64,000 nucleotides of DNA, taken from Fervidicoccus fontis Kam940. GTDB lineage: Archaea > Thermoproteota > Thermoprotei_A > Sulfolobales > Fervidicoccaceae. The notes beneath the pieces are model-generated. The model ran no database searches and had not been told where the DNA came from. It was given only the letters and a program-made list of their open reading frames with translations. Location: NCBI RefSeq assembly GCF_000258425.1, contig NC_017461.1, positions 806,001 through 870,000 on the forward strand. The letters run 5' to 3'. Within the stretch, counting starts at the first letter, position 1, and each line of letters starts with the position of its first letter. Below, piece after piece: positions 1-64,000 of this stretch. The position numbers were made by a program, and so were the translations under genes.

Positions 1-422
1 GGGTGCCATCCAGTTCTAGATCTCTCCCAGCTTCCATCTCTAACAAATTTATCTGCCTCTACAATTCTTCTAGTTATAGCTAAAATCAAGGCAAAAGTGA
101 GATCTGCAGTTGAGTCTGTAAGAACTCCTGGTGTATTCGTAACGTAAACTCCCTTCTTGGTTGCATAGCTTAAATCTATATTGTCATATCCTACTGCATA
201 TTGGCTAATTATCTTTAAGTTTTTCGCCTTATCAAGCAATTCTGCATCAATTTTATCTGTAAGCAAAGATACAAGCCCATCAATATTTTTGACTTTTTCT
301 AATAGGATCTCTCTTGGCGGTGCCCAATATTCTGGCCAAACTTCTACTTCAAAATATTTTTTTATAAGTTCTAAGCCTACAGAAGGTATTTCCCTTGTAA
401 TGTATACTCTTGGTTTTGACAA
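1..422 (-). CDS. D-2-hydroxyacid dehydrogenase, glyoxylate reductase type (N-terminal part, cut by window edge)
   Basis: The minus strand encodes about 140 residues starting at TTG (422) with in-frame stops just upstream; the rest lies outside the window. The visible part matches the N-terminal substrate-binding domain of NAD(P)-dependent D-isomer 2-hydroxyacid dehydrogenases: it opens [19 protein letters not shown] and contains [10 protein letters not shown] and the stretch [17 protein letters not shown] that leads into the NAD domain. Family members reduce glyoxylate, hydroxypyruvate or related 2-oxoacids in the cytoplasm. The GxGxxG nucleotide loop would lie beyond the edge, so substrate preference cannot be judged. 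A TATA-like box at 455-463 suggests a very short leader. Confidence 0.85.
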
Positions 423-454
423 AGTACATCACTATGATTTTTTTCATATCGAAA

Positions 455-463
455 ATATTTAAA
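455..463 (-). promoter_or_regulatory. TATA-like box of the dehydrogenase gene
   Basis: Reading the minus strand, tttaaatat lies 33-41 bases before the TTG start at 422, the position expected for an archaeal TATA box serving a transcript with a leader of about ten bases. The call rests on position and base composition only. Confidence 0.4.
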
Positions 464-490
464 ATTTTAAAGTATATATTCTCAATATGT

Positions 491-530
491 CTGACCTTCT
501 CCCGCCCTAAACGGGTGAGGCTTATCGTTA
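491..530 (-). repeat. Degenerate IS605-type right-end palindrome
   Basis: The stretch begins ctgaccttctcccgccctaa and has the outline of the better copies elsewhere in the window (3015, 51224, 61414): a pyrimidine-rich start, a GC palindrome, then a diverged tail. The palindrome is imperfect and the TnpB tail frame is lost. It sits between the divergent dehydrogenase and orc1 genes. Confidence 0.5.
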
Positions 531-582
531 TCTGTCAAATAACTTTTTAATCCAAAGAAGCTTTAATTTTTAAAAGGAAATG

Positions 583-601
583 CTTTTATTTCTACTGGAA
601 T
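583..601 (-). promoter_or_regulatory. Possible mini-ORB (Orc1 binding) sequence
   Basis: On the minus strand this reads attccagtagaaataaaag, close to the crenarchaeal origin-recognition-box core ttccagtggaaac. It lies immediately before the orc1 start. Only one copy is seen, so it may be an autoregulatory Orc1 site, part of an origin, or chance. Confidence 0.25.
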
Positions 602-608
602 GTGAAAG

Positions 609-1832
609 GTGTTGAAATTGCAAAATGAGGACTTTCTTGATGAGGTTTTCAAAAGCATCAAGAGAGCATCGATATTTCTCGATAGAGATAAGCTAACACC
701 GGACTATGTTCCTGAAAACCTACCATTTAGAGAAGAACAAATTAAAAAAATTGCTTCTATCCTTGCACAGGCTTTAAGAAATTCCAGACCGAACAATATT
801 TTCACATATGGTCTAACAGGTACAGGAAAAACTGCAGTCGTTAAATTAGTGACGAAAAAACTTCAAGAAAGAGCAGTAGAATTAAAACTGCCTATACAAA
901 CAGTGTATGTAAATTGCAGACAAAGAGATACAAGTTATAGAGTTCTTGCAGATATAATAGAAAGTTTGGGCGGACACGTTCCATTTACTGGATTAAGTCT
1001 TGCAGAGTTATATAGAAGGCTGATTTCTAAGCTTGAAAGTTTGGGCGGAAGATTTATTGTAATTTTAGATGAAATCGATTTTATAATAAAGAAACAAGGT
1101 GATGATCTGCTCTATAAATTAACTAGGATAAATGAAGAACTTAAAAATAGCTCTTTAAGCATGATCGGGATTACTAATGATCTTAACTTCATTGATAATT
1201 TGGACCCTCGTATAAGAAGTAGCTTAGGAGAGGAGGAAATTGTCTTTCCTCCGTACAATGCACTACAATTGAAGAGCATTCTCGAAGATAGAGCAAAAAT
1301 TGCTTTCAGAACTGGTGCTTTAGATGAGGGAGTAATTGATCTCTGCGCTGCTTTAGCCGCAAGAGAGCACGGCGATGCTCGGAAGGCTCTAGATTTGCTA
1401 CGAGTTGCAGGAGAAATAGCTGAAAGAGAAGGAGATGAGAAGGTTAGAAAAGAACATGTTGAAAAAGCGAGAAAAGAACTAGAAAAGGACAAAGTATATG
1501 AGGTCGTTTCAACCCTTCCTTTACATGCAAAGCTAATATTAGCCTCTATAGTAGATTTAACTCGAAGAGGAAAAGATTCTGCTACAACTGGTGAGATCTT
1601 CGTTGAATACTCAAAAAAGACGTCAGAGTTGAGACTTGAAACTTTAACACAAAGGAGAGTAACAGATATAATAAGCGAACTAGATATGATGGGGCTTGTA
1701 AGTGCTAGAGTTATCAGCAGAGGAAGATATGGAAAAACTAAAGTTGTAAAACTAATAGCAAACTTGAATACAGTGCTCAATGCATTAAAGGATGATGAAA
1801 TTTTGGAGTCAGTGGTAGATGTTGATAAATAA
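609..1832 (+). CDS. Orc1/Cdc6-type replication initiator (AAA+ ATPase)
   Basis: Initiator ATPase that binds origin repeats and loads the MCM helicase. The 407-residue length is normal. Walker A GLTGTGKT is at residues 68-75 and Walker B VILDEID at 151-157; the basic stretch DPRIRSSLGEEEIVFPPY follows, and the last ~110 residues fit the C-terminal winged-helix DNA-binding domain. The start is GTG at 609, preceded by aaagg. It overlaps the next gene by 14 bases, so the two are probably cotranscribed. Archaeal orc1 genes often lie next to an origin; only a short upstream space is present here, with one ORB-like sequence at 583-601. Which Orc1 subgroup it belongs to cannot be told without alignment. 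Confidence 0.95.
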   Translation: MLKLQNEDFLDEVFKSIKRASIFLDRDKLTPDYVPENLPFREEQIKKIASILAQALRNSRPNNIFTYGLTGTGKTAVVKLVTKKLQERAVELKLPIQTVYVNCRQRDTSYRVLADIIESLGGHVPFTGLSLAELYRRLISKLESLGGRFIVILDEIDFIIKKQGDDLLYKLTRINEELKNSSLSMIGITNDLNFIDNLDPRIRSSLGEEEIVFPPYNALQLKSILEDRAKIAFRTGALDEGVIDLCAALAAREHGDARKALDLLRVAGEIAEREGDEKVRKEHVEKARKELEKDKVYEVVSTLPLHAKLILASIVDLTRRGKDSATTGEIFVEYSKKTSELRLETLTQRRVTDIISELDMMGLVSARVISRGRYGKTKVVKLIANLNTVLNALKDDEILESVVDVDK

Positions 1833-2406
1833 AATTGCAATAGGAATAGATGATGGTCATTTTGAAAAGGGAAAAAACAAAAACACTGTAATCGTGGGAG
1901 TTAAGTTTAACGGATTCAATCCTGTTAGTGCTTTCATAAGGAAAATTGGTGTTGATAGGACAGATGCCACAGAAAGAGGGATAGAGCTTATTCAAAGTGC
2001 AACAGAAGGAATCAACTCCAAAGATGTTGTTGTATTTTTAGATGGAGTAACATATGCAGGGTTCAATTTTATAGATCCGGAAGAAATTAAAGAAAAAACA
2101 AAAATGGAAATTATAGCGATTTTTTCGAGAAAGCCCAATCAAGATAAAATTGAAAATGCCTTGAGGCTTCACTTTTCCGATTGGGAATACAGATGGGAGC
2201 ATATTTATAAAGTAATAAAGAATGTCAGAAGCATAGTGAACTTTAGAGGAAAGCTATATTTTTTTACAACAATAGAAAATGCGAAGGATGCGGAATTTCT
2301 CATAGAAAGCTACCAGTTAATTTCTAAATTACCTGAACCAATAAGGGTTGCACATATAATAGCAAAAGAAATTTCTTTTTTCTTAATAAAAGAAAACACG
2401 ATTTGA
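1819..2406 (+). CDS. DUF99 (UPF0215) family protein
   Basis: A 195-residue protein of the archaeal DUF99 family, recognised by its N-terminal IAIGIDDGHFEKG, the following strand VIVGVKFNGF, and DRTDATERGIELI. The fold is related to endonuclease V, but I know of no demonstrated biochemical function. The ATG start lies within the end of orc1 (14-base overlap), which suggests translational coupling and a shared transcript with the replication initiator. A role in nucleic-acid metabolism is plausible but unproven. Confidence 0.85.
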   Translation: MLINKIAIGIDDGHFEKGKNKNTVIVGVKFNGFNPVSAFIRKIGVDRTDATERGIELIQSATEGINSKDVVVFLDGVTYAGFNFIDPEEIKEKTKMEIIAIFSRKPNQDKIENALRLHFSDWEYRWEHIYKVIKNVRSIVNFRGKLYFFTTIENAKDAEFLIESYQLISKLPEPIRVAHIIAKEISFFLIKENTI

Positions 2407-2425
2407 AATTTATATATAAACGACA

Positions 2426-2932
2426 CTATAATAATGCTTCAAATATTTTTTTCATGGTTGTTGCTATGTCATCGTCTGTATTAATTTCAATGACTTTATT
2501 TCCATAACAACTCTTTGCTTCCAGTAAAATTACACTCAACTCTTCGGAATCAATGTTCTCTTCTATTTTTCTCTTTTCCCAACCTCTATTTTTGAGTCTA
2601 TCATAGAGCTTTTCGGGGCTAGTCCTAAGAACTATAACTCTTTCTACCTTATTTTTGTCTGCAATACATGGATAGTGAGAGGAAATTACTATTAAATCTT
2701 CACTTGCAAGCTCAATGATCTTGTTTATTTCTTCTTTTAGAGCTTCTATATCAATAACCAAGGATTTTCTTAAACAATCATAGGCAAAAATAAGATCCTC
2801 TTTTATAGCCAGCTCTCCCGCATCAATCATAAGAGCATTTTCTTTAAGCTCTTTCTCTAAATTCTTCAAAATTGTAGTTTTACCTGTTCCAGGAGTCCCA
2901 GTTATAATAAAAATCTTTTTCATTTTGCTCAC
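2426..2932 (-). CDS. Fap7/AK6-like adenylate kinase (NTPase)
   Basis: A 168-residue P-loop kinase of the AK6/Fap7 group. The Walker A loop GTPGTGKTT is at residues 12-20, the family SHY motif at 85-87 (ISSHYPCIAD), and the lid-like segment RLKNRGWEKRKIEENIDSE follows. In other organisms the family acts in small-subunit ribosome maturation with uS11 and has adenylate kinase/ATPase activity; archaeal members are annotated as putative adenylate kinases. The start is GTG at 2932; an ATG three codons in (2923) is possible. It converges with the DUF99 gene. Confidence 0.88.
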   Translation of the reverse strand: MSKMKKIFIITGTPGTGKTTILKNLEKELKENALMIDAGELAIKEDLIFAYDCLRKSLVIDIEALKEEINKIIELASEDLIVISSHYPCIADKNKVERVIVLRTSPEKLYDRLKNRGWEKRKIEENIDSEELSVILLEAKSCYGNKVIEINTDDDIATTMKKIFEALL

Positions 2933-2936
2933 AGGA

Positions 2937-2963
2937 GACCCAGTCCGTTAGGTAGGGGAAGTT
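2937..2963 (+). repeat. Copy 1 of a GC-rich motif shared with 14452-14495
   Basis: The stretch cagtccgttaggtagggg and its flanks match, with a few substitutions and small indels, the reverse complement of the GC-rich island just after the gene ending at 14451. It lies 52 bases from the TnpB-tail palindrome at 3015. It resembles sequences seen at ends of archaeal IS605-like elements, an inference from memory rather than a search. Confidence 0.4.
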
Positions 2964-3014
2964 AAGTATAAATGCAAAAAGGCGAGATAAAAAACTTAAG
3001 TGATGTTCCCTAAG

Positions 3015-3057
3015 CTGACCTCCTCCCCGCCTTAAAGGGCGAGGGTTTCAGTTGTAA
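3015..3057 (-). repeat. IS605-type right end with TnpB C-terminal tail (mini-element, with 3058-3130)
   Basis: On the minus strand an open frame of 27 codons begins at ATG 3116, continues through FGFPAAFMVRL and ends TTETLAL-stop inside the palindrome cgccttaaagggcg, followed by gaggaggtcag. This matches how archaeal TnpB genes run into the IS605 right end. Together with the 3104-3125 hairpin it forms a compact element of about 115 bp with nearly all of tnpB missing. The nearest homologous copy is 51224-51360, which shares the gaggctt...ttccagcg stretch. Confidence 0.7.
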
Positions 3058-3103
3058 AGAGGCGTACCATGAAGGCCGCTGGAAACCCAAAGCCTCGACA
3101 AGC

Positions 3104-3125
3104 TGTTTTGAGTTTCATAAAAGTT
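3104..3125 (-). repeat. Left-end-like hairpin repeat (exact match to 34377-34398)
   Basis: The 22-base minus-strand sequence containing cttttatgaaactcaaaa recurs exactly at 34377-34398 on the plus strand and with substitutions at 61932-61953. Here the aaactcaaa arm can pair, with one G-U wobble, with tttgggttt a few bases further on, giving a hairpin. Subterminal hairpins are the recognition structures of IS200/IS605 ends. Confidence 0.5.
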
Positions 3126-3274
3126 TATATTATCTGATGTTATTTCTTTGTTTTACTTTGGGCTCAAGACTGACACTAATTCCAATTGTCATGATTAGGA
3201 AGCATTTACAGCCCTTCAAAGCTGATCACTAGGCTTTAATAAAAATTAAAAGCTTAAAAATGTTCAAATTTCAT

Positions 3275-3307
3275 CCTAACATTAAAAGGCAAGGTTTTCA
3301 GCTATGA
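3275..3307 (-). repeat. Degenerate TnpB-tail palindrome
   Basis: The minus strand reads ata-gct-gaa-aac-ctt-gcc-ttt-taa, a decayed version (IAENLAF-stop) of the TTETLA(L/F)-stop tail found at 3015, 51224 and 61656. The hairpin is weak. It lies in the same orientation 220 bases from the 3015 copy, the same arrangement as the pair at 61414 and 61656. Confidence 0.45.
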
Positions 3308-3332
3308 TAAAAAAATTTCGTTGATATTAGCT

Positions 3333-3831
3333 TCAAATGGGTGGTCTATCAAAGTAAATATTCTTCGCTTTGGCCGAAATTGGTATTCCGAAAGCGACAT
3401 CTGCATCTATAAGACCTAGCTTAATTGCGGCTACTCCAATAGAATACATTATTCTATTATCGATATTAAGTAATGAGGCCATCTTTACAGCAGAACCAAG
3501 CGAAATACCTAAATTAACTAGGAAGCAAGCTGTATTTGGATCGATCTTCCATTTTTCCGATCTTTTTAATCCCTGATCAATTATCTTGCAACCTATTAAA
3601 ACTATTGCATCGCTATTTCTTACATTGTTTGTATCTCTTGAAAAGAATGAACCAAAGTATGAAGATAACTCTTCCATTTTATTTGCAAGTTTCTCCTTTT
3701 CTTCTTTTTTTCCAATATTATTGTTGTTATGTTATCCATACCTCTTGCTTTGGAGCGCTTTTCGCAGAAGCTACCATAAGCTTAGCTACTGTGATTGAAG
3801 ATTCGTAGATCGATTCTTTTTTATTTATCAC
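3333..3831 (-). pseudogene. DUF2148 protein gene broken by a single-base frameshift
   Basis: Two adjacent minus-strand frames together make one DUF2148 (ferredoxin-like) protein. The first starts at GTG 3831 (INKKESIYESSITVAKLMV...AKSAPK) and runs into a stop after about 35 codons. The second carries RGMDNITTIILEKK... and the well-conserved C-terminus LGISLGSAVK, NIDNRIMYSIGVAA and FGIPISAKAKNIYFDRP. Adding one T to the three-T run at 3749-3751 (one A on the coding strand) would join them. The segment that in homologs I know carries a GxxCGxCG cysteine cluster lacks it here (IIDQGLKRSEKWK). It is a recent pseudogene, a sequencing error in a homopolymer, or a programmed frameshift. Confidence 0.8.
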
Positions 3832-4050
3832 TATGCTCGCCCTAAAAATTTTATTTGGTATTTTTCTTATTTATTTTAAGGTTTAATGTGATATATACTT
3901 TCTGTTGTTTACCTTCGGATTTTATTGCTCTAACTTACATACTTTTATTTGTATTTGTTGAAATATTAGCAAACCATTTAAATTTAAAAAAATTGAATCA
4001 CAAAAGTCAAAAATATAGCAACCACTATAATTCTTCAAAAGGGTAAGATT

Positions 4051-4737
4051 ATGATTCATGTGAGAATATCTATGGCAATGACTGCAGATGGAAAGACAGC
4101 CGATGAAGAAGGAGAATGGTATCCTCTATGTCAATATGAAAGAGAAAGATTTTATAGAAACATTGAATGGTCAGATGCAGTAGTTGTTGGTGCTGATACC
4201 GTGTTGACGACAAATATATCTTTTCTATCACCTTCTTCTCTGAAAAATCCACTAAGAGCAGTAATTGATCCAAAGCTTAAAACTCCAATAGAAAGAAAAG
4301 TATATGATACATTGAGAGGTCCTGTGTTAATATTTTCTAGTAAGGAAGCTTATAACGCAAAAAGAGATAAAATTGAAAAACTCAATTCGAAAGGAATTGA
4401 GATAGTCACAATTAATGAAAAAGAAGGATATTTAAGTACTAAAGAAATTTTAAATGTATTAAAAAAACGTGGATGTGAAAAAATTCTTGTTGTAGGCGGA
4501 GGAAGAACCAATTGGTTCTTCCTAAAGGAGGGCCTTGTTGATGAGTTTTATATAACGGTAACTCCATACATTCTGGGAAATACTAAATATTCTCCAGTAA
4601 GTGGAAGTGGCTTCCCTTTTCCTGGAATTAAACTAGAATTGCTTAGTATGGAAAAGTGCCCCTGTGGAGAGGAAGTTATCCTCAAGTATAAAGTACATAA
4701 TAATCTTCAGAATATTCTAGATAAAATTAACGAATAA
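4051..4737 (+). CDS. RibD C-terminal-like pyrimidinone reductase (archaeal riboflavin pathway)
   Basis: A 228-residue member of the RibD C-terminal/dihydrofolate-reductase-like family. The conserved start HVRISMAMTADGKTA, the motif VVVGADTVLTTN, the glycine-rich loop LVVGGGRTNW and DEFYITVTPYILG are all present. The archaeal enzyme of this size is the 2,5-diamino-6-ribosylamino-pyrimidinone 5'-phosphate reductase, which uses NADPH in riboflavin and deazaflavin precursor synthesis. There is no deaminase domain, as expected for archaea. The ATG start follows agggtaag at 4040-4047; an AT-rich promoter-like stretch lies at 3975-3990. No other riboflavin gene is adjacent. Confidence 0.88.
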   Translation: MIHVRISMAMTADGKTADEEGEWYPLCQYERERFYRNIEWSDAVVVGADTVLTTNISFLSPSSLKNPLRAVIDPKLKTPIERKVYDTLRGPVLIFSSKEAYNAKRDKIEKLNSKGIEIVTINEKEGYLSTKEILNVLKKRGCEKILVVGGGRTNWFFLKEGLVDEFYITVTPYILGNTKYSPVSGSGFPFPGIKLELLSMEKCPCGEEVILKYKVHNNLQNILDKINE

Positions 4738-4792
4738 AATATATTCAATTATTCAATGCTGATTCTATATGTTCTTTATTAACAAACGTGCT

Positions 4793-4981
4793 CTAGACTA
4801 ATCTTTCTTTATTGACCTTCTTATTTTGCCAAGAATACCTTCTTATTCTCTTAGACCTCCCATATCCACAAGCAGCACAGTATCCTTTAGCTACATTAAA
4901 ACTATGCCTTCCGCATCTTCTACATCTTATATGTGTTAATCCATTAGAGTGCTTTCCCATCGAAGTAGTTCCTTTTACCAT
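4793..4981 (-). CDS. rpl37e: Ribosomal protein L37e (eL37)
   Basis: A 62-residue large-subunit ribosomal protein. The four-cysteine zinc site is complete: C20-x2-C23 ([12 protein letters not shown]) and C35-x2-C38 (GYCAACGYG), followed by the basic tail [14 protein letters not shown]. It lies 24 bases after the Sm-like gene in the same direction, the lsm-rpl37e arrangement widespread in archaea, so both are probably made from one transcript. Confidence 0.97.
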
Positions 4982-5005
4982 TTTATTATCACTCTCCTAG
5001 TTATC

Positions 5006-5236
5006 TTATCCATTTGATGCAGGCGATATTATGATTACATTATCTCCTCTGATTATAACTGTGCCTAGTTTTCTAGCCTGTCCATCTGGAAATAGTTCTT
5101 CGGCATCTTCTAAAACTATATTCAAATGATGGTCATAACTTTTCAGTTTTCCTCTTACTTCCTTGTTGCCTTTTAGCTTTACTAAAACTGTTTGTCCCAT
5201 TGAAGATGAAAGTATCTTATGTGCAGTATCACTCAT
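5006..5236 (-). CDS. Archaeal Sm-like (Lsm) RNA-binding protein
   Basis: A 76-residue Sm-fold protein that in archaea forms heptameric rings binding U-rich RNA. The Sm1 motif ([31 protein letters not shown]) and Sm2 motif ([13 protein letters not shown]) are clear. I prefer ATG 5236 because it has a well-placed ggtga ahead of it; the frame is open four codons further to a TTG at 5248. It heads the lsm-rpl37e pair. Confidence 0.95.
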
Positions 5237-5384
5237 TTTATTCACCAAACTGGTAATTGTTATTTCATATAGTTTGCATTAATTAAACTTAACACTTTTT
5301 CTTTTATAACTCTTAAGTATGTTTCACAGATTTATGACTTAATAAAGCTTAACATTTAAATTTTTTATAAAAAGGGATGAGATT

Positions 5385-5849
5385 TTGAGAAGGCATTATT
5401 TATCAAAAAAAGAAAAAGATGAAATTTTAAAAGAAGTTAACTCAAAGTTAAAGATCTCCCTTGAGCCAGAAAAAGTTGAAATTCTAGAAAGCAAAGAATT
5501 CAGTTGCTATCTTTTCGACTCAGTTCCTGCATTATGCAAAACTGAGGACAAATTTTTTCCTCATCTGAAGTACTTGCTAAAACATAGAGATACAATTTTG
5601 CCTAAGATTTTTGTTGACAAGGGAGCAGTTAAGCCTGTATCTTCTGGCGCCGATCTTATGGCACCTGGAATTGTAAGAATAGAAGGAGATTTTTTACCTG
5701 GCGACATAGTGATCGTTGAGGATTTGGAGCATAAACTGCCTATTGCAGTAATGATAGCAGAAATGTCATCTGCTGAAATGAAAGTTACCAAAAAAGGAAG
5801 AGTTGCTAGAAATATACATTATGTTGGAGATAAATTTTGGAACGTTTGA
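5385..5849 (+). CDS. PUA-domain RNA-binding protein
   Basis: A 154-residue protein with a C-terminal PUA domain from about residue 74: LPKIFVDKGAVKPVSSGADLMAPGI, GDIVIVEDLEHKLPIAV and KGRVARNIHYVGDKFW. The overall layout resembles archaeal proteins related to MCT-1/Tma20 and the TGT C2-PUA unit. PUA domains bind structured RNA; the target here is unknown. The start is TTG (5385) after agggatgaga. It is a single gene, divergent from lsm. Confidence 0.88.
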   Translation: MRRHYLSKKEKDEILKEVNSKLKISLEPEKVEILESKEFSCYLFDSVPALCKTEDKFFPHLKYLLKHRDTILPKIFVDKGAVKPVSSGADLMAPGIVRIEGDFLPGDIVIVEDLEHKLPIAVMIAEMSSAEMKVTKKGRVARNIHYVGDKFWNV

Positions 5850-5895
5850 TTTTTGGATTCAGGTTTTATATTAAGTTTCTTTTTCAGAAAGCTAT

Positions 5896-6291
5896 TTATT
5901 TTCTTAAAAGTTTTGACTTTCCATTTTCAAAAATATCTTTTATTATTAAAAAAAGAACTGTGGGTTCGTTGATTATTTTTTCAGTTATCAGCCCCATCTT
6001 TTCTGCCAAACAGTAGGAGTAAAGATGATAGCAGTTTTGCCTTTTCTCCCTATAAATAACATTTAATGAAAAATCTGTACAACTGCAAAAGCTATAAGGA
6101 ATTAATATGTGATCTTCTTTATCGCCTAAAAAAACAGCTATAAGAGGATTTCTACTTATAATAACTATCTTTTTTTCTAAAGCCTTAACTAGAGCTTTTC
6201 CTTTACTTGATTCAGGAAGTCCAAAAGAATACTCTGAGCATAGCTTTTTCGCGTTTTCAATTCTTTCCTTTTCTATAGAACTGCTTGACAA
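5896..6291 (-). CDS. SWIM-type zinc-finger protein
   Basis: A small protein of about 131 residues with a SWIM-like signature near its middle, CSC-x15-CYH (FCSCTDFSLNV...RQNCYH). SWIM modules bind zinc and often nucleic acid or partner proteins. No other domain is recognised. The frame is open to a TTG at 6312, inside rpiA; I prefer TTG 6291 because ggaggag lies upstream of it. The gene overlaps the 3' end of rpiA by 35 bases and is probably translated with it, but the pairing gives no functional clue. Confidence 0.7.
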   Translation of the reverse strand: MSSSSIEKERIENAKKLCSEYSFGLPESSKGKALVKALEKKIVIISRNPLIAVFLGDKEDHILIPYSFCSCTDFSLNVIYREKRQNCYHLYSYCLAEKMGLITEKIINEPTVLFLIIKDIFENGKSKLLRK

Positions 6292-6958
6292 TAGGAGGTT
6301 CTCCTCCGACAATTAATGCATCTATCATTCCAATAAATAGACCTGTTTCAACTACTCCCGTTATAGATTTTAAAGTATTATTAAGTTCTTCTAGGCTGAT
6401 TTTCCAGTTTTTTATCTGAATATCGACTATTACTCCATAACTATCGCTTATAACAGGTCCCCATTTACCTTCTTTAGAATATCTAACATTGCCTATCACA
6501 CCAATATCCTTTAATTTTTTAATCACATAGTTGACTGCTTCGGGTTTTACTTCAATAGGTATAAAACTATTATTCAGCTCTTTTTTTAGCTTTGAAGTAT
6601 CCGCAATAGCAACAAAATATTTGCTCATAGATGCTAGTAGCTTTTCTCTAAAGAGAGCTGCCCCTCCACCTTTTATAGCGGTTCCATTATCATCTATAGC
6701 GTCCACACCATCAATATATATATCAATGCTTTCTATTGAATCGATGCTTAATACTTTCGCTCCTTTCTGCTTTAATCTTAAAGTGCTATCAAAACTTGAA
6801 GTAACAAAAACTTTTCCCTTTAAAATATCTTCTGGAAGATAATCTATGAAATAACTAGTGGTAGATCCTGTACCTATTCCGATGACTTTGGCCTTTTTCA
6901 CTTCTTCCAAGTTAGTAGCTATACTGGCTGCTATTTTCTTTTCTTCCTCTTTCTGCAA
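6257..6958 (-). CDS. rpiA: Ribose-5-phosphate isomerase A
   Basis: A 233-residue cytoplasmic enzyme interconverting ribose 5-phosphate and ribulose 5-phosphate. Diagnostic motifs are GIGTGSTTSYFID, DGVDAIDDNGTAIKGGGAAL with the catalytic acidic residues, and KREL-like KLKKELNNSFIPIEV followed by the C-terminal lobe. Length and order match the family. In archaea it feeds ribose into nucleotide synthesis with the reverse RuMP route. The ATG follows a purine-rich stretch. The SWIM protein gene begins inside its 3' end. Confidence 0.96.
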   Translation of the reverse strand: MQKEEEKKIAASIATNLEEVKKAKVIGIGTGSTTSYFIDYLPEDILKGKVFVTSSFDSTLRLKQKGAKVLSIDSIESIDIYIDGVDAIDDNGTAIKGGGAALFREKLLASMSKYFVAIADTSKLKKELNNSFIPIEVKPEAVNYVIKKLKDIGVIGNVRYSKEGKWGPVISDSYGVIVDIQIKNWKISLEELNNTLKSITGVVETGLFIGMIDALIVGGEPPIVKQFYRKGKN

Positions 6959-7072
6959 TTCTAGTCCCCCAAACGTCTTAATAAAATAAGAACTAGATTG
7001 ATTTAAAATCCTTTAAAAATATTATTTAAATGTTCGTTATATTTATTTATTAAAAATAATTTTACAGAGGCG

Positions 7073-7435
7073 ATGTTGTTGGGTAGAAGGAAAAGAAAGA
7101 GACAGCAACTTAAGAAGCCTGTGCGGAAAATACCAAAAATATTCGTATGTCCGCATTGTAGTAAGGAGTCATTAAGAATTGTAATCCGTCCTAAGCAGGG
7201 TGAAGACAAAGCTATAGCTGAGGCTTCCTGTGGAGAATGCGGCTTTTGTGCTAGATTTTATGTTCCTAATATATTTGAACCGGTAAACGCGTATGGTAAA
7301 GTTATTGATTTATATGATAGTTTTGAAGGAGACATAGAAAAAGAGATAGCTAGTAATAAATGTATTGGAGAACTTGACGGCTCAAGGATCGAGAAAGAAG
7401 AAGAGGATGAAGGTGCTGAAGAGGATGAAGGTTAA
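7073..7435 (+). CDS. Elf1-like zinc-ribbon transcription elongation factor
   Basis: A 120-residue protein beginning with the basic patch GRRKRKRQQLKK, then a four-cysteine zinc ribbon CPHC (26-29) ... CGEC (53-56), then an acidic tail EKEEEDEGAEEDEG. This order matches eukaryotic Elf1 and its crenarchaeal relatives, which associate with the transcribing polymerase. ATG 7073 is listed; TTG 7079, giving MGRRKRKR, fits the family start equally well. Its 3' end overlaps the GGGP synthase gene by 11 bases. Confidence 0.88.
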   Translation: MLLGRRKRKRQQLKKPVRKIPKIFVCPHCSKESLRIVIRPKQGEDKAIAEASCGECGFCARFYVPNIFEPVNAYGKVIDLYDSFEGDIEKEIASNKCIGELDGSRIEKEEEDEGAEEDEG

Positions 7436-8159
7436 AGAATATCTCGAAGAAAGAAGGAAATTTGGCACATTGCATTTTACGCTTATTGATCCTCATAAAA
7501 CAAATGCTGAAAATGCGGAAAAAATTGCTTCAATACTAAAAGATATAGGAACTGATGCTTTTCTCTTGGGAGGAAGTATTGGTGTAGATCCTATTGAAGC
7601 ATCTGAAATAGCACTCAAACTCAAGGAGACTGGTCTTCCAGTTATAATATTCCCGGGAGATTTAACAAATATAGTAAAGACCGCCGATGCAATTTTATTT
7701 ATGAGCCTTTTAAATAGTGAAAATCCTTATCATATAATTGGCGCTCAAGTTCAGGGGGCATTTCTAGTTAAAAAATACGGATTAGAAACCTTGCCAACAG
7801 CATACATCGTTATAGGTTATGGAGGAGCTGCCGGTTATATGGGAATGGCTAGACCTATACCATGGGATCAGGTAAATATATCAATAGCATATGCCCTTGC
7901 AGCAAACATGCTAGGAATGAGATATATTTATTTAGAAGCAGGTTCAGGTAGCCCGCAACACATTCCTCCGGAAGTTATTAAAAGCATTAAAAAAACCGTT
8001 CCCGAAGCTTTTTTGATTGTTGGAGGTGGAATAAGAACTAAAGAGGCAGCACTTTCTGTTGCAGAAGCTGGGGCCGATGCGATAGTTACCGGAAATATAG
8101 TAGAAGAAGACATTAAGAAAGCTGAAGAAATTATCAAAGCGATAAAGAAAAAAGATTAA
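7425..8159 (+). CDS. Geranylgeranylglyceryl phosphate synthase
   Basis: Makes the first ether bond of archaeal membrane lipids from sn-glycerol-1-phosphate and geranylgeranyl diphosphate. The TIM-barrel motifs are present: LHFTLIDPHKT near the start, LLGGSIGV, YIVIGYGGAAGYMG, LEAGSGSPQ and the phosphate-binding IVGGGIRT and VTGNIVEED. The frame is open upstream to 7365, but ATG 7425 gives MKVKEYLEERRKFGTLHF, the usual family start, after gctgaagagg. It overlaps elf1 by 11 bases, so the two are coupled. Confidence 0.95.
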   Translation: MKVKEYLEERRKFGTLHFTLIDPHKTNAENAEKIASILKDIGTDAFLLGGSIGVDPIEASEIALKLKETGLPVIIFPGDLTNIVKTADAILFMSLLNSENPYHIIGAQVQGAFLVKKYGLETLPTAYIVIGYGGAAGYMGMARPIPWDQVNISIAYALAANMLGMRYIYLEAGSGSPQHIPPEVIKSIKKTVPEAFLIVGGGIRTKEAALSVAEAGADAIVTGNIVEEDIKKAEEIIKAIKKKD

Positions 8160-8460
8160 CAAAAAAACTTTATTTTTAAATTGCTTTTAAGCAAGCAGTT
8201 AATTCAATTTACTGCTTCTTTTCTTCTTTCTTCTCTTTCTTCTTTCCCTTCTGGGACATTCTTTTATTCACCTGTATATTAATTGGTTTAAACAATACTA
8301 ACTAAAATGAAATATATGAAATATTCTATAACCAAAAAATGAGGTATATTTAAAAATCTCTGAGTTTTTGTTTATTGAGGTAATACCATTTTTAGTAGAG
8401 TTTTGCTTTAAAAAATAGGCTTTTACGAAACTTTTATTTGTCGTAATACTTAGCAGAGCT
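8160..8460. other. Intergenic region between two convergent-facing genes
   Basis: About 300 AT-rich bases. The only structure I can support is the tiny lysine-rich ORF at 8209-8259 on the minus strand and its TATA-like element; no tRNA or palindromic element is visible. Confidence 0.5.
8209..8259 (-). CDS. Tiny lysine-rich ORF (16 codons), possible small basic protein
   Basis: The minus strand has ATG 8259 followed by MSQKGKKKEKKEEKKQ and a stop. A ggtga ribosome-binding site precedes it at normal distance, and a TATA-like tttaaacc lies about 30 bases before the start. The frame can be extended four codons to GTG 8271. The peptide resembles the charged N-terminal tails of some archaeal ribosomal proteins, but nothing follows it. 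It may be a true micropeptide, a relic, or chance in purine-rich DNA. Confidence 0.3.
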   Translation of the reverse strand: MSQKGKKKEKKEEKKQ

Positions 8461-8841
8461 TTAAGTCTTTTGATCACATTCTGATTTCAATTCTTTTACA
8501 AGAGATTCTAACTCCTCGAAAATTTTCATCTTTATATCTTTATAAATGGTATCTTTTTCGAGAGAAGAAAACAAATTCTTATACTCTTTCAATAAATCTA
8601 CAATATATTCTCCGATAATAATTGATATTTTCTCTCTTTCTTCTTTGTCAGAAATTTCAAATATTTTAGAAAGTATCTTATCGCTTGGAAATATTTCTCC
8701 TTTTAGATATCTGCTGATTGCTGCTTTAGAAACTCCTAGATCTTCGGCTACTTTTTTTCCTCCCCTTTTTAAAACTATCGTTTCAATAATTTTTTTCCTA
8801 GTTTCTCTGTCTAGCTTTCTAAAAAATGTAATGGCTGACAA
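8461..8841 (-). CDS. Helix-turn-helix DNA-binding protein
   Basis: A 126-residue protein with an HTH segment at about residues 14-55: IIETIVLKRGGKKVAEDLGVSKAAISRYLKGEIFPSDKILSKIF, in the style of Xre/Cro-type domains. The C-terminal 60 residues are helical and charged and may dimerise. The TTG start at 8841 has ggtga eight bases upstream. It is downstream of, and in the same direction as, the purine permease gene, so it could regulate purine uptake, but the 93-base gap is large and no target site is seen. Confidence 0.8.
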   Translation of the reverse strand: MSAITFFRKLDRETRKKIIETIVLKRGGKKVAEDLGVSKAAISRYLKGEIFPSDKILSKIFEISDKEEREKISIIIGEYIVDLLKEYKNLFSSLEKDTIYKDIKMKIFEELESLVKELKSECDQKT

Positions 8842-8934
8842 GGCGATTTCACCGTTAGTTTTTAGTCTTAAAATTTCTTTATATTATTCTATTAAACTAG
8901 CCAGTTATGTTAAATGAATGATAAAAATTAAAAT

Positions 8935-10416
8935 TTAAAAACCTCTCGCTGCAAGCCAGAAGTATATTATAAACAACAGTGCTATCAAGACGATACCCGG
9001 TTTTACATCTTTAAATTTACCAGAAGCAATTTTTATAACAATATAGCTAATGAATCCAAATCCTATTCCAGTTGTAATACTGTAGGTAAATGGTATGGCG
9101 ACAAGAGTGAAGAATGCTGGAATTACCTCCGTCAAGTCTTCCATTGAAGTTAGTTTACCTGCCAGTCCTAAAAAGAGAAGGCCTACCAATACAAGCACTC
9201 CACCAGTGGTAAATGTTGGTATATATGTAAATAGAGGAGCAAATATAGCAGATATGAAGAACAGTATTGCGATTATCAGTGATGTTAACCCACTCTTTCC
9301 TCCCGCTTCTATTCCCGACGCACTTTCTACGTAAACTACAGTAGTAGATGTCCCATAAAATGGAGATATTATAGAAGCTAACGCGTCAGAAATTAATGCC
9401 TTATTAATGTTCATAACTTTTCCGTCTTTAACCAGCCCTGCTTTCATAGCAAGACCAGTTAAAGTACCTATACCGTCGAAAAAGTCAACTAGAAATAAAG
9501 AGAAAGCTATAGGAAATCCTAGCCCAAACAGCGTGAAATACAGGTAGAATGATTTTGGAAGATCGTTAAGAATAGATGTCGTAAAGCTAGGCATTGTAAA
9601 TAAACTAGAAGAAGTTGATATTAATCCTGGAGTTAATCCTGTTATAGAAAGCAATATTGCAATAGCTGTGCTACCAAGTATTGCAATAATAAAGCCGCCA
9701 ATAACTTTTTTTGCCATTAATACAGCTGCAATGAAGAAACTCAGCAACCCTAAGTAAAATGCGGCTGTCTTTAATGCTGCTGTATTAAAAGATATTGGAG
9801 TTCCTACTCCAGGCTCGACTATGCCAATATTTGAAAAACCAATTAGCGTTATAAAAAGACCAATACCTATGCTAATGCCAAGTCTTATAGATTCTGGAAC
9901 AGAGTTGAGTATAAACTCTCTTATCCTCCCAACTGAGAATATTAGAAACAGGATCCCGTTAAAGAATACTGAAACCAACGCAAGGTATATAGCAAATATA
10001 GCGGGGGCAACCCCTTGAAGATCGTGGGATGTTATGAGGATACTTGCAAAAAGAGGGATCGCTGTGTATCCAATGAAAGCGTTTTCTCCCATCCCTGGAG
10101 CAAGTCCAAAAGGCATTTTTGCATATAAGGACATGATTAAAGTTGCTGTAGCAGCTGAAAGCGCTGTTGCTAGTGTGAATCCAAGCTTTACATTGTAAAC
10201 TAATGGCATGTACTCTTGAGGAATGGGTTGTGTCATTGGTATCCCTAAAGCTTGATGTAATGCTATGGTAAAACCGTCCGTAAGTATTGATGGATTAACG
10301 AACAATATATAAGCCATAGATAGAAAAGTAGTTATTCCCGCAATTATTTCTACCTTTGCAGTAGTATTTCTCTCCTTTAATTCGAAATATTTATATAGTG
10401 CATCTTTAAATGACAA
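8935..10416 (-). CDS. NCS2/AzgA-type purine (xanthine/guanine/hypoxanthine) permease
   Basis: A membrane transporter of about 493 residues with 12-14 hydrophobic segments. AzgA-subgroup signatures are the N-terminal AGITTFLSMAYILFVNPSIL, GMGENAFIGYT, and the central FLVDFFDGIGTLTGLA plus SALASI-like ALISDALASIISPFYGTSTT and ESASGIEAGGKSGLTS. These transporters import purine bases with protons. TTG 10416 (after ggtgagagg) is preferred to the TTG at 10434. The HTH gene downstream may belong to the same transcript. Confidence 0.92.
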   Translation of the reverse strand: MSFKDALYKYFELKERNTTAKVEIIAGITTFLSMAYILFVNPSILTDGFTIALHQALGIPMTQPIPQEYMPLVYNVKLGFTLATALSAATATLIMSLYAKMPFGLAPGMGENAFIGYTAIPLFASILITSHDLQGVAPAIFAIYLALVSVFFNGILFLIFSVGRIREFILNSVPESIRLGISIGIGLFITLIGFSNIGIVEPGVGTPISFNTAALKTAAFYLGLLSFFIAAVLMAKKVIGGFIIAILGSTAIAILLSITGLTPGLISTSSSLFTMPSFTTSILNDLPKSFYLYFTLFGLGFPIAFSLFLVDFFDGIGTLTGLAMKAGLVKDGKVMNINKALISDALASIISPFYGTSTTVVYVESASGIEAGGKSGLTSLIIAILFFISAIFAPLFTYIPTFTTGGVLVLVGLLFLGLAGKLTSMEDLTEVIPAFFTLVAIPFTYSITTGIGFGFISYIVIKIASGKFKDVKPGIVLIALLFIIYFWLAARGF

Positions 10417-10434
10417 TCCTCTCACCTTAAACAA

Positions 10435-10792
10435 ATAAATTTATCTAATCTTTAATTCGCTATAATGGACTTGAAATTCTAGTCTGAATATGTAGAGTTT
10501 TTTACTGTTTGTCTTAGTTTCCACATTTTAGACTTAAGCGAAGATTTGTTATTTAAATTCATTTGCTCATTTAGTGACAAAAAATGGGATTTTTTAGTTA
10601 TAAATATACAATTTTATCATTTGGATTTTTTCGATCTGACCTCCTTCCCACCTTAAAAGGCGAGGCTTTCAGTTGTAAACTGCTAGCTTATTGGTCAATT
10701 TTTAAAAGCTCCATTAGTTTTTAACCCAGCCGATCGTCTTGCCCTTTTTAGATGTCTCGCAAAAGAAACTGATTTTAGGTGTATTACTTATA
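10435..10792. other. AT-rich intergenic region between divergent genes, holding one palindromic element
   Basis: This stretch holds the divergent promoters of the purine permease and the methyltransferase and the palindrome at 10636-10678. I see no further coding or RNA feature in it. Confidence 0.6.
10636..10678 (-). repeat. IS605-type right end with TnpB tail (decayed)
   Basis: The minus strand reads aca-act-gaa-agc-ctc-gcc-ttt-taa (TTESLAF-stop) and continues into ggtgggaaggaggtcag. A TAG lies three codons upstream in the same frame, so no more of the TnpB frame survives. Confidence 0.6.
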
Positions 10793-11737
10793 ATGAGTAA
10801 CATTACAGAATTAAATCAGGAAAATGCTAAGCAAATAGGGTTGCAGTTAAGACGCCCTCTTAAAGAGATTACACTTGAAGACTTTGAATCGATCGCTAAA
10901 AGAAAAAAATACGTAACAATTGGATGCAAGAAGATTGAGCTAGAGATTGAGGGGTTTAAAGAGCTTCAGCCTAAAGAGTTCGTGGTTGAAAAAACATCGG
11001 TATGGAGCTTTCCTGAGAGAGGAAAGTGGGCCACTCACAAATACAATGCAAAATTTAGAGGCAACTGGTCACCGCAGGTAGCGAGAAACCTTTTGCTTCT
11101 ATATTCTAAAAGTGGCGATACCGTACTAGATCCTTTCCTGGGGAGCGGGACATCTATGATAGAGTGCATTTTACTAAAGAGAAGATGCTATGGTGTTGAT
11201 ATAAACATTGATTCCGTCATGCTTTCCTGGAGTAGAATAAAGCCTATATATTCAAGCGACTCTTTTGTCAAACTATTTGAAGGGGATGCTGAATACTTAG
11301 ATGCATTTGAAGATGAAAAGTTTGATTTTATACTCGGACATCCTCCATATGCCAGCATCATAAAATACTCCAAAGGAAGCGACGGTGATCTTTCTAAGAT
11401 GAGTATACAAGAGTACTTAGAAAAAATGAGAAGAATTGCAAGAGAGCTTTACAGGATTCTAAAAAAAGACAAGTACTTAGCCATAATGGTGGGAGATATT
11501 AGAAGGAAAAAACATGTGATTCCTTTAGGTTATATGGTTATGAAAATATTTTTGGAAGAGGGATTTATTATAAAGGAACACATAATAAAAGTACAACATA
11601 ATATGATTGGGACGGCGTTCTGGAAAAACAAGAAAAACGACTTCCTTTTGCTAAAACATGAGCATATATTCGTTTTTAGAAAGCCCCTGGATTCATCTGA
11701 CTATGAAAAATTCCAATACTATATGCTTTATATTTAA
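10793..11737 (+). CDS. Orphan DNA methyltransferase (adenine-N6/cytosine-N4 type) with HPPY motif
   Basis: A protein of about 314 residues with the SAM-binding motif DPFLGSGTSMIE at 113-124, VDINIDS at 136-142, and motif IV ILGHPPYASI around 181-190. The order (motif I before motif IV) and the N-terminal WATHKYNAKFRGNWSPQVARNLLLLYS are typical of COG0863-like DNA methylases. Most relatives have D/N/S-PPY; histidine in the first place is unusual. No restriction enzyme gene is next to it. ATG 10793 is chosen; the frame opens at TTG 10739. It could instead modify RNA, since RNA N2-guanosine methylases share this layout. Confidence 0.75.
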   Translation: MSNITELNQENAKQIGLQLRRPLKEITLEDFESIAKRKKYVTIGCKKIELEIEGFKELQPKEFVVEKTSVWSFPERGKWATHKYNAKFRGNWSPQVARNLLLLYSKSGDTVLDPFLGSGTSMIECILLKRRCYGVDINIDSVMLSWSRIKPIYSSDSFVKLFEGDAEYLDAFEDEKFDFILGHPPYASIIKYSKGSDGDLSKMSIQEYLEKMRRIARELYRILKKDKYLAIMVGDIRRKKHVIPLGYMVMKIFLEEGFIIKEHIIKVQHNMIGTAFWKNKKNDFLLLKHEHIFVFRKPLDSSDYEKFQYYMLYI

Positions 11738-11757
11738 AGTTTCTTATTAAAAACTTA

Positions 11758-12090
11758 TTAAAAAAGTTTCTTTAGCTGGAGAAGTTTTTCTTCAAGAAAA
11801 ACAAGTGCTTTCTTATATGTAAGCTCTCCTTCAGGGGTTATAGTATATGTGCTTTTTGGATCGCCTTCAACTTTGACTATTAATCCTTCTTCTTCCATCC
11901 TGTATATTATACTGTACAAATATAATGTATTAACCTTTATACCGAATAAATCATTTATCTCTTTCTTTATTTCATTAATGGACAAAGCTCCCTTTTTAAT
12001 AAGGACGTAAGAAACGTATATCCACAATACTTCATTCTCTATCTTCTTTTTAAGCCTCTCAAATGCTCTTGATTTGCTTTCCTTTTCCAT
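11758..12090 (-). CDS. PadR-family transcriptional regulator
   Basis: A 110-residue winged-helix protein with the PadR pattern: the N-terminal LWIYVSYVLIKKGALSINEIKKEI, the recognition region VNTLYLYSIIYRMEEEGLIV, the wing KVEGDPKSTYTITPEG, and a C-terminal dimerisation helix. PadR proteins are usually repressors that respond to small molecules. It is transcribed divergently from the inositol-phosphate synthase gene across about 80 bases and could control it. ATG 12090 is preceded by gtgaaa. Confidence 0.88.
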   Translation of the reverse strand: MEKESKSRAFERLKKKIENEVLWIYVSYVLIKKGALSINEIKKEINDLFGIKVNTLYLYSIIYRMEEEGLIVKVEGDPKSTYTITPEGELTYKKALVFLEEKLLQLKKLF

Positions 12091-12130
12091 TTTTTCACTT
12101 TCAAAAACTTTTTAACGTTAAAAAAATTAT

Positions 12131-12148
12131 ACTTTTATAAATATAAAA
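12131..12148 (+). promoter_or_regulatory. TATA-box region of the inositol-phosphate synthase gene
   Basis: The run acttttataaatataaaa centres about 30 bases before the preferred ATG at 12171, so transcription would start almost at the start codon, giving a leaderless or nearly leaderless mRNA. Confidence 0.5.
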
Positions 12149-12170
12149 AATTTTATATGTAGTGAGAAAT

Positions 12171-13277
12171 ATGGGAAAAATTAAAGTTGGTTTGATTGGT
12201 ATTGGAAATTGCGCTTCTGCTATCGTTCAGGGTGTTCTTCTCTCAAAAAAAGACCCTAATAAAACCAAAGAAATTCTATTTACTGATATAGGCGGTTATA
12301 AAATTGAAGATATTGACTTTACACTAGCTATTGATGTCGATGTCAGAAAAATTGGAAAAGATCTCGGAGATGCGATATTTGAAGGGCCAAATTTATTCCC
12401 TAAAATCGTTGATGATACAAAGACAGGAGTTAAAGTTATAGCTGGTCCTGTGCTTGACGGTGTTGCAGATCATATGAGAAATATTTTCATGCCTCACAAT
12501 AAAGAAGTCACTATGGAAGAAATTGTAAGTGCGATAAAAAGTTCTGGAACAGAAGTTCTAGTTAATATGTTGCCAGTCGGTTCTGAAGAAGCAACAAGAT
12601 TTTATGCCGAAGCTGCTATAAAAGCTGGAGTTGCATTCATTAATGGAATGCCTGTCTTTATTGCAAGCGATCCGAAGGGAGAATGGCAGGAGAAGTTTAA
12701 GAAGGCTGGATTGCCAGTACTTGGAGATGATGTAAAGGGTCAGTTTGGAGCAACAATACTGCACTCTTCACTTACTGCATTAATGAGGGAAAGAGGTTTG
12801 AGGATTAATGAAACTTATCAGCTCAATATAGGCGGAAATACCGATTTCCTGAACATGAAGGAAGAAGAAAGGCTAAGAAGTAAGAGAGAAAGCAAAACTA
12901 GCGCTGTTTTGAATACTCTTACAAATCCGAAAGAGATTCTTGAGAAAAACAGAATACGAATCGGACCTAGTGATTGGGTACCTTTCTTAGGAAACACTAA
13001 AATCGCTTACATATATGTGAGGGCGACATCATTCCTGGGATTCCCAGTAGAGTTGGACGTCAAGTTAAAAGTTGATGATAAAAGTCAGTATGCTGCAGCA
13101 ATGATAGATGTTATAAGACTAGCAAAGCTCGCGCTAGACAACGGACTCTCAGGAGCTATTCACGAGGCTAGTGCATATTACATGAAGCATCCGCCAAAGC
13201 CTGTTTCTTCCCCGTACGAAGCCAGGAGCCTTCTTGAAGAATTTATAAGAAAATATGGGAAAAAGAGCATTTCTTAA
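12171..13277 (+). CDS. Myo-inositol-1-phosphate synthase
   Basis: About 368 residues, of the short prokaryotic form. It converts glucose 6-phosphate to L-myo-inositol 1-phosphate with NAD, for archaetidylinositol lipids and, in hyperthermophiles, compatible solutes. Visible signatures are the Rossmann start KVGLIGIGNCASAIVQG, VNMLPVGSEEATRFYAEAA, FINGMPVFIASD, GLPVLGDDVKGQFGATILH, and the NIGGNTDFLNM segment. ATG 12171 is preferred over GTG 12162 because the TATA box points to it. Downstream, 37 bases away, is the AcoX-like gene. Confidence 0.95.
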   Translation: MGKIKVGLIGIGNCASAIVQGVLLSKKDPNKTKEILFTDIGGYKIEDIDFTLAIDVDVRKIGKDLGDAIFEGPNLFPKIVDDTKTGVKVIAGPVLDGVADHMRNIFMPHNKEVTMEEIVSAIKSSGTEVLVNMLPVGSEEATRFYAEAAIKAGVAFINGMPVFIASDPKGEWQEKFKKAGLPVLGDDVKGQFGATILHSSLTALMRERGLRINETYQLNIGGNTDFLNMKEEERLRSKRESKTSAVLNTLTNPKEILEKNRIRIGPSDWVPFLGNTKIAYIYVRATSFLGFPVELDVKLKVDDKSQYAAAMIDVIRLAKLALDNGLSGAIHEASAYYMKHPPKPVSSPYEARSLLEEFIRKYGKKSIS

Positions 13278-13314
13278 TTTTTTACTTTGAAGTTAATCAT
13301 TAGGGAATATAGCT

Positions 13315-14451
13315 ATGAAGCTCACTAAAATTGGCTTCTTGGCCAATCCAATTGCTGGACTTGGAGGGGCTCTAGCATTAAAAGGTAGCGACGATATTTC
13401 TTGGAACGACCTAGGATCTCTAATAGGTCCTGGTTATAAAAAGGCACTTTTATTTGCTTTAATCCTAAAAGAAAGGCTTAAAGAAAAAATCGAGAAAGTT
13501 GAGTTCCTCGTTCCTGATGGAATGATGGGAGAAGATATATTCAAGAGGTTTGGTCTTTCCTACACTTCTGTTTGCTCTCCAAACTATCCGTCAACAAATT
13601 TGGATACGAAAAATTGTGCAATGGAAATTAAAAAAGAGGGAGCAGAAGTTTTCTTTATTTCTGGTGGCGACGGAACAGTCTATGATGTTTATACACAAGT
13701 AAAAACATCCATTCCTATTGTAGGAATACCTTCTGGTACAAAGATGTATAGCTCAATATTTGCCAAAAGCATTAATGCAGCAGCAATTTTATTAGAAGAT
13801 TTTATTAATGAAAACTACGTACTAGAAGCTGGGGAAATACTACTAGTCGATGAAAATACCATTAGAGAAAATGGAAGCTATCGAGAACTCTTCAGGGGAA
13901 TAGCTTATACTATCGAGTCAAAAAACAATTTGCTTCACCAACAGACTAAAGACCTTTCCTACTCAGAAGAAGAGTCTCTAGAAGAGATTGCAGAATATGT
14001 TAATGAGATTGTAAATGATAAAGTACCCTTAATAATTGGACCTGGGAGAACCTGCAGTAAAATAGCTCAAAAACTTAATATAAAAAAAGACAATGTACTT
14101 TCTGTCGCTGCTGGATATAAGGGAAAAACCTATTGTAGCGACTGCAATTCATTGCAACTCTCTAATTTTGTTGATTCTCTAGATAACTTAGACCTCTTGC
14201 GGATAATTGTTTCTCCATTGGGGAATTCGGGTTATTTGTTTGGTAGAGGCAACCACCAGATAACTGGCTATATTCTTTCGAAAATTACGATTAAGAATTT
14301 ATTGATAGTAGGTAGTAGAAACAAAATGAGCAGATTGAAAAGTTTATTAATAGACATACCTAAAAGCAATAAACTATTGACCTTATCAGGTTATACAAGA
14401 GCAATTGTTGGCTACGAAGAAGAAGTTGTAATTAAAGTAGAGCTTGCATGA
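13315..14451 (+). CDS. AcoX/ATP-NAD-kinase-like protein (COG3199 type)
   Basis: A 378-residue protein with the NAD-kinase/diacylglycerol-kinase fold signature: GFLANPIAGLGG near the start and the phosphate-binding FFISGGDGTVYDV (GGDGT at 117-121), then VGIPSGTKMYSSIFA. AcoX-like proteins sit in acetoin and 2-oxoacid dehydrogenase loci in bacteria, but their reaction is uncertain. The C-terminal half (IIGPGRTCSKIAQKL; SPLGNSGYLFGRGNHQI) fits the same family. It follows the inositol-phosphate synthase gene by 37 bases and is probably cotranscribed. Confidence 0.85.
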   Translation: MKLTKIGFLANPIAGLGGALALKGSDDISWNDLGSLIGPGYKKALLFALILKERLKEKIEKVEFLVPDGMMGEDIFKRFGLSYTSVCSPNYPSTNLDTKNCAMEIKKEGAEVFFISGGDGTVYDVYTQVKTSIPIVGIPSGTKMYSSIFAKSINAAAILLEDFINENYVLEAGEILLVDENTIRENGSYRELFRGIAYTIESKNNLLHQQTKDLSYSEEESLEEIAEYVNEIVNDKVPLIIGPGRTCSKIAQKLNIKKDNVLSVAAGYKGKTYCSDCNSLQLSNFVDSLDNLDLLRIIVSPLGNSGYLFGRGNHQITGYILSKITIKNLLIVGSRNKMSRLKSLLIDIPKSNKLLTLSGYTRAIVGYEEEVVIKVELA

Positions 14452-14495
14452 ACTACCCGCCCTCACGGAATGGGACTTTCGCCCCCTTAACCCCC
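14452..14495 (-). repeat. GC-rich palindromic element directly after a stop codon
   Basis: Immediately after the AcoX-like stop lies a stretch beginning actacccgccctcacgg and continuing to gcccccttaaccccc, far richer in GC than its surroundings. Its reverse complement matches 2937-2963. It may be an IS605-type end remnant or may act as a transcription-ending hairpin. Confidence 0.45.
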
Positions 14496-14557
14496 AAAAA
14501 ATTAAAATTCAATAAATGCTAATTTTTGTCTTTTCTCATTATGGAGAGAGAAATAAG

Positions 14558-15769
14558 ATGGAAATAGACTCGTTGACAATTTTTGTTGTTTCTATCATAA
14601 TTGTTGTTCTTTTAGTTTTGAGAAAAGTAAATATAGCTATTTCTCTAGGTTCAGGTCTTCTCTTTTTCTCTTTACTTGCAATAAGGAATCCTTTAGAAAT
14701 AGGAATTGTAATTCTCTATACTATGAATAAAACCACTTTAATAACCTTATCTTCGTTAATATTAGCTATGTTTCTTGCCGACATTTATAGAGTTACAGGT
14801 ATAGCTGAAAAGATGGTTAATGGATTAAAGTTTTTTGGAAAGAAGTTTACTGGAATTTTTACCCCAGCAATTATAGGTCTTCTCCCGATGCCAGGTGGTG
14901 CATATATTTCAGCTGTGCTTGCTGAATCTATATATAAAGAGCTAAATCTTAGCCCTGAGGAGAAATCTTTTATAAACTATTGGTTCAGGCACATTTGGAT
15001 TCCTACGTGGCCATTATATCAAAATGTTATCCTTGCATCCGCATTGCTTAAAATGTCAACTACAGATATTTTTAAAATGAATTGGGAGCTTACTGTATCA
15101 GGATTATTAGGAGGAGCGGTAATTCTCCTCTTATTAGGCTCATACTATAAAAAATCTGAGATTGACAAAGACAATAAAGATAATAAAAATATTGAAAAAG
15201 CTAGACTGAAAAACATACTTCATATTTGGCCTCTAATTTGCATAGTTATTCTTTCTCTTGTTTTTGGAATTTTGCTTCCTGTTTCAATACTAATTTCAAT
15301 ATTTTTATATATAGCTGTTTACCACCCAACAAAGAAACACCTCTATGATGCGCTAAAATATTCATTCAATCTAACTATAATAGTACTTGTTGTAGAGACG
15401 CTTATCTTTGGAAACATGATAACGTTTGGAGGAGTAACAAAGGAGTTGACAGCAATCTTTTCAAGTTACGCTTTTCTAGCAGTCACGACAATACCATTTA
15501 TAATTGGCTTTGCAACTGGAACAGAACTTACGTATGTAGCGCTCGCCTTTCCCCCTCTAATAAACATATTTAATCAGAGCTCTCTTTTCATTCCAGTAGC
15601 ATTTCTTTCAGGATATATGGGTGTCATGTTAAGTCCTTCACACTCGTGTTTAATACTAACCGTACAGTACTATAAAGCCGAACTGCCAAAAGTCTACAGA
15701 TATTTGATACCTTCAGTTATTGTGGTTTTCGCAGTAGCAGTCTTGCTAATATACCTTCTTAAGCTCTAA
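14558..15769 (+). CDS. DUF401-family integral membrane protein
   Basis: About 403 residues with roughly 10-12 hydrophobic segments. The signature GIFTPAIIGLLPMPGGAYISAV and FINYWFRHIWIPTWPL match the DUF401 (COG1906) family, a distant relative of ion transporters; late in the protein GYMGVMLSPSHSCLILT is also typical. The substrate is unknown. ATG 14558 is preferred because ggagagag lies just upstream; the frame extends to 14516. A short charged loop near residues 203-220 probably separates two halves. Confidence 0.85.
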   Translation: MEIDSLTIFVVSIIIVVLLVLRKVNIAISLGSGLLFFSLLAIRNPLEIGIVILYTMNKTTLITLSSLILAMFLADIYRVTGIAEKMVNGLKFFGKKFTGIFTPAIIGLLPMPGGAYISAVLAESIYKELNLSPEEKSFINYWFRHIWIPTWPLYQNVILASALLKMSTTDIFKMNWELTVSGLLGGAVILLLLGSYYKKSEIDKDNKDNKNIEKARLKNILHIWPLICIVILSLVFGILLPVSILISIFLYIAVYHPTKKHLYDALKYSFNLTIIVLVVETLIFGNMITFGGVTKELTAIFSSYAFLAVTTIPFIIGFATGTELTYVALAFPPLINIFNQSSLFIPVAFLSGYMGVMLSPSHSCLILTVQYYKAELPKVYRYLIPSVIVVFAVAVLLIYLLKL

Positions 15770-15774
15770 TACCC

Positions 15775-15817
15775 TTACAACTGAAACCATCGCCCTTTAG
15801 GGCGGGGAGGAGGTTAG
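15775..15817 (+). repeat. IS605-type right end with TnpB tail
   Basis: The plus strand reads aca-act-gaa-acc-atc-gcc-ctt-tag (TTETIAL-stop), with the perfect hairpin cgccctttagggcg and the ending gaggaggttag. It begins five bases after the DUF401 stop, in a gap of only 56 bases before the convergent SPL-like gene, where it may also terminate transcription. Confidence 0.7.
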
Positions 15818-15825
15818 AAATAGTG

Positions 15826-16641
15826 TCAAAAACTCTTTTTTTCTTCCTCAAAACCACCTTTGCATATGATGCCCTCTTCTTCACACCTCTTTTTTAAAAA
15901 ATTTAAAAAATTTTTCACTCTAGCTTTATCAAAGGTTCTGATTATCTCATTTAAAGGATAAGTATCATTTAGCATAAATGATTTAATATGGAGAGAATCA
16001 TAAAAAAGCGTACTGCCTGTCTCCACAGCTAATGTAACTATCGCATCTGCCGTCTCTCTGTCATCATTGATTCTGGGAATAATGGGACCGTAAAAGATCC
16101 ATGTTTTTATTCCTTCTTTGCTTAAAGCTCTTATAGCATTAGCCCTTGAGATGGGAAATGGAGCATTTGGCTCGATAAATTTCGATACACTACTTTTAAG
16201 AGATGTTATGGTAAATCCTACATCTACTTTTTCTCTATAATTGAGAAGAATTTCCTTATCTCTTAATATTAGGGGATTTTTTGTCTGAAAGCTTAGGTAA
16301 AAACCACTTTCAAGCAATATCTTTACGGATCTCCTTGTCAATTTGTAAATAGCCTCCAATGGTTGATAAGCATCGGTTATTGTCCCAACACCTACTATCC
16401 CTTTCTTTTTCCTCTTAACTTCTTTCTTTAGGACTTCAACAAGGTTTGTTTTTACCAGTACGACCTTTCCCCAATTTTTGGATGCTCTTTCATCCTTCGT
16501 GTAAAGTCTTGCATAGCAATATATACATCCATGAGAGCATCCTAAGTAGGGATTTAAGGCATAGTCAAGATCAGGCAATCCGCTTTGGGAAATTGCACTC
16601 TTTACTTCTATAAAATGCACTTCAGTATTGCCTACTTTCAT
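15826..16641 (-). CDS. SPL-like radical SAM protein (COG1533)
   Basis: A 271-residue radical SAM enzyme. The cluster-binding motif C35-x3-C39-x2-C42 sits in NPYLGCSHGCIYCYAR, the pattern of COG1533 proteins related to spore photoproduct lyase; GVGTITDAYQPLE, FQTKNPLILRD and VGFTITS follow. Its substrate is unknown; relatives repair DNA photoproducts or act on other targets. The gene begins 17 bases after nre in the same direction, so they are probably cotranscribed, which favours a repair role. The C-terminus carries two extra cysteines. Confidence 0.88.
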   Translation of the reverse strand: MKVGNTEVHFIEVKSAISQSGLPDLDYALNPYLGCSHGCIYCYARLYTKDERASKNWGKVVLVKTNLVEVLKKEVKRKKKGIVGVGTITDAYQPLEAIYKLTRRSVKILLESGFYLSFQTKNPLILRDKEILLNYREKVDVGFTITSLKSSVSKFIEPNAPFPISRANAIRALSKEGIKTWIFYGPIIPRINDDRETADAIVTLAVETGSTLFYDSLHIKSFMLNDTYPLNEIIRTFDKARVKNFLNFLKKRCEEEGIICKGGFEEEKKSF

Positions 16642-16658
16642 ATTTCCATCTCTAAAAG

Positions 16659-17882
16659 CTAAAAGTATTCCGTAATTTTCTTTTCTGTCATTATTAACTG
16701 AATTATTTTAGAAGAAGCTATCCATTTCGCTGATCCTAGCTTTGTTTCTTTATTCAAAAAGCTTACAACTTCGTTTATATCATAGGTCTTCATAACCGGT
16801 CCTCTCTTATACATTTCTCTTATGGATTCTCTTACGAACCAGACACCTATTGGAACATTGAAGCCAGGGTATATTTCCCTGAGTAACACAGCAGTAGCTT
16901 GTCTTTTCTTATTCAGCAAAAGCTCGGCTGTAGCTAGTCTAGCTGAATAGTAGCAACCACCTATAGATGGATAGTTCTTTCTGCCTCTGTAGTACTCATA
17001 ATCGCCCTCAATTTCTACATCTCCGTTCTGAGGATTCCACGTCGAACCGGGCCACCAAGCCTCCATCCATTCAAAGCTCCAGCTTCTAGGAAATAGTATA
17101 GATATAAATAAGTTGTCATGTATTTTCAGCTCATATACCTCAATTTCACTGATTTCTTGGAAGCCTTTTACTTTTTTCAGTAATTCTTCTGAAATTGTAC
17201 TGTCTACTGCTGTAATGCTCCACCTAGTTGGAACTAGCCTTCTTTTTTCTCTTTCTCCAAAAGTTCCTATACTCATTACCTTTGATATATAAGAAACTGG
17301 AAAGTTTCTCTCGTATAGATAAATTATCGCATCTTTTGCCTTAATCTCGTCATAATACAAACTGTCAATTATCTTTGGAATGCTTGGATTGTTTACAATT
17401 TTGAATCTCTCTATAGGTGAGCTAGGACCAAAAGGAGGTTGTTCCTCATCAAATATTACTATCGGAACTGGCGGCTTGATTAATTTCATTTCTATCTCTA
17501 CAGGTTTTATACTCATAGCTATATCTCTCACTTCATTTACAAATTTTTCATTAACCTGATTTACGCTCGCATAGTTATAGCCAGTAATTAAGCTGTAACG
17601 GTAATCCAGTATATCTTCTATTCTTAATTTCAGCCAAGACTCGGGCAACTCATATATCTGTGTGTCCCCACTTAAAGGTGGAGAGCTCGGCCCTATTCTT
17701 ACCTTAGGATAACCAATTCTCCCAACAAATACTGAAGGAGGACTGGAACCGTAAATTTCTTTCTTCTCTGTAAGACCTTTTAGCTTTGTTAAAGCCGTAT
17801 TTCTAGCTATTATTGGACAATATGCCAGCCCGCAGTAGCCCCTACCTCTACATAAGACACACAATCTCGTGTCTATCTTCAT
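16659..17882 (-). CDS. Archaeal Nre DNA-repair protein
   Basis: A 407-residue archaeal Nre protein. The N-terminal zinc site C8-x2-C11-x5-C17-x4-C22 lies in RLCVLCRGRGYCGLAYCP. The following PSVFVGRIGYPKVRIGPSSPP and the long conserved WSFEWMEAWWPGSTWNP are family hallmarks. In other archaea Nre contributes to DNA-damage resistance and binds PCNA through a C-terminal PIP motif; here the last residues EKKITEYF resemble it but lack the usual glutamine. The start region, including the ATG, is tandemly duplicated upstream (17866-17916). Confidence 0.9.
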   Translation of the reverse strand: MKIDTRLCVLCRGRGYCGLAYCPIIARNTALTKLKGLTEKKEIYGSSPPSVFVGRIGYPKVRIGPSSPPLSGDTQIYELPESWLKLRIEDILDYRYSLITGYNYASVNQVNEKFVNEVRDIAMSIKPVEIEMKLIKPPVPIVIFDEEQPPFGPSSPIERFKIVNNPSIPKIIDSLYYDEIKAKDAIIYLYERNFPVSYISKVMSIGTFGEREKRRLVPTRWSITAVDSTISEELLKKVKGFQEISEIEVYELKIHDNLFISILFPRSWSFEWMEAWWPGSTWNPQNGDVEIEGDYEYYRGRKNYPSIGGCYYSARLATAELLLNKKRQATAVLLREIYPGFNVPIGVWFVRESIREMYKRGPVMKTYDINEVVSFLNKETKLGSAKWIASSKIIQLIMTEKKITEYF

Positions 17883-17916
17883 TTTTTCAACTCGTGTCTA
17901 TCTTCATTTTTTTCAA
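17866..17916 (-). repeat. Tandem duplication of the nre translation start region
   Basis: A 25-base unit (17866-17890) and a 26-base unit (17891-17916) are identical except for one extra T. Each contains the start region, ttgaaaaaa(a)ATG then aagatagacacgag. The downstream copy starts nre; the upstream copy encodes only MKIDTS before a TGA. Confidence 0.9.
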
Positions 17917-18054
17917 CTAAAAGAAAATACTGAGTTCTTATAACCTCTTATATAATTCTTATATAATTATTAATAATTAAACACATGATATAATATTTTA
18001 GTTATTCTGTTGAAATATTTTTTATGTGACATAAAATAAAGGAGGCTAAATGTT

Positions 18055-19143
18055 TTGAAAGAGGTAAAAAGAGGTAGAGTGAAAAAAATACTTTCATATG
18101 GGCTCGATTCGATTGTAGTTACTTCTGGTTCTAATTTTTTCTATCTTACAGGTTTAAAAATTGAGACTTTTGAAAGGCCGTTATTATTATTTATGAGCGA
18201 AGACTACTCTTTTCTTCTTGCCCCAAAATTGGAAATGGAAAGATTGGGAGATCTTAATGTAACGGAGTCTCTTTTTTATGATGATGCAACTGATCCCTTT
18301 AAAATTATTGAAAGTACTCCAACTCTCAAGAATATACTTAGAAAAGGAGTTAAAATAGGGGTAGATCCCAATCTCAGATTTTCCTTTTTTTATAAATTGA
18401 ATAATATATTTAAGGATGTAAACTTTGTAGATGCAAGCGAAGAGATTCAATTGGCTAGAATGATAAAAGAAGAGGAAGAAATAAAAAACATAGAAAAAGC
18501 ATCAAATATTTTATCAAAAATTTTTGAAACTGCCCAAGAATCGATTTCTCCTGGGATTTCCGAAGCGGAAGTAAGATTTAATCTAATGAAGAAGGCATCA
18601 GAACTTGGCGCTAGTTCTTATGACTTCATCGCTATACAGTCTGGGGAAAATACCGCTATTCCTCATCATGAATTTTCCAGCAGAAAAATCAGAAGAGGAG
18701 ATTTAATTGTAATCGACGCCGTAGTATCTTACAATTGGTACAATGCCGATTTAACGAGGGTATTTTCTCTTGGAAAGCCAAACGAAGAAGTCCTAAGCAT
18801 TTATTCATTTGTTAGGCAGGCTCAAAAAATTGGTATAGAATCTTCAATAAGCAACGTAACTGCAAAAAGCATAGATGAAAAAGTTAGAAACTACTTCAAA
18901 GAAAGAGAAATTGATCAGTTCTTCATTCACAGAACTGGACATGGATTAGGCATAGATGCACACGAGAAGCCGTTCATTTCATCAACTTCAAACGATGTTA
19001 TTGAAAATGGCCAAGTTTTTACTATAGAGCCAGGACTGTATTTTCCTGGAAAATTTGGAATAAGGCTAGAAGTTGATGTTGTTATAAAAGAAGGAAAACC
19101 TCATATAATAGGCGATTTTCCCTTAGATATAGTAATTATCTAA
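18055..19143 (+). CDS. M24 metallopeptidase, Xaa-Pro dipeptidase type
   Basis: A 362-residue aminopeptidase-P/prolidase-fold enzyme. An N-terminal creatinase-like domain (to about residue 130) precedes the catalytic pita-bread domain, in which all five metal ligands are visible: D221 and D232 (VIDAVV...NADLTRVF), H296 (HRTGHGLG), E325 (TIEPG) and E339 (RLEVD). It would cleave X-Pro dipeptides in the cytoplasm. The TTG start has ggagg 10 bases upstream. It is divergent from nre and convergent with polB. Confidence 0.93.
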   Translation: MKEVKRGRVKKILSYGLDSIVVTSGSNFFYLTGLKIETFERPLLLFMSEDYSFLLAPKLEMERLGDLNVTESLFYDDATDPFKIIESTPTLKNILRKGVKIGVDPNLRFSFFYKLNNIFKDVNFVDASEEIQLARMIKEEEEIKNIEKASNILSKIFETAQESISPGISEAEVRFNLMKKASELGASSYDFIAIQSGENTAIPHHEFSSRKIRRGDLIVIDAVVSYNWYNADLTRVFSLGKPNEEVLSIYSFVRQAQKIGIESSISNVTAKSIDEKVRNYFKEREIDQFFIHRTGHGLGIDAHEKPFISSTSNDVIENGQVFTIEPGLYFPGKFGIRLEVDVVIKEGKPHIIGDFPLDIVII

Positions 19144-19217
19144 AAATTATTCCGTCTTTATAATTATGAAATAAAATTTGAATTGTAACTTATTTTTAAA
19201 TATTTTGTCTTAGTTTT

Positions 19218-22034
19218 TTAATTCTTAAAGAAGGACTCAAGTCTCGCAACGCCTTCTATCTCTTCCCAGCTTATGTTGATGGTCTTTAGAATTTGTTCGA
19301 ATGTTGTCCTGGCTATATCTAAATATTTTTCGATATCTATATCTGAAAGTTTTGCAAGCTCAACTGTTTTTACTCCATCTTTCCCCTTCACTTTTACATA
19401 AGAAATTATATCACCTCTAGCTAAAGCTTTATTAAAAGGCTTTAGCTGAAGTGCCGCCTTAACGTGTTGAGGAGTATTCTTCTTGTACTCCAAGACATCC
19501 TTGTTAAGCATAACATTGAATGCAAGCTCATCGAGGTTATACTCCATATTTTTGAGCTTTAAGTAAATTTTCTTAACATTCTCCTTTATCTTATCCTGTG
19601 TTTCTAAGAAATCGTTCGGCTTATTGATTTCAGAAAGTCTTTTTATTACATCTGAAAAAGCCTGCTTAAGAAACTCTGGCTGATTTCTCTTCTTTCCAAG
19701 AAGTCCCTTGATAATAACTTCGCCTAAAGAAGTTACTCCTAAGTAGTTCTTTTTCAGGCCGGAAAAAGCTACGTATCTAAACTCCTTGTCTACTTCTAAA
19801 TCTAATCCAAACTCCTTCTCAACAGAGGCGATTATCTCTTGTAATGCTTCTTTGCTTGGACTCCAGATAAACATGCTGTCTGTGTCGCCATAAAGTATCC
19901 TAAGGCCTAATGATTTCGCTTTTTCTACGGTGTTAGTAATAGTGTACCTTCCAACTGCTGTGACACTTTCTGCTACTGGTGGCGCATATAGGGCAAAATT
20001 ATCGCTTCCGAAGACTCCGTAACTGGCATTAAGCAATACCTTAAGAGCGGATTGAACAGCATTATACCACTCCTTCCTCTCTTCGCTTATGCTTTTATCC
20101 TTGCTCTTCTTCTTATATACCTTAACTCTCAGATCTCTCATTGCCCCTATCATTATGGGGGTCATTCCTCTCCTGTCAAAGCAAACCTTATGCCCAACAT
20201 CAGGTATAGTTCTTTCCTTATTGCACGGATAATGTGGATTTACCGTTTCGTAGCTTAAGTTCCACACCTTTATTATCGATGGATATAGACTAGCAAAATC
20301 CAAGACTACAACATTGAAGAAGACGCCTACTGGCGGATTAAGAACTATTGCCCCAGCGTACTTCTTTCCTTTAATTACAGCTTTGCTTTTTATTTCTTTC
20401 TTATGAGCTAATATATCCTCTTGCTTTGGAATTATATAGTTTCTCTTTCTATGCTCCCAATAGAACATGTTTTTAATCCATGCACTGATTTGTGTTCTGC
20501 TTAACTCTTCTATGCTTGTCTTAGTCAGTCTTGAAAGCAAAACAAGCAATTTCCATGTTAAGAAGTTTTTCCATCTAACCAATTCTAGAGTTATAAACGA
20601 GTCCCTGTAGTTATACTCTACGAGCTTAGAAATGCCTAGTGTTCCAGGATTCTCGTCTACTTTTACTTTTCCGATACCGATTATTGCCTCGGCTATGCTG
20701 TTCAGCGTATTTTCTCTGTACTCTCCTCCAAAGGCATAAGTTTTAAGCGCTTTATTGTTGAATACATGGTACAAGTCTATATGTATTGCGTTTTTAAATG
20801 TATAAAAGTCCTGAAACTCTTCAATTGGGATTTCTTCTTCTCTCATTCCAAGAATGATTGCTCTGTTTCTTATATAAGGAAGATCGAAGTTATCTCCGTT
20901 GAATGTATATACAACAGGATAGTCTTTTAATATACTGAAAAACTCTTGAATAAGAGAATACTCATCATCGAACACATGAACTTCTATGTCTTTAGTTTCC
21001 GATTTAATAGGATCCTTACTTGAAAGAGGGTATGCGCTTGTAAGAACAATCTTCTTTCCATCCGTAGTGCTAATCGATATAGCTACAATAGGATATAGTG
21101 CTTGCGATACATCAGGAACTCTGTTTTGGTACGGAGAAAAGACCTCTATATCTATGGCAGCCATTTTTGGTTGCGGAGGAGACTGCTCAAAAAGAGGATA
21201 AACATCTCTTACAAACTTTAAGGTTTCTTCGTCCTCATTTGAAAAGCTCTGTTCTATTTCTTTCGGAATGGAATTACCCTCAAATGCGAGAGCAAGATTT
21301 TTTCCTAATACATTATATTTTGCTCCGGGTATCAGCTGTCTATCGAATATGAAGTTATGGTGGTATTTTATATTGCTTTCCCAGCTGTCTCTGAACTTAT
21401 CTCTCATTTCTTTTACAGCAAGCGGATCTGTGACTGTAATCTTTGTATAGTGCTCATTTTTCATTGTAAGCGGGTTGATTTTTAAGACAATATCTTTGCT
21501 TATCACCTTCTGTTTTAAAGACCCGTTTAATATCTTATCTATTTCTTCTGGACTTTCCTTCGCGAGAAAATATGGCTTATGATCGGTCTTGTCATACCAA
21601 TACAAGATCCTTCCGCTTTTTTCTTCATAAAAACACAGAACTGCTTTGTTTCTGTGATTATCGTAATAGTAAGAGAGCAAATATCCATCATTAATTGTAG
21701 CATTATCAACTTTAACGAACCATACAATTTTTTTATTTTCATTAACAACTATACTCGATTTACCTAGTTCTTCAATCTTCTTCTCATTTTCCTCTTCGCC
21801 TTTTGCATTTCCATTAAGCAATAAGCTGGAAATATATTCGATCGAATTGTCTTTAGATATATATGCTAACTTTTGCACTTCATCTTCGTGATCTTTAAGT
21901 TCTTTATCCTGGTTATACGTCAAGTCTTCTGCAAAATTGTTTGCCGTCTTTTCTTTTTTGTTACTTGAGTTTATAAAATCAAATAATGTTGGACCGTTTT
22001 CTTTTCTGTCCCTCTTCAAAGTTGCCATAGCCAT
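19218..22034 (-). CDS. polB: Family-B DNA polymerase (crenarchaeal PolB1 type)
   Basis: A 938-residue replicative polymerase. The exonuclease motifs are complete: DIE in MAAIDIEVF (about residue 293), TFNGDNFDLPYIRNR, and YxxxD in YNYRDS, so proofreading should be active. Polymerase motif A DFASLYPSI (about 576), motif B KVLLNASYGVFGS and motif C YGDTDSMF (about 714) are intact. The C-terminus ARLESFFKN resembles a PCNA-interacting motif. The first ~90 residues are charged and of low complexity. ATG 22034 follows aaggtaa; a second ATG is two codons later. A 559-base gene-free region lies upstream. Confidence 0.96.
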   Translation of the reverse strand: MAMATLKRDRKENGPTLFDFINSSNKKEKTANNFAEDLTYNQDKELKDHEDEVQKLAYISKDNSIEYISSLLLNGNAKGEEENEKKIEELGKSSIVVNENKKIVWFVKVDNATINDGYLLSYYYDNHRNKAVLCFYEEKSGRILYWYDKTDHKPYFLAKESPEEIDKILNGSLKQKVISKDIVLKINPLTMKNEHYTKITVTDPLAVKEMRDKFRDSWESNIKYHHNFIFDRQLIPGAKYNVLGKNLALAFEGNSIPKEIEQSFSNEDEETLKFVRDVYPLFEQSPPQPKMAAIDIEVFSPYQNRVPDVSQALYPIVAISISTTDGKKIVLTSAYPLSSKDPIKSETKDIEVHVFDDEYSLIQEFFSILKDYPVVYTFNGDNFDLPYIRNRAIILGMREEEIPIEEFQDFYTFKNAIHIDLYHVFNNKALKTYAFGGEYRENTLNSIAEAIIGIGKVKVDENPGTLGISKLVEYNYRDSFITLELVRWKNFLTWKLLVLLSRLTKTSIEELSRTQISAWIKNMFYWEHRKRNYIIPKQEDILAHKKEIKSKAVIKGKKYAGAIVLNPPVGVFFNVVVLDFASLYPSIIKVWNLSYETVNPHYPCNKERTIPDVGHKVCFDRRGMTPIMIGAMRDLRVKVYKKKSKDKSISEERKEWYNAVQSALKVLLNASYGVFGSDNFALYAPPVAESVTAVGRYTITNTVEKAKSLGLRILYGDTDSMFIWSPSKEALQEIIASVEKEFGLDLEVDKEFRYVAFSGLKKNYLGVTSLGEVIIKGLLGKKRNQPEFLKQAFSDVIKRLSEINKPNDFLETQDKIKENVKKIYLKLKNMEYNLDELAFNVMLNKDVLEYKKNTPQHVKAALQLKPFNKALARGDIISYVKVKGKDGVKTVELAKLSDIDIEKYLDIARTTFEQILKTINISWEEIEGVARLESFFKN

Positions 22035-22593
22035 TTACCTTACAAAGCAAATATTTTAATAAAAACAAACTGTCTATAGATAAATAGTGTCAATTGGGAA
22101 TTAAACCTTCATATGTATTTTTAACTATAAAGTATTTAATATAATGCCTCTCTTAAATAAATTTCATGTTTTTTCTATGGCACGTTGCAATTGAACTGAA
22201 CTAGCTCTTAGTATAGGGAAATCGTTTACTTAAAGAATTGCTACTTTTTGTAATTACTAAAAAAGCATCTTATTTTTTGATAAGGTGGCTACAGCAATTA
22301 AACAAAAAATGCGTATTACACTAATATAAGAACTAATCCTGTTCATATGGAACCCTAAAATGTAACTAAGTGATCACCTTTATTAACTATTAAAAATACG
22401 CTATAATTTATAAAAATTTATAATTTAAATAAATTATCTAACTATATATAAAAAATAAATTAGATTTTATTTTAATTATTTCAGTGATTATTTTCATATA
22501 GGTTGTTCTAAAAAAATTATCGAAAAAAATAAATATAAGAACTTAAAAAATTTTTTTCCAAATTTTTTAAATAACTTTATCATAGGTGAAGCT
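22035..22593. other. Gene-free AT-rich region between divergent polB and APC permease
   Basis: 559 bases with no ORF, RNA gene or palindromic element that I can support. The 22420-22575 part is extremely AT-rich. The promoter of the permease is probably at its right edge (ttttttaaataacttt, then aggtgaagct before the ATG). Size and AT content would suit an origin next to polB, but I see no origin repeats. Confidence 0.6.
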
Positions 22594-24234
22594 ATGAGCG
22601 AGAAGTCTGAAAAAAATATGGAAGATTTAAAAAATAGCACAAGTACCCAGTATAAAGACAGCAAGCATTATAAGAAAGCTCTCGGCTTTTGGGATAACGT
22701 GATGCTAAACATAGGAACAATGATAGGCTCAGGAATACTATTACTGCCTTTCGTAGTTGCCGCTTATGCTGGACCATATGAGTGGATCTCTTGGTTAGTG
22801 GCAGGTATTTTTATTCTGCCGGTAATTCTAATATATAGCCTGCTGGTTGAGCTATATCCAGTTTCTGGAGGAATGTCAAGATATCCCTACTACTCTCATG
22901 GAGGTTTGGTCTCATTTTTAGCATCAGTCAACGCAATATTCTACTTTTCAATGATAATAATCCCTATAGAAGCACAGGCTATAGTAAGATACCTGAATCT
23001 CTTCTGGCCTGTTCTGTTGGAACCTAGCGGATATCCGACTATACTAGGATATATTGTTGAGGTTATATTAACTGTCTTAGTATCAGTTATCGTTTACTTA
23101 GGGGTCAGAAGTGTTTCGACAAGCAACTTTGTAATTACAGCAATAAAATCAGGCCTAATACTTCTCTTCGGACTTACTATGTTCCTGTTCTTCTGGAGTC
23201 CTAAGAACTTTACCGATCCCAGCATAGCAGTAATGCCAATGGGTATACCTGGAATATTTGCTGCTGCTGGAGCAAGCATATTTGCATATACAGGATTCAG
23301 AAGAACGGCAATATTTGCAGGTGAGGCAAAAGAAGAAATTGTCAAGAAGTTGAACTGGTCTGAAATTGTTGCATGGGCTATAGTGCTAGTAATATATGTG
23401 TTTATGTCTGTAGCTATTGTAGGAGCTATTGACTGGGAAAAGCTTGCACCTATAGCTGCAAAAATGGGAATTAACCTTTACCCAGGAAATTGGGCAGGAA
23501 TTGCAAACCTCAGCGGACCATTCGCAGCTATGGCTTTAGGATACGGCTTAATATGGATGTACTATTTGTTTTTATTAGACGGAATTATATCTCCATTTGG
23601 AGTTTCAATAGTAGAACAGGGTGGCCTCCCAAGGCTGTTCTATGCAGCCGCAAAAGCTAAATACATGCCAAAAGCTTTCTTAAAGGTTGACAAGAAAACA
23701 GGAACTCCTATATGGGGATTAATCGCGTCACTGATAGGAGAGATTATTTACTTGTTTGTAATACGATTATATAGCCAATCAGTAGATGTCGTAGTAGCAT
23801 CTTCTAATATACTTTATGCAACAGGGCCTGCTGCTGTCATTGGAATACTAGCCAGAAAGAAAATTAAGAGCACCTTTTACAGTATATTAGCACCGGTAGC
23901 AATGGTAAGCAGTAGCCTCATATTCTACTGGGCAACATATCCATATACTCTATGGGGAACTATTGCCTTATTTATATTCCTTCCGCTATTCATCTACTAT
24001 GTAGCAAAAGGCGAAGCGAGAGGAGACATTAAAAACGGAATATGGTATCTAACATACATTATTGTCTTGGACATAATAAGCTACCTTGGCGAAACAACTT
24101 TCGGAGGAAAGGGCATTCTATCGTTCCCATGGGACTTTGTAGTTATCATAATAGTAGCGTTAATATTCACTTATTGGGCTAAGATTTCAGCATTAAAAGA
24201 AGAACCAGAAGAAGCTGTCGATATAGAAGAATAA
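22594..24234 (+). CDS. APC-family amino-acid permease
   Basis: A 546-residue membrane transporter with about 12 hydrophobic segments after a 30-residue charged N-terminal tail. The first-helix unwinding motif NIGTMIGSGILLLPF and the third-helix region VELYPVSGGMSRYPYY identify the amino acid-polyamine-organocation superfamily, and GFRRTAIFAGEAKEEI fits the helix 6 region. It should import amino acids by proton coupling. aggtga precedes the ATG. The neighbouring pyroglutamyl peptidase and PLP enzyme suggest amino-acid use. Confidence 0.92.
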   Translation: MSEKSEKNMEDLKNSTSTQYKDSKHYKKALGFWDNVMLNIGTMIGSGILLLPFVVAAYAGPYEWISWLVAGIFILPVILIYSLLVELYPVSGGMSRYPYYSHGGLVSFLASVNAIFYFSMIIIPIEAQAIVRYLNLFWPVLLEPSGYPTILGYIVEVILTVLVSVIVYLGVRSVSTSNFVITAIKSGLILLFGLTMFLFFWSPKNFTDPSIAVMPMGIPGIFAAAGASIFAYTGFRRTAIFAGEAKEEIVKKLNWSEIVAWAIVLVIYVFMSVAIVGAIDWEKLAPIAAKMGINLYPGNWAGIANLSGPFAAMALGYGLIWMYYLFLLDGIISPFGVSIVEQGGLPRLFYAAAKAKYMPKAFLKVDKKTGTPIWGLIASLIGEIIYLFVIRLYSQSVDVVVASSNILYATGPAAVIGILARKKIKSTFYSILAPVAMVSSSLIFYWATYPYTLWGTIALFIFLPLFIYYVAKGEARGDIKNGIWYLTYIIVLDIISYLGETTFGGKGILSFPWDFVVIIIVALIFTYWAKISALKEEPEEAVDIEE

Positions 24235-24253
24235 AATTAAAAATTTTTATTTT

Positions 24254-24922
24254 TTATAACAAAATTTTTTCGTCTCCGACGTAAAATTTCTCAACAGTCA
24301 CTTTTAACGTTATGATTGCTGCTCTTATCATATTTTCAAGTGACATGCTAGGAGGGATTCCAAACTCAGACTTCACAGACGCTGTCTGCTCTGGAAGGAG
24401 AGGAACGTGCATATATCCTGATCTTCTTGGATATCCTTTTGTAGCTCTACTGTGGAGAGCAATATACATAACATAATTGCATAAGAATGTACCTGCAGTA
24501 TTGGAGACCGATGCAGGTATTCCAGATTCCTTCAATCTTTTCACTATAGATTTAATTGGAAGAGTTGAAAAATAAGCATTTGGTCCTTCTGTATAAATCG
24601 GCTCATCGATTGGTTGATAACCATCGTTGTCAGGAATTCTCGCATCCATAATATTAACAGCAACTCTTTCCATAGTAACATAAGATATGCCTGCCCACAA
24701 ACCCATGCTGAGCACTATGTCTGGTTTATAGCTATCAAGAAGAGTTAAGAGTTTATCTTTAGCTTTCTTATAAGCTACAGGCAATATTGCTGTTTGAAGC
24801 TCAACATTTGGCATCTCTTTTTCTATTTTTTCTGGAAGATGCTCGGCAATAATTTGTGAGGGGTTTTGCTTATAGCCTCCAAATGGCTCAAAGCCGGTTA
24901 CTAATATTTTATATTTTTCCAT
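24254..24922 (-). CDS. pcp: Pyrrolidone-carboxylate (pyroglutamyl) peptidase
   Basis: A 222-residue cysteine peptidase of family C15 that removes N-terminal pyroglutamate. The N-terminal VTGFEPFGGYKQNPS is diagnostic, and the catalytic residues E85 (YVTMERVAVN), C148 (AGTFLCNYVMY) and H172 (GYMHVPLLPEQ) are present. ATG 24922 follows ggagtga. It converges with the APC permease gene and fits the peptide-degrading theme of the region. Confidence 0.96.
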   Translation of the reverse strand: MEKYKILVTGFEPFGGYKQNPSQIIAEHLPEKIEKEMPNVELQTAILPVAYKKAKDKLLTLLDSYKPDIVLSMGLWAGISYVTMERVAVNIMDARIPDNDGYQPIDEPIYTEGPNAYFSTLPIKSIVKRLKESGIPASVSNTAGTFLCNYVMYIALHSRATKGYPRRSGYMHVPLLPEQTASVKSEFGIPPSMSLENMIRAAIITLKVTVEKFYVGDEKILL

Positions 24923-25048
24923 TTTTCTTCACTCCTTTATTTTTAATTTTTACTTAAAATTTAAACATAAAGATGAAGTAGTTTTTATTTTTAGTAAAAA
25001 TTTTTATAGTAATTAATTTAAATTTTTGTTTATTTGTGGTGTTTAATT

Positions 25049-26389
25049 TTGGAAAACAGTATTTTTGATAGATATTGGAAGTCAATTTCGAGAGCTTCCT
25101 CCTATAAGTATTTTCCATTAATAGTGAAGAAAATAGAAGGGTCAAGAATCGTTGATGTCAACGGAAAAGAATATATAGATTTTCTCTCCAGTGCTGCCTT
25201 GTATAATGCTGGCCTAAATAACGATGAAGTAGTGACTTCCTTGTTAGAGGAGCTCAAAAACATGTTGCATTATACACAGTATCTGTATCATGAAAAAAGT
25301 ATAAAGTTAGCTGAAATTTTAAAGGAAATAACTCCTGGAACCTTTGAGAAAAAGGTTGCGTTTGAGCTAAGTGGAGGAGCAGCAGTTGATATTGCTTTAA
25401 GGTCATCTCTATACTTTTCAGGAAAGAAACTTCTAGGTTCGTTTGAGAATTCCTATCATGGAACCACATATCTTAGTATTTCTGTCTCTGGTTCGTTTAG
25501 ACCAGAGATCAGAGAAAAACTCAATGCATACCCTTATGTATACTTCTTCAAGTATCCAGATACGTTCAGGAGACCGAGAGGTATTGAGCCTGAGGAGTAT
25601 GGAGAGATACTCCTTGGAGAGATCGAGAGGACCCTCCAGGTGGATGCATATGGGAAGGGGTTCGCTGCTATAATATTTGAGCCTATACAGGGGGATGGGG
25701 GAGTCCTCGTGCCTCCTAAAAGCTTCATAGTAGGCCTCAGGAAGATCGCTGATGAGTATGGGATAGTACTAATAGATGATGAGATTCAGACAGGCTTCGG
25801 GAGGACGGGTAAGATGTTCGCAATTGAGCACTTTGGTATCGAACCAGATATAATTGTTCTTGGTAAGTCACTAGGATCCGGCATGCCGATCAGTGCTGTT
25901 ATTGGAAGGAGGGAAATTTTAGATTCCCCAGAGCCGATGACATATATGTCCACCTATTCTCCTCACTATCTTTCATGTATTGCAGCTATGGCTGGCATAG
26001 AATATATAATAAAGAACAGGCTTCATGATAGGGCTGAGCTCATGGGAGAGTACTTGATGAAGAGGCTGAATGAGCTCAAGGATGGGCACGAGATCGTTGG
26101 AGATGTCAGAGGGAAGGGGCTCATGATAGGGGTTGAGATCGTTGATGATAAGGATAGCTTGAAGCCTTCGAGCAAGAAGGCGCAGAAGATCATATGGAGG
26201 GCATATGAAAATGGCCTGATAATGATGACCTTCGGGAAGTACGGGAATGTATTGAGGATAGCCCCTCCCCTCACGATCGAGAGAGAGGAGATCGATAAGG
26301 CAGTAGAGATTATGGAAAAAGCTATATCGGATGTGGAGAAGGGAAAGGTCGGAGATGAAGTTCTGAGCAAGATGGTCGCTTGGCAGTAA
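25049..26389 (+). CDS. Class III PLP enzyme (aminotransferase or amino-acid racemase fold)
   Basis: About 446 residues. The class III signature is [16 protein letters not shown], then LIDDEIQTGFGRTGKMFA and the PLP lysine in VLGKSLGSGMPISAV. Family members include 4-aminobutyrate and ornithine aminotransferases; in Thermococcales, close homologs are broad-specificity amino-acid racemases, so the reaction is open. TTG 25049 (after ggtg) is preferred; the frame extends to 25034. From about 25560 to 26390 base composition changes sharply, to about 50% GC by hand count of sample lines against 35% before, with AGG arginine codons. A paralog lies at 45038-46429. Confidence 0.9.
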   Translation: MENSIFDRYWKSISRASSYKYFPLIVKKIEGSRIVDVNGKEYIDFLSSAALYNAGLNNDEVVTSLLEELKNMLHYTQYLYHEKSIKLAEILKEITPGTFEKKVAFELSGGAAVDIALRSSLYFSGKKLLGSFENSYHGTTYLSISVSGSFRPEIREKLNAYPYVYFFKYPDTFRRPRGIEPEEYGEILLGEIERTLQVDAYGKGFAAIIFEPIQGDGGVLVPPKSFIVGLRKIADEYGIVLIDDEIQTGFGRTGKMFAIEHFGIEPDIIVLGKSLGSGMPISAVIGRREILDSPEPMTYMSTYSPHYLSCIAAMAGIEYIIKNRLHDRAELMGEYLMKRLNELKDGHEIVGDVRGKGLMIGVEIVDDKDSLKPSSKKAQKIIWRAYENGLIMMTFGKYGNVLRIAPPLTIEREEIDKAVEIMEKAISDVEKGKVGDEVLSKMVAWQ

Positions 26390-26589
26390 TACAAATGATC
26401 AGTCCTTTTAAGTTAGGAAAATTAAATATTTTGAGTAAACCAACTATATGCGTTAAGATTGGCTAAAAGCCCAAGCTAATAGTTCTCGATCCTTCTCACT
26501 CATCGGCAGATTAAAATATAAACTTAATAAATAAGAGGAGCAAACGATCGTTTTAATGTGAACCTTCTTCCTTAAAGGATGGAAAGAGC

Positions 26590-27366
26590 TTAATCAAATT
26601 CCTTCCATGTAAATTTTACTTTTGCTTTTCCATATATAGCATTATCCTTTCCAGAGAGCCATGCCCAATTCTGATTGCCATAGTCATAGTGCCACCATTC
26701 ATCGAAATAATTAGTAAAACCGGCATCTATCATTATGTTGTACAGGAGCCTTCTATTTTTAAGTGCCTCTTCCTCCTCCTCGCTTAACTTTTCTCCTCTC
26801 CTTACTTTCTCTTCAAAATAAGTAGTCCTAGCCTTTTCTGTTGTATCATCATAGTCTGTTCCCATATTCAAGAAAAGTCCATTTTCGTCGGCAATAGTTA
26901 AATCTATAGCACCGCCAGTATTATGAGGAGATGGTTTATTGGGATCTTTTGAAGGAAGCGCTACAAATTTCAGTGTTTCTTTTATAGCTTCTTCTTCTGA
27001 AATCAACGGATTTTCTTTCATTATCCTTTCCTTCAATGTGTCAAAAAGGGACTGTTGCACTGTGATAGGTCTCCATGCATCAAGAATAACCAGCTTGTAT
27101 TCACTCGGCAATCTGCTAGAAGCTTTTAAAAGTCTTAAGAGAACACCTTTTCTCGAATAGCATTCAGGTAGAGAATTGCCTATACCTTGTATGTAATATT
27201 GAGGTCTGCACAATATATGCTCTGGCACTAAGCTTAAAGGTACAAGAGGCTCATTGCTTTCAATTATCTTAATGCTTCTTATTTTGTTCCAATTCCATTC
27301 TTCAGAAGGTATAGGAATTGCTCTTTCTATAATTGAAGTATCAATTTTTTTCAATTGACTCACCAT
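26590..27366 (-). CDS. VanX-like D-Ala-D-Ala dipeptidase (M15D)
   Basis: A 258-residue zinc dipeptidase. The VanX/DdpX pattern is complete: the arginine in LDAWRP (R99), zinc ligands H148 and D155 in SPHNTGGAID, and the catalytic glutamate and third ligand in DEWWHYDYG (E223, H226). VanX enzymes cleave D-Ala-D-Ala and similar D,D-dipeptides. Archaea make no murein, so the enzyme probably scavenges bacterial fragments or has changed specificity. No signal peptide is seen, so it would act inside the cell. The start may be ATG 27366 or TTG 27354, which has ggtgag upstream. Confidence 0.92.
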   Translation of the reverse strand: MVSQLKKIDTSIIERAIPIPSEEWNWNKIRSIKIIESNEPLVPLSLVPEHILCRPQYYIQGIGNSLPECYSRKGVLLRLLKASSRLPSEYKLVILDAWRPITVQQSLFDTLKERIMKENPLISEEEAIKETLKFVALPSKDPNKPSPHNTGGAIDLTIADENGLFLNMGTDYDDTTEKARTTYFEEKVRRGEKLSEEEEEALKNRRLLYNIMIDAGFTNYFDEWWHYDYGNQNWAWLSGKDNAIYGKAKVKFTWKEFD

Positions 27367-27607
27367 TAGTTAACTTTAAAAAGTTTTTCATATAAAAACA
27401 TTATGTTTATTTTTTGTAGTTTTTAAATTGCTTTTTAATCTGCTAGCAATAGAGGTGGACAGAAATATCACTCTTGTTCAAAAGAGTTCTTTTTCGATTT
27501 TCAGAATGTCTATAGAATCCTTTCCCATTTTAATCTGCTTTTAGAGCACTTTTAATCTTCCATATATGCATTCTAAAGAATGTCTCGAACTCAATAATAA
27601 AAGGAAT

Positions 27608-28144
27608 TTAACTAAAAATGCTTGAAAAGACTTTTTCAAAAATTCTGTAAGCCTCCTCGTCATACAAACACATAACTACAAGCTTAATGCTGTTGTACCT
27701 ATAGTTAATGAATACCTTTGACATGATTTCAGCTGCTCTCTCATATGGATAGCCAAAAATTCCCGTTGATATTGCAGGAAAAGCTATTGAGTTTATTTTT
27801 AATTCTTCTGCTTTATTTAAAGCCGATGCTACCGCTGATGCTAGCTTTTTATCGCCATTTTCTTCGCCAAACCTAGGACCTACAGCATGTATTACATACT
27901 TACATTTAAGCTTTCCAGCATTAGTAACTGCAACACCACCAGTAGGAACAGGCCCAAATTTTTTCACAAATTCTCTGCTTTCTTTCTGAATGATGTATCC
28001 CCCTTTTCTCACTATTGCTAAGGCAACTCCTCCTCCATGTTCGAGATAGGAGTTTGCAGCATTTGCTATTGCATCAACTTCGAGTTCTGTTATATCTCCC
28101 TGGACTAGCCTAATCTCAACGTTTTTAATAAAAAAAGACTTCAT
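27608..28144 (-). CDS. Macrodomain (ADP-ribose-binding) protein
   Basis: A 178-residue stand-alone macrodomain. Ligand-binding motifs are VDAIANAANSYLEHGGGVALAI near the N-terminus, the phosphate loop VPTGGVAVTNAGKL, and FPAISTGIFGYPYERAAEIM. Such proteins bind ADP-ribose, ADP-ribose-1-phosphate or O-acetyl-ADP-ribose, and some reverse ADP-ribosylation. It lies 27 bases after the RidA-like gene in the same direction and is probably in its operon. Confidence 0.94.
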   Translation of the reverse strand: MKSFFIKNVEIRLVQGDITELEVDAIANAANSYLEHGGGVALAIVRKGGYIIQKESREFVKKFGPVPTGGVAVTNAGKLKCKYVIHAVGPRFGEENGDKKLASAVASALNKAEELKINSIAFPAISTGIFGYPYERAAEIMSKVFINYRYNSIKLVVMCLYDEEAYRIFEKVFSSIFS

Positions 28145-28171
28145 TATAATGAACCTTTTACTTGTTGTTTT

Positions 28172-28582
28172 TTATTTATAAATAACTGCTATAGCCTCAA
28201 CTTCGACTTCATACCCTCTTGGCGGTTTAGCGCCTATTACAGATCTAGCAGGCTTGTGATCTTTGAAGAACTCACTATAGACCTTGTTGAAAGAATCAAA
28301 GTTAGAAATATCGCTTAGGAACACAGTTACTTTCGCAATGTCTTCTAGCCTACCACCTGCAGCTTCTACAACTGCCTTAATATTCAAAAGACACCTCCTA
28401 GCCTGCTCCTCAACTCCACCCTCGACAGGCTTTCCTGTTTCAGGATCTACAGGGATCATACCAGAAATAAACAATATACTACATTCCTTTCCCTCAGAGC
28501 ATAAAATTTTCCTTGCAACTATGCCTTGAGAATATGGACCAACAGGCTTTGGTGCCTTATCAGTTTGTACTTTTTCAAGCAT
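28172..28582 (-). CDS. RidA/YjgF-family enamine/imine deaminase
   Basis: About 136 residues. The family pattern is clear: KAPKPVGPYSQGIV near the start, FISGMIPVDPETGKPV, EQARRCLLNIKAVVEAAGG and the active-site HKPARSVIGAKPPRGYEVEVEAIA with the conserved arginine. RidA hydrolyses reactive 2-aminoacrylate and imines released by PLP enzymes. The abundance of PLP enzymes in this window fits. ATG 28582 has ggtgagag ahead of it; the frame extends to TTG 28597. The macrodomain gene follows. Confidence 0.95.
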   Translation of the reverse strand: MLEKVQTDKAPKPVGPYSQGIVARKILCSEGKECSILFISGMIPVDPETGKPVEGGVEEQARRCLLNIKAVVEAAGGRLEDIAKVTVFLSDISNFDSFNKVYSEFFKDHKPARSVIGAKPPRGYEVEVEAIAVIYK

Positions 28583-28725
28583 TTCATCTCTCACCAAAAA
28601 AATATTTTTAAAAAATTTGATATAAAATTTAACATCGAAAAATAATATTAAAGCTAATTATAATAAAAGACCGCTTTATATTTAAAGCTGTTTTTGTCAC
28701 TGAATTACTTAAAAATGAGAAAAAT

Positions 28726-30423
28726 TTAGGTTTTTGCTGTTGCTCCTTTTTCCTCGTCTATAACATATCTTCCTCCTCTCATATAAGAGAAAACCGCCCC
28801 AATCAACACTAGTGCTATTGAAATATACAGTGAGTTAGTTAAAGCTGTTTTAAATGATGGTCCTAATACTGTTGGAAGAAATGCCCTCGAATTTAGTATT
28901 TCTACAACATTGCTAGGTAAAAGCGAGATTAATGAGCTTGGTATTGCGGATGCCGGATCTACTCCTAGGAATGCGCCAAATAACAGACCACTTACTGGTA
29001 TTGAGGAAATAAACTTTATGACTTCTTGTGGCAGACCATATGAGGATAAAGTTGTTGAAATTTGAGTTGGCAAGTATTTAGAAAGGAATGTCAACAGTAT
29101 TGTGAAGAAAATGGCCATGCTTATAGATGATCCAATATTATTGAAAGTCTGCCTCATTCCGTTCCCAGCAGCCCTGTCTTTAGAGCTTAAAGCATTCATT
29201 ATGGCAGTAGTATTTGGAGCAGAAAATAACCCATTGCCCAAACCGTTGATAAATAACAATATCTCAAACCATGTTCTATCGAAATTATATGGCAATAGAG
29301 TCATACCATAAAATGTAATAGCAATTATTATCATTCCCAGAGTAGCGAATGTTCTTGCTCCATATTTATCAGTAAGTATACCTGAAAATGGCGCCATTAC
29401 GACCATTCCAAGCATCATAGGAATCATATATATGCCTGCCCAAAACGGCGTTTCTTCCCAAGAGTACCCGTGCAGAGGCAAGTAAATTCCCTGAAGCCAT
29501 ATTGTAATAAGGAACATTACCGCACCCCTTGCAAGAGCATTGAAGAAAAGTGCAAGCAAACCATACGTAAATGGTCTTATCTTAAACAAAGAAAGTTGAA
29601 ATAATGGTGCCTTTGCTTTTTTTTCAATCTCAACAAAAACAATAAAAAGAGCTACTCCTATTATGAATGCTGTTATTACCCATGGATTTCCCCATCCCAT
29701 TTGTGAATTACCATATGGCATTAGTGCATAAGTGAGACCGAGTGAAATTGCCAGCAACCCTCCTGCTAAAGTAACATTTCCAGGAATATCTAGAGACGTT
29801 TTTCCAGTTCCCTTAGTTTTTCTCAGTTTAAATACAGACCACAGAGACCCCGCTACACCAAATGGAACACTTAAAATAAATACCATATGCCAATCGATAC
29901 CCACCACGAGACCGCCTGCAATTAAACCAAGGAATGTCCCAACAATGAACATTACCTGATTTAATCCTAATGCTTTCCCTCTCTCTGTAAGCGGGAATGC
30001 ATCTGTAATCAAAGCAGTACTATTCACCATTAATAGTCCGCCTCCTATTGCCTGGACCATCCTCAAGATAATTAATATGAGAGCGCCAAAATTGCCAGAA
30101 TTGCTCGGAATAAATGATAGAGCTATTGAAGCTATTGAAAATATTATGAATCCAAGCGTGTATGCTCTTTCTCTTCCATGCATATCAGAGATTCTTCCCA
30201 AAGTTACAAGAATTGTTGCAAGTATTATGCTGTATCCCATTAGGACCCACAAAAGATAAGCGAACTCTCCTGGGGCAAATGGGTTTATTCCAAGCCCCCT
30301 AAAGATGGCTGGAAGGGATATCATTAGTATGTTCATATTCATAGAAGACATTATAACTCCTAGCGATGTGTTTATGAGAACTGTCCACTTATATTCCGTG
30401 ATCACCACCTCAAATTCTTTCAT
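28726..30423 (-). CDS. MFS efflux transporter, DHA2 (14-helix) type
   Basis: A 565-residue membrane protein with about 14 hydrophobic segments. Major-facilitator signatures include the loop 2-3 motif LGRISDMHGRERAYTLG and the helix 5 motif LGLNQVMFIVGTFLGLIAGG, characteristic of drug:H+ antiporters; a second DKYGARTFATLG motif lies in the other half. Substrates are often hydrophobic compounds. ATG 30423 is used. It is a single gene, divergent from the broken flavin-reductase-like sequence. Confidence 0.88.
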   Translation of the reverse strand: MKEFEVVITEYKWTVLINTSLGVIMSSMNMNILMISLPAIFRGLGINPFAPGEFAYLLWVLMGYSIILATILVTLGRISDMHGRERAYTLGFIIFSIASIALSFIPSNSGNFGALILIILRMVQAIGGGLLMVNSTALITDAFPLTERGKALGLNQVMFIVGTFLGLIAGGLVVGIDWHMVFILSVPFGVAGSLWSVFKLRKTKGTGKTSLDIPGNVTLAGGLLAISLGLTYALMPYGNSQMGWGNPWVITAFIIGVALFIVFVEIEKKAKAPLFQLSLFKIRPFTYGLLALFFNALARGAVMFLITIWLQGIYLPLHGYSWEETPFWAGIYMIPMMLGMVVMAPFSGILTDKYGARTFATLGMIIIAITFYGMTLLPYNFDRTWFEILLFINGLGNGLFSAPNTTAIMNALSSKDRAAGNGMRQTFNNIGSSISMAIFFTILLTFLSKYLPTQISTTLSSYGLPQEVIKFISSIPVSGLLFGAFLGVDPASAIPSSLISLLPSNVVEILNSRAFLPTVLGPSFKTALTNSLYISIALVLIGAVFSYMRGGRYVIDEEKGATAKT

Positions 30424-30541
30424 CGTTACTTCGTTCGTTTGATTTCTGTAAGTGTTTTAAAGTATTATTTCAAATAGAATACTTGATAGTTAATAAAAAG
30501 GTTAAAAAGATTTATCAATGTTTTAGAGTATAATACTCATT

Positions 30542-30853
30542 TGTGATAGACTTGAGAAAATCGATTTAAGAGATTTAACAGAGCTACTCAACTCTTCTAG
30601 ACCTATCTAGACCTATAATAATTAAAGCAGAACACGATGGAAAAGTTGAGGGATGGTCGCTTCATGGTGGACGCAAATCTCTGTCAATCCTTTATTAATT
30701 GGAGTTTCCGTTTCTCCTGAAAGATACACTTATAAGCTGTTAAAAAAATCAAGCACTTTCGCTATAAATTTTCTTGTTGTCAAGTATATAAAAAAACTGT
30801 GGATCATAGGAGAAGTGTCAGAAAGGTTATCTAAAAGCAAGTTCTTTTGAAAG
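30542..30853 (+). pseudogene. Flavin reductase-like (flavoredoxin family) gene, broken by several frameshifts
   Basis: Joined across frames the sequence reads IDLRDLTELLNSSRP-IIIIKAEHDGKVEG-MVASWWTQISVNPLLIGVSVSP, then YTYKLLKKSSTFAINFLVV, the pattern of FMN-binding flavin reductase domains. A ten-base unit tctagaccta is duplicated at 30596-30615, shifting the frame. One base is missing near 30650, an A-run near 30559 is off by one, and a stop at 30848 ends the longest piece. Only about 100 of ~190 residues are left. There is no transposon inside it; the decay looks like small indels. Confidence 0.7.
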
Positions 30854-30978
30854 GATCAGATTTTCCCATCTAATGAGATAACAAAAACAAACAAAATAAG
30901 GAATGAGTTCAAGAAAAAGATAATCACTGAGATCAAAGATAAAAAGGAAAAAGAAGCAATTTTAAAGCTGTTAAAAAG

Positions 30979-31019
30979 TTACAACTGAAGGCTCGCCCTT
31001 TTGGGCGGGAGGAGGTCAG
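30979..31019 (+). repeat. IS605-type right end with altered TnpB tail
   Basis: The plus strand carries ttacaactgaaggctcgccc and a hairpin gcccttttgggc, then ggaggaggtcag. The tail codons read TTEGSPF and the stop has been lost. It lies 97 bases before the E1 alpha gene and 126 bases after the flavin-reductase remnant. Confidence 0.6.
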
Positions 31020-31115
31020 AGTCTCGAAGATGATGATCTTGAATTTTATTTGGAGCTTTCTAAAAAAGAATATTTTTTAGTTTTCTATTTATTAGATTTT
31101 TAATGATGATTTTCT

Positions 31116-32123
31116 ATGTTATTGTCTGAGATACCTAAAGAAAAGATTCTTTGGATGTATAAAACGATGTTACTTATAAGAAAGAATGAAGAGGCAGTTG
31201 AGAAGTACTACAGAATTGGTAAGATTCCTGGATCTTTGCATTTATATATAGGAGAAGAGGCAGTTGCAGTAGGTGTCGTTGCCAATTTAAATAGAGAGGA
31301 TGTCATTACAAGCACTCACAGAGGTCATGGACACTTCTTGGCTAAGGGAGGTTCTTTGAAAAAGCTTTGGGCTGAACTTCTTGGAAAGAGAACAGGAGCC
31401 TGCAAAGGCAAAGGAGGGAGCATGCATTTATTTGATTTTGAGAATTGCAATCTCGGTTCAAATGGAATTGTAGGCGGGGGGATACCGCATGCTGTGGGTG
31501 CTGCACTTTCATTTAAGCTTAGCGAGAGTAAAAATGTAGCTGTGTCCTTCTTTGGCGAGGGGGCAACTAACCAGCAGAACTTCCATGAGGGTTTGAACCT
31601 AGCATCAATTTGGAAGCTTCCTGTGATTTTTGTCTGTGAAAACAATCAATATCAAATATCGCTACACTACTCAAAGCAACAAGCAATAGAAGGAGTGGCC
31701 AAAAGAGGAATATCTTATGGTATACCGGCGGTTGAAGTTGACGGTCAAGACGTTGTTGCCGTATATGAAGTTGTAAAAAGAGCAGTAGAGCGTGCAAGAA
31801 GCAGAGAAGGACCTACTCTTATAGAGGCAAAGACGTATCGGTTTACTGGACATACTATAGATGATAACGAGCTTTATAGAAATAGAGATGAAGTCGAATG
31901 GTGGAAGAAAAACAAGGATCCTTTAGCTATATTTGAGAGAAAGATAATAGAAGAGAAAATTTTTGGAAAGGAGGTTCTTGAAAAAATTGCGGAAGATGTT
32001 GAGAAAGAAATAGAAGAAACGATTAAGTTTGCAGAGGAGAGCCCATATCCGGAGCCAGAAGAGCTGTTTGAAGATTTGTATTCTACAAAAACTAAAGGAA
32101 CATTGATATGGAATTGGGAGTGA
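31116..32123 (+). CDS. Pyruvate/2-oxoacid dehydrogenase (or acetoin dehydrogenase) E1 alpha subunit
   Basis: A 335-residue thiamine-diphosphate-binding subunit. The TPP motif spans FFGEGATNQQNFHEGLNLASIWKLPVIFVCENN, and the conserved start of the family (MYKTMLLIRKNEEAVEKYYRIGKIPGSLHLYIGEEA) and STHRGHGHFLAKG are clear. With E1 beta it decarboxylates pyruvate, branched-chain 2-oxoacids or acetoin. Its E1 beta partner starts five bases after the stop. The dihydrolipoamide dehydrogenase lies 3.6 kb away; no lipoyl E2 gene is in the window. Confidence 0.95.
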   Translation: MLLSEIPKEKILWMYKTMLLIRKNEEAVEKYYRIGKIPGSLHLYIGEEAVAVGVVANLNREDVITSTHRGHGHFLAKGGSLKKLWAELLGKRTGACKGKGGSMHLFDFENCNLGSNGIVGGGIPHAVGAALSFKLSESKNVAVSFFGEGATNQQNFHEGLNLASIWKLPVIFVCENNQYQISLHYSKQQAIEGVAKRGISYGIPAVEVDGQDVVAVYEVVKRAVERARSREGPTLIEAKTYRFTGHTIDDNELYRNRDEVEWWKKNKDPLAIFERKIIEEKIFGKEVLEKIAEDVEKEIEETIKFAEESPYPEPEELFEDLYSTKTKGTLIWNWE

Positions 32124-32128
32124 GTGAG

Positions 32129-33118
32129 ATGAGTGAGAGAGTTATAACTTTTAGAGAGGCGATAAACGAAGCTTTAGACCAAGAAATGCAGGAAAATGCT
32201 AAGGTTATATTAATTGGAGAAGATATTGGCAGGTATGGTGGAATTTTTGGGGTGACAAAAAGACTGATTGATAAGTATGGAGAAGAAAGAGTTAGGGATG
32301 CACCAACTGCTGAAAGTGGTTTCATTGGCGCCGCGATTGGCGCAGCCATGATGGGATATAGACCTGTAGTTGAACTGATGTTTATTGATTTCATAGGAGT
32401 GGCTTTTGATCAAATAATAAATCAAGCTGCAAAAATTAGATATATGAGTGGCGGAGGTATAAGCGTTCCTATTGTTATAAGAACAGTTTCAGGAGCAGGC
32501 TTTAGCGGAGGTGCGCAACATAGCCAGTCTCTTCATTCTATTTTACTTCACATACCTGGATTAAAGGTAGTTATGCCTTCAAATCCATTCGACGCTAAAG
32601 GTTTGCTAATTTCAAGTATAGAAGATGATGATCCTGTCGTGTTTATTGAGCATAAAGGACTGTATGAAACAAGAGGAGTCGTACCAAAAGAAAAGTATTC
32701 TATACCGTTGGGTGTAGCAGACATAAAAAAAGCGGGAAAAGATGTAACAGTTATAGCAACAGCAGTGATGTTGCATAAAACACTTTCAGTTGTAGAAAAG
32801 CTTCGCGAAGAAGGAATAAGCGTAGAAGTGATAGATCCAAGAAGCTTAAGACCTTTAGATACTGAAACTATAGCAAACTCTGTTAAGAAAACGGGAAGGC
32901 TTGTTGTTGTTGATGAAAGCTATCCGAGATGTAGCTTTGCTACTGATATCGCATCTTTTATCGCAAGTAAATATTTTGAGTATCTTGAGGCCCCCATCAA
33001 AATCGTTACCCCTCCTGATACTCCTGTTCCGTACTCTCTGCCTTTAGAGAGAGCCTGGATACCGAATGAAGAAAAGATATATGATGCTATTAAAAAGGTG
33101 ATAGAATACAAAGCTTAG
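32129..33118 (+). CDS. Pyruvate/2-oxoacid dehydrogenase E1 beta subunit
   Basis: About 329 residues. Family signatures are FREAINEALDQEM, LIGEDIGRYGGIFGVTKRLIDKYGEERV, DAPTAESGFIGAAIGAAMMGYRPVVELMF and the C-terminal DPRSLRPLDTETI and DESYPRCSFA. It pairs with the alpha subunit encoded immediately upstream. ATG 32129 is preferred for its gggagtgag; the frame continues back to 32108, inside the alpha gene. Substrate class cannot be fixed from sequence alone. Confidence 0.95.
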   Translation: MSERVITFREAINEALDQEMQENAKVILIGEDIGRYGGIFGVTKRLIDKYGEERVRDAPTAESGFIGAAIGAAMMGYRPVVELMFIDFIGVAFDQIINQAAKIRYMSGGGISVPIVIRTVSGAGFSGGAQHSQSLHSILLHIPGLKVVMPSNPFDAKGLLISSIEDDDPVVFIEHKGLYETRGVVPKEKYSIPLGVADIKKAGKDVTVIATAVMLHKTLSVVEKLREEGISVEVIDPRSLRPLDTETIANSVKKTGRLVVVDESYPRCSFATDIASFIASKYFEYLEAPIKIVTPPDTPVPYSLPLERAWIPNEEKIYDAIKKVIEYKA

Positions 33119-33195
33119 ATATCTAAACTACTTTGATATCCTTTCTAATCTAGAGAAAAATCCTCCTTGCAAATTCCTATGGAGATCGGCTTAAC

Positions 33196-34320
33196 ATGTT
33201 TTTGATAACAAAATTTTTAAACTATCTTTCAATTTTAAAAAAGCTAGGTCTAGTTCAGCAGCTTTCGATTAAGGACAGGCTAAAAAAGTTTTACAAAAGA
33301 GACAAAGATCTTTTAAAGCTTTTAGTCGTATATACACTTTTTAAGCCTATTTTTATAATAATAGCTTATTTAATTAATCCAGAAAACATATATTCTGTAA
33401 TTGTCAAATGGGACTCCCTTCATTTTTTAAGAATTGCCACAGTAGGATATGCCAATAGTGAAGATTACGCTTTTTCCTATCTTTATCCGTTTTTGATCAA
33501 AGTTTTTAGCTATCTTTTTTATGGAAATTACGTTTTTTCGTCTATCTTTATTTCAAACTTATTTGGATATCTAACTATAATTGTTTTTTACAAAACTTAT
33601 GGATATAAGGCAACGTTTCTTTTGGCTTTTTTCCCAACATTCCTTCTATATTCCTTCGTTCCGTATAGCGATACAGTTACATTATTTTTCATAGCATTAA
33701 CGCTATATTTGCTTAAAGGAAGAGAAAATAACATCAAAGCAATGATATCATACTCACTTTCAATTTTATCCTCATATACAACTGCAATAACTCTGCCTGC
33801 ATTTTTTTTAAAAAAGTACAGAAGGTTTATAGTAATTCCCCTTATTTTGGGAGAGATTTTGTTTATGTTTTTTAAGGCATCTACTGGAGATTTTCTCGGC
33901 TTGTTTTATATAGAACATGAATATTGGGGCACTGACTTTACAACACCTTGGGGACAAATTAAATGGCTTCTTAATGGATGGTTTACTTCACAAAACTGGA
34001 GCGTTTTTGGCTATGTTTTAAAACCTATCTACTGGATAACTAGAAATTTAGCCTTTGAAGCATTCTTTCTTGCGTCTCTCTATCCACTCTTTAGGAGAGA
34101 TAAATTTGAGTTTTCCTTCTCGTTACTTATAATAATTCAGCTTTTATTAATAATTGGAGTGCCTGCTATTTCTATACCTAGGTTAATTTTGAAATCTCTT
34201 CCTTCTTTTTACGGGATTTCCATAATGCTAGACAAAAAATTTTATGTTCCATATGCAACATTAGGCTTAATACTTAGCGTTCTTTTCTTTATTCAGCAGT
34301 CTGTTGCATTTTTTGCATGA
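33196..34320 (+). CDS. PIG-V-like membrane glycosyltransferase
   Basis: A 374-residue polytopic membrane protein with about 8-10 hydrophobic segments. The stretch IVKWDSLHFLRIATVGY followed by FSYLYPFLIKVFSYL matches the catalytic-loop signature of PIG-V/GPI mannosyltransferase-like GT-C enzymes (WDxxH, then a YPLYP-like motif). These add mannose from polyprenyl-phosphate donors; in archaea they may act on lipids or surface glycans. The assignment rests mainly on this motif. It stands alone between the E1 operon and an aminotransferase gene. Confidence 0.65.
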   Translation: MFLITKFLNYLSILKKLGLVQQLSIKDRLKKFYKRDKDLLKLLVVYTLFKPIFIIIAYLINPENIYSVIVKWDSLHFLRIATVGYANSEDYAFSYLYPFLIKVFSYLFYGNYVFSSIFISNLFGYLTIIVFYKTYGYKATFLLAFFPTFLLYSFVPYSDTVTLFFIALTLYLLKGRENNIKAMISYSLSILSSYTTAITLPAFFLKKYRRFIVIPLILGEILFMFFKASTGDFLGLFYIEHEYWGTDFTTPWGQIKWLLNGWFTSQNWSVFGYVLKPIYWITRNLAFEAFFLASLYPLFRRDKFEFSFSLLIIIQLLLIIGVPAISIPRLILKSLPSFYGISIMLDKKFYVPYATLGLILSVLFFIQQSVAFFA

Positions 34321-34376
34321 CTTTTTCACGAGTATAATTGATAATAGCAAGGAAATAATATCAATATCAAAATATT

Positions 34377-34398
34377 AACTTTTATGAAACTCAAAACA
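34377..34398 (+). repeat. Left-end-like hairpin repeat (exact match to 3104-3125)
   Basis: Same 22 bases as at 3104-3125. Here the arm aaactcaaa (34387-34395) finds a perfect partner tttgagttt at 34431-34439, giving a nine-pair stem with a 35-base loop. No right-end palindrome is close by, so it may be a solo end. Confidence 0.5.
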
Positions 34399-34552
34399 CT
34401 TCGTCTAGGCAGTGAGAAAGCTATAGATTCTTTGAGTTTTTTCAGAGTCACATTTCCCGTTTTCCTAGAAAATCTCTTATGATAATTATTTATTAATCTA
34501 CTATGCTTAATTATTTAAAAATGTTCTAATAACCAAAAAATTCGGTGATAAA

Positions 34553-35749
34553 ATGAGAAAGATTTCTTCACGAAGTCAGAAAATCTCTCCATCTCTCCAC
34601 AGATTGATTAGCAACAAAATGGATGAACTAAAAAGAAAGGGAGTGGAAACTTATAACTTTACTCAAGGTCAGCCCGGATTCCCCCCGGACGAAAATATTA
34701 TAAAAGCAACTTTTGAACATGCTTTAAAAAACAGCTTTGATCACTATAGATACCTTCCAACACAAGGATTGCCAGAACTTAGAACAGATATATCAGATGA
34801 GCTCAAAGAAAGCGGAGGAATTAGCATCGATCCGAGCAATATTGTCGTAACATCAGGCGGAATAGAAGCTTTGCATTTGACTTTTTATGCTACTACAGAT
34901 CCTGGAGATAGAGCATTTTTCCTCGATCCTACTTATAGTGTTTACTGGGATATTGCAAACATGTATAATTTAAAAGTTGATAGTTGCGAGCAAAATGGTG
35001 AAGATTTTCAACCAGATCCTGAATGTCTAAAGGAAAAGATAAACAGAAATACATCGCTCATACTTGTAACAAGTCCTGATAACCCAACATCGAGAATCCT
35101 ATCTGAGGACATATTTAAGCTGATTGCAGACCTTGCAGTAGATAATGACGTTTGGTTACTTTATGATGAGGCATATAGGAACATCATATATGAGGGTAAA
35201 CACGTTTGGATACAAAAATACAGTAGAACCTTAGAAAAGCTTGTTGGTTTAGACACGTTTTCTAAGGACCTGGCAATACCTGGGCTTAGGTTGGGATATC
35301 TTTATGCTGAAAATAAGGACTTAATAAAAGAAGTTTTAAAGCTAAAAGGGATAGTTTCTATTAGTTCGGATTCTTCAGCTCAGTGGATGGCCCATATAGC
35401 CTTATCTAGTGGCATGCTCAAAATCTACCTAAGTAAAGTCATTCCCAAGTATCGCTCAAGAAGAGATGCTGCATATGAAACAATAAGGGAATTTCTGCCT
35501 GAAGCTAAAGTTACTAAACCAATTGCAGGAATGTATTTGTTCCCAGATCTTTCTCCATATCTTAGCAAAAAAGGTATGGATGATACGTCATTTGCAATAA
35601 AGCTAAGTGAAGAAAAAGGAGTGGGTGTTTTACCTGGTTCGATATTTGGTAAAGCTGGAAAAGGTCATGTCAGAATAACATTTGTCACAATGCAAGAAGA
35701 GAGAATTAAAAAAGGAATTAAACTTATGTCTGAGTTTTTAACGGCTTAA
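34553..35749 (+). CDS. Class I/II aminotransferase, aspartate-aminotransferase type
   Basis: A 398-residue fold-type I PLP enzyme. The substrate and cofactor motifs FTQGQPGFPPDENI, SGGIEALHLTFYA, TSPDNPTSRILS, LLYDEAYRNIIY and the PLP-lysine segment DTFSKDLAIPGLRLGY are in order. Members transfer amino groups among aspartate, aromatic or other amino acids and 2-oxoglutarate. ggtgat lies ahead of the ATG. It converges with the dihydrolipoamide dehydrogenase gene. Confidence 0.93.
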   Translation: MRKISSRSQKISPSLHRLISNKMDELKRKGVETYNFTQGQPGFPPDENIIKATFEHALKNSFDHYRYLPTQGLPELRTDISDELKESGGISIDPSNIVVTSGGIEALHLTFYATTDPGDRAFFLDPTYSVYWDIANMYNLKVDSCEQNGEDFQPDPECLKEKINRNTSLILVTSPDNPTSRILSEDIFKLIADLAVDNDVWLLYDEAYRNIIYEGKHVWIQKYSRTLEKLVGLDTFSKDLAIPGLRLGYLYAENKDLIKEVLKLKGIVSISSDSSAQWMAHIALSSGMLKIYLSKVIPKYRSRRDAAYETIREFLPEAKVTKPIAGMYLFPDLSPYLSKKGMDDTSFAIKLSEEKGVGVLPGSIFGKAGKGHVRITFVTMQEERIKKGIKLMSEFLTA

Positions 35750-35780
35750 TTCCTAATTCTAAAATTTTCTGAGTAACTAA

Positions 35781-37166
35781 TTATTTTTTTATCATATGTA
35801 TTGGCTCTCCCAACAGATATTCTGCAATGTCTCTTATAGATTCTGAAACAGTCAAATGAGGATATGTGATTTTAGATGCCTCTTCAATGGTTATCTTGTT
35901 TAAATAGAGAGGTAAGTACGAAGAGATGACTTCTGAAGCATGTGGGGCTACTATCTCGATGCCGTAAATTTTCTTACTTTCTTTATCAAGCAATAATTTT
36001 ATAAAAGATCTCCTTTCATTCCTTATTCTAACAGCCGCTAGATAGTAAATTGGAAGTTTAATTTTCTCATAGTTTATTCCTTTTGAATTCAGCTCGTTTT
36101 CTCCCATACCTATCCATGCAATTTCTAGCCCACTGAATATCACCTGCGGTATTGAATAGTAGTCAACATGAAAGCCGTTATTCTCGCTTATCCATTTAGC
36201 TGCAGAAATACTCTCTATTATTGCTTTGTGTGCTAGCAGAGGACCACCTACAACGTCTCCCGTTGCATAGATCCCTGAAGCATTTGTCTCAAGTTTTTCA
36301 TTAACTTTTATGAATCCCCTTTCATCTATCTTTATGCCTAAGTTTTCTAATCCAATGTTTTTGGTTTTTGGCGATCTTCCTGTGCTTATAATCACTTTAT
36401 CTACTTCAAGCTTTTCATCATTACTCAATAAAACTTGATAATTTTCGCTAACTTTACTTACCCCTTTGAGACTTGTTCTTTCCATAACTTTTACTCCTTT
36501 CTCAACTAAATATCCTTTTATAGCTTGAGATACGTCCTTATCAAGGAATGGAAGGATCCTCTCTTTCAATTCAACAAGATAGGTTTGTATACCTAATGAG
36601 GAAAACATGTTGGCAAGCTCTACCCCGATAACCCCTCCTCCAACTATTAGCATGCTATTTGGCTTTTCTTTAAGACTAAACACTTCTCTGTTGCTTATTA
36701 TTCCCTTTTTGTCAAAATCTGCAACAGGAATTTTAGAAGGATCCGTACCCGTAGCCAATATAACATTCTTGGCATCTATCTCGCTATTGTTTTCTTCAAT
36801 AATAGATATTTTATTCTTCGCTTTTAGAACTCCTTTTCCCTTGAAGTAAGCAATATTGTCATATGAATCAAATAAAGATTCTATACCGTTCCTAACTCCT
36901 TTAACTGAGTTATCTGCCCATTCAATGAGTTTTTCCCATTCATAAGAACTGTTTGCGCTTATATTCTTTAGGGTTCTTATAGATTCTGCAAATTGATAAA
37001 TTGCTTTACTTGGAACGCACCCGTAGTTGGTACATTCCCCTCCTGTTAAATTTTCCTCAATTACTGCAACCTTCAAGCCTTTTTGGGCTAAATATATAGC
37101 TCCTGGATAACCTCCAGTTCCACTACCTATTATTGCTACATCGAATTCTTTTTTTATCGTTGACAA
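35781..37166 (-). CDS. lpdA: Dihydrolipoamide dehydrogenase (E3)
   Basis: A ~461-residue flavoprotein disulfide reductase. FAD-binding AIIGSGTGGYPGAIYLA, the redox disulfide GGECTNYGCVPSKA, the NAD loop IVGGGVIGVELANMFSSLG and YATGDVVGGPLLAHKA are all present. The C-terminal dimer interface ends with YPHLTVSESI, where the conserved histidine that activates the thiol is visible. TTG 37166 follows ggtgaagg; GTG 37175 is the alternative. It probably works with the E1 subunits encoded 3-5 kb away, although it is on the other strand. Confidence 0.95.
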   Translation of the reverse strand: MSTIKKEFDVAIIGSGTGGYPGAIYLAQKGLKVAVIEENLTGGECTNYGCVPSKAIYQFAESIRTLKNISANSSYEWEKLIEWADNSVKGVRNGIESLFDSYDNIAYFKGKGVLKAKNKISIIEENNSEIDAKNVILATGTDPSKIPVADFDKKGIISNREVFSLKEKPNSMLIVGGGVIGVELANMFSSLGIQTYLVELKERILPFLDKDVSQAIKGYLVEKGVKVMERTSLKGVSKVSENYQVLLSNDEKLEVDKVIISTGRSPKTKNIGLENLGIKIDERGFIKVNEKLETNASGIYATGDVVGGPLLAHKAIIESISAAKWISENNGFHVDYYSIPQVIFSGLEIAWIGMGENELNSKGINYEKIKLPIYYLAAVRIRNERRSFIKLLLDKESKKIYGIEIVAPHASEVISSYLPLYLNKITIEEASKITYPHLTVSESIRDIAEYLLGEPIHMIKK

Positions 37167-37308
37167 GACCTTCACCTTTTTCTAAATTTTTTACTTTTCT
37201 AAAAATATTTTTCAAATGTCGAGCAAAATTATTTTGGAGCTTAAAAATTTTTATATATACATTAAATAAATAATTTCTATTTCGTCAAGATTTTCAGAGG
37301 TACTGAAA

Positions 37309-37671
37309 ATGTCAGATATAAATGTAAAAAGGACAAAAACCGTTTTTGTTGCGATAGTTGGCAATGAAGAAGAGGGAGAAAAGCCTTTTCTAAGATATGA
37401 AATTGACGAAAAGAACCGAGTTATAAAGTTAATAGAAACTTATACCCCTCCAAAACTGAGAGGTAGAGGAATTGCAGAAAAGCTTGTTGATGAAGCTGTA
37501 AAATTTGCTAAGGAAAATGAGTTAAAAATAGAGCCTATTTGTAGCTATGCTATTTATTACTTTATAAAACATAGCGAAAAACGAGATCTTTTGGTTGATT
37601 GGATGAAAAATAAAAATGAAGAAGAACTAAAAAAGATTTTTGATGAAGCTATCCAAAGAGAAAGAAAATGA
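37309..37671 (+). CDS. Small GNAT-like acetyltransferase (COG2388 type)
   Basis: A 120-residue protein with the minimal GNAT core: FLRYEIDEKNRVIKLIETYTPPKLRGRGIAEKLVDEAVKFA, in which RGRGIA is the acetyl-CoA loop, and then PICSYAIYYFIKHSEKRDLL, typical of the YidJ/COG2388 group. The C-terminal extension is acidic and helical. Substrates of this group are not known. gaggta precedes the ATG. It lies 100 bases before carbamate kinase. Confidence 0.85.
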   Translation: MSDINVKRTKTVFVAIVGNEEEGEKPFLRYEIDEKNRVIKLIETYTPPKLRGRGIAEKLVDEAVKFAKENELKIEPICSYAIYYFIKHSEKRDLLVDWMKNKNEEELKKIFDEAIQRERK

Positions 37672-37773
37672 GTTTAATGATTAAAATGAAAGTAAATAAT
37701 ATAAGCTTTTATTTTATTTTTATGTAATTATTCTTCCCTTTTAAAAACCAAAAAATCTGGAGGTTGATTTTTC

Positions 37774-38739
37774 TTGTTTAAAAAAGATGGACAACTGATA
37801 GTCATCGCTCTCGGTGGAAATGCTTTTTTGCAAAAAGGGGAAAAAGGCACTGTAGAAGAGCAGTGGAAGAATGTTTATGTAGCTGCAAAGGAAATTGTCG
37901 GATTAATAAAAAGAGGATATAAAGTAGTAGTAACTCATGGAAATGGTCCTCAAGTAGGAAATGTTATGGAATGGATAGAAGCTTTAAAAGACAAAATTCC
38001 ACCGTTAACTATGGATATTGCAGGAGCTATGACTCAAGGATGGATAGGTTATATGTTACAGCAAGCAATTCAAAATGTGCTGATTGAAGAAGGACTTGAC
38101 CACCACTACCGTGCAGTAACTCTGATAAATCAAGTTATTGTTAAAAAAGACGATCCTGCATGGAACAATCCTACTAAGTATGTAGGTCCATACTATTATA
38201 ACGAAGAAGAAATTGAAAAATTGAAAAAAGAAAGAGGGTGGGTAATTAAACCGGATCCTAGGGGAGGTTACAGAAGGGTTGTAGCTTCTCCAGATGTCGT
38301 CGATAATGTCGAGAAAGAGGCAATTAAATTGCTTTATGAAAATGATTTTATTGTAATTGCAAGCGGTGGTGGTGGAATCCCGGTTGTTGCCGATGAAATA
38401 GGAAGATTAGAAGGCAGAGAAGCTGTAATAGACAAAGACTTAGGCGGTCAGCTATTAGCTTCCGTTGTTGATGCAGATATATTCATAATATTGACAGATG
38501 TTGAGGGTGCTTACATTAATTATGGAAAGCCTGACCAGAAGCTACTTAAAGAACTTAAAGTTAGTGAAGCGAAAAAGCTTTTAGAGCAAGGCATTTTTGG
38601 AGCTGGTAGCATGGGTCCAAAAGTTAAAGCAGCAATAAGATTTGCGGAGAAAACCGGTAAGCCTGCATATATAGGACATCTATATAAACTTCAAGACATA
38701 TTAGAAGGAAAGTCTGGGACGAAAATATTACCAGACTAA
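37774..38739 (+). CDS. arcC: Carbamate kinase
   Basis: A 321-residue amino-acid-kinase-fold enzyme. IVIALGGNAFLQKG, VVTHGNGPQVGNV, DIAGAMTQGWIGYMLQQA, ASGGGGIPVV, IDKDLGGQLLA and ILTDVEGAYINYG are diagnostic for carbamate kinase. It makes ATP from carbamoyl phosphate and ADP, releasing ammonia and CO2. The TTG start has ggagg nine bases upstream. The two other enzymes of the arginine deiminase route are encoded at 51.4-53.7 kb. Confidence 0.96.
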   Translation: MFKKDGQLIVIALGGNAFLQKGEKGTVEEQWKNVYVAAKEIVGLIKRGYKVVVTHGNGPQVGNVMEWIEALKDKIPPLTMDIAGAMTQGWIGYMLQQAIQNVLIEEGLDHHYRAVTLINQVIVKKDDPAWNNPTKYVGPYYYNEEEIEKLKKERGWVIKPDPRGGYRRVVASPDVVDNVEKEAIKLLYENDFIVIASGGGGIPVVADEIGRLEGREAVIDKDLGGQLLASVVDADIFIILTDVEGAYINYGKPDQKLLKELKVSEAKKLLEQGIFGAGSMGPKVKAAIRFAEKTGKPAYIGHLYKLQDILEGKSGTKILPD

Positions 38740-38746
38740 TTTTTAA

Positions 38747-39319
38747 TTATTTTAAATATTCTGAGAAATATAAAATCAAAAAGCCAAAGAAATATATGGT
38801 AATGTTATATATTTCTAGCAATGCAGTAGAAGGCCATCTCACAAATAAAGATCCTAATAAACTCAACAAAAATAAAATGAGAAAGAGGAAAAAGCTCGTC
38901 TTTCTTTTGAGTGTTAACATAGTGATAGAAAATAGAAGCAGTGAAATTGACATTAAAATAAAAAATTCTAGTGATACAAACCAATGAAACTTTGTACCCT
39001 CAGGAAACATTCCAATTAAAAATAAATGAAATGCTCCTACTGTATATACACCAACGGAGAAGGCACCAAACTTATTGGATAAAAGCTTTAACATGTAAGG
39101 AATATAAGATATTGCAAAGAGAGATGAGATAATCAATGTTATGTTAAATATTGAAGAATATTTTAGTCCAATCCTTCCTAAATCGCTTAGAGCGTTTTTT
39201 GAAACATCAAACCATGGATTTAATTTAACCGCTATTAATATTCCAATAAAAGCTATAAGAAAAGCAATAATCCCTTGATACTTAAAATATCTGATCCATT
39301 TGCTCGGGTTTTTTCTCAT
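38747..39319 (-). CDS. DUF998-family membrane protein
   Basis: A 190-residue protein with six hydrophobic segments. The motif KNALSDLGRIGLKYSSIFN after the first helix and the loop MFPEGTKFHWFVS are typical of DUF998. No function is established. ATG 39319 follows a purine run. It converges tightly with carbamate kinase (7 bases) and is divergent from three small membrane-protein genes. Confidence 0.82.
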   Translation of the reverse strand: MRKNPSKWIRYFKYQGIIAFLIAFIGILIAVKLNPWFDVSKNALSDLGRIGLKYSSIFNITLIISSLFAISYIPYMLKLLSNKFGAFSVGVYTVGAFHLFLIGMFPEGTKFHWFVSLEFFILMSISLLLFSITMLTLKRKTSFFLFLILFLLSLLGSLFVRWPSTALLEIYNITIYFFGFLILYFSEYLK

Positions 39320-39388
39320 GTTTTATCTCCGATAAAAATTTATAATACTTATCATATAATATTTTTAATAATTAAACAGGAGAATTTT

Positions 39389-39679
39389 ATGAAAATTAAA
39401 TTATCATTCACCATGGGTATAATATTGCTGTCAATTGGAATTATATTACTTCTTTTTTCCTTTATACTGGCATACAATTCTTTCACCAACTATACACTGG
39501 CAATACCTTCAAACTACAGCGATCTTTCTAGTGCTATAATAAATTCAAGCTATGAACTAATAATTCTCGCTGCAAAAATAGCCTTTTTAGGGATCATGGT
39601 TTGGATTTCAGGAATATTTATAAAGTATGGAGTAGATGCTTTTAGATTAGAAAAATTTTCTCAATCAAGTGAAAAATAA
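39389..39679 (+). CDS. Small membrane protein, first of a three-gene cluster
   Basis: A 96-residue protein of unknown family with two hydrophobic segments (about residues 8-29 and 56-78) separated by an external-looking, asparagine/serine-rich loop. ATG 39389 has aggag nine bases ahead. The longer frame reaching back to 39275 would overlap the DUF998 gene and is less likely. The stop is one base before the next ATG, so the pair is coupled. Confidence 0.65.
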   Translation: MKIKLSFTMGIILLSIGIILLLFSFILAYNSFTNYTLAIPSNYSDLSSAIINSSYELIILAAKIAFLGIMVWISGIFIKYGVDAFRLEKFSQSSEK

Positions 39680-39680
39680 A

Positions 39681-40073
39681 ATGAAGAGTGTAAAAGTCGG
39701 TTTTCTGATTGCTTCTCTATTTGTTTTATTTTTATTTTTACTTCCACTAATTCTTTTCTCTATTGATGCTTTGACAAACAAAAATTTAATAAGCTATAGC
39801 TATGAAATAGTTGATTCTGAAACTCCTCATCTAGATTTTAAATTAAACTATAACGGAGATATTTATTTAACAGATTTTAACATAACTATCAACGCATCAA
39901 ACGAAAGTTTCAATTTTTATGCAGAAAAAGTTCTTCCAAATAGTTCATTGAATTTTTCAATTCCTCTAAACGCTTCTAATTTAAAAGAACTCGAACAATT
40001 TAACATTAAATCATATACTCTTTCTTTCAAGATTATGGGTTTATATTTAATTAATACCGGTGTTAAATTTTGA
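39681..40073 (+). CDS. Membrane-anchored extracytoplasmic protein, second of a three-gene cluster
   Basis: A 130-residue protein with an N-terminal signal anchor (FLIASLFVLFLFLLPLILF) followed by a beta-rich, asparagine-rich domain with many N-glycosylation sequons (NASNES, NSSLNF, NASN). It is not assigned to a family. It starts one base after the previous stop, and its last four bases are shared with the start of the next gene. Confidence 0.65.
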   Translation: MKSVKVGFLIASLFVLFLFLLPLILFSIDALTNKNLISYSYEIVDSETPHLDFKLNYNGDIYLTDFNITINASNESFNFYAEKVLPNSSLNFSIPLNASNLKELEQFNIKSYTLSFKIMGLYLINTGVKF

Positions 40074-40516
40074 AAATTGCATTGAAAAAGATTATAAAAT
40101 CAATAACTATTGGACTAATATATAGCGCTTTACTCATTATATTAATATTAACAATACAATTTTTTATTAATACAATTTCTTTTCCTATATTAAAAGAAAT
40201 ATCGCCTCTTTTTTATTTTAATCTAAGAAATTATATTCCATATGTTGTACTCTTTTTATTTTTATCAACAGCTTCCGAAATATTAGAAGGAACCGTATAT
40301 AGCTTTATAGTTAAAGCAATATCCAAAATTATAGTATTAATGATAATTTTTACTTCTTTTAATAATGGATTTATTTCTTATTCCATAACTCAAGGTAATA
40401 GTATAGTAAATATAGAAATTAACTTTAATCCTTTGCTTTATTTGTTTTTTGCTATTTTTATTACATTTATACTATTAGATTTCTTTTCAATGATAAATTT
40501 CTATGATAAAAAATAG
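40070..40516 (+). CDS. Membrane protein, third of a three-gene cluster
   Basis: A 148-residue protein with four hydrophobic segments, unrecognised. The TTG start overlaps the preceding TGA (TTGA), a clear coupling signal. Together with the two genes upstream it forms a compact operon of small membrane or surface proteins without recognisable domains. Base composition is very AT-rich. Confidence 0.62.
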   Translation: MKIALKKIIKSITIGLIYSALLIILILTIQFFINTISFPILKEISPLFYFNLRNYIPYVVLFLFLSTASEILEGTVYSFIVKAISKIIVLMIIFTSFNNGFISYSITQGNSIVNIEINFNPLLYLFFAIFITFILLDFFSMINFYDKK

Positions 40517-40520
40517 TATT

Positions 40521-41054
40521 CTATTTTTTGTTAAACATTTTCGGAAACATTACTCCTTTTTGACCCTGATAATCACCAGAATATGGCTTTTCAACGGGAC
40601 TTAACAATTTTGCAAATATCAAATGTATAAATCTATCTCCAACATGCAATTTAACTGGAAAAGCTCCTCCGACAACCTCTATTGTGATATTTCCTTCGAA
40701 TCCAGCGTCAACTATTGTAGGTGGTGCAATTAATCCTAAGCGTGCAAAGGTGCTCCTCAGATTAACAAAAGCCATAAGATCATCTGGAAGCTTAACATAC
40801 TCTAAAGTATTTAATAAAACTCTTTCATTTGGTTGAATTACAAAAGATTCCCCTTTTTCTATGGTATAATACTGAAACGGATCAAGAAAATTAGCCTTAG
40901 AATCAACAGGTTCACTATTGCTTTTAAATCTAGCGATTTCATTTGAAAGTCTTAGGTCAAGGCCATTTTCCCTAACTATTTCTTCATCAAATGGTTCTAT
41001 AACAATTCTTTTCGTTTTTATATAATATTTTAAATCTCTATCTCCTAATATCAT
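40521..41054 (-). CDS. dcd: dCTP deaminase
   Basis: A 177-residue trimeric enzyme converting dCTP to dUTP (some archaeal members also hydrolyse dUTP). Signatures: [42 protein letters not shown], and the catalytic [17 protein letters not shown]. The C-terminal [15 protein letters not shown] matches the closing tail over the active site. It ends five bases from the convergent membrane-protein gene. Confidence 0.96.
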
Positions 41055-41167
41055 ATAACATCGCCGAAATTAAATTATAATTTATACTAACTTCCTTTAT
41101 AATGTATAGAACTTTACTTTTTTAATTAAAACAACATTAAATATTTGTTTTTAATTCTAATTAATTA

Positions 41168-41235
41168 AAATGATGAGTGTGGCGGTCTCTGAACCATCAT
41201 GGTTATGAAGATAAATATAGGAGCCCTTGCTGATT
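41168..41235 (+). ncRNA. C/D-box guide sRNA candidate
   Basis: In the divergent gap between dcd and the nucleotidyltransferase gene are, in order, a perfect C box ATGATGA (41170-41176), a 12-base guide gtgtggcggtct, a D' box CTGA (41189-41192), a C'-like TATGAAG (41204-41210), a second guide region ending gagcccttg, and a D box CTGA (41230-41233). Short A/T-rich flanks can form a terminal stem. Order and spacing match archaeal 2'-O-methylation guides. By rule, the first guide would target rRNA or tRNA containing AGACCGCCACAC. The second inter-box space (19 bases) is slightly long. Confidence 0.65.
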
Positions 41236-41260
41236 AAAATAATGCATAAAGGTGAAATTA

Positions 41261-42007
41261 ATGAAAATAAAAGGCGTTATTTTGGCTGGTGGAGAGGGAA
41301 AAAGGCTTTGGCCAATTTCATATTATATCCAAAAAACGATGATCCCATTAGGACCAGAAGAAAAGCCTCTTCTTGAATTTATTATAAGATTGTTAAAACT
41401 TAATGGAATCAACGATATTGTAATTTTAATAGGTTACAAAGGAAACCAAATAAAAAATTATTTCGGAAATGGAGAAAGGTTTAATGTAAATATAGATTAC
41501 AGCGAAGACGATGAAAATTACAAAGGAAGTGCTGGAGCGCTTTTAAAAGCATATATTAATGGTTTATTTAATGATACAGAAAATGTTCTTATTTACTATG
41601 GTGACATACTTGGTGATTTTAATTTAAAAGAAATGATGATGTTTCATAGTTCTAGAAATGCTGATGCAACTTTAATGGTAACTGAAAAATATAATGTTCC
41701 AGTTGGAATTGCTAAAATTGAAAATGATAAAATAATAGAATTAAAAGAAAAACCTTGGCTTGAGCTAAATGCAACGATCGGAATTCTTACAATGAAAACT
41801 AATTTAATTTCTTTAATTAAAAAAATTCATAAAAAAGAAACTGATATTATGAGCGATTTTATTCCGTTTTTAATAAAAGAAAATTATTTGATCTTGCCAT
41901 ACTTCTTTAAAGATAAATGGTATGATATAGGCAGTATCGAAAGATATGAAAAAATAGATAAAACATGGCTAAATTCTATTTATCAAAAGTTGTTCTATCA
42001 GTTTTAG
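41261..42007 (+). CDS. Sugar-phosphate nucleotidyltransferase
   Basis: About 248 residues of the NTP_transferase fold: IKGVILAGGEGKRLWPISYYIQKTMIPLGPEEKPLLEF, then LIGYKGNQIKNYFGNG, IYYGDILGDFNLKEM and KEKPWLELNATIGIL. It activates a sugar 1-phosphate (glucose, mannose or similar) to an NDP-sugar. There is no C-terminal left-handed helix domain. ATG 41261 is chosen because ggtga (41251-41255) is a good site for it; the frame extends to GTG 41252. Confidence 0.88.
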   Translation: MKIKGVILAGGEGKRLWPISYYIQKTMIPLGPEEKPLLEFIIRLLKLNGINDIVILIGYKGNQIKNYFGNGERFNVNIDYSEDDENYKGSAGALLKAYINGLFNDTENVLIYYGDILGDFNLKEMMMFHSSRNADATLMVTEKYNVPVGIAKIENDKIIELKEKPWLELNATIGILTMKTNLISLIKKIHKKETDIMSDFIPFLIKENYLILPYFFKDKWYDIGSIERYEKIDKTWLNSIYQKLFYQF

Positions 42008-42018
42008 TAACCCTTACT

Positions 42019-42039
42019 ACCCCTTAATTTCTTATAGAG
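42019..42039 (-). repeat. Repeat cluster copy 1 (inverted)
   Basis: The minus strand reads ctctataagaaattaagggg t, matching the core ataagaaactaagggg of copies 2 and 3 with one change. It lies 12 bases after the nucleotidyltransferase stop. Confidence 0.65.
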
Positions 42040-42122
42040 TCGTATAAAGATATTTGTTATGAATTTACAAATAATATTTTTATACAAACTTTTTTTATAT
42101 TTCTATTTTTATAGATATTGTT

Positions 42123-42145
42123 TTCCATAAGAAACTAAGGGGTGT
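42123..42145 (+). repeat. Repeat cluster copy 2 (direct)
   Basis: Twenty-three bases, ttccataagaaactaagggg plus tgt, identical to copy 3. Start-to-start distance to copy 3 is 78 bases. Confidence 0.85.
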
Positions 42146-42200
42146 GTCGGGAAGTTTGACTAAGCTATGATTTTTAAATTAAATTCTTATTTTTGACTTG

Positions 42201-42223
42201 TTCCATAAGAAACTAAGGGGTGT
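42201..42223 (+). repeat. Repeat cluster copy 3 (direct)
   Basis: Identical over 23 bases to copy 2. It lies 163 bases before the trpS start codon. Confidence 0.85.
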
Positions 42224-42280
42224 TTCCTTTTTGAAAAATTCTCTTCTTAAAAAAATTCTTTAGTAAACTAATATGTAAAC

Positions 42281-42302
42281 AACCCCTTTTTTTCTTGTGG
42301 AA
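42281..42302 (-). repeat. Repeat cluster copy 4 (inverted, diverged)
   Basis: The minus strand reads ttccacaagaaaaaaagggg then tt, four changes from copies 2 and 3 over the aligned 20 bases. It lies 84 bases before trpS. Confidence 0.55.
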
Positions 42303-42385
42303 CTAGTGGATTAAAGTTTAATTTATAATATTTTGATTTATTTTTATAATGAGATTTTAAGAAAAATATATGGTAGTGAAGCTAG

Positions 42386-43507
42386 ATGGAAGAAAATAAA
42401 AAAGAAATTATTCTAGATCCTTGGGGATATTCTTCTATAGAAGATTATGATAAGCTTTTTACATTGTTTGGGATAAGACCATTCAAAGAAGTAATTCATT
42501 ATTTTGAAAATCCATCAATATTGATGAAAAGAGGAATAGTTTTTGGGCATAGAGATTTTGACGTTGTTTTAAGGGCTTTTAAAGAAGGGAAAAAAGTAAC
42601 ATTACTTACAGGATTTATGCCTAGTGGAAAACTTCATTTTGGGCATAAAGCTCTTTTCGATCAAATAATATACTATCAAAAGCAAGGCTTTCATATAAAT
42701 TTAGCATTAGCTGATATCGAAGCATATTCTGTTAGGAAGGTAGAAAGAAAAGAAACTATTCGTTTAGCTATAGAAGAATATGTTGCAAATGCAATAGCAT
42801 TAGGATTGGAGAAAAAAAATCTAAGAATATATTTTCAAAGCGCAACAAAACCTGCTTACTACAGATTAATACAGATGTTTAGTCAAAAAGTTACAATGGC
42901 AGAAATGACAGCTATTTACGGAGATTTAACTCCTGGAAAGATAGTATCAGTATTTACGCAGGCTGCAGATATATTGCATCCTATGCTTGAGGAGTTTGGA
43001 GGATATGATTATGTTTTTGTTCCAGTTGGAGCTGATCAGGATCCTCATATAAGATTTACAAGAGATATTTCTGATAGATTTTCCTCAGAATTAGGATTCA
43101 GAAGGCCTGCGAGTACTTATCATAGATTTATGACCGGTCTTGATGGAGGAAAAATGAGTAGTAGCAGACCTGAAAGCGCTATATTTTTAAGTGATCCTCC
43201 TGAAATCGTTGTAAAAAAATTAAATAATGCGCTGACTGGTGGAAGAGCTACTATTGAGGAACAGAAAAGACTTGGGGGAGAACCTCTAAAATGTGCAATA
43301 TATGAAATGTACTTGTACCATTTAATGCCAAATGATAAGGATCTTCTTGATATATTTATGAGATGTAGGAGAGGAGAACTTCTTTGTGGAGAAGATAAGA
43401 AATTAGCTATAGAAAAAACATTGAAGTTTTTGGACGATCATAGGAAAAAGCTTGAACAGGCAAAAGATGTTGCAGAAAGCTACATCGAAGAAATTCCAAA
43501 ATTTTAG
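42386..43507 (+). CDS. trpS: Tryptophanyl-tRNA synthetase
   Basis: A 373-residue class I synthetase. The HIGH signature is FMPSGKLHFGHKAL and the KMSKS signature GGKMSSSRPESAIFLSD, both of the archaeal/eukaryotic TrpRS form; the tryptophan pocket segments QADILHPMLEEFGGYDYVFVPVGADQDPHIRFTRDI are intact. It charges tRNA-Trp. The ATG follows gtgaagctag. The repeat cluster upstream may belong to its control region. A small ORF on the other strand overlaps its stop by four bases. Confidence 0.96.
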   Translation: MEENKKEIILDPWGYSSIEDYDKLFTLFGIRPFKEVIHYFENPSILMKRGIVFGHRDFDVVLRAFKEGKKVTLLTGFMPSGKLHFGHKALFDQIIYYQKQGFHINLALADIEAYSVRKVERKETIRLAIEEYVANAIALGLEKKNLRIYFQSATKPAYYRLIQMFSQKVTMAEMTAIYGDLTPGKIVSVFTQAADILHPMLEEFGGYDYVFVPVGADQDPHIRFTRDISDRFSSELGFRRPASTYHRFMTGLDGGKMSSSRPESAIFLSDPPEIVVKKLNNALTGGRATIEEQKRLGGEPLKCAIYEMYLYHLMPNDKDLLDIFMRCRRGELLCGEDKKLAIEKTLKFLDDHRKKLEQAKDVAESYIEEIPKF

Positions 43508-43650
43508 CATTTTACTCCATCTACTTCTAAATTAAATCTTTCAATAAGATTACATAAATCTTCTTCTGGAACGAGTGCTTCTTTTCCAGTTTCAGTTTTT
43601 ATATATAGAATTTTTCCCCATTTTTCTATTATGGCCTTTTCTTTTTTCAT
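43504..43650 (-). CDS. Small protein of 48 residues, unknown
   Basis: A short minus-strand ORF with ATG at 43650 and stop at 43504, in the gap between trpS and the thioredoxin-like gene. The peptide has good coding character: KAIIEKWGKILYIKTETGK, then EALVPEEDLCNLIERFN. The strand-turn-strand plus helix outline would suit a small beta-barrel or regulator subunit, but I recognise no family. gggttataaaa precedes the ATG. The stop overlaps the trpS stop in convergent orientation. Confidence 0.55.
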   Translation of the reverse strand: MKKEKAIIEKWGKILYIKTETGKEALVPEEDLCNLIERFNLEVDGVKC

Positions 43651-43728
43651 TTTTATAACCCTTATTAACAAAAACATTTTCAGTATTAGTAGTTATAATT
43701 AAAATAAATAATTATTGAAGTGGGAAAA

Positions 43729-44295
43729 ATGCCTAATGCAAAGCAACTAGCAGTTATCATAATTGGAATTGCTTTCATATCACTAATGGTATTTGCAATA
43801 GTTGTACCCATATTTTCAGGTTTCGGGATACAACCCATAGTAAATTCTGAAGGAGTATACGTATATTATCATAATAAATGGATAAAAGAAAATACTAATA
43901 ACACAGCATGGTTTCCAAAAGACAATGGAACCTATTTGATATATCTAAGGAATCTAAATTGTCCTGCGTGCCAAAATTTTGATCCTGTTTGGTCTGAATA
44001 TATGACAAATTATTTACTTAGCAAGAATCCATACAATATTACACCAGTTGAAATTGTTTGTACATATTTTTCTAGTAGCTGCACAGATCCGTCAGCTAAA
44101 GCAACATTCAGCTTTTATGAACAACTTTTAGGAAATTACTTCGGCACTCCATATTTAGTGCTTATTTCCAATTTATCTTTTATTTATTACAACTTTCCAC
44201 CGATAAATAACACAGGCTATTTTGATGCTTCCTTATTAAATCAAACAATATCAACGGTCCTTTATAATTATCTTAATAAAAATGGAACTTCATAA
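43729..44295 (+). CDS. Membrane-anchored thioredoxin-like protein
   Basis: About 188 residues. An N-terminal hydrophobic anchor (LAVIIIGIAFISLMVFAIVVPIF) is followed by an extracytoplasmic domain with a CxxC motif in YLRNLNCPACQNFDPVW and a later conserved-looking FGTPYLVLISN, in which the cis-proline position expected of thioredoxin folds (TP) is visible. Two further cysteines occur in VEIVCTYFSSSCTD. It probably handles disulfides of exported proteins. Several N-glycosylation sequons are present. ATG 43729 follows gtggg. It is 20 bases upstream of tpiA. Confidence 0.82.
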   Translation: MPNAKQLAVIIIGIAFISLMVFAIVVPIFSGFGIQPIVNSEGVYVYYHNKWIKENTNNTAWFPKDNGTYLIYLRNLNCPACQNFDPVWSEYMTNYLLSKNPYNITPVEIVCTYFSSSCTDPSAKATFSFYEQLLGNYFGTPYLVLISNLSFIYYNFPPINNTGYFDASLLNQTISTVLYNYLNKNGTS

Positions 44296-44315
44296 AACTT
44301 GAAAAGTGATGTTTA

Positions 44316-45011
44316 ATGTTGCCAGCTAATAAACCTATATTTGTCATTAATTATAAGGCATATGAAACGAGCTATGGACATCAAGCTTTATTAATTGCAA
44401 AAGCATCTGAAAAAGCGGAGTTAGAATTTAGTATAAAAACGATAATAGCGGTTCCCTTTACTGAAATATGGAGAATTTCTAAAGAAGTGTCAATAGATGT
44501 TATCGCTCAGCACGTTGATCCAATAATACCTGGTCAAGGAACAGGCTTTATAACAGCAGAAATGATCGCTGGTTCAGGGGGGAAAGGATCAATTCTTAAT
44601 CACAGTGAACATAAGCTGAAAATTTTTGAAATCGAAAAAGGAATAGAAAGGCTTAAGCTAAATAACTTATACAGTATAGTTTGTGCAGAGACTCCAAGAT
44701 CTTCGCTTGCAGTTGCAAACCTCGGTGCAGATATCGTTGCAATGGAACCACCAGATCTTATAGGAACAGGAGTAAGCGTTTCAAAATCTAAACCTGAACT
44801 AGTTACTAAAACGGTTGAAAAAATACGAAATTCTGGTTTTAAAAAAATTCCAATTCTTGTTGGTGCTGGTATAGTTGATAAAGAGGACGCAAGAAAAGCC
44901 ATTAAGCTAGGTGCTGATGGAATTCTTGTTTCAAGCATAATAATGAAATCAAAAGAACCAGAAAAAAAGATATTTGAGCTTGCTGAAGGATTAAATAGTT
45001 TAAACAAATAA
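44316..45011 (+). CDS. tpiA: Triosephosphate isomerase
   Basis: A 231-residue archaeal-type enzyme interconverting dihydroxyacetone phosphate and glyceraldehyde 3-phosphate. The catalytic lysine (FVINYKAYE), histidine (SILNHSEHK) and glutamate (IVCAETPRS) are present, with the loop EPPDLIGTG and the phosphate-binding VGAGIV and GADGILVSS. The short length is normal for archaea. The ATG lies 20 bases after the thioredoxin-like gene. Confidence 0.97.
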   Translation: MLPANKPIFVINYKAYETSYGHQALLIAKASEKAELEFSIKTIIAVPFTEIWRISKEVSIDVIAQHVDPIIPGQGTGFITAEMIAGSGGKGSILNHSEHKLKIFEIEKGIERLKLNNLYSIVCAETPRSSLAVANLGADIVAMEPPDLIGTGVSVSKSKPELVTKTVEKIRNSGFKKIPILVGAGIVDKEDARKAIKLGADGILVSSIIMKSKEPEKKIFELAEGLNSLNK

Positions 45012-45037
45012 GTATTCAAAATTTTTATTTTTTAAAT

Positions 45038-46429
45038 TTACCAGCCTCTCAAATATTTCAGTATTTCATCTGAAACTTTGCCATTTAATACATCTTTTAT
45101 TGATTCTTCTATTATTTCGATACCCTTGTCTAATTCATTTATATCTATATTAAGCGGTGGCGCGATTCTTAAAACGTTTCCGTATTTGCCAAAAGTTATT
45201 AAGATTAGACCTTTTTCCCAAGCTCTCCAACAAATTTTTAAAGCTAAACTTTTATCTGGCTCTTTTAATTTAGTATTTTTCACGATATCGATTCCTATCA
45301 TCAATCCTTTGCCTCTGATATCGCCTATTATAGAAAATTTTTCGCTCATTTCTCTAAATCTTTTTATAGCATAATTGCCTAATTCATAAGCTTTTTTGAT
45401 TAATCCCTCTTTTTTAATTGTTTCTATTGTAGCAATTGCAGCGCTTGCATTTATTGCATGACCTGTATGAGTAAATACAAGCAACGGAGGAGGAATGCTA
45501 TCTATTATTTCTTTTTTACCGATAACAGCAGAAATGGGCATACCCCCGCCTAAAGCTTTCGCACTAATAAGTATGTCAGGTTCAATGTTATAGTGCTCTA
45601 TTGCCCACCATTTTCCAGTTCTTCCCATACCACTCTGAACTTCCTCATCGATAAGTAAGATATTATAATTTTGCGCAAGTTTTCTAAGTCCTTCTATAAA
45701 GCCTTTTGGCGGTACGATTACTCCTGCATCGCCTTGTATAGGTTCAAAAATTACGGCACTAACATCTTCATTTACATTTTTTATTTTTTTCTCAATGTTT
45801 TCAAGTGCAATATTTGAAAGCTCTAAAGGATCTTCATAACCGTCAATATTCCACGGATTTCTATAAGGATCGGGATATTCGACAAATAAAACGTCCTTTG
45901 AAGGGAAAACTGTATCTTTAAGCTGAGGATCGATTATACCAGTTGCAGAAAGCGCTCCGTAAGTTGTTCCGTGATATGAACCGTAAAAAGATATTATGCC
46001 TTTTTTCTTTTTGTATGCCCTTGCAACTTTTAATGCAATATCAACAGAATCTGAACCTGAGAATCCGAAGGCTACTTTCTTTTCAAAAGATCCTGGCGTT
46101 ATTTCAATAAGATATTTAGCTAGCTTAACAGGGTTTTCTTCATAAAAATATGCTATCGTATAATTTAAAACCTTTTCAGTTTGTTCTTTAATAGCATTAA
46201 CTACATTTGGATGTCTATGGCCAATATTATATACCGCCGCACTGGTTAAGAAATCGATATATTCATTTCCGTCTGCATCCCATACTTTTGAGCCTTCTGT
46301 TTTAGTAATAGCAATAGGGAAATACTTTAAAGCTGAAGCTGAGGAAATATATTCTTCATCAAGTTTTACGATTTCTAAATTTTTTTCTATCTTTTTAGAA
46401 GTAAATTTTAAAATATCATCCCACTTCAT
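45038..46429 (-). CDS. Class III PLP enzyme (aminotransferase or racemase fold), paralog of 25049-26389
   Basis: About 463 residues with the same layout as the 25 kb paralog: [80 protein letters not shown] and the PLP lysine in [15 protein letters not shown]. Candidate activities are omega-amino-acid or ornithine aminotransferase, or racemase. ATG 46429 has ggtggg upstream; the frame extends to GTG 46438. It is 26 bases downstream of the diaminopentanoate-dehydrogenase-like gene and probably in one operon with it and the M19 dipeptidase. Composition is uniformly AT-rich, unlike its paralog. Confidence 0.92.
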
Positions 46430-46455
46430 TTTTCCCACCTATCAACGTTTTTAAA

Positions 46456-47454
46456 TTAAAATTTTGACATATCAAATTTAGTTCCAAAAGGAAGCAATTC
46501 AGTCATAAGGTGAAGTCCCGGAGGCATATATAGGATTTTTTCAGCAACATTCAGAAGCATTGAAACAGTACCAAGATCTCCAGGAGTACCTGTACTCTTC
46601 CATGTGATATTATAATCCTTACCTTCTATGCTTATTTCTTCAAATTCAGGTGCTCCAACATAAGCTTGGAAATCTATTCTAACAATATCTTTATCATTAA
46701 GGTACCCTACTCCATAACCTCTCATTCCCTTATTCATTCCTTTCTTAACTTTTATGCCATTTTGTTCTATATCGTCTTCTGCTAATATGAGTTCAGAACT
46801 CTCTTCAACCTTTGAGAGATTTACCCCACCTGATAGTGCAACAAGGTATACAGATTCAGCATATCCAACATGCCCAGAGATTTCTTTTTTCATCAGCTTT
46901 TCTAGTACAACTTCAGGAGGCTCACCAACTCCGATCTTTTTCCTAAAAGACTCTCGCCTCTTTGATGCATCTAAACTCCTTATAGCTTTGATCTTTTTTA
47001 CGAGAGAAACAGATGATGAAAGAGTAGCTACCAAAGTATCAAATATAAATCCAGGATTTATTCCAGTACCTATTATAGGAATCATATAAGAGCTGGCAAG
47101 CTTATCGAGCTTTAATGCTAAAATTGGGTATCTATAATAGGGGAAAGATAAGGTTTCGCAGGAAGATACTATAGGCAGTCCTAGCTTAATTATGTTAGCA
47201 AGCTGCTCAAATACTGAATCTAAAAAGGATCCTGTTGTATGTATAATAACATCAGAATTTTCTAAAATATTTAAATTATTGGTTACTTTTGCTCCTATTT
47301 TTTCTTTTCCAACAATCTCCCCAATGTCTTTATCTAAAATTTCTTTATTCACGTCTACAGCCCCAGAAATTTCATATCCTCTTTCTAATGCTACGTTGGC
47401 AACTAGCTTTCCTATTGCTCCAAATCCATATATGCCTAATTTAATACGGATCAC
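46456..47454 (-). CDS. 2,4-diaminopentanoate dehydrogenase-like NAD(P) oxidoreductase
   Basis: A 332-residue enzyme with an N-terminal Rossmann fold (KLGIYGFGAIGKLVANVALERGYEI) and the segments VSSCETLSFPYYRYPILALKLD, IIGTGINPGFIFDTL and RSLDASKRRESFRKKIG, which are typical of the Ord-type amine dehydrogenases known from clostridial ornithine fermentation. It belongs to the dihydrodipicolinate-reductase-like superfamily. Whether the substrate here is 2,4-diaminopentanoate is an inference. The GTG start is one base after the M19 dipeptidase stop, so translation is coupled; the class III PLP enzyme follows. Confidence 0.82.
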   Translation of the reverse strand: MIRIKLGIYGFGAIGKLVANVALERGYEISGAVDVNKEILDKDIGEIVGKEKIGAKVTNNLNILENSDVIIHTTGSFLDSVFEQLANIIKLGLPIVSSCETLSFPYYRYPILALKLDKLASSYMIPIIGTGINPGFIFDTLVATLSSSVSLVKKIKAIRSLDASKRRESFRKKIGVGEPPEVVLEKLMKKEISGHVGYAESVYLVALSGGVNLSKVEESSELILAEDDIEQNGIKVKKGMNKGMRGYGVGYLNDKDIVRIDFQAYVGAPEFEEISIEGKDYNITWKSTGTPGDLGTVSMLLNVAEKILYMPPGLHLMTELLPFGTKFDMSKF

Positions 47455-47455
47455 C

Positions 47456-48493
47456 TCATACGAAGTTGTTTCTCATTAGTCTAAGAGAGTTCTCATATGC
47501 TACTTTTCTTACGTCACTATCATTCATGCCTTTCTCTGCAAGCTTTTCAAGAAGATTAGGCAATTTATCTACAGATTCAAGTCCTTCTGGAGAGGGAAGT
47601 CCCATCAGTCCTAGAAAGTCAGTACCTATAGCTATGTTTTCTGCTCCATAATTTTCATACACATACATAACATGGTCAACCAGCTCATCAAGAGTAGGTC
47701 TCGGTCTGTTTGAAATTAATGGACCAATTACCGAAAAACCCAAAATTCCCCCGTTTTTATGAAGCAGTTCTAGCAATTCATCATCGACGTTTCTGCTTCT
47801 ATCAATCAGCTTTCTCACATTTGCGTGACTTATCATTACAGGTCTCTTGCTTATTTCAATAGCTTCTACAGAAGTTTTCTTGCTTGCATGTGCCAAATCA
47901 ACAATTATTCCTAATCTATTGGCCATCTTTACGAGTTCTTCTCCCATCTCACTTAAACCTGTATCTTTTTTTGCTCCGCACCCCGTTCCATATTTATTTA
48001 CGTAGTTCCAAGTTATTCCTATGCTTCTCAGTCCGATTTTCTTTAATAAGACGAGGTCGTAGGGCTCATCAAGAGCCTCAGCCCCCTCAAGATGAAGAAC
48101 GAAGCAAAGTCTTTCTTCCTTTATACAACTCTCGACATCTTCCACCCTCTCAACTATTTTTATTTTGTACGCATCTGATAGCTTATAGTATATAGAAACA
48201 TGCTCCCATAAAAGCGCCTGTGGGACTCTGTATCCTGTTGCTGGAAGCCATTTTCCATATATCTTTTCCAGTTCCTTAGATTCTTCCGGCCTAAAAGTTT
48301 CTATTCCAGGAAAGATTGCAGAGAAGACACACCTCACTTTTCCCCTTTTATACTTTGGTATATCCGCCTCCCTTCCAGGAATGTCCTCTCCAAAGTTACC
48401 ATAAGGAGCTCCTCCCTCACCAGGATATAGAAAATATGAGGAGACGTCCTCATGGTGATCAATAATTGGTAAGCTTTCAAAAAGATTTCCCAT
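47456..48493 (-). CDS. M19 membrane dipeptidase-like (renal dipeptidase family)
   Basis: About 345 residues of the amidohydrolase-fold M19 family. Metal-site motifs are PIIDHHEDVS near the start, LHLEGAEAL, the histidines in IIVDLAHASKK and PVMISHANVR, and AIGTDFLGLMG. The enzymes hydrolyse dipeptides, commonly tolerating a D-residue at the C-terminal side. There is no signal peptide, so it would act in the cytoplasm. ATG 48493 is preferred because ggtgg precedes it. First gene of the M19-dehydrogenase-PLP enzyme operon. Confidence 0.92.
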   Translation of the reverse strand: MGNLFESLPIIDHHEDVSSYFLYPGEGGAPYGNFGEDIPGREADIPKYKRGKVRCVFSAIFPGIETFRPEESKELEKIYGKWLPATGYRVPQALLWEHVSIYYKLSDAYKIKIVERVEDVESCIKEERLCFVLHLEGAEALDEPYDLVLLKKIGLRSIGITWNYVNKYGTGCGAKKDTGLSEMGEELVKMANRLGIIVDLAHASKKTSVEAIEISKRPVMISHANVRKLIDRSRNVDDELLELLHKNGGILGFSVIGPLISNRPRPTLDELVDHVMYVYENYGAENIAIGTDFLGLMGLPSPEGLESVDKLPNLLEKLAEKGMNDSDVRKVAYENSLRLMRNNFV

Positions 48494-48565
48494 TTTTCCA
48501 CCCAATTAGAAGTTTATTAAATTATTATGTAAAATAAAAAAATAAAAAATTTTTGAACGATGTTT

Positions 48566-50026
48566 TTATTTGGTCTCTGTTTTTGCCTCCTTCTTTCCAT
48601 AAATTACATCGTAGTATTCTCCAAGCAAATTCCTTGCCACAGTCTCAATGCCGAGTTTATTCATCCTTCTCTTTGCAAACGGATAGATTATCATTCCGAG
48701 AACTATCCATAGTATCAGGATCATATATTCATATGGCCAGACGAGGCTGAGAGAGGTCCCAGGTATTATTGAAACTAGTATCACCGTTAAAGTTATACCC
48801 GATCCAAGGATCCCAACAAGATACCCAGCTGGAACCTTGAAATACCTAGGTATGTTTGGATACTTTCTTCTTGTCAATATCATTGACAATGTTGACAACA
48901 ACCAACACGTTCCAAGCCCAACTCCGCTGATATCCAGGAACCATATGAGCCCTTGCTCACCTAAACTTCCAAATATTATTGAAATTATTGTAACAAATAT
49001 CAAAGCAATGGTTGGAGTTCCGTATTTTGGATGTATTCTTTCGAATTGGCTCGGAAATAGGCCTTCTCTAGCCAATGCAAAGACCATCCTAGAAGTTGTC
49101 ATGACTGTTGGTATCCATGAAGTAACGAGTCCCAAAAATGACGCGAGCCATGCAATTAGTCCAAGCCATATAGAATACCTTGACATAAGCTCTATAGTCC
49201 CTCTGTGCGCAATTGCATAGGATTGCTGCCATGGGACAAATAAGCTTCCTGCAAACATCATTGTCATGTAGAAGGCTCCAGCGACAAGAACGCTTCCTGC
49301 AATTACCAATCCAAACGTTCTAGGCTTGATTTTTATCTCTTCTGCAAGCGCAGGCAGTCCTTCGAACCCGCTTAGATAACCTATTGATATGAGCCCAAAC
49401 CTGAGTCCCAAACCTAACGGATTTTCGCCCTGCGGAAATGGCGATGGATTGGCGAAGTTTGATATCGATCCTTTAAATAACGCTGTGATTAATATTGTTG
49501 CCCCTGCGAGCAACAACATTATAAACATAATGAGCTGAGCTTGACCGGTCAACGAGACACTTCTATAGTTTAATATTAAAATAAGAATGGCGCTAGTTAT
49601 ACCTAAAAGCAGTGCGGGCAAGTATACAGGCACTCCTGCAATTGAATATATTGGGATCGTATAAAGTGATGGCAACCACCAACTTAAGAGCAAGCTAATA
49701 CCTATAACGTAAAATGCCGCGCCTGCGAGGACAGAGGAAAGAATGAACATCCATCCAACAAAAAATGATCCCAAAGGACCAAGTGTTGGGAAAACGAATG
49801 CTACTTCTCCTCCAGCTTTTGGAATTGTGGATCCCATTTCAGCATATGCTAAAGCAACCAGAAATGCCATTAAGGTTCCTATAGCATATCCAAGTATTAC
49901 TCCTCCAGGACCATATATCGAATAGAACCTTGTATTCATATAGGCCCAGCTTGTACCAATAATTCCGGCAGCGCCAAGTGCTAGCAACTGAGGCCAAGAT
50001 AATACTCTTTTTAATGACACAAACAT
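48566..50026 (-). CDS. APC-family amino-acid permease
   Basis: A 486-residue transporter with about 12 hydrophobic segments. GAAGIIGTSWAYMNTRFYSIYGPGG marks helix 1, AYAEMGSTIPKAGGEVAFVFPTLG helix 3, and SIGYLSGFEGLPALAEEIKIKPR the substrate-gating helix 6, so it belongs to the APC superfamily. ATG 50026 has ggtggt just upstream. It is 61 bases upstream of the M19 operon in the same direction and may feed it; the other permease of this kind in the window is at 22.6 kb. Confidence 0.92.
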   Translation of the reverse strand: MFVSLKRVLSWPQLLALGAAGIIGTSWAYMNTRFYSIYGPGGVILGYAIGTLMAFLVALAYAEMGSTIPKAGGEVAFVFPTLGPLGSFFVGWMFILSSVLAGAAFYVIGISLLLSWWLPSLYTIPIYSIAGVPVYLPALLLGITSAILILILNYRSVSLTGQAQLIMFIMLLLAGATILITALFKGSISNFANPSPFPQGENPLGLGLRFGLISIGYLSGFEGLPALAEEIKIKPRTFGLVIAGSVLVAGAFYMTMMFAGSLFVPWQQSYAIAHRGTIELMSRYSIWLGLIAWLASFLGLVTSWIPTVMTTSRMVFALAREGLFPSQFERIHPKYGTPTIALIFVTIISIIFGSLGEQGLIWFLDISGVGLGTCWLLSTLSMILTRRKYPNIPRYFKVPAGYLVGILGSGITLTVILVSIIPGTSLSLVWPYEYMILILWIVLGMIIYPFAKRRMNKLGIETVARNLLGEYYDVIYGKKEAKTETK

Positions 50027-50259
50027 ACCACCACTTAGTTTTTTAATTAATAACTATAAAATAAAAAATATTGATATTTAAAGTTATTTGTTGTAAAAGA
50101 CAAAAAACATAATAAGAGGAGTATATATGATCTTATTTTTTATAATGTTAAATTAATTTTATATAAGATTAACTGAAAATTTTGATAATAGAAAGATAAG
50201 AGAAAAATCATGGGGAAGAATTTTTAATTCTTTTTAATAAAAATATAAAAGGTGGAAAA

Positions 50260-51102
50260 ATGAAAAAAGCTTTTCTCTCTGTAGATCTTGAGGGTTTGCC
50301 CTTTATAGTGAACAGGGGACAGCTTTCAACCGGAAACCCCCTCTGGGAGGAGGGGAGGAGGATAGCGAGCGAGTTAACATACGCCGCTGTGAAAGCGATC
50401 CATGATGAGGGATTCGATGAGGTGATTGTAGCAGATTCTCATGCTGATATGATAAACATATACTATGAGAGGCTTCCTAAATATGCATATTTAGTTAGAG
50501 GCTATCCGAGACCTAGGTCAATGATAACTGGAGCTGAAGGTTGCAGCGCGGCATTCTTCTTAGGATATCACGCAGGTGTAGGGACGAAAGATGCAACATA
50601 CGATCATTCATTCAGTAGTGCAACTATTAAGGAATTGAGATTGAACAGCGAAAAAACAAGTGAATTTATCTTCAATACACTGGCATTAGGAGAAATAGGG
50701 ATTCCTGTAATATTTGTAGCAGGAGATGAGGCTTTGAGGGAGGATGTGGAGAAGTTCGCTCCGTGGGCCGTGTTCGTTCCTTTAAAGAAGTCCTATGGCA
50801 GGTACTCATCTATAAGCCCATCTATTGAAAAGCTCAATGAGGATCTAGCTCAAGGAGTTAAGGAAGCTGTGAGGAGGATGAGCAATGGTGAGGCAAATGT
50901 TGCATCTATAGATAAACCAGTAAATGTAAAAATCGACTTTTTATACTCTGGATATGCTGAGGTTGCCGAATATCTACCATTTGTGAAAAGAGTTAGTGCG
51001 ACAGCCATAGAGTATATATCAAATAGTGTACTCGAAGCTTACAATATTATGGAACTTTTAACTATAGTAGCGTCAGCAGTTAAAGTAATGACAGGGCAAT
51101 AA
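50260..51102 (+). CDS. DppA-like D-aminopeptidase (M55)
   Basis: A 280-residue zinc peptidase. Known DppA zinc ligands can be read: D9 and E11 (SVDLEG), H61 (VADSHADM) and H104 (FFLGYHAG), with the nucleophilic histidine H116 (ATYDHSFS) and an acidic ligand near residues 131-135. DppA from bacteria removes N-terminal D-amino acids from peptides; homologs also occur in archaea. ggtgg precedes the ATG. Base composition is patchy: about 50-58% GC at 50281-50400 (hand-counted sample) against about 38% just after. Its neighbours handle amino acids. Confidence 0.92.
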   Translation: MKKAFLSVDLEGLPFIVNRGQLSTGNPLWEEGRRIASELTYAAVKAIHDEGFDEVIVADSHADMINIYYERLPKYAYLVRGYPRPRSMITGAEGCSAAFFLGYHAGVGTKDATYDHSFSSATIKELRLNSEKTSEFIFNTLALGEIGIPVIFVAGDEALREDVEKFAPWAVFVPLKKSYGRYSSISPSIEKLNEDLAQGVKEAVRRMSNGEANVASIDKPVNVKIDFLYSGYAEVAEYLPFVKRVSATAIEYISNSVLEAYNIMELLTIVASAVKVMTGQ

Positions 51103-51414
51103 GAAAAGATTATCTAATTCAATAAAATTTTTTATGAAAAAAAGCTTTAGCATGTTCTGATCCTTAGCATCAGCGTTCTGTTTCAGATTTCCATAAAGGT
51201 TTATAAGAGTTTATATTTTGTTTCTGACCTCCTCCTCGCCCTAAAGGGCGAGGGTTTCAGTTGTAACCATTCGCTTTAGCGGAGGGAGTTGGAGCGTAAA
51301 GCTCAATTGAACGCTGGAAGCCTCGCTCCCAAAGAACGGAGTAGCTCACATAAAAATACCACGTTATTTTTTTAAATTCTAAAACAAGAAAAAATTTAAA
51401 TTTTTAAAGAAAAA
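51103..51414. other. Intergenic region with a well-preserved TnpB-tail mini-element
   Basis: 312 bases between convergent dppA and arginine deiminase genes. The element at 51224-51360 accounts for about half; the rest is AT-rich without visible features. Confidence 0.6.
51224..51266 (-). repeat. IS605-type right end with TnpB tail (best tail frame)
   Basis: On the minus strand an open frame runs from about 51352 through FFGSEASSVQLSF and LQLPPLKRMV to TTETLAL-stop, the stop lying in the perfect hairpin cgccctaaagggcg, followed by gaggaggaggtcag. This is the longest surviving tail frame, about 37 codons. The 51268-51360 part aligns with the element at 3058-3130. Confidence 0.7.
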
Positions 51415-52716
51415 TTAGCCTCTTCTTAATGAGCAGGTCATGCAATGTGCCCCGCCGTATCCTCCAGTAAGGTTTGTTAAGTCCACAGTATATACATCTA
51501 TTCCGTTTTTGTACATCTCTTTTTTATGTGGGAAAAATTGCCCCTCATTTTTGAGATGCTCATAATCTTTTTTTGCCTGCTCTAGAAGCTTGCCATATCT
51601 TTCTGGATTTAATCTTGCGCTTGCCTCCAAATTTGCGAGGGTTCTCTTCACTATCCTTTCAGTCTCTATTGCGAGAATAGTTCCATCCTTTATCGTTAGG
51701 AAGTTTGAAGCATATGACATTTGCTCAAGTGTAGTTATATTAATGATCTCAAAGCCTTTTTCCTTTATGTAATCATATAAATTGAGATTTCTTTCTTCTT
51801 CTTTTCTGTAATTGCCTTCTGATTCTTTTATGTAAACATCAATCTTTGCCCTTTTCAACAAAGTATCGCATCCAATTACAACATTGCTTGAAGGTACATT
51901 AAAGTAAGTGTCTAAGTGCATGTTAATCATAGGATCAGTTTGGTCTCCAGGAATAAGTGGATGGGCAGGCTGATGTACAACTGCCACTTCGTCAAAGCTT
52001 ACTCCGTGCTTTAGAATTTGCTCTATTCCTTCTTGGTTAGTTCTGTCTCCAGTTCCAATAAGCGCAAAGTCTTTCATAGGTATAAAGTCCCCACCTTCAA
52101 AAGTTCCAGGCTCTTTTATTTCATGAACTATTTCTTCTCCCATCAGTTTCCACAAGAACTTAGTTACCTGGGTTTCCCTTCGCCTTTGAGGCTTAGACAT
52201 TCTGGAAAGTATTATTCCTTTATCAGTAACTGCTTGTTGATCCCGCATAAAGTAGAGATTTCCAAGCGGTTCCCTTACTGTTACATTGTAATAGATCGCC
52301 CTCTCTCCCCTCCCTCTTTCAAGCGTTACCTTCGGGCTTAGCAATATAAGGTTGAAGAAGAACTCTGAGTCATATATATCTTTATATCTAGAAAACTCGT
52401 CCTTCGCCATTTTTACGTCTTCTTCGTCTCCTCTAAATTCTACCCTTTCTTCTGCCATCTTTACAAGCTCTTCTTTCACTTTAGAACTTCTTTCAGCTTC
52501 TTGAAGGATGAAGTCCTTCAAACGAATTACATCTACCCTAAATTCGTGCATTAAAATATGCTCCAATCTTTCATGTTCTCTCAAGGCCTCGTTTTGACTG
52601 AAGGCTCTATCATAAAGAGAAGCATATGGTTCAATAAGGGAGAAGAACATCTCTATTCCTGGTCTATGCATTACTACCTTTTTCAAAGGATCCCATTCTG
52701 CTTTAATACCCACCAT
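51415..52716 (-). CDS. arcA: Arginine deiminase
   Basis: A 433-residue guanidino-group-modifying enzyme converting arginine to citrulline and ammonia. The substrate and catalytic segments are present: LGNLYFMRDQQAV, TFEGGDFI, INMHLDTYF (histidine and aspartate) and the nucleophilic cysteine in YGGAHCMTCSLRRG at the C-terminus. Length and order match true deiminases, not agmatine deiminase or the amidinotransferases. It lies 52 bases after the ornithine carbamoyltransferase gene in the same direction. The pathway is uncommon among crenarchaea as far as I know. Confidence 0.95.
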   Translation of the reverse strand: MVGIKAEWDPLKKVVMHRPGIEMFFSLIEPYASLYDRAFSQNEALREHERLEHILMHEFRVDVIRLKDFILQEAERSSKVKEELVKMAEERVEFRGDEEDVKMAKDEFSRYKDIYDSEFFFNLILLSPKVTLERGRGERAIYYNVTVREPLGNLYFMRDQQAVTDKGIILSRMSKPQRRRETQVTKFLWKLMGEEIVHEIKEPGTFEGGDFIPMKDFALIGTGDRTNQEGIEQILKHGVSFDEVAVVHQPAHPLIPGDQTDPMINMHLDTYFNVPSSNVVIGCDTLLKRAKIDVYIKESEGNYRKEEERNLNLYDYIKEKGFEIINITTLEQMSYASNFLTIKDGTILAIETERIVKRTLANLEASARLNPERYGKLLEQAKKDYEHLKNEGQFFPHKKEMYKNGIDVYTVDLTNLTGGYGGAHCMTCSLRRG

Positions 52717-52768
52717 AAAAATCCGCCCTAATAGAGCAAATATCAGCTACGAAAAGGTCAAAAAAGGT

Positions 52769-53689
52769 TTACTTTAAATAATACTCTAGCACTGCAGCCG
52801 CTCCATATAGCTTATTCTCTGCCTGAACCCAAACAATTGACTGCTCTCCTTCTATAACATCATCTGTAATTTCTAGACCTCTATGTGCAGGCAGGCAGTG
52901 CATTACTACGACATCCTTTTTAGCCAGCCTTAAAAGCTCCTTATTTATCTGATATCCCTGAAAGTCTTTCATCCTTTTTTCAGTCTCTTTCTCCTGACCC
53001 ATGCTCACCCATACGTCAGTATAGAGAATATCCGCATCCTTAGCAGCTTCCTTAGGATCGTTCACGATCTTTATCTTAGAACCTGTCTTCTTAGCAATTT
53101 CAAGTGCCTTATCAAGTATTTTTTGGTCTGGATAGTAGCCCTTAGGTATAGCGGCAGTCATGTTCATTCCAACTATGGCTGAGCCCAAAAGCCATGAGTT
53201 GCACATGTTGTTTCCATCGCCAATAAATACGAAGTTCAATCCTTCAAGCTTTCCTTTAGCTTCAATTATTGTAAGCATGTCGCTGAGGATCTGAGTTGGG
53301 TGCTCTAAGTCGCTAAGTCCGTTTATAACTGGAACATTAGCATATTTTGCTAACTCAACAACTGTATTGTGGGAGTAAACCCTCGCAACAATCGCATCCA
53401 AAAAGCTTCCCAATATCCTTGCAGTATCCTTTATTGGCTCCCCTCTACTTAATTGGAGCTCATTTGCAGAAAGGTATACTGCGCTTCCACCTAGCCTTAA
53501 AGCTGCAACTTCAAAGCTTGTTCTTGTTCTTGTCGATGGTTTTTCAAAAAGAAGTCCAACTACTTTATTCTTCAAAATGTTTAGCTCTTGACGGCTCTTT
53601 ATGCTCTTTTTCAGCTCTTTAGCCCTATCCAAGATCTCATTTATCTCATCTTTTGAAAGATCTGCTACTGAAAGTAAAGATTTTGCCAT
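52769..53689 (-). CDS. Ornithine carbamoyltransferase
   Basis: A 306-residue transferase. The carbamoyl phosphate motif KPSTRTRTSFE, the HPTQILSDMLT segment (with the carbamoyl-binding histidine), DVWVSMGQEKE and HCLPAHRG, which holds the ornithine-specific cysteine, are intact. In this context it most likely works in the catabolic direction, splitting citrulline to ornithine and carbamoyl phosphate; an arginine-biosynthetic role is also possible. ATG 53689 is chosen with ggagg 12 bases upstream; the frame is open to 53779. Confidence 0.95.
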   Translation of the reverse strand: MAKSLLSVADLSKDEINEILDRAKELKKSIKSRQELNILKNKVVGLLFEKPSTRTRTSFEVAALRLGGSAVYLSANELQLSRGEPIKDTARILGSFLDAIVARVYSHNTVVELAKYANVPVINGLSDLEHPTQILSDMLTIIEAKGKLEGLNFVFIGDGNNMCNSWLLGSAIVGMNMTAAIPKGYYPDQKILDKALEIAKKTGSKIKIVNDPKEAAKDADILYTDVWVSMGQEKETEKRMKDFQGYQINKELLRLAKKDVVVMHCLPAHRGLEITDDVIEGEQSIVWVQAENKLYGAAAVLEYYLK

Positions 53690-53994
53690 AAAATAAAACG
53701 ACCTCCATTTATTTTTATAATTTATAAAATAAAGTAGATTTTTTAAAATTTTAGATATTTTTAAATTATTTTCTCTCATTAATATATTTTATTCTCTAAC
53801 TAAAAAAATTAAGGAATTGCCGAAGGAAATTGCACAGATAAAGTAAAGATCCTTCATCTCGTATTGCATTTACGAGGTAAGTTGTATCATGTTAAACTAT
53901 ATTAACATGTAAACAAAGGAGATATAAGGCAAAACTTTTTGGAAGTATCTCAGTTTATTTTTTATTTAAAAACATCAAATTTGGTGGGGGCAAA
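53690..53994. other. Divergent promoter region of the ornithine carbamoyltransferase and NTPase genes
   Basis: 305 AT-rich bases. It contains a perfect eight-base inverted repeat at 53888-53909 (catgttaa, six-base spacer, ttaacatg) that could be an operator. No other gene-like feature is seen. Confidence 0.5.
53888..53909. promoter_or_regulatory. Inverted repeat, possible operator
   Basis: Arms catgttaa and ttaacatg flank the spacer actata. It lies about 200 bases before the ornithine carbamoyltransferase start and 86 before the NTPase start. No second copy was seen near arcC. Confidence 0.3.
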
Positions 53995-54528
53995 ATGGTT
54001 TTTGTTTGCATAGGAACTAAAAATGTTAGTAAAATAACAGGTATAGAGAGAGCTTTCTCTAGTTTTTACGAGGAAGTTCAATTGCTCGCTATCGATCTAT
54101 CATATAAACTTCCTCCTCAGCCAATAGGAATAAAAGAGATTATGAGTGGCGCTGAGAAAAGGGCTAAGGAAGCAATTAAATCGAGTGAAATGTGTGAGTT
54201 TGGTGTAGGAGTTGAAGCAGGGCTTATAAAGATAGAGGAAAGCTATTATGATATACAAGCATCGTTTGTTATAAATAAAGACGGCAGAGGATATTTCGGT
54301 TTTTCTCCTTCTTTTATAATTCCCAAATCGTTTTCTGAGGGGATCATTACAAAAAAATACAGGGAACTAGAAGAAGTCACAGATGCGTACTTCAATACAG
54401 AAAACGTAGGAGAAAAAGGAGGAGTAATAAAGCTTTTAACAAAGGGAAGAGTAACTAGAGAGGATCTCACTTATTATGCAGTAATGATGTCTTTGATTCC
54501 ATTTCAAAACAGCAATTTATATTTCTAG
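53995..54528 (+). CDS. Inosine/xanthosine triphosphatase-like NTPase (DUF84/YjjX)
   Basis: A 177-residue house-cleaning NTPase. CIGTKNVSKITGIERAF, the PPQPIGIKEIMSGAEKRAKEA segment and FGVGVEAGLI with its metal-binding acidic residues are the YjjX/DUF84 pattern; GFSPSFIIPKSF and NVGEKGGVIKLLTKGRVTREDL complete it. It removes damaged purine triphosphates such as ITP and XTP. The ATG follows ggtgggggc. It converges with AOR four bases away. Confidence 0.92.
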   Translation: MVFVCIGTKNVSKITGIERAFSSFYEEVQLLAIDLSYKLPPQPIGIKEIMSGAEKRAKEAIKSSEMCEFGVGVEAGLIKIEESYYDIQASFVINKDGRGYFGFSPSFIIPKSFSEGIITKKYRELEEVTDAYFNTENVGEKGGVIKLLTKGRVTREDLTYYAVMMSLIPFQNSNLYF

Positions 54529-54531
54529 TCT

Positions 54532-56358
54532 TTACTTTAAACTGACTATTTTCTCTAAAGGTGCAATTGCAAAATCAAGCCCCAAGCTATTTAGTGTTTC
54601 TCTTTTTGGTATGCCTCTATCGTTCCAGCCTCTCAGCTCATAGTAATAGGAAAGCATTTCATCGTATTTTTCTATATCGATCTTGACTCCTGCATACGGA
54701 CCCTTACTCATAGACTGCGTGGTCCACCTCTTTGGAGGAAGATCAAGCTCTCTGCTCCAGTATCCAAACTCCCTGATCCAGAATGCCCTAATTAACGAAT
54801 AAATTCTGTCCGTTACAATCTTAAAATCATCCAAAGTTATGCTCAGCCCAGTAGCAGCGTTAAGCATTTTTGGGTAATAGTTAAGGTCTAGGCTGACTTC
54901 ATATGGAGGAAATCTGCATGTAGTTAACGATTCAAACATTCCTCCTCTCATGTTCTGTAAGGCGACTACCTTTTCAACCTTCTCTCTGCTGTAAGAAAGC
55001 CTATCTCTCAAAACCTCCTGTGCAATTACAAATGAATCTTTGTGGTGAGCTCCGATCGGCGAGACCCCATAAGAGAGAGCCATACCCGGAGTAGAGTAAC
55101 AGTTATAGGCCGAAACTTCCAGCCCTTTTACATGCATAGCGAAGCTCTCGCTTTCTCTTCCTAAATTCATGGACATCCTCATGACTCCATCAGCTATAAA
55201 ATTCCCGATCCCTCTCCTTTCTGCAACCTCCTCTATAAGCTCTCTTATTCTTTTGAAATCCCCCCACTCAACTTTCTCCCCTACCATCCTCTTCTCACCT
55301 GCCTCTATGTAGAAGCCGATGCTATTTCCAAGACTTATAGTATCAAGCCCAAACATATCTGCCAGCCTATTAAGTTCTCCTACTTTTCTCAGATCGTCTA
55401 TTAAGAGATTGCTTCCAAGCATTGCAACATTTTCATAGTCAAGCTCGCTTAGCTCTCCCGTATTATCTTCTATAATATTTCCGCACTGCATATTGCAGTA
55501 AGGGCAGCCTCTTCTCCCGACTTTTATCTTTTCCATAAAGTCTCCGCTTATACTCTCATAGCTATCCCAAGTTCCCTCTTTGAAATTCATTGTTGGAAGG
55601 ACGCTGTTTTTATGGCTCCAAGCTATAGTGGTCATCGTTCCCTGACTGATCCAAAACTTATAATTAGAATCCTTCAGTATCTTCTCATATGCTTCTGCAG
55701 AAAGTCTTCTGAGCTCTTTTTCATCAAAAATTTCTGGCTCTTTTGTCCCTCTTATTACAATAGCTTTTAACTTCTTGCTACCCATGACAGCGCCTATTCC
55801 GGGCCTTCCTCCACTTCTCCCTTTTAAAGAGGTAATAGTGGCATATCGCACCAAATTTTCTCCTGCCTTTCCAATAGAGAGTACTCCTACATCTTTTCCA
55901 TGCCTTTCTTTTAGCTTATCCTCCGTTTCAAAAGTATCTTTTCCCCAAAGATCATCTGCACTAAAAATCTGCACTTTATCGTTTTCTATATAAAGATATA
56001 CAGGTTTGTCAGACGCTCCTGTAATTGTAATTGCATCAAACCCAGACCTTCTCAGGTGGTGGCTAGCCATGGTTCCTAAACTTCCATCTCCATATCCGAA
56101 AGTCAATGGGCTTTTTGAAGCAACGACTAGCTTTCCGCTACTTGGTAAAGGCATGCCAGAAAGAGGACCAGAAGCAATTATTAATACGTTTTTTGGTGAA
56201 AGAGGATCCGCGCCCAGCGGAACTAAGTCCCACAGAAGCTTTATAGCTAAGCCTCTTCCTCCTATGAAATTAGTGTAAACATCTTGGTCTATGCTCATGA
56301 ATTTGATTTTTCTCTCTCCCAAATCTATAAAAAGGGCTTTTCCCCACCAGCCTTTCAT
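54532..56358 (-). CDS. Aldehyde:ferredoxin oxidoreductase (tungsten enzyme)
   Basis: A 608-residue AOR-family enzyme. The N-terminal domain begins GWWGKALFIDLG, with FIGGRGLAIKLLWD and GRSGGRPGIGAVMGSKKLKAI; the [4Fe-4S] cysteines are in CPYCNMQCGN, with the fourth probably in TTCRFPPY. It oxidises aldehydes to acids, passing electrons to ferredoxin, and binds tungstopterin. In amino-acid fermenters it removes aldehydes made by 2-oxoacid:ferredoxin oxidoreductases. Several AOR subfamilies exist and this length does not discriminate. GC content is visibly above the window average. Confidence 0.93.
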   Translation of the reverse strand: MKGWWGKALFIDLGERKIKFMSIDQDVYTNFIGGRGLAIKLLWDLVPLGADPLSPKNVLIIASGPLSGMPLPSSGKLVVASKSPLTFGYGDGSLGTMASHHLRRSGFDAITITGASDKPVYLYIENDKVQIFSADDLWGKDTFETEDKLKERHGKDVGVLSIGKAGENLVRYATITSLKGRSGGRPGIGAVMGSKKLKAIVIRGTKEPEIFDEKELRRLSAEAYEKILKDSNYKFWISQGTMTTIAWSHKNSVLPTMNFKEGTWDSYESISGDFMEKIKVGRRGCPYCNMQCGNIIEDNTGELSELDYENVAMLGSNLLIDDLRKVGELNRLADMFGLDTISLGNSIGFYIEAGEKRMVGEKVEWGDFKRIRELIEEVAERRGIGNFIADGVMRMSMNLGRESESFAMHVKGLEVSAYNCYSTPGMALSYGVSPIGAHHKDSFVIAQEVLRDRLSYSREKVEKVVALQNMRGGMFESLTTCRFPPYEVSLDLNYYPKMLNAATGLSITLDDFKIVTDRIYSLIRAFWIREFGYWSRELDLPPKRWTTQSMSKGPYAGVKIDIEKYDEMLSYYYELRGWNDRGIPKRETLNSLGLDFAIAPLEKIVSLK

Positions 56359-56449
56359 TCTTAATCATCAAGGAAAAATTCAAATTCCTAATATTAAAAA
56401 TTTGCTTTTAAAAAATGGTTAAAAGGTAAGAAAAAATATACGTATAAAT

Positions 56450-58351
56450 TTAGTTCTTTGAATTGCTTGTGTTTTTGACTCCAACTCTGTATACCCATGC
56501 CAGGACAAGGAGTAGCACTATAATTCCTAGAATTCCGCTTGAAACCGGCGAAGTAATTGATATTCCACTGACTATTAAGGCTGCGAATACGATACCAATT
56601 ATTGACTCTCCTGCGATAAGCCCAGCTGCACCAATTGTCCCTGCATCAGTACTCTCATCGCTCGCCCTCTTTATCTTCTTTCCTACCAGCCAGTTGACTA
56701 AACCTCCGACGAATATCGGAACGCTCAAGGAGAATGGAAGATAAATTCCAATAGCTACCGGCATTACAGGGGTTCTAAACTTTGATTTCTTCCTTGCAAG
56801 TATTTCGTCAGTTATTATTAGAACTATTGCTATAGCAAATCCTATGAATAGCATAGTCCAATTGAGGGTTCCAGTAAATATTGCTTCTGTAAGCTTTGAC
56901 ATTAAAGTTGCTTGAGGAGCTGCCAATGCCATTGATCCCTTTGCAGTTGGAGTTCCCGCAATTCCATAGGCGTTAATAAGAAGGTTAAGGATAGGTGCGA
57001 TGATAAAAGCTGAAGCAAACGATCCAACTATCATTCCAACCTGCTGTTTCCATGGAGTTCCTCCTACTACATAACCGATGAAGAGAGTTTGCATCATATC
57101 TCCAGCGACAGCGCTTCCCATGCATATCATTGCAGCAACAAGTAGCGTTCCTAGAGATCCTTCGACTCCTCCAATTCCAAGAAGCCTCAATATGAGAGCA
57201 GCTATCAGCAAGTTCATAATAGTTATTCCAGAAACTGGCAAGTTTGACGATCCTACAAGTCCAGTTAGATAACCTGCAATGGAAACTCCGAGAAAGCTAA
57301 GTATTAGCGTTAAAATTCCTAGCAATATGCTTAATCCCAGCGCTCTCGTAATATAGTAGAAGACGCCCATTAGTACCATATCAAATATTGCTACCAAAAT
57401 GAAAGCAACGTTCAGAGGGAGTTCCCTCTCCGTCCTCTCAATGCCTTCACTGCTTCTCTTTCTTGCTGCGCTTATTCCTGATTTAATTCCTCTGGCGATA
57501 GCACCTCTAAGTCTGAATATCGTCCACAATCCTCCAAGAAGCATTGTTCCAACGCCTATGTACCTTATCTGAGAGCTCCATATACTGTAAGCCATGTCTA
57601 GAGCAGAGCCTGTAAGCGCCGTATGAGTTGCGAGTATTGGAATTAGAATTATCCACCCTAAGATTCCTCCCAAGAATATCAGTACTGCTACATTTATTCC
57701 TACAATGTAGCCAATAGCAGCTAACGCTGTAGAGAGGTCAGAGCCAAAGTAGAATAATGATGATCCTAGCTTAGTAGCAGCTTCAACAGTGCCAGGCCAC
57801 AGACCAATTCCTTCTAAAAATTTGAAAATTCCTCCTATAATTCCTCCAGTGAGGAGAGGCTTTGTTGAAGCACCTCCTTTGTCTCCTACTATTAAGACCT
57901 CTGCGCCAGCTTTTCCTTCGGGGAAAGGAAGCTTTTCTTCTTTTATGTATGGCTTTCTAATGATAGTTGTTAACGCCGCTCCAAGTGTTCCTGCAATAGC
58001 AACTAATGCGGTAGTAGTCCAAAATGGCAAGTTCATATAGATATTGATAATTATCAGTGCTGGCAACGTGAAAATTGCTCCAGCCGCCAAAGCCTCTCCA
58101 GCGCAAGCTATTGTCTGAACGATGTTATTTCCAAGTATGTTTCTAGTACGCATTGCCCTAAAGACGGCTATTGCTATGATTGCGGCAGGTATGCTTGCAC
58201 TTATAGTCATTCCAGAATATAAACCTAAATATGCATTTGTCGCAGCGAAAAGCAAGGCAAGGATTATACCGAGAATCAAGTATCTCAGAGATAGTTCGGG
58301 CATAGCTTTTTCAGGCGGAACATAGGAAGTCTCTTTTTTCTCTTCACCCAT
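56450..58351 (-). CDS. OPT-family oligopeptide transporter
   Basis: A 633-residue membrane protein with about 14-16 hydrophobic segments. The start PELSLRYLILGIILALLFAATNAYLGLYSGMTISASIPAAI and the segment LPFPEGKAGAEVLIVG are hallmarks of prokaryotic OPT/YSL transporters; GTIGAAGLIAGESIIGI closes the protein. These transporters import small peptides or metal chelates. It would supply dipeptides to the peptidases encoded nearby. ggtgat precedes the ATG. AOR lies downstream, 91 bases away. Confidence 0.93.
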   Translation of the reverse strand: MGEEKKETSYVPPEKAMPELSLRYLILGIILALLFAATNAYLGLYSGMTISASIPAAIIAIAVFRAMRTRNILGNNIVQTIACAGEALAAGAIFTLPALIIINIYMNLPFWTTTALVAIAGTLGAALTTIIRKPYIKEEKLPFPEGKAGAEVLIVGDKGGASTKPLLTGGIIGGIFKFLEGIGLWPGTVEAATKLGSSLFYFGSDLSTALAAIGYIVGINVAVLIFLGGILGWIILIPILATHTALTGSALDMAYSIWSSQIRYIGVGTMLLGGLWTIFRLRGAIARGIKSGISAARKRSSEGIERTERELPLNVAFILVAIFDMVLMGVFYYITRALGLSILLGILTLILSFLGVSIAGYLTGLVGSSNLPVSGITIMNLLIAALILRLLGIGGVEGSLGTLLVAAMICMGSAVAGDMMQTLFIGYVVGGTPWKQQVGMIVGSFASAFIIAPILNLLINAYGIAGTPTAKGSMALAAPQATLMSKLTEAIFTGTLNWTMLFIGFAIAIVLIITDEILARKKSKFRTPVMPVAIGIYLPFSLSVPIFVGGLVNWLVGKKIKRASDESTDAGTIGAAGLIAGESIIGIVFAALIVSGISITSPVSSGILGIIVLLLVLAWVYRVGVKNTSNSKN

Positions 58352-58528
58352 TATGAAATCACCTTTTTTTAAACTTTTATTACAAACATTTAAAAAAATA
58401 ATCTAAATTTTGCACTATATAAAAAATTTGCAAAAAGAATTAAGTTAAATAAAAGTTTTATAAAAAACTATTTAAAAATGTTAAATAATTATTTAACATA
58501 AAAAATAAGACAAATAAAATAAAACAGA

Positions 58529-58628
58529 AGCCGCCGGCGGGACTCGAACCCGCGACCCCCGGCTCTCCCTGATTTTTTAATTTAAACCGTACGAGGCCGG
58601 TGCTCTACCGGGGCTGAGCTACGGCGGC
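58529..58628 (-). tRNA. tRNA-Thr (CGT anticodon) with a 25-base intron
   Basis: Minus-strand cloverleaf: acceptor GCCGCCG with CGGCGGC, D-stem GCTC/GAGC, anticodon stem CCGGC/GCCGG with loop CT-CGT-A...A, and TPsiC arm gggttcgagtccc. The discriminator is T, as expected of archaeal tRNA-Thr, and no CCA is encoded. An intron occupies 58565-58589, after position 37, the canonical place, and its borders can form a bulge-helix-bulge. The mature length is 75 bases. Confidence 0.92.
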
Positions 58629-58850
58629 AGTCATGCAAATTAAATTTTTAAAAAATAGAAGTTTAAAGTTTTTACTTCAAATTCATTAAGATCAAAGTAT
58701 CTTTAACTAGATTAGTTTAATTCAAATTCCTATAAAAATATCTAATCAAATTTTTTGATGAGTATTAACTACAAATAAAACCAGTAAGATAGAACCTTAG
58801 TCTCAAAGAAGATTGTTGCTTTTACAATTAACTACATAGCAAAAGAAAGA

Positions 58851-58934
58851 TGCGGGGGGTGGGATTTGAACCCACGCAGGCCTTCGCCAACGGATCTTAA
58901 GTCCGCCCCCTTTGTCCTGCTCGGGCACCCCCGC
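58851..58934 (-). tRNA. tRNA-Leu (TAA anticodon)
   Basis: Minus-strand 84-base class II tRNA: acceptor GCGGGGG with CCCCCGC, anticodon loop CT-TAA-GA within the stem GGA/TCC region, a long variable arm gttggcgaaggcctgc, and TPsiC loop ggttcaaatcc. The discriminator is A, as required for leucine. No intron is visible and CCA is not encoded. Confidence 0.93.
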
Positions 58935-58984
58935 TCTTCAATTATTAATTAAATCTTCCACTTTTATTTCTTTAACTGCACCTT

Positions 58985-59638
58985 TTATTTTTTATTTGCT
59001 TCTATAACATCCTTAATTCTTGCAGGCCTATGAGTCAGAACAATTATCCTATCGCTTATCTCCATCAGCTCATCCACCTGATGAGAGACAATTATAATTC
59101 CAAGTCTAATTTCCTTTTTAAGGTTCTTCAAGAGTGTTTGAAGGATGGATATAGAAGAGGAGTCAAGTCCAGTATATGGTTCATCCAAAATTAAAATATC
59201 GGGCATTATTATAAGGGCTCTAGCTATAGAAGCTTTCCTTGCTGTTCCCCCGCTCACCCTATTAGGATATTTGTCTAGGTGATCATTTAAGGAGAGGAGC
59301 TCGGAGACATAACTCAGCCTTTCTTCTATCTCTCTCTCACCTGCTCCGCTTATCTTCAGTCCTATGACAATGTTTTCTCTAAGTTTGAGCCATGGAAGTA
59401 AGAGGTTATCCTGAGGCACATATCCGATCTTCCCCCTAATTTTCACCTCTCCGCTATCTTTATTTTCAAGCCCAAGGATCGTTCTTAGCATAGTAGTCTT
59501 CCCGCATCCATTGGGCCCCATTATTCCGAGTACTTCACCTCTATTTAGTTTGAATGATATGTTGGAAATCACAGGACCATCGCTGAAGCTTTTAGTCAAA
59601 TTTCTAACTGCGATCAGTTCATCCACCTTCTCGACCAC
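58985..59638 (-). CDS. ABC transporter ATPase (nitrate/sulfonate/taurine type)
   Basis: A 217-residue SsuB/TauB-like ATPase. Walker A is GPNGCGKTT, the Q-loop is YVPQDNLLLPWL, Walker B ILILDEPYTG and the H-loop IIVSHQVDE. The signature motif is VSGGTARKASIARAL in place of the usual LSGGQ/M-QR form. It overlaps the permease gene by 25 bases. GTG 59638 is used, though GTG 59626 is also possible. Part of an uptake system with the two genes upstream. Confidence 0.93.
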   Translation of the reverse strand: MVEKVDELIAVRNLTKSFSDGPVISNISFKLNRGEVLGIMGPNGCGKTTMLRTILGLENKDSGEVKIRGKIGYVPQDNLLLPWLKLRENIVIGLKISGAGEREIEERLSYVSELLSLNDHLDKYPNRVSGGTARKASIARALIIMPDILILDEPYTGLDSSSISILQTLLKNLKKEIRLGIIIVSHQVDELMEISDRIIVLTHRPARIKDVIEANKK

Positions 59639-60339
59639 CCTTCTATAGGCTTGAGAACAGCTTCATCTAAGAGGATCATGAGCAGAACTAGAAGAATGCT
59701 CCAGGCGAACACTCCTTGCTTATATCCTAGGTCGTAGGAGTATAGAAGCATATATCCTATCCCCCCGCTTGCCCCAAGGGCTTCAGCGACTACAGTGATT
59801 CTCAAAGCGCTTCCGATCGCTGCTCTACTCCCTCCGATAAGATAGGGGAGAGTGCCAGGAATAATCAAATAAAGCAGCTCATGCCTTTTCTTTGCACCGA
59901 AGACCTTGAAGAGTTCTCTGTACTTCCCCTCTATGCTCTGCATTCCGCTAATTCCAATGCTCAAGAGGATAGGGTATGACGTGGCAGAGACGACGAAGAT
60001 AGGAGGAAGACCGCTGGTCACTCCATATATGATTACAAATATTATGGACCATACCAGGACGGAAATGCTCTGAATAAAAGTGTTCAACGCAGTTATGAAG
60101 CTCCTTAAATGTAGGTTTATGTGATAGGCGATCAGAGAAATCATAGCTAAAGCAAAAGATAAGGCGAAACCTAAAAAGGTGTTCTCCAGAGTTTTAAAAA
60201 CGTTTCTAGCTATGGAAATGATCCCTTGGATTTCTATGTAAAGAGCTACGGATGAGAGAGAAGGTATAGCGTAAGGGTATGTCCTCTCTAATGCTATCCA
60301 TAGTATGAAGAGAAAAATAATAAGGTAAATCCATCCCAA
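59614..60339 (-). CDS. ABC transporter permease (SsuC/TauC type)
   Basis: A 241-residue BPD-type inner-membrane component with six hydrophobic segments. The EAA loop appears as ELFKVFGAKKRHELLYLIIPGTLPYLIGGSRAAIGSALRITVVAEALG, the conserved pattern of the NitT/TauT group. TTG 60339 is the most likely start. Between it and the binding-protein stop is a degenerate palindrome (60365-60399). Substrate unknown. Confidence 0.93.
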   Translation of the reverse strand: MGWIYLIIFLFILWIALERTYPYAIPSLSSVALYIEIQGIISIARNVFKTLENTFLGFALSFALAMISLIAYHINLHLRSFITALNTFIQSISVLVWSIIFVIIYGVTSGLPPIFVVSATSYPILLSIGISGMQSIEGKYRELFKVFGAKKRHELLYLIIPGTLPYLIGGSRAAIGSALRITVVAEALGASGGIGYMLLYSYDLGYKQGVFAWSILLVLLMILLDEAVLKPIEGWSRRWMN

Positions 60340-60364
60340 AATACTAAGTCTTCTCTTTAACTTT

Positions 60365-60399
60365 CTCTCACTCCTAAAGGGCGAGTTTTTTATTTGTAA
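60365..60399 (-). repeat. Degenerate IS605-type end between two ABC transporter genes
   Basis: The minus strand carries ctcgccctttaggagtgag after the binding-protein stop: the tail reads TNKKLAL-stop, a decayed TTETLAL. It lies between the binding-protein gene and the permease gene, where an RNA hairpin could shield the upstream message. Confidence 0.5.
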
Positions 60400-61370
60400 A
60401 ATACTTGATCACCTATACTACTTGGATCACTTGTGAGATATCCTCCGATCCATGCAAGCTTCCAGGAGCTTCTTATTCCATCTATAACGCCCTGGCTTAA
60501 GTTGTTGTCGAGAACTGTTACCCTAGAGTAAAGGTACTCAGCCGTCTTTTCATTTAAGTTGTAAATGCTCATTAAAGCAGAGATGGTTTCATTTTCATTC
60601 CCGTTCCAAATATTAACGGCATCTTCCCTCGTCTTAAGGAAGGAGTTAATAAGCTCCTTATTGTTAGATGCGCTCGGAGAAGCCACCCATATGAGCATTA
60701 CCGGCTCACCGCTCATGTTTGCCTCCTTCCAAAAAGTTTGGTAATCAGCGATTATAGAGGCATTGTAATTGACTACAGCCTCAGAAACGAATGGCTCCCA
60801 TGCGATAATTGCATATATGTCATTTTCCCTCATTACGTCCAGAAAGGATCCTGGAAGCGTGTTTATGGCATAGATCGTGTCATTTCCCTTTCCCTGCTCG
60901 CTAACTGTTATGTTGTATATATACTTCATGTAAGCCTTGAACATCATATATGTACCAGTAGAGAGGAGAGTCGCGACAGTCTTACCCTTTAGTTCTTGAG
61001 CTGAGATGTTTCCCTTTACAGTCAGGATCGCCTGGTTTTGAAGCATTTCAGGAGCTATTATTTTTACGGAGATATTTTGAAGTAACATGTTAGCAGCCAT
61101 TTCGCTCGGTATAACTGCTACATCTATGCTCCCGCTTGCAAGAGCATTTATTATATCTGTAGTCTTGTCGAACCTATATACTTGAAGCTCATAGCCGTAT
61201 TTTTCGCTTAAGTTGTAGTACTGCATTATGTCTAACGTGCTTATTCCTCCCTGCAGAGTACCGGCCCTTATTATCATAGGGGAGGACTCCTTCTCTCTGT
61301 AAAATGCATAAGATGCGCCTAAAGCAACTGCAACTACAACTATTATTATTAAAATATATTTTGTATTCAT
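60390..61370 (-). CDS. ABC transporter substrate-binding protein (SsuA/NMT1-like)
   Basis: About 326 residues. An N-terminal hydrophobic anchor (YILIIIVVVAVALGASYAFY) tethers a periplasmic-binding-protein-like domain: IRAGTLQGGISTLDIMQYYNLSEKYGYELQVYRFD, ALASGSIDVAVIPSEMAANML, KGKTVATLLSTGTYMMFKAY and IIAWEPFVSEAVVNY, in the pattern of NitT/TauT proteins. ATG 61370 follows ggtgat. First gene of the operon; sulfonates, nitrate, thiamine precursors and the like are all possible substrates. Confidence 0.9.
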   Translation of the reverse strand: MNTKYILIIIVVVAVALGASYAFYREKESSPMIIRAGTLQGGISTLDIMQYYNLSEKYGYELQVYRFDKTTDIINALASGSIDVAVIPSEMAANMLLQNISVKIIAPEMLQNQAILTVKGNISAQELKGKTVATLLSTGTYMMFKAYMKYIYNITVSEQGKGNDTIYAINTLPGSFLDVMRENDIYAIIAWEPFVSEAVVNYNASIIADYQTFWKEANMSGEPVMLIWVASPSASNNKELINSFLKTREDAVNIWNGNENETISALMSIYNLNEKTAEYLYSRVTVLDNNLSQGVIDGIRSSWKLAWIGGYLTSDPSSIGDQVFYK

Positions 61371-61413
61371 GGTATCACCCGAGATCATGAGATAAGCATT
61401 TGAGCATACTCAA

Positions 61414-61620
61414 CTGACCTCCTCCCCGCCCTAAAGGGCGAGGGTTCCCTTTAGGGAATTCATCGGTTCCCCGCATCTATTCGGGCTTACATCTTTCATC
61501 TGCGGGGCAGTCGAGGGGATCAGAGATCCCCTCATCTGGAGCTTGTTTATGGGGTTGCCGAACCCTCATCCAGCAGTTGGGGAAAACCCCTCATCCTCGA
61601 CACACCTCTCCAGATATTCA
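61414..61620 (-). ncRNA. Orphan omega-RNA-like multi-hairpin region at an IS605-type right end
   Basis: Hairpins in plus coordinates: cgccctaaagggcg (61427-61440); ttccctttagggaa (61445-61458); ccccgca/tgcgggg (61469-61475 with 61501-61507); gaggggatc/gatcccctc (61513-61533); gggtt/aaccc (61552-61565); gggg/cccc (61579-61590). Tcgagg (61511-61516) can also pair with cctcga (61595-61600). On the minus strand gatgaggg(g) precedes three of the stems. The minus strand ends gaggaggtcag, as TnpB-associated guide RNAs do before their guide. No TnpB gene is present. Transcription is not shown. Confidence 0.5.
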
Positions 61621-61655
61621 TCATCAAAACAAAATAGAGAACATAGAGCTTAAAA

Positions 61656-61862
61656 ACCTTCACCCCACCTTAAAAGGCAAGGGTTTCAGTTGTAATATGA
61701 TATCTCAGCCCAATGTTTGGACTTCTTAGAGCATGTTATTGTTTTATATCAAATCCTCTATCCTTGAACTCAGAGCGCCCGGAGAGTCCTTCTTTTGTGA
61801 CCCATATCATTTGCATTCATCCCTCTTTAATTGGCCTCAACTTGTAGTTCACCTCTCATAGA
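61656..61862 (-). pseudogene. tnpB 3'-end remnant
   Basis: A single minus-strand frame can be followed from NYKLRPIKEG, across a stop, MQMIWVTKEGLSGRSEF-KDRGFDIKQ, across a second stop, HALRSPNIGLRYHI and TTETLAF-stop, which ends in the palindrome caccttaaaaggc (61656-61695). I take it as the decayed C-terminus of a TnpB-like protein. Earlier TnpB domains, including the RuvC and zinc-ribbon parts, are absent. Confidence 0.5.
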
Positions 61863-61931
61863 GAGCTCGAGGTAATCGCTATAGGGAAACTCTACATCTC
61901 TGAAATTTTATTTTAAATCAATATTTATAGG

Positions 61932-61953
61932 AACTTTTATGAAATTCAAACAC
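61932..61953 (+). repeat. Diverged left-end-like repeat
   Basis: Contains cttttatgaaattcaaa, matching 3104-3125 and 34377-34398 with small changes. The hairpin partner seen in the other copies is not clear here. Confidence 0.35.
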
Positions 61954-62266
61954 TTTGCAAAGGCATTTATAAAGCATAACTCTAATAAAAATAAAATTGA
62001 TTATTAATCCGATGGTTGTTTGTCTTAAAGATAAACGAGGTCCGTTTAGTATTAAAGTGTATAAAAAAGTATATACTAAAAATTTAATAATGTTTTTACA
62101 ATAATTTTTTTACAGTATTTAATAAAATCTGCTAATTTTATAAAAAAATACGGTGAAAAAACAATTTATTAAAAACAAGTGAATTTTTTTACCAAAAATA
62201 TTAAAAATAAAAACTTTCAAATTTTATAGAGTTAGATTTAGAAAACTTGTTAAAAAAGGGAGAATT

Positions 62267-63067
62267 ATGGAAAGATATCCAATAAATGGTTTATTTGCAT
62301 ATTCTGCTCCTATTGGAACTAATGTATCTTGTATAGATGTGCTGATAAGAGAGAATATGGCAAATAATACCAACAAGACTATTGCAAAGATATTGCAAGA
62401 AGTAGTATTGATGGGCCTGCCAATATTAGATATGAAGTATTCCTTGAGTGAGGATGGAGAAGCTGGAATAATGTTCTTGGTACTAGCATCAGGTGAAGAT
62501 CAGGCGAAGATGTTAATTGAAAGGATAAACGGCTTTTCCTCGAACATTAAAGCATCATTAGGAAGAAAATACAAGAGGACTTGCTATTCTAATATTGCTT
62601 TTCCAGTAAAGTTCTCCGGTAGCCGTTGGATATATATGGGACCTGCAAACCTTGACGGCATACTCTTTGATTTGAAGAAGATCTTGGGGAAGCAAGTAGA
62701 GTCATACATTTTAAGGCAACTGGGAAGATATATAGGAAAGAACATTTATGAGTATTATACAGAATCCCTGGGACATATCGATTCTCTAGAGGAGACTATA
62801 CGCTTTCTTTCAATGCTCTTCCAGATTTCGAGTTGGGGGATTATTGAAGAATACGAGATCTCCGAAAACAGGATAATGCTAATCATCAGAGATCTGTGGG
62901 AAGTGGTCGTTTTGAAAGAGAAGCAGTCTAGCGATAAGCCGAAGCTGACTCTAGGAGTAATTGAGGGTTTCTACAGCTCATTAACAAAAAGAGATATTAG
63001 AAGCGAAGTAGCTTTAGTGAAGAAGGAGGAAGGAGTTTATAAGACAGAAATACAGGTTTACTTTTAA
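62267..63067 (+). CDS. ACT-like plus V4R-like domain protein, probable regulator
   Basis: A 266-residue protein. Residues about 15-95 look like an ACT-type ligand-binding fold (IGTNVSCIDVLIRENMANNTNKTIAKILQEV...). From about 125 to the end the pattern suits a V4R domain: a long helix LDGILFDLKKILGKQVESYILRQLGRYIGKNIYEYY, then SSWGIIEEYEIS and LGVIEGFYSSLTKRDIRSEVALVKKEE. V4R domains bind small hydrophobic ligands in archaeal regulators. There is no recognisable DNA-binding helix. It converges with NMN adenylyltransferase. The call is by pattern only. Confidence 0.6.
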   Translation: MERYPINGLFAYSAPIGTNVSCIDVLIRENMANNTNKTIAKILQEVVLMGLPILDMKYSLSEDGEAGIMFLVLASGEDQAKMLIERINGFSSNIKASLGRKYKRTCYSNIAFPVKFSGSRWIYMGPANLDGILFDLKKILGKQVESYILRQLGRYIGKNIYEYYTESLGHIDSLEETIRFLSMLFQISSWGIIEEYEISENRIMLIIRDLWEVVVLKEKQSSDKPKLTLGVIEGFYSSLTKRDIRSEVALVKKEEGVYKTEIQVYF

Positions 63068-63068
63068 A

Positions 63069-63632
63069 TTAATCTAATGAGTTTTCTTCGCCTAAGATGT
63101 GCCTTTCGCTTGGGCTAGTAATGTTTTTAAGCCTCTCTGTTGCTTTTATTGAATCAAGAAATTCTGCGACACTCTTAGGTACGAGCTCCCTCCACTTGTC
63201 ATTCTGCTCAGCCATATACCTTCTAATAAGAGTCCCATTGTATATTTCCCTCTTATACGGCTTTGGCACTATAACATTGAACCCTGCCTCCCTCAGTATT
63301 TGACTCACTATCGGGTTACCTATAAAAATTGCCTCTGAATGTGGTGAAGCGTAAATTGCGTGATGCGCAGATGCTATATGTATCTCAAGAGTTGGAAGAG
63401 CAGATGTTATGACCCTAGAGAGGTCAAAACCCGCCTCCTTCATGGCTAGCCTTATCATTTCTATCCTCTCTCCAGCGGTGAATGGGTTCCTCTCTGTGTG
63501 GCTTTCTGTGCTCATGCCTACTAAGAAGACGATTTCTTCATACTCTTTCAGAATGTTTTCTGCGACATATAAATGCCCTTTATGGAAGGGCTGAAACCTT
63601 CCGAAGAATATCGCTCTTCTCGGGAATTTCAT
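63069..63632 (-). CDS. Nicotinamide-nucleotide adenylyltransferase (archaeal type)
   Basis: About 187 residues. The nucleotidyltransferase start IFFGRFQPFHKGHLYVAENILK holds the (H/T)xGH motif, and GMSTESHTERNPFTAGERIEMI and REIYNGTLIRRYM are the other archaeal NMNAT hallmarks (the last is usually YSGT-IR). It forms NAD from NMN and ATP. ATG 63632 is chosen over GTG 63641. It converges with the V4R-like gene with a one-base gap. Confidence 0.95.
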   Translation of the reverse strand: MKFPRRAIFFGRFQPFHKGHLYVAENILKEYEEIVFLVGMSTESHTERNPFTAGERIEMIRLAMKEAGFDLSRVITSALPTLEIHIASAHHAIYASPHSEAIFIGNPIVSQILREAGFNVIVPKPYKREIYNGTLIRRYMAEQNDKWRELVPKSVAEFLDSIKATERLKNITSPSERHILGEENSLD

Positions 63633-63707
63633 AAGAATCACTTTTTGAACATAACGAATTGTTTATTAAATTTCAAGCTTAATAAAAACTTATGTTCCTC
63701 TCTCTGA

Positions 63708-64000
63708 ATGGTGAAGGCTACGAAGCTTGTCGTGAGAAATGAGAAGATAGTGAAGGCTTTTGAGTGCTATAAAGAAAAAATAAAGGAATATAACAAAAAA
63801 GTCAGCGGAATGGGGTACTATCTAAAGCCTGTACATATAGTGACTAAAAAGGTTGGGGAAGAAATTAGAATATATAGATATTTTGGAAAGTACTGGTGGA
63901 AGATAGAGTATTTAGGCTTAAAAGGAAATAAGCCTGTAATAAAGTGGATATACATAGGAAAAAATAAGCCGATAGAATCCCTTCCAGATCCCCCGATCAA
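63708..64000 (+). CDS. Unknown conserved-looking protein (N-terminal 97 codons, cut by window edge)
   Basis: An open plus-strand frame from ATG 63708 to the edge: a charged helical start (KATKLVVRNEKIVKAFECYKEK) then an aromatic-rich beta region (YYLKPVHIVTKK, RIYRYFGKYWWKIEYLG, KWIYIGKNKPIESLPDPP). The strands resemble DNA-binding or RNA-binding small folds of crenarchaea, but I recognise no family. It is divergent from NMN adenylyltransferase. The opposite frame at 63818 is a shadow. Confidence 0.6.
   Translation, partial: MVKATKLVVRNEKIVKAFECYKEKIKEYNKKVSGMGYYLKPVHIVTKKVGEEIRIYRYFGKYWWKIEYLGLKGNKPVIKWIYIGKNKPIESLPDPPI

Follow-up and report, generated by a model that had tools for sequence, protein, structure and literature searches.

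Donor-site cutting guided by an omega-RNA is a known way in which transposons of the IS200/IS605 group persist, and bacterial IS605 elements have been reported to include palindrome-associated transposable elements (PATEs) with an omega-RNA. HgcC, a non-coding RNA of archaea, has been on record since the early 2000s. In IS608 of Helicobacter pylori, the two ends follow a code that matches TTAC to AAAG at the left and TCAA to GAAT at the right (PMC5934647). Expression of HgcC RNA has been reported for Thermococcus and Pyrococcus, and T. kodakarensis has seven HgcC sequences, five of them expressed, three of which start inside transposase genes and two do not (PMC4247193); the function of this RNA was still called unresolved in 2017 (PMC5732400).

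The window analyzed here is the whole stretch of 64,000 nucleotides covering positions 806001-870000 of the Fervidicoccus fontis Kam940 genome, a single contig of 1,319,206 bases. The initial annotation singled out a GC-rich structured stretch in an AT-rich gap at 61414-61620, with a minus-strand motif repeated three times, and read it as an omega-RNA scaffold of IS200/IS605 type without a tnpB gene. The contrast in composition is as described (GC 56% within 61414-61620 versus 28% in the gap to its right), and the minus strand indeed has exactly three copies of GATGAGGG, at 61595, 61570 and 61536. Of 2000 dinucleotide shuffles, 27 contained some 8-mer at least three times. Relatives carry GTGGTTGC, GGATGCGGGG and AGATGGGGGG at the three places, so the triplet is incidental and not a feature of the family. 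Folding of the minus strand yields -83.6 kcal/mol (z -2.1, with 4 of 200 shuffles equally good), a signal that is real but modest when taken alone. We regard homology, as measured by a covariance model of other genomes, as the decisive evidence that the observation is real.

This model (R1), trained on 26 sequences from other genomes with the own genome left out, matches the window over its full length at 61414-61541 on the minus strand (145.9 bits, E 5.6e-41), which defines a 128-nt omega-RNA scaffold core and supplies the structural match to omega-RNAs that the initial annotation called for. It is the best copy in the genome, where R1 finds 43 matches, most of them weak; the next best score 108.9, 108.3 and 105.1 bits, and the tnpB-linked copies are decayed (105-109 bits). 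The DNA of this locus recurs at 40 places in the host genome and has matches in 29 of the 59 relatives' genomes searched, and the scaffold is present in 43 of 126 genomes of the class (E<=1e-15). Among plasmids, just three records matched, all from Sulfolobus/Saccharolobus, and in two of these the match lies at a TnpB gene.

In several Thermoproteota, homologous cores lie directly after a complete tnpB (L120, L150 in genome G044, L141 in G038 and L095 in G009), and the window is thus homologous to scaffolds that overlap or abut tnpB 3' ends. The L120 core, which adjoins an intact TnpB, scores 144.3 bits versus 145.9 for the window; its TnpB reaches 125.2 bits against the NCBIfam guided_TnpB cut-off of 100 and has the TNB zinc domain. 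In G044, four cores stand right behind TnpB matches of full length, and for at least nine more no TnpB is nearby. The full-length relatives L141, L151 and L095 also share a conserved ORF of ~40-50 aa that follows the left end and precedes tnpB; it has two CxxC pairs (MKLKCPKCDYIWEYKGRNPYYATCPRCLRKVSIARYRVE), and we found no curated family past its cut-off for it.

The structure is conserved with covariation, including two-sided changes at 4 pairs of helix 6. Across 20 elements, 92.1% of cells are paired in the proposed structure versus 32-52% when it is slid, and the covariation score of 0.189 exceeds all slid versions as well as the shuffles (0.154 +/- 0.009, 0 of 500 as high), a shuffle control that is inflated by related rows. 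The best-supported helix is the CCCCGCA/TGCGGGG stem, with two-sided change at 4 pairs, and the 5' stem (helix 1) has 88% of its cells paired and both sides changed at 2 pairs. For the six bases that adjoin the guide, GGUCAG (GGTCAG at 61414-61419), RNAalifold predicts pairing with CUGAYC of the first hairpin (CTGATC at 61518-61523, minus strand), with 97% of cells paired over 20 sequences; several pairs hardly vary, including most of this guide-adjacent pairing, which is therefore only weakly tested. The minus-strand DNA left of 61414, proposed at the outset as the guide, is in the position that the scaffold predicts (TTGAGTATGCTCAAATGCTT, 61394-61413).

The array limits of 61414-61620 proved real but too short, missing the left end and promoter at 61649-61695. 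Comparison with ~20 tnpB-less copies elsewhere, which have both ends in common, sets the left end at 61695 and bears out the placement in a mobile element of 282 bp including its TTAC target (61414-61695, minus strand). We had also considered 61650-61695 as a second, decayed right end, a reading ruled out by the same comparison with relatives, which identifies it as a left end. On the minus strand, the element reads target TTAC, left-end hairpin, TATA-like promoter, 5' stem module, omega-RNA core, right-end hairpin and TCAG. In the stand-alone copies, TTAC-AACTGAAAGCCTCGCC...GGGCGGGGATGAA at the left is followed by a TATA-like site ~40-47 bases in, then by stem module, core and ...GGGCGGGGAGGAGGTCAG at the right.

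The left cleavage and target site TTAC (61692-61695) is that of IS608, is the putative TAM, and recurs in 22 of 25 collected elements, a set gathered with a pattern favouring TTAC. Further in lie the left guide AAAC (61683-61686; AAAG in the family version) and, behind it, the left-end hairpin CCCTTGCCTTTTAAGGTGGGG (61663-61683), both placed by the element alignment. The TATA-like TTTTTAAG (61649-61656) has a similarly placed counterpart in 22 of 24 elements by a lenient pattern set post hoc, and RNA would be predicted to start near 61627. The full tnpA-tnpB element L157 of the same family has the same right end and promoter motif, and carries AAGGTTTATAAGCTCTGTATTCTCTA at its left end. The 5' stem module (61551-61595), with an outer GGGGTT/AACCCC stem and inner C/G pairs, is seen in stand-alone copies, with homologous versions in ~20 elements from several families, those of L115 and L128 being closest; codons upstream in the parent element may be its source, which is a guess. 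At the other end, sequence and family alignment give the right guide GAAC (61444-61447), the right-end hairpin (61424-61444) and the cleavage site TCAG (61414-61417). The locus has the hallmarks of a PATE: it lacks a gene for a transposase, its palindromes lie near the termini and match ends of IS605 type, and its cleavage sites are defined, with a guide tetranucleotide 5' of each hairpin (TTAC/AAAG and TCAG/GAAC in the family, AAAC at the left in the window).

The closing sequence does recur, as initially claimed (CTGACCTCCTCCCC eight times in the window with <=2 mismatches, 0.22 expected), but most of its occurrences are 43-bp fusions of left and right ends and not other right ends. Seven such 43-bp-type elements, TTACAACTGAAACCCTCGCCCTTTAGGGCGGGGAGGAGGTCAG and degenerate forms, represent the smallest form of the transposon family and lie at approximately 491-533, 3015-3057, 10636-10678, 15775-15817, 30977-31019, 50323-50365 and 51224-51266. 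Among the loci fetched there are about 20 elements of this short kind, nearly all from the host genome.

The window keeps an in-frame tnpB C-terminus (KLQMRGSLIPSTAPQMKDVSPNRCGEP... and KLQMRGSLIPSTAPQMKDVSPNRCGEPMNSLKGTLAL up to the stop) that resembles the intact TnpB of L095. Internal deletion of a tnpB element would have produced a non-autonomous IS200/IS605-group element that kept both ends, the left-end promoter and the complete TnpB guide-RNA scaffold. The promoter would drive a minus-strand RNA from near 61627 through the 5' stem and the 128-nt scaffold, taking its guide from the DNA beyond 61414. Were TnpB supplied in trans, this RNA would steer cleavage to the empty donor site (TTAC + ttgagtatgctcaaat), which would read ...atattac joined to ttgagtatgctc..., ttgagtatgctc being the flank into which the RNA would run past 61414.

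In its present host, the omega-RNA is an orphan. We could not find any TnpA in the host genome, represented by one assembly, nor an intact TnpB: four remnants are present, none over the guided_TnpB cut-off, the best being a 193-aa fragment with 73.8 of 100 bits, which leaves only fragments and no TnpB to bind the scaffold. The suggestion that the guide RNA is used by a TnpB encoded elsewhere is therefore unsupported in this genome. The putative guide lies directly 3' of the right end and its only target is the locus itself, as expected after insertion; the target search gave chance-level matches (8 versus 5 in the control), with no other match below 3 mismatches and none behind TTAC. Because the left guide AAAC, unlike the family AAAG, does not fully pair with TTAC by the IS608 code, the element is predicted to be immobile and may be locked in place; lacking an effector and with a mismatched left-end guide, it is probably inert here. 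Trans use is at least possible in G044, since stand-alone copies and complete TnpB genes coexist there. In G004, a same-family relative with a 91% complete genome, there are 26 R1 matches and 5 TnpB matches, none of the latter over the NCBIfam cut-off, and stand-alone guide-RNA elements can thus far outnumber tnpB genes in some archaea.

Such decay agrees with the view that the locus is purely a fossil, the end portion left over from a dead tnpB element, which survived by chance and makes no RNA: the genome has many decayed relatives and TnpB fragments and no TnpA was found in it, and the transposition guide at the left end looks damaged, as does the supply of proteins. The fossil of the initial suggestion is only half right. 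The RNA core, however, is at family consensus, far above the next best copy in the genome, and the same architecture is common to several genera and families, from which we conclude that what spread, as a non-autonomous element, was the form with the deletion; we consider a pure fossil rather unlikely.

Considerably less probable is that the locus acts as a riboswitch or other cis-regulatory leader, perhaps through co-option of a transposon end. The element does sit in the leader of an NMT1/SsuA-type ABC transporter operon on the same strand (58985-61388, minus strand; substrate-binding protein, permease and ATPase, PF13379, PF00528 and PF00005) and stops some tens of bases before the first gene begins, but its relatives occupy unrelated places with precise TTAC..TCAG ends, and no riboswitch was found in the Rfam scans; local co-option as a leader may have followed insertion. 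We rejected as very improbable a C/D box small RNA, with GATGATGA and CTGA as its boxes, or a structured RNA of some other, unrelated kind: TGATGATGA resembles a C box but the sR35 match on 61568-61628 is non-significant (E 0.08) and the conserved part is the omega-RNA core with transposon ends.

We thus hold with high confidence that the locus is best explained as a whole by a PATE with ends, promoter and full omega-RNA scaffold, probably inert in this genome, with HgcC most likely of the same kind. The omega-RNA is real, well preserved and stand-alone, and the IS200/IS605 element that houses it is protein-free. Its kind is ordinary; we do not call it a new kind of element, since PATEs with omega-RNAs are already described for bacterial IS605 elements.

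Concerning HgcC, Rfam at the gathering threshold returned tRNAs only. Two tRNA genes are longer than their model (58529-58628, 100 bases, and 58851-58934, 84 bases), the first of which probably contains an intron. In a permissive scan, HgcC (RF00062) was the closest family (61402-61533, 41.1 bits, E 2.2e-8), and sot0042 matched 61423-61578 (E 0.0025); formal membership in either cannot be claimed because the scores lie below the Rfam cut-offs (50 bits for HgcC). Sub-threshold HgcC matches are also present in the TnpB-linked cores L120, L141 and L151, and an initial HgcC pattern scan of genomes gave no match.

We took 41 HgcC-type loci from 61 genomes in the class to which a Thermococci MAG belongs. 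At 24 of them a same-strand TnpB ORF, or part of one, abuts the RNA and right end, although many of these TnpB-linked matches score mainly via the right-end hairpin. Canonical copies (L228 with 111 bits, L254, L257-L261 and L229) have no same-strand TnpB; all end in a AGGAGGTCAG-type right end, and in seven of the eight, TCAC followed by guide and hairpin starts 72-89 bases upstream. The left guide is GAAG in 5 of these 7, which is what the IS608 code predicts for TCAC. Being related to each other, these copies amount to about one independent case. Several other stand-alone HgcC-type matches have 43-bp-type ends only. The published T. kodakarensis sequences, with expressed copies both within and outside transposase genes, are in agreement with this picture. 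At L228 (1672-2808, opposite strand) and L236, HgcC lies beside an opposite-strand TnpB, like the antisense HgcC of Pyrococcus furiosus.

From these sequence comparisons, HgcC is most likely a stand-alone omega-RNA in Thermococci, of the same kind as the window RNA. That HgcC and the crenarchaeal elements form one class of RNA-only transposons, with promoter and dedicated 5' stem, whose guides load resident TnpB in trans, is a tentative proposal in which we have somewhat less than even confidence; if true, a single TnpB might force the host to retain many elements that lack protein genes. The likely identity of HgcC as an omega-RNA ties an orphan family annotated without function to RNA-guided TnpB systems and gives it a concrete, testable one. 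Our literature search found no paper with both HgcC and TnpB, and the link may still have been published.

Set against the described systems, the window RNA shares with HgcC (RF00062) a CUGGCC-loop hairpin, the guide-adjacent GGUCAG, a right-end hairpin, GAGGAGGUCAG, a variable 3' flank and a left-end hairpin upstream; HgcC copies are stand-alone or within transposase genes, and differ in the middle of the RNA and in a left site TCAC instead of TTAC. The haloarchaeal sense overlapping transcript sot0042 (RF02656) has the same type of terminal hairpin at its RNA 3' end, but the window scores just 19.8 bits against a cut-off of 88. SisTnpB7 of Sulfolobus islandicus likewise has a right-end omega-RNA/reRNA overlapping the tnpB 3' end with its guide in the flank, and a TAM equal to the insertion site, as would hold for the putative TAM of the window; it uses TTTAA and a scaffold end TTCAC, whereas the window has TTAC and TCAG and no tnpB (PMC11043419). 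IS608 shares with the window family the TTAC target, the AAAG guide 5' of the left hairpin and the right-end pairing code, with TCAA and GAAT in place of TCAG and GAAC, and the window element has no genes (PMC5934647). The PATEs of Haloquadratum walsbyi, in the portion of their description drawn on here, also lack a transposase, have near-terminal palindromes related to IS605-type elements and arise by core deletion, with terminal-only derivatives of 52 bp compared with 43 bp in our family; by that same portion, the window element differs in being crenarchaeal and in having a recognizable full omega-RNA scaffold and promoter position (PMC3119063).
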